Shown here piece after piece: positions 1-8,737 of a stretch of 8,737 nucleotides of DNA (its first letter is position 1; each line of letters starts with the position of its first letter). A program made the translations under genes and the position numbers. The stretch spans positions 1 through 8,737 of the forward strand of contig CAMLRH010000101.1 in assembly GCA_946482375.1 (NCBI GenBank). Reading direction: 5' to 3'. The stretch is from an uncultured Caulobacteraceae bacterium (lineage in GTDB: Bacteria; Pseudomonadota; Alphaproteobacteria; Caulobacterales; Caulobacteraceae). The notes under the pieces were generated by a model that had not been told where the DNA came from, searched no databases, and saw only the letters and a list, made by a program, of their open reading frames with translations.

Positions 1-1642
1 GGACGATGTTCTGCGTCATAAGCGGCCGCCAGACCGCCGCGCCCGAGACATCCCAACCGAGGTCACGCGGGATGCCGCCCTGCATCCGCAGCGCCTGCAC
101 CACGGCGGTGTCGGCGAACCACAGGTGGTTGAGGTTGCCGGTGAGCCGCAGCTGCGGCGTCACGTCGAAATCTGCCCCGGCGCCGACCAGCACCGTGCCG
201 GGGTTGTTGAAGTTGCTCTGCCCCTCCTCCTTCGAGGAGCGCAGGGAGTTGAGGATCCCGTTCCTGCCGCTGACCCCGATGGCGCGCCCGCCACCGGCGA
301 AGGGGATCGACTGGCGGACCCAATAGCTCGTGTCGGCGCCGGCGAACTGCGGGTTCTCGAAGATGGCGTCGAAACCGCGCTCGACATCGTCGTAGGGATC
401 GTCGTCGCCCGAGGCGTAGAGGAAGGCCCCGCGCACTCTTATCCAGTCGAAATCGTAGGAGGGTTCCACAGCGGCGAACCAGGCGCGGATGTCGGTGGGT
501 CGGCTGGTGAAGGTCGAATTGCGGTCCTCGCCGACTACGCCATACGCGGACCCGGACAGGTTCCAGCGCCCGATCCGCCCGTCGGCGCTGTAGCCGAGGT
601 AGAGGGCGTCGTAGTCGCGGCTCCTGATATCGCCGATCAGCGCCGGGCGGGCCGGAAAGCCGTTGTCGTCGACGTGGATTTCGCCCGCCTCGCGGTTGGC
701 GTTCCAGGCCAGCGTCACCTGCGAAGTCAGGCCCGTGAACGGCAGGTCCTGCCGGTAGAGGTTGGCCAGGACGACGTAGTCCTTGCGGACCGACTGGGTG
801 ACGTCGTTCAGGCCCGAGTTGGTGTCCTTCTCCAACCGCGCGAAGGCGGCCAGGTTGTACTGCCAGCGGTTGTTGTCGCGGTTGCCGAAGAAGCGGACGC
901 CGAGCTGGTTGTCCTGGAACAGGAAGCCCCGGAAGTCCGACGAGAACGGCTGGATGCCCACCCGCACGCTGTCGAAGTCGTACCGGGCCGAGACGTCGCG
1001 CAGGTGATAATCGACGAAGGCTTCCTGCACGCCGACCCAGAGGTCGCGGCGCTCGGAGTCCTTGCTGGACCGCACCGACAACACGCGCTTCTCCGGCACG
1101 TCGGCGTAGTTGTAGTTGAAGGCCAGCGTCAGCCGGGCTTCGAACTCGGGGGGCTTGTAGGCGGTCGATCCCTTGATCAGCGCCGCCCCGGCGATGAAGG
1201 TCTGGGCGACGACGAGGCTTTCGGTGCGGCCGAAGACGTCGAGGCTGCCCGGTTCCTCGGTGGTCTGGTTGCCGACGGGGATGGGGAAGGAACGCGGCTC
1301 GATCATCGTGTCGGACACTCCCGTCAGCGACAGGAAGAGGTCGTCCGTCCCCCAGATCGGCCGATCGCCCTTCAGCGTGTTCTGGTTGTAGGGATCCCAC
1401 CAGCGTTCGCGCACGCCGATGCTCTCGACCAGCCGCCAGCGGTCGGGGACCGGAAACTGGTCGGCCGGGAAGGCTTCCGGCGGCGGCGCGGATACGGCGC
1501 CGGGGTTGTCCTGAACCACGGGCTCCGGCAGGTCGGGCCGCGTGCCGGGCCGGTCACGGCCTTCGAGAATTTCCTCCTGCGCCCTCACCGGCGCCGCCTG
1601 CAGCGCGGCGATCAGGGCCAGAGCGAAAACCGCTACCCTCAT
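1..1642 (-). CDS. Secreted, probable outer-membrane beta-barrel protein (3' end beyond window)
   Basis: An open frame runs without a stop from an ATG at 1642 to the left edge, giving at least 547 residues; the C-terminus is missing. Residues 1-21 form a clear Sec signal peptide (MRVAVFALALIAALQAAPVRA, cut before QEE). A Pro-rich stretch (about 31-66) follows, then a distinctive segment at about 80-98 containing WWDPYNQN and LKGD. The rest alternates polar and hydrophobic/aromatic residues in short strands, for example TPQLRLTGNLNHLWF near the left edge, with many Asp/Asn/Gly turns, as in outer-membrane barrels. I do not recognise the family. There is no TonB box or plug that I can see. It is the third gene of an operon with a multihaem cytochrome and a haem-binding lipoprotein. 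Its ATG overlaps the previous stop (ATGA) and has only a weak CAGGG Shine-Dalgarno, so it is probably translationally coupled. A porin partner for the cytochrome is inference; another surface or transport barrel is equally possible. Confidence 0.75.
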   Translation of the reverse strand, partial: MRVAVFALALIAALQAAPVRAQEEILEGRDRPGTRPDLPEPVVQDNPGAVSAPPPEAFPADQFPVPDRWRLVESIGVRERWWDPYNQNTLKGDRPIWGTDDLFLSLTGVSDTMIEPRSFPIPVGNQTTEEPGSLDVFGRTESLVVAQTFIAGAALIKGSTAYKPPEFEARLTLAFNYNYADVPEKRVLSVRSSKDSERRDLWVGVQEAFVDYHLRDVSARYDFDSVRVGIQPFSSDFRGFLFQDNQLGVRFFGNRDNNRWQYNLAAFARLEKDTNSGLNDVTQSVRKDYVVLANLYRQDLPFTGLTSQVTLAWNANREAGEIHVDDNGFPARPALIGDIRSRDYDALYLGYSADGRIGRWNLSGSAYGVVGEDRNSTFTSRPTDIRAWFAAVEPSYDFDWIRVRGAFLYASGDDDPYDDVERGFDAIFENPQFAGADTSYWVRQSIPFAGGGRAIGVSGRNGILNSLRSSKEEGQSNFNNPGTVLVGAGADFDVTPQLRLTGNLNHLWFADTAVVQALRMQGGIPRDLGWDVSGAAVWRPLMTQNIV

Positions 1643-3561
1643 TTGCCCTGGCAGACGTTCTGCTCGGACGAGCCGAGGAAGGGATTGAACGGGCAGTTCA
1701 CGTATCGCAGCCGCGCCGAGCCGCCCGGCAGGCTGACGACGATCTGGTCGGCCCGGATGCCGGTCGCCGCATTGCCGATGCCGCCGACCTTCAGCCCGGC
1801 GTTATGGGCGCCGAGGAAGGACGTCATGTCGTCCTGGTCGATGCCGTCGCCCGAAACGCCGATGGCCCCAACCAGCGTTGAGCCGCGGTAGACCGGCACG
1901 CCGCCGGGGAAAATCTGGATGCCGTTGCCCAACCGGCTCTGGTTGGTGCAGGTCGCCGGTGCGTCGGTCCCGACACCGCTGCCGACGAAGCTCAGGTGCT
2001 GGCCAAGCTGGGCCGCGACCATCCTCGACTGCATGCCGGTTGCAAACGGACTCCACTGCGAGATCGGCTGCGACAGCGGGCCTTCAGGGCGGCCGACTTC
2101 GCCATCGGGGAAATACGGTCGGTGCAGGTTGCCGATGGCGCGCGCCGAGAACGCCGTGCCGCCGGTCAGCGCATTGCCGTCGTTCAGGAAGTTGCGCGTG
2201 CGGGTCAGGTATGCCCGCACCCCGGTGTCGGCATCGGCGTTCAACGCCGCCGCGGTAAAGGGACCGGAGAAAAAGTTCGCCGTCCGCGCCTTCTGCACCG
2301 AAACGTCGATGCCGAAGATCGGCGCGTCGGGCGAGCGGACGACACCCAGCACCGCGCCTCGCGTGTCCACGACCGAGATCGTCACCTGTGCGCGGCTGTC
2401 GAGCGGGCGGCGGATTTGGGCGCGCGCCTTGCTCATGATTGCGAAGGCTTCTTCCAGCAGCGCCCGGGTTTCGGCGGCGGTCAACGCTGATCCCACGTCG
2501 GCGGCGTCAGTCCCGGCCTTCGGCGCAAAGCGCGGCGTCCCCGAGCCGTTGGTCAGGATGAAGGCGTCGGGGTGGTTGAACTCGCCGCCGGTCGCCTTGC
2601 GCACGCCCGACGCCTCGGTTCCGTAGGCCTGACCGGCGACCACCGTCGCGCCGGCGTACCCCGGCACGGCGACCAGCGATCCCGACAGCGTGCCGAACGC
2701 GGCCGCAGAGGACGGATTGCTCTGCAGGGACGACGAGGTCGCATCGCTGTAGCGGAGCGTCGTGCCGTCGACGCTGACGCGGTCGGCCTTGATTTCGGTC
2801 GAGGCGCCGAAGCCGGAGGTCCCGGCCAGCGCGATATGCTCCTCGGCGTCGTTGTCGATGTCGCTGACGTTCGCATCGAAGCCGTAGTCGCCCTCGGCGA
2901 TCACACCGACCGCGCCGACCACGACGCCGTTCTTGTAGAGCGGGAAGCCGCCCGGATCGGCCGCCAGCCCCAAGGGCGAGCGCTTCGGCCCGATGAAGGC
3001 GCTGGCGCCGCCGCCGGCGGCGTAGCGTCGGGTGACGTCCGAGCAGGGCAGCTGACTGAACTGCACGCCGTAGAGCGGCCCGGCCTCCAGCCCGGCCGTG
3101 GCGGGGCTCGGCGGGAAGTGTTCCTGCACGATCATGCTGGCTGTGCGGGTAGAAAACGCGTTGCCGCCCGAGGACAGATAGGCGCCGGTGACAGCCTTGG
3201 CGATCGCCGCCGCCGTGGCGGGGACGACCGCGCCCTGCACATCCACGTTACCGTTCGGGCCCGGGCGGATGGTCACGGTCGTCGGCGCGCCGGTCATGGA
3301 AAAGACCGCCAGCACGTTGCCGACGCGGTCGGTCACCGCGATCACCGCCGGACGTCCGCGCGCCGTCGCCTCCTGTGCGGCCTGGGCGATGACCTCCTGC
3401 ACGTCGCCTGTGCTCAAAGCCTCGGCGGCGGGGACGGAATAGACGCTGGCGGGCGGGCCCGGAGGCGTGGGCGGCGGCGCTTCACCGCCCCCGCCTCCGC
3501 CACCGCCTCCCCCGCCGCAGGAAGCCAGCAGCAGGGCGCTTGCGAACAGCAGCCGCTTCAT
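1639..3561 (-). CDS. Lipoprotein with two HbpS/GlcG-like haem-binding repeats
   Basis: This 640-residue protein starts with a lipoprotein signal (MKRLLFASALLLASC; lipobox LASC, Cys15) followed by 11 glycines and a Pro-rich linker to about residue 37, which would tether a globular part to a membrane. Two units resembling the HbpS/GlcG (DUF336) family follow, at about 44-250 and 358-595. Each has the family's hallmark of a Pro-Val/Leu-Tyr strand leading into VGA(V/I)GV (206-220 and 555-569). HbpS proteins bind haem and some act in redox sensing; GlcG relatives have poorly known roles. Cys623 and Cys637 could form a periplasmic disulphide. The start is supported by GGAGG seven bases upstream and by the lipobox. 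A much longer upstream extension of this frame is a shadow of the cytochrome gene. It lies between the cytochrome and barrel genes with four-base overlaps on both sides. Haem binding here is inferred from the family. Confidence 0.85.
   Translation of the reverse strand: MKRLLFASALLLASCGGGGGGGGGGGEAPPPTPPGPPASVYSVPAAEALSTGDVQEVIAQAAQEATARGRPAVIAVTDRVGNVLAVFSMTGAPTTVTIRPGPNGNVDVQGAVVPATAAAIAKAVTGAYLSSGGNAFSTRTASMIVQEHFPPSPATAGLEAGPLYGVQFSQLPCSDVTRRYAAGGGASAFIGPKRSPLGLAADPGGFPLYKNGVVVGAVGVIAEGDYGFDANVSDIDNDAEEHIALAGTSGFGASTEIKADRVSVDGTTLRYSDATSSSLQSNPSSAAAFGTLSGSLVAVPGYAGATVVAGQAYGTEASGVRKATGGEFNHPDAFILTNGSGTPRFAPKAGTDAADVGSALTAAETRALLEEAFAIMSKARAQIRRPLDSRAQVTISVVDTRGAVLGVVRSPDAPIFGIDVSVQKARTANFFSGPFTAAALNADADTGVRAYLTRTRNFLNDGNALTGGTAFSARAIGNLHRPYFPDGEVGRPEGPLSQPISQWSPFATGMQSRMVAAQLGQHLSFVGSGVGTDAPATCTNQSRLGNGIQIFPGGVPVYRGSTLVGAIGVSGDGIDQDDMTSFLGAHNAGLKVGGIGNAATGIRADQIVVSLPGGSARLRYVNCPFNPFLGSSEQNVCQGK
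3484..3516 (-). repeat. Eleven-codon polyglycine tract (GGN repeat)
   Basis: Eleven consecutive Gly codons follow the lipidated Cys codon of the lipoprotein gene. They mix GGC, GGG, GGA and GGT, so the tract is not one pure triplet repeat, but it is simple enough for slippage to change its length. As protein it is a flexible tether of the kind seen after lipobox cysteines. Confidence 0.8.
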
Positions 3562-4916
3562 TTCAGCCCCTCCACGGCGACCGCGACCCGCTTCAGCGAG
3601 GCGCGGAATTCCAGCGGGCGGTAGGCGTTGGGGTCCTTCACAGCAGCATAGGCGGCGTCGAGGTCGGGGCGGATGGCATCGACGGCGGCGCGGTCGGCCT
3701 GGCGCGAGTCCGCCAGCGCGTTGAGCAGGGTGTCGGCGGCCATCACCGCCTGCGCGCTTCCCGCATAGTCGGTGTAGCGAGGCGCCAAGGCGCCCGCGAG
3801 CACGTCGTCCAGCATGGCGAAGGTCTCGGCGCGGCTGAAGGCCTGGCCGGCGAAGGTGTTGGAGAGCGCGCGAGAACTGTTCGCGAGCCTGTCCGCCGCC
3901 GCCACAGCGCTCGACCGATCCCTGGCCAGCGCGGCGTGGAAGGCGCGGGAGTCCTTTTCGAACCGCTCGGCCTGCCCCGGCGCGGCGGCGCGGGCGGCGG
4001 CCGAGAGCATGATCATGTTCTCGTCGTTGAACGGCGGCATCCCGACGGGGATCGGACGGCCGGGATTGTCCAGCGCCGTCGGCCGCGCCTTGGGGTCGTC
4101 GTAGATGCGCCGGTGACAGCTGTGGCAGTCGAAGAAGTAGAACTCGGGGAAGGCGCCCTCCTGCCCCTTGTCGGACGAGTAGAGGGTCAGGGCGCGCTCC
4201 AGCGCCATGGCCTGCCCGACCGCCCAGGTCTTCATCCCGCCCGGCGCCTGCTTGCGGGCCACGTAGTCGGCGTCGATGTCGTGGTGGCGTTGCAAGGCGG
4301 TGAAGAGGTCGAGCTCGAACGACACGCGCGGATGCCCCGCCGCCATCATCCGGTGGTCGACGAACTGGCCCGGTCCCGACCCGCCGAAGTGGCAGTTCAG
4401 GCAGACCGCCGCGCGGGCTTTCGGGTCGTCCAGCGGGACCATGCCGCGAGCCACGTTGTCGGCGTGGCTGGCGCCGACCGTGTAGTGGCTGGCCAGCCAG
4501 CCTTCCGAACCGCCGTGGCAGCTCTCGCACCCGACGCCGTCGGAGATCTGGAAGCGCTCACCCCGTCGCGCCGCGACATCGGCGTGGCAGCCGAGGCAGG
4601 CTGGGGCGCTCTGTGCGGGACCAAGGCCCAGCCGATTGGCGATGGCCTGCGCCCGGGGTTCGGTCAGCACCCGCCAGGCGCGGCTGTGGGCCCCGGAGGG
4701 GCTGGATTCGTCCTGCCAGGTGACGAGTTCGTTCTGGCGGACGATGGCGCCGTCGGGCACCTGACGGCCGTGGCAGGTAGAGCCGGCGCAGGTGGCGACT
4801 CCCTCATGGCGCACATCCTTGGTCGTGACCGCCCTCGAAGGCGACACCAGCATCAGCGCCGCAAGGACGATCGCGGGCCAGCACCAGCCTGCGCCTGATC
4901 CCGCCAACGCCCGCAC
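3558..4916 (-). CDS. Periplasmic multihaem c-type cytochrome (five haem motifs, cytochrome c554-like)
   Basis: From the GTG at 4916 the protein has 452 residues. Residues 1-29 are a Sec signal peptide with hydrophobic core WPAIVLAALMLV and likely cleavage after SRA. Five c-haem attachment sites are visible: one CX4CH (CAGSTCH, 43-49) and four CXXCH (CLGCH 107-111, CESCH 130-134, CLNCH 172-176, CHSCH 264-268). The GVGCESCHGG context and many extra histidines suit bis-His haems as in the cytochrome c554 family. The C-terminal 170 residues are Ala-rich, probably helical, and lack haem sites. The role is presumably electron transfer in the periplasm; partners are unknown. The frame stays open to a GTG at 4976, but that would put 20 extra residues before an already complete signal peptide. 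The 4916 start has AGGGGG five bases upstream. It is the first gene of the operon, and its stop overlaps the lipoprotein start (ATGA at 3561-3558). Confidence 0.85.
   Translation of the reverse strand: MRALAGSGAGWCWPAIVLAALMLVSPSRAVTTKDVRHEGVATCAGSTCHGRQVPDGAIVRQNELVTWQDESSPSGAHSRAWRVLTEPRAQAIANRLGLGPAQSAPACLGCHADVAARRGERFQISDGVGCESCHGGSEGWLASHYTVGASHADNVARGMVPLDDPKARAAVCLNCHFGGSGPGQFVDHRMMAAGHPRVSFELDLFTALQRHHDIDADYVARKQAPGGMKTWAVGQAMALERALTLYSSDKGQEGAFPEFYFFDCHSCHRRIYDDPKARPTALDNPGRPIPVGMPPFNDENMIMLSAAARAAAPGQAERFEKDSRAFHAALARDRSSAVAAADRLANSSRALSNTFAGQAFSRAETFAMLDDVLAGALAPRYTDYAGSAQAVMAADTLLNALADSRQADRAAVDAIRPDLDAAYAAVKDPNAYRPLEFRASLKRVAVAVEGLK
3569..3573 (-). promoter_or_regulatory. Ribosome binding site of the HbpS-like lipoprotein gene
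   Basis: The minus strand reads GGAGG here, seven bases before the ATG at 3561. It lies inside the end of the cytochrome gene. It fixes the lipoprotein start in an open frame that would otherwise extend about 970 bases further upstream. Confidence 0.75.
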
Positions 4917-4983
4917 CCCTGCCCCCTTCGACGACCCCGGTTGAGCAAGCCTAACAAGCTTCGCGGATTGCGCCACTCGTTTC

Positions 4984-4995
4984 CCCCCATGGGGG
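4984..4995. repeat. Perfect 12-bp palindrome upstream of the cytochrome operon
   Basis: CCCCCATGGGGG is a perfect palindrome between the aminotransferase remnant (stop at 5001) and the cytochrome start at 4916. It could be an operator or a short GC hairpin. No T-tract follows it on the minus strand, so it is not a convincing intrinsic terminator. It may also be chance in GC-rich DNA. Confidence 0.35.
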
Positions 4996-5000
4996 AACAG

Positions 5001-5171
5001 CTAAAGCACGCGGCGCCCGACCTCGCAGAACCGGTCGATGTCGTCGGCATCGTGATAGAGCCCAAGGCCGATGCGCAGCCCGTCGTCACGGACATCGGTG
5101 ATGACTATGCGCGGCCAGGTGAAGCCGCCATGGTGCATCGGCAAACGCTTTTGAGAACAGATACTTGAAGC
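5001..5171 (-). pseudogene. C-terminal remnant of a class-V PLP-dependent enzyme (kynureninase-like)
   Basis: Directly after the kynA stop, and in the same frame, 56 codons run open to a TAG at 5003-5001. The peptide looks like a real C-terminus: it has MHHGGFTWPRIVITDVRDD, then LRIGLGLYHDADDIDRF, then a final EVGRRVL. The pattern of (L)RIGLGLY, then an acidic DADDIDRF turn and a last helix, is typical of the C-terminal small domain of class-V aminotransferase-fold enzymes, which include kynureninase. The PLP-lysine domain is absent, and only about 50 of roughly 400 residues remain. There is no ribosome binding site I would trust, though an internal ATG at 5138 could begin a 45-residue product. 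A kynureninase-like gene next to kynA would make sense in tryptophan breakdown, so I infer a deletion of the gene body. The exact subfamily is uncertain. Confidence 0.6.
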
Positions 5172-5963
5172 TCAAAGCTGAGTCCTCAGGGACCACAGCT
5201 CGGGAAAGCAGCGCCGCTCCAATGTCCTAGCCAGATAGCTCACGCCCTCGGTCCCGCCGGTGCCCGGCCGTCCGCCGATGATGCGTTCGACAGTCAGCAC
5301 GTGCTTGTGGCGCCAGGTGATCAGCGCGTCGTCGAGGTCCACCAGCTTCTCGGCGAGCTGGTAGAGCTCCCAGTACTTGCGGGGGTCGCGATAGACGGTG
5401 AGCCAGGCGGCCTCAACCTCCGGCGAGGGCGCGTAAGTCTGTGAAACATCACGCCCAAGCACTTCATCCGACAGGGAAATCCCGTGCTTCGGGAGTTGCC
5501 GCAGCGCCTCGTCGTAGAGGCTCGGCGTTTCCAACGCGCTCTTCAGTTCCTCCAGCGCCTGAGGCCGTTCCTGATGGAAGCGCAGGAAACTCGCGTCCTT
5601 GAGACCCAGCAGGTATTCGAGCCGCCGGAACTGGTGCGACTGGAAGCCGGAGCTGGTCCCCAGCGCCTCGCGGAAACTGAGGTAGTCGGCGGGCGTCATG
5701 GTGGCCAGCACGTCCCACGACAGCGTCATCACCGTCTGGATGCGCGAGACCCGCGCCAGCGACTTGTAGGCCGGTTCGAGGTCCCCCCTGCGCACCAGGT
5801 CGCGCGACAGCAGGACCTCGTGGATGATCTCCTTCAGCCACAGCTCCTTGGTCTGGTGCATGACGATGAACAGCATCTCGTCGTGCCGGTCGCTGAGCGG
5901 CTGCTGGCAGGCGAGCAGGTCGTCGAGCGCGAGATAGCCGGCGTAGGTGACGGGGGTGGTCAC
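5172..5963 (-). CDS. kynA: Tryptophan 2,3-dioxygenase
   Basis: This haem enzyme opens the indole ring of L-tryptophan with O2 to give N-formylkynurenine, the first step of the kynurenine pathway, in the cytoplasm. The 263 residues fit the short bacterial form. Family signatures are present: MHQTKELWLKE with the substrate-pocket His36, SGFQSHQFRRLE (105-116), and WRHKHVLTVERIIG followed by GTGG (217-237), in which His221 matches the proximal haem ligand. The C-terminus (FPELWSLRTQL) is complete. The start is a GTG with a strong GGAGG six bases upstream. No formamidase or intact kynureninase lies in the window; only a class-V PLP enzyme tail follows it. The enzyme is therefore either served by pathway genes elsewhere or left from a reduced cluster. 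It is divergent from the small gene at 6086 across 122 bases, where no clear promoter could be read. Confidence 0.97.
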   Translation of the reverse strand: MTTPVTYAGYLALDDLLACQQPLSDRHDEMLFIVMHQTKELWLKEIIHEVLLSRDLVRRGDLEPAYKSLARVSRIQTVMTLSWDVLATMTPADYLSFREALGTSSGFQSHQFRRLEYLLGLKDASFLRFHQERPQALEELKSALETPSLYDEALRQLPKHGISLSDEVLGRDVSQTYAPSPEVEAAWLTVYRDPRKYWELYQLAEKLVDLDDALITWRHKHVLTVERIIGGRPGTGGTEGVSYLARTLERRCFPELWSLRTQL

Positions 5964-5969
5964 TTAAAA

Positions 5970-5974
5970 CCTCC
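5970..5974 (-). promoter_or_regulatory. Ribosome binding site of kynA
   Basis: The minus strand reads GGAGG, then TTTTAA, then GTG. The strong site with six-base spacing supports the GTG at 5963 as the start. Confidence 0.8.
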
Positions 5975-6085
5975 GGGGGAAAGGCCGCATAACTTCGCCC
6001 ACCCTCGCCGCGCCTGCAAACACGCCAACTCCGAGGCATACCGAGGGTCGCGGAACCCGGGAGGTGAGCCCAGGGTTTTCACTTC

Positions 6086-6265
6086 ATGGACAAGCGGCCA
6101 GAGGAAGCCCGCAGCTTCGTCGCCGACGAAGCCGAGCGGGCCGCCGCCGACCTCAGGGCCGGCATCGAGCGGCTGAAGTCCAGCTTCCGCGACTACCGCG
6201 CCCGCGTGGAGCGCGACCATGCCGATGACGACGACGGGCACGACGGGCACAGCTCCTCCGCCTGA
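6086..6265 (+). CDS. Small charged helical protein with Asp/His-rich tail, function unknown
   Basis: A 59-residue open frame begins with ATG at 6086 and ends with TGA at 6263-6265. A stop 21 bases upstream with no other start between fixes the start. Third positions are overwhelmingly G or C, as in the neighbouring real genes, which is the main reason to call it coding. Residues 6-43 are rich in Ala, Glu and Arg (for example VADEAERAAADLRAGIERLK) and should form one amphipathic helix. The tail (44-59) is acidic and has four His residues (DHADDDDGHDGH), which could bind a metal; that is speculation. There is no signal peptide or membrane segment. The ribosome binding site is weak (AGGG ten bases upstream). 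It is divergent from kynA and ends 12 bases from the convergent SDR gene. I do not recognise the family. Confidence 0.6.
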   Translation: MDKRPEEARSFVADEAERAAADLRAGIERLKSSFRDYRARVERDHADDDDGHDGHSSSA

Positions 6266-6277
6266 GACGCGGGCGAA

Positions 6278-7030
6278 CTAGACCGTGTAGTTCAGCGCCA
6301 GACGGCCGCCGTCGGGATAGATGGTCTGGCCTGTGATGTAGCTGGCCTCGTCGCTGGCCAAAAAGACGGCCACTTTCGCGATTTCTTCCGGCTCGCCAAG
6401 CCGGCCTAACGGCGTACGCGAGAGGATTCGCCCCTTCGCCTGGGCGTCGGTCATTACGCCCTTGAGGATGTCGGTGGCGATGGTGCCGGGGCCAATGGCG
6501 TTGACGCGTATGCCGTGCGGCGCGAGGCCGAGCGCCATGGCCTTGGTGAGTTGCGCGAGCCCTCCCTTCGAGGTCACGTAGGCAAGCTGGGCGGGAATGG
6601 CGACGACCGCATTGATCGAACTCATATTGACGATCGAGCCCTTCAGCCCGTGCTCGACCATGCCCCGCGCCACCGCCTGGCCGACGACGAAGGCGGCGCG
6701 CAGGTTCACCGCCAGCACGCGGTCGAAGTCCTCCACCTCGGTGGTGAGGATGTCGCCGGCGGCGAGGATGCCGGCGTTGTTGAGCAGGAGGTCGATGGGC
6801 CCGATGGCTTCGGCGGCCTGAGCCACGGCGTCGCGCGCGGCAGCCGCATCGGCGATATTGCAGGTGATGCCGACCGCCTTGCCGCCGATGGCGCGGGCGG
6901 TTTCGGTCACGGCGGGGTCGATGTCGATGAGCGCCACGTCCGCGCCCTCTGCGGCGAAGGCCTCGGCGCAGGCGCGGCCGATGCCGTGGGCGGCGCCGGT
7001 CACCAGAGCGCGGCGGCCCTCCAGCCGCAT
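6278..7030 (-). CDS. Short-chain dehydrogenase/reductase (classical SDR)
   Basis: An NAD(P)-dependent oxidoreductase of 250 residues, the usual length for classical SDRs. Visible motifs are the nucleotide-binding TGAAHGIG (11-18), Asp36 at the end of the second strand (favouring NAD over NADP), NNAG (84-87), Asn109, and the catalytic Ser138 and Tyr151-X3-Lys155 (YVTSK). After these come the PG motif at 181-182 and the usual C-terminal ITGQTIYPDGG. The substrate cannot be told from sequence. The start is either GTG at 7033, overlapping the upstream stop as GTGA, or ATG at 7030, overlapping as TGATG. I chose the ATG because GGAAG lies six bases before it. It is the second gene of a coupled pair with the glyoxalase gene, which hints at a shared aldehyde or hydroxy-acid role, but that is inference. 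The protein is cytoplasmic, with no signal or membrane segment. Confidence 0.93.
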   Translation of the reverse strand: MRLEGRRALVTGAAHGIGRACAEAFAAEGADVALIDIDPAVTETARAIGGKAVGITCNIADAAAARDAVAQAAEAIGPIDLLLNNAGILAAGDILTTEVEDFDRVLAVNLRAAFVVGQAVARGMVEHGLKGSIVNMSSINAVVAIPAQLAYVTSKGGLAQLTKAMALGLAPHGIRVNAIGPGTIATDILKGVMTDAQAKGRILSRTPLGRLGEPEEIAKVAVFLASDEASYITGQTIYPDGGRLALNYTV

Positions 7031-7470
7031 CACCAGCTTCCGACGTTGGGCATCGAGGTCCAGGGCTCGGCCGGCGGCAAGGACTTGCCCTTCTGCAGCA
7101 GCTCAACGGAGATGTTGTCGGGCGAGCGGACGAAGGCCATGTGGCCGTCGCGCGGGGGCCGATTGATGGTCACCCCGCCGTCCATCAGCCGCCGGCAGGT
7201 CGCGTAGATGTCGTCGACGGCGTAGGCCAGGTGGCCGAAGTTACGGCCGCTGCCGTAGTCCTCGCCGTCCCAGTTGTAGGTCAGCTCGACGAGCGGGGCC
7301 CGGCGCTCTTTGGCCAACTCCACGTCATCCGGCGCGGCCAGGAAGACGAGCGTGAAGCGGCCGCCCTCGTTGTCGATTCGCGAAACCTGGGCCAGCCCGA
7401 GCTTGTCGCAATAGAAATCGAGGGAGGCTTCCAGGTCACGGACCCGGACCATGGTGTGCAGATACTGCAT
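7030..7470 (-). CDS. gloA: Glyoxalase I (lactoylglutathione lyase), VOC superfamily
   Basis: Glyoxalase I isomerises the hemithioacetal of methylglyoxal and glutathione to S-lactoylglutathione in the cytoplasm. The 146 residues start with [20 protein letters not shown], very close to the start of E. coli GloA. The four metal ligands of the family can be placed: His5, Glu62 (in VELTYNWD), His80 (in GHLAYAVDD) and Glu123 (in SVELLQKG). It has a C-terminal extension of about 20 residues ([16 protein letters not shown]) beyond the catalytic core. No glyoxalase II gene is in the window. It is the first gene of a two-gene operon with an SDR whose start overlaps this stop. AGGAG lies ten bases before the ATG. 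A related VOC enzyme acting on another thiol adduct is the main alternative. Confidence 0.9.
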
Positions 7471-7668
7471 TTTCGGAAGTCTCCTGTGACCTGACCGCCA
7501 CTCTACCGACGCGGCCGTACGACTTGTTCCATCCTGTCGGGGAATTCATTTGCGCGCCACCCGCAGTGCGTACGATATCGAAACCCTGTTCAGGTTCACT
7601 GCCGGCTTCCGCGTGGCGCTCCCCCTGTTCCGCGCCCGGTCGCCGCCAGTCCCCCGGGGTTCGATCCG
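7471..7668. other. Divergent intergenic region between gloA and the efflux adaptor gene
   Basis: This 198-base gap must hold the promoters of both divergent transcripts. A possible plus-strand promoter is TTGCGC (7550-7555) and TACGAT (7571-7576), with a 15-base spacer that is shorter than usual. No clear minus-strand promoter or strong operator repeat stands out; the CGATATCG palindrome (7573-7580) is short. The small open frames here look like shadows. Confidence 0.3.
7481..7485 (-). promoter_or_regulatory. Ribosome binding site of the glyoxalase I gene
   Basis: The minus strand reads AGGAG ten bases before the ATG at 7470. The spacing is slightly long but acceptable, and no other start in the frame fits the conserved N-terminus. 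Confidence 0.6.
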
Positions 7669-8737
7669 ATGCGTGTGAAATCGTCCTACGCGTTCGCAGG
7701 CGGCATCCTCGTCGTTGTCGCGCTGATCTTCATTGTCGGCGGCCTGTTCGGCCGTAAGGACCGCGAGGCGACGGCCGCCGAAACGCGCCAGGCCGGCGCC
7801 ATGAAGCAGGCCGACCCGCTGGTCCAGACGGCCCTGATCGCGGAACAGATCAAGCCCTACGCGGTCGTGATGCGGGGCCGCACCGAAGCCGCTCGCGCGG
7901 TCGTCGTCCGCGCCGAGACGGCCGGCGTCGTCGCCTCCACCCCGGCCCAGGAAGGCGCCTTCGTCGCTAGGGGCCAGGTGCTGTGCCGGCTGGCCGTCGA
8001 CGCCCGCCAGGCGACCCTCGACCAGGCCCGCGCCAACCTGAAGTCCCGCCAGCTGCAACGGCAGGCCTCCGCCAAACTGGCCGAGAAGGGCTATCGCTCG
8101 GAAACGCAGGTCCTGCAGGATCAGGCCAACCTCGACGCCGCCACCGCCGCCGTGCAGCAGGCCGAGGTGGCGCTGGAACAGATCAACATCCGCGCCCCCT
8201 TCGCCGGAGTGTTCGACCGCCGCGACGCCGAGGTCGGGACCTACCTCGCGCCCGGCCAGCCCTGCGGCACGGTGATCGAACTGAACCCGCTGCTAATCGT
8301 CGGCAACGTCTCCGAGACCGAGACCACCGCCGTCCGTCAGGGCGCGTCGGCGACCGCCCAACTCGTCTCCGGCGATCTGCTGGCCGGACGCGTTTCCTAC
8401 GTCGCCCGCGACGCCGATCCGCAGACCCGCACCTACCGAGTCGAGATCACCGTGCCGAATCCGCGTGCGGTCCGCTCCGGCCTTTCGGCCGAGGTCCGGC
8501 TCGCGACCGGGGCCGGACCGGCGCACCTCGTGCCTGAAACGGCGCTTGTGCTCGACGCGGCCGGCCGCCAGGGCGTGCGCCACGTGCTGCCCGACAACCG
8601 CGTCGCCTTCATGCCGGTGACCGTCATCGACGAGGACCCGCAGGGGGTCTGGGTGTCGGGCCTGCGCGGTCCGGTGCGGCTGATCACCGTCGGCCAGTCC
8701 TACGTCTCCGAAGGCCAGAAGGTCAGGGTCGCCGCCC
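7669..8737 (+). CDS. RND efflux periplasmic adaptor (membrane fusion protein), 3' end beyond window
   Basis: The open frame gives 356 residues from ATG at 7669 to the right edge with no stop. Residues 8-27 are one hydrophobic segment (AFAGGILVVVALIFIVGGLF) that anchors the protein in the inner membrane. The HlyD/AcrA-type order follows. The first lipoyl half is at about 80-110 (VRAETAGVV, then EGAFVARGQVL). An alpha-helical hairpin covers about 111-172, with heptad-like Ala/Leu/Gln helices. The second lipoyl half is at about 174-206 (IRAPFAGVFDRR, then VGTYLAPGQP), and a beta-barrel domain follows (about 208-290). Such proteins link an RND pump to an outer-membrane channel to export drugs, metals or other compounds. 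The pump gene is expected just downstream, outside the window. The Shine-Dalgarno is weak (GGGG nine bases upstream), but the membrane anchor right after the ATG supports the start. Which substrates are moved cannot be told. Confidence 0.93.
   Translation, partial: MRVKSSYAFAGGILVVVALIFIVGGLFGRKDREATAAETRQAGAMKQADPLVQTALIAEQIKPYAVVMRGRTEAARAVVVRAETAGVVASTPAQEGAFVARGQVLCRLAVDARQATLDQARANLKSRQLQRQASAKLAEKGYRSETQVLQDQANLDAATAAVQQAEVALEQINIRAPFAGVFDRRDAEVGTYLAPGQPCGTVIELNPLLIVGNVSETETTAVRQGASATAQLVSGDLLAGRVSYVARDADPQTRTYRVEITVPNPRAVRSGLSAEVRLATGAGPAHLVPETALVLDAAGRQGVRHVLPDNRVAFMPVTVIDEDPQGVWVSGLRGPVRLITVGQSYVSEGQKVRVAA

Follow-up and report, generated by a model that had tools for sequence, protein, structure and literature searches.

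Organization of the locus

The window analyzed here, a stretch of 8,737 nucleotides from an uncultured Caulobacteraceae bacterium, harbors three overlapping minus-strand genes that encode a five-haem cytochrome, a lipoprotein with a duplicated HbpS-like domain, and an outer-membrane barrel (Table 1). ORF analysis, Pfam searches, and structure models confirmed this set, at the positions given in a preliminary description. The cytochrome frame runs from a GTG at 4916 to a stop at 3558, with a further in-frame GTG at 4976; the start at 4916 fits, since the database copy has 452 amino acids. In their database entries, the window's own proteins are placed on a contig of 25,583 bases. Sec-type N termini were assigned by eye.

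Table 1. Features of the three-gene cluster, with positions in the window
Feature	Position	Strand	Remarks
Pentahaem c-type cytochrome gene	3558..4916	-	N terminus of Sec type; haem part similar to c554; C-terminal part helical; PF13435 43.8 bits
Haem motif 1, CAGSTCH (CX4CH)	4770..4790	-	Cys/Cys/His invariant in 28 aligned relatives
Haem motif 2, CLGCH	4584..4598	-	
Haem motif 3, CESCH	4515..4529	-	
Haem motif 4, CLNCH	4389..4403	-	
Haem motif 5, CHSCH	4113..4127	-	
C-terminal part of the cytochrome (residues 240-472), EfeO/EfeM/imelysin-like fold (model)	3561..4259	-	
ATGA overlap, cytochrome/lipoprotein	3558..3561	-	Read directly; exact ATGA in 33/68 loci
Lipoprotein gene, two domains of the HbpS/GlcG type (PF03928), lipobox Cys followed by poly-Gly	1639..3561	-	
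Lipobox LASC, Cys15	3517..3528	-	C15 invariant in 23 aligned
ATGA overlap, lipoprotein/barrel	1639..1642	-	Read directly; exact ATGA in 14/65 loci
Outer-membrane beta-barrel gene, ~18 strands (model)	1..1642	-	547/585 residues inside the window, rest beyond base 1
Barrel loop 7, conserved, predicted to be extracellular, 72 residues	197..412	-	pLDDT mostly <50

Properties of the encoded proteins

In a 472-residue frame of the cytochrome, the haem motifs lie at C63-CH69 (CX4CH) and, as CXXCH, at residues 127, 150, 192, and 284. Four CXXCH motifs plus one with three or four spacer residues were present in 75/76 related ORFs. The haem part resembles the cytochrome c554 family, as it matched Pfam Cytochrome_C554 (PF13435, cut-off 20.8 bits) and Nitrosomonas c554 (PDB 1bvb; E 8e-4), but the protein differs from this family in its five motifs, one of them CX4CH, and in an additional C-terminal part of ~230 residues. 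The structure model is poor over the haem part, and AlphaFold2 places no haems. Foldseek returned no match at E <1 for the whole model, whereas the C-terminal part alone matched EfeO/imelysin-like folds. The HXXE motif, which marks the metal site of this fold, was not found in the C-terminal part.

The lipoprotein matched PF03928 in three stretches (87.4 bits, Pfam cut-off 25), and its two halves match one another with 31% identity over 185 residues. Compared with the HbpS/GlcG/EfgA/PduO C-terminal domain family, it holds two copies of the domain in tandem and is predicted to be exported and, in the window's group, lipidated. The lipobox pattern was not found in any of the seven class-level copies, of which L089 starts too far upstream to judge and L082 shows LQGC by eye. 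According to excerpts of PMC4923194, the haem ligand of PduO is His18. In a weak alignment (12 bits) this residue pairs with Met376 of the second lipoprotein domain, which is invariant in 23 relatives, so that domain 2 appears to differ from the PduO C-terminal domain in having no His at this position; the first domain has Ala65 there, by eye.

The full-length barrel protein comprises 585 amino acids with a Sec-type N terminus (by eye). Its AlphaFold model has 18 strands with a mean pLDDT of 57 (about 45-82 in the strand regions), and its best fold matches were AlgE and OprD; MtrB was not among the listed matches. The model thus shares the 18-strand fold of the AlgE alginate exporter and the OprD/Occ channels, but the protein differs from them in sequence, with 13% identity and no hit to their Pfam families, and in loop 7, which is long and conserved. 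Beside the barrel, no polysaccharide genes were noticed in the annotated loci. Scanned without its last 38 residues, the protein matched no Pfam family and no MtrB/PioB model (Pfam and NCBIfam, E up to 0.1). Across 19 barrels, loop 7 has a mean identity of 0.81 to the window's copy, compared with 0.56-0.88 for the strands, and conservation is higher in L3 and L7 than in the remaining loops predicted to face outward, which would be unusual in a general porin. On the model, the barrel is probably too narrow for a multihaem protein, and a cytochrome inside it is doubtful because of the 18 strands and the AlgE/OprD-like fold. A narrow barrel had been named in advance as evidence against an electron conduit, and this objection partly applies, the closest folds being substrate channels.

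Conservation of the cluster and a decahaem gene next to the barrel

Related loci, namely, the best 80 of 497 confirmed, were compared using our own ORF picks, some of which start too far upstream. The three genes are neighbors in these genomes: the lipoprotein gene follows in the same order and on the same strand in 77/80 loci and the barrel gene in 73/80 (one of them an edge fragment), and wherever either is missing, the contig ends there. In loci without an exact ATGA, an in-frame start mostly lies within ~20 bases of the stop, so the close gene spacing is kept rather than the overlap itself. The barrel gene of one locus (L032) shows an apparent frameshift. Strong matches to the barrel were found in 55/246 Sphingomonadales and 20/249 Caulobacterales genomes drawn. 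Named type strains are represented among the loci (for example, L024, L025, and L080); Sphingobium boeckii DSM 25079 (L025) and Blastomonas natatoria DSM 3183 (L080) both hold the module.

In all 72 loci with sequence past the barrel (among the best 80 of 497), the barrel gene is followed by one for a cytochrome of ~1,340 residues, which carries LVIVD repeats and, in 61/62 ORFs, ten CXXCH motifs. The preliminary description, which did not see this gene because the window edge cuts off its region, had counted only five haems; for the system this is wrong, as the next gene adds ten in the relatives. No obvious lipobox was seen by eye in 62 N termini of the decahaem protein, and PF22113 remained below its cut-off in three proteins scanned. 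Both cytochromes of this outer module have plain Sec-like N termini (by eye), and no lipid-anchored cytochrome was seen among them, which counts against a conduit.

Of 142 alphaproteobacterial genomes drawn, eight contained the barrel, one of them being the center of the draw, chosen for holding it. The decahaem protein occurred in the same eight genomes and the lipoprotein in these plus one contig-edge copy; the three genes are adjacent in all eight. Barrel and decahaem protein were strongly associated (Fisher p 3e-13), a co-occurrence that in part reflects shared ancestry. The pentahaem gene, in turn, is convergent to the lipoprotein-barrel-decahaem triad or located on another contig in 6/7 class-level triad genomes. 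The production in a fixed ratio that had been derived from the two ATGA overlaps is therefore a presumption that does not extend readily to these distant relatives.

An associated inner-membrane gene set

Twelve carrier genomes from the best 80 of 497 loci, chosen for holding the cytochrome (4 Caulobacterales, 7 Sphingomonadales, and 1 Rhizobiales), all encode a set consisting of a flavoprotein of the NAD(P)H type, which combines two cyclic-nucleotide-binding domains with 4Fe-4S domains, an FHA-membrane-decahaem protein, and a b-type cytochrome-like protein. This set lies on the contig of the module, in convergent orientation, in 9/12 of them. A phosphodiesterase-like gene is likewise present in all 12. 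In the flavoprotein scanned, the 4Fe-4S domains scored above cut-off and the family hits were of the thioredoxin-reductase type, and the b-type cytochrome-like protein reached 21 bits against PF01292, below the Pfam cut-off of 30.1. A CcmF/NrfE-type haem lyase is encoded near the set in 5/12 carrier-genome stretches.

Furthermore, the pentahaem cytochrome and the FHA-decahaem protein co-occur in the 142-genome draw (12/1/1/128, p 2e-15), also outside the barrel genomes (4/1/1/128). In six class-level loci, the lipoprotein-barrel-decahaem genes are preceded by the inner-membrane genes on the same strand; in a seventh, L097, the inner-membrane genes lead into the lipoprotein gene, where the contig ends. 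Together with the decahaem gene, this set strengthens the earlier idea of a conserved envelope electron-transfer module, which the comparison supports. For the window's own genome, we infer both from the relatives.

Shewanella surface cytochromes are carried by type II secretion. A type II secretion ATPase is encoded near the pentahaem gene in 6/12 class-level loci, but no type II secretion genes were found in the 80 closer loci (best 80 of 497), and this system was dropped as a general partner for the window's group.

Comparison with known electron-transfer systems

The similarity to MtrCAB that had been proposed holds for the layout: as in MtrCAB, MtoAB, and PioAB, a multihaem cytochrome gene adjoins the gene of an outer-membrane barrel. 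It does not extend to the proteins. MtrB is a barrel of 26 strands. For the same protein, 28 strands were predicted in excerpts of PMC5877670, and against these 26-28 our low-confidence model (mean pLDDT 57) has 18. The copy short of its last 38 residues gave no MtrB/PioB family match. The pentahaem cytochrome reached 16 bits with the MtrA/DmsE model TIGR03508 (cut-off 192.2) and has five haem motifs; no decahaem protein of that family scored above cut-off. A surface lipoprotein multihaem cytochrome of the MtrC type was not seen, and the lipoprotein sequence contains no CXXCH haem motif. Sequence family and haem pattern therefore led us to reject membership in the Mtr group.

A closer layout is found in the extHIJKLMNOPQS cluster of Geobacter sulfurreducens, which, according to excerpts of PMC5877670 and PMC6148476, encodes a non-cytochrome lipoprotein, a porin-like barrel, and a periplasmic pentahaem cytochrome, and also the large multihaem ExtM, the 10-haem ExtN, and an inner-membrane part with b-type cytochrome and Fe-S proteins. 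As far as these excerpts go, the relatives of the window share with it a non-cytochrome lipoprotein, a barrel, a pentahaem cytochrome, and a large multihaem cytochrome in one locus, and analogues of the b-type and Fe-S components occur in 12/12 carrier genomes, the b-type one with PF01292 below cut-off. The families differ, however. The lipoprotein here is HbpS-like and the one described in the ext excerpts a rhodanese; the large cytochrome here has ten haem motifs plus LVIVD repeats and is a distant relative of ExtM; and the input here consists of the flavoprotein with cyclic-nucleotide domains and the FHA-membrane-decahaem protein. The ExtM, ExtN, ExtO, and ExtKL equivalog models did not place our proteins in their families: two decahaem copies scanned scored far below the cut-offs, with 66-74 bits over short stretches for ExtM (cut-off 800) and 23-35 bits for ExtN and ExtO (cut-off 200), and the window's barrel and pentahaem protein matched no ext model (E up to 0.1).

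Such a gene cluster was not found described in the literature searched, part of which consisted of excerpts, and no paper combining LVIVD with multiheme was found there. The abstract and Results of the survey PMC11475568 do not name it, excerpts of PMC10654088 contain nothing on it, and the DUF336 match in excerpts of PMC9230427 was only a table row on DUF3365.

A putative route from the cytoplasm to the outer membrane

Our best reading is a route that follows the layout of the Geobacter ext cluster but is built from other families. Cofactor loading, protein location, the flow and direction of electrons, and the acceptor are deduced here from gene content, order, conservation, co-occurrence, protein families, and haem-motif counts. 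We see about even chances that an envelope electron-transfer system leads from the cytoplasm to the outer membrane and that the three genes of the window encode part of its outer-membrane end. The cytoplasmic flavoprotein, with its two cyclic-nucleotide-binding domains and 4Fe-4S clusters, would take electrons from NAD(P)H, and the b-type cytochrome-like membrane protein would pass them across the inner membrane to the FHA-membrane-decahaem protein. From there, the electrons would pass through the periplasmic pentahaem cytochrome and the decahaem LVIVD protein to the outer membrane. The HbpS-type lipoprotein may, together with the 18-strand barrel, form the terminal site that delivers them to an acceptor at or outside this membrane.

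More tentatively, and with odds somewhat against it, aerobic Caulobacterales and Sphingomonadales may possess a complete, previously undescribed route that is switched by cyclic nucleotides and links cytoplasmic NAD(P)H to the outer membrane. It would comprise three cytochromes with 25 covalent haems altogether and end in the barrel and a haem-free HbpS-type lipoprotein. Both orders commonly inhabit oligotrophic water and soil and, to our knowledge, have not been linked to extracellular electron transfer. If the route exists, bacteria not known as electroactive could reduce metals, metalloids, or other surfaces, and a dedicated NAD(P)H-to-outer-membrane chain, fed by a flavoprotein instead of a quinol oxidase, would extend envelope electron transfer by a new layout.

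The main rival, which we regard as rather unlikely, is that the barrel is a substrate porin for a small anion (an oxyanion, organic acid, or iron chelate) that the multihaem proteins reduce in the periplasm with electrons from the inner-membrane set, none of which would cross the outer membrane. Against it, no catalytic haem site was identified in these proteins, the barrel has no Pfam porin family match, and its conserved outward loops hint at a partner or at a gate of high specificity. A link to the KR-99 enzyme is weak, because the best mass-spectrometry match of that enzyme is GroEL and its 62 and 55 kDa subunits are not tied to these genes.

The chain could also run in the opposite direction, fed by a donor outside the cell, such as Fe(II), Mn(II), sulfur, or other cells, and reducing NAD(P)+. 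Every part is reversible in principle, and many hosts of the module are aerobes, which would presumably gain from extra donors. However, no oxidase was noticed among the annotated locus genes, for which part of the ORFs was scanned, and thioredoxin-reductase-type flavoproteins, the family found here, normally oxidise NAD(P)H, which makes this direction improbable.

Another option offered earlier is haem delivery or haem sensing at the outer membrane, in which the HbpS-type lipoprotein would bind the haem. PF03928 does include haem binders (HbpS and the PduO C-terminal domain), and the haem lyase near the inner-membrane set would fit, but this option is weakened because the PduO haem-ligand His aligns, if only weakly, with Met376. 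In addition, haem sensing should need neither 25 haem motifs over three cytochromes nor an NAD(P)H-type flavoprotein, and we consider this explanation very improbable. That the genes are unrelated neighbors, together by chance or slow rearrangement, is scarcely credible: the detached pentahaem gene of the class-level relatives would agree with it, but the triad is adjacent in every class genome that has it, the decahaem gene adjoins the barrel in all 72 loci with sequence past it, and the pentahaem and FHA-decahaem proteins co-occur even without the triad.

Stand-alone ExtM-like relatives

Separately, stand-alone relatives resembling ExtM were seen in five loci, whose varied surroundings indicated no substrate. 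Of these, two of which were scanned, L110 contains a haem-lyase gene, and L114 contains, by eye, cytochrome bc and NapC-like genes.

Gene content of the window and conserved gene order

The minus strand of the window carries genes for a pentahaem cytochrome, a lipoprotein and a barrel in direct succession, joined by two ATGA overlaps as stated in the preliminary description. The duplication of an HbpS-like domain proposed there for the lipoprotein is real, since an alignment of its two halves gives 31% identity across 185 residues; the nearest relative with a named source belongs to a Caulobacteraceae bacterium (89% identity). The barrel matched no Pfam family at E values up to 0.1. On the same strand, window positions 5001-5135 hold an open stretch that ends in HHGGFTWPRIVITDVRDDGLRIGLGLYHDADDIDRFCEVGRRVL and a stop and is surrounded by no complete gene. 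It resembles a C-terminal gene relic, by eye possibly of an aminotransferase, and likewise gave no Pfam match at E values up to 0.1.

Features of the window and of related loci
Feature	Position	Strand	Remarks
Pentahaem cytochrome	GTG 4916 to 3558	minus	Four CXXCH and one CX4CH; PF13435 domain, 43.8 bits
Lipoprotein	3561-1639	minus	PF03928, 87.4 bits, three matched stretches
Barrel	from 1642, cut at base 1	minus	Window edge inside gene
Tryptophan 2,3-dioxygenase	5172-5963	minus	Upstream of cytochrome; TIGR03036, 364.4 bits, slightly below cut-off of 390.7
SDR oxidoreductase and glyoxalase/VOC-family gene	6278-7033 and 7030-7470	minus	Four-base end overlap; farther upstream
RND-efflux periplasmic adaptor	7669-8737, reaches window end	plus	TIGR01730, 155 bits (cut-off 94.9)
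Phosphodiesterase-like gene	L098:1225-2073, equivalents in L099-L109		Near inner-membrane set
Different outer module	L092:8347-13309 and L093:6419-12522		Pentahaem cytochrome(s), five-haem protein, probable barrel

A scan anchored on the pentahaem cytochrome yielded 497 confirmed relatives, the best 80 of which were taken with flanks of up to 10 kb. In these loci, the cytochrome was followed by the lipoprotein in 77 and by the barrel in 73 cases (one barrel being an edge fragment), with constant order and strand and with all misses at contig ends. Clustering of neighbouring ORFs revealed an extra gene directly 3' of the barrel, which had been out of sight because the window ends within the barrel gene. 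It was detected by tblastn in 72 of the 80 loci, i.e., in all 72 with sequence past the barrel, and encodes a protein of ~1,340 residues. Of 62 ORFs, 61 carry 10 CXXCH motifs, and the exception, in L032, is truncated. This decahaem protein combines class III/c7-type haem domains with C-terminal LVIVD repeats (three copies scanned) and gave short matches to the ExtM model (66 to 74 bits against a cut-off of 800; two copies scanned). Distantly related cytochromes of 762 to 854 amino acids with 10 to 12 CXXCH motifs were seen in loci L110 to L114; the two scanned are ExtM relatives (169 to 227 bits, below the cut-off), and the one in L114 lies, by eye, near NapC-like and cytochrome bc genes.

Distribution and core of the module

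Co-occurrence was analyzed in 142 alphaproteobacterial genomes, evenly spread around a centre (G001, Sphingomonadales) that was itself picked for holding the module. The barrel was found in 8 genomes; these were also the only ones with a strong decahaem match, and the lipoprotein was limited to them plus one contig-edge copy. The three genes were adjacent in all 8 barrel genomes. Weak matches were left out of these counts for the lipoprotein (10 genomes, ≤27 bits), the decahaem protein (3, ≤42 bits), the pentahaem cytochrome (9, ≤52 bits) and the FHA-decahaem protein of the inner-membrane set (7, ≤30 bits). Counts of 8/0/0/134 for barrel with decahaem protein (Fisher p = 3e-13) and of 12/1/1/128 for pentahaem cytochrome with FHA-decahaem protein give values that are inflated by shared ancestry.

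The pentahaem cytochrome occurred in the 8 triad genomes and 5 others. Its gene lies directly 5' of the lipoprotein gene in G001. In the other seven triad genomes, it is co-directional with the triad and 1.3 kb upstream in one, faces it convergently in two and sits on another contig in four. Since this placement varies whereas the triad is always adjacent, lipoprotein, barrel and decahaem protein form the core, and the pentahaem cytochrome is a partner, encoded in the same operon within the window's group. The three-gene neighbourhood first described holds among the closer loci, but at class level the pentahaem gene stands apart from the triad in most triad genomes.

Barrel matches were present in 56 of 246 genomes sampled within the order of G001 (strong in 55, at 22 bits in the remaining one; centre counted) and in 20 of 249 sampled within that of G002, Caulobacterales (best matches at least 881 bits; centre and one previously known holder counted). 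A draw of 349 genomes across the phylum returned the decahaem protein in 6 (at least 2,335 bits), all of them holders already found here, and decahaem fragments of ≤42 bits in 9 further genomes. Within this sampling, the module looks confined to Alphaproteobacteria.

Inner-membrane set

In six class-level loci, genes for the FHA-decahaem protein (of FHA-membrane-decahaem layout), a b-type cytochrome-like membrane protein and a flavoprotein lie 5' of the triad on the same strand; in a seventh, L097, they lead into the lipoprotein gene, within which the contig stops. The first protein has ~560 to 690 residues and 10 CXXCH motifs, the flavoprotein ~795 residues. The copies in L091 showed FHA and class III/c7 haem domains in the former, a weak b561 match in the b-type protein, and pyridine-nucleotide-disulphide, two cyclic-nucleotide-binding and 4Fe-4S domains in the flavoprotein.

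FHA-decahaem protein and flavoprotein were present in all 12 carrier genomes examined, chosen for holding the pentahaem cytochrome. A b-type gene and a phosphodiesterase-like gene were each detected by tblastn in 12 of 12 fetched loci, the former adjoining the genes of these two proteins, the latter directly or a few genes after the set. The one phosphodiesterase-like copy scanned gave sub-threshold matches to cyclic-nucleotide phosphodiesterase models; as the neighbour of a flavoprotein that has two cyclic-nucleotide-binding domains, this gene could possibly act as a local switch. The set shares the cytochrome's contig in 9 of 12 genomes, where it runs convergently to the outer-membrane operon at a distance of at most ~10 kb, and lies on a different contig in G006, G007 and G008. 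In 5 of 12, the stretch retrieved also included a CcmF/NrfE-type haem lyase gene.

Proposed function

The ext cluster of Geobacter sulfurreducens unites ExtM, ExtN, a pentahaem cytochrome and inner-membrane parts with a porin-like protein and a lipoprotein that is not a cytochrome (PMC5877670, PMC6148476); the authors of PMC6148476 advise that, in searches for electron conduits, the exposed lipoprotein be allowed to be a non-cytochrome component. The layout is shared (non-cytochrome lipoprotein, barrel, pentahaem cytochrome, large multihaem cytochrome, putatively analogous inner-membrane parts), but the parts are mostly from different families, and we therefore regard the system as ext-like in its working, not as a member.

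Gene content, order and co-occurrence of the parts are observed; cofactor binding, protein location, electron flow and its direction, and the acceptor are inferred. Most likely, electrons would pass from NAD(P)H to the flavoprotein with its cyclic-nucleotide and 4Fe-4S domains, on to the b-type membrane protein and the FHA-decahaem protein, and then via the pentahaem and decahaem-LVIVD proteins to the barrel-lipoprotein site. With 18 predicted strands, the barrel is probably too small to enclose a multihaem protein in the way that MtrB encloses MtrA. It may instead be the entry for a small substrate that is reduced by the cytochromes in the periplasm. Strain KR-99, whose genome (L062) carries the module, has an NADH-dependent, membrane-associated tellurite reductase, a suggestive but weak pointer to such a role; however, the nearest mass-spectrometry match of that reductase was GroEL (both from PMC5488091). 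No description of the cluster was found in the open literature by titles and abstract starts among the matches listed, subscription papers being mostly outside; this silence is not proof of novelty.

Possible alternative outer ends and other neighbours

Two genomes without the triad, those of L092 and L093, have these inner-membrane genes close to another trio, from which the outer end of the system looks exchangeable. Its five-haem protein has 604 to 641 residues (L092 copy: ExtKL match of 36 bits, cut-off 250), and its probable barrel (535 to 538 residues) had no Pfam match.

A type II secretion ATPase gene lies near the pentahaem gene in 6 of 12 class-level loci (L081, L083, L086, L088, L090 and L096), five being confirmed by Pfam (T2SSE and MshEN domains) and L096 by tblastn; none was found in the flanks of L001 to L080. 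A cluster of 11 loci has an ShlB/FhaC-type two-partner secretion transporter (L017:7981-9759; one scanned) upstream of the module, on the strand opposite to it.
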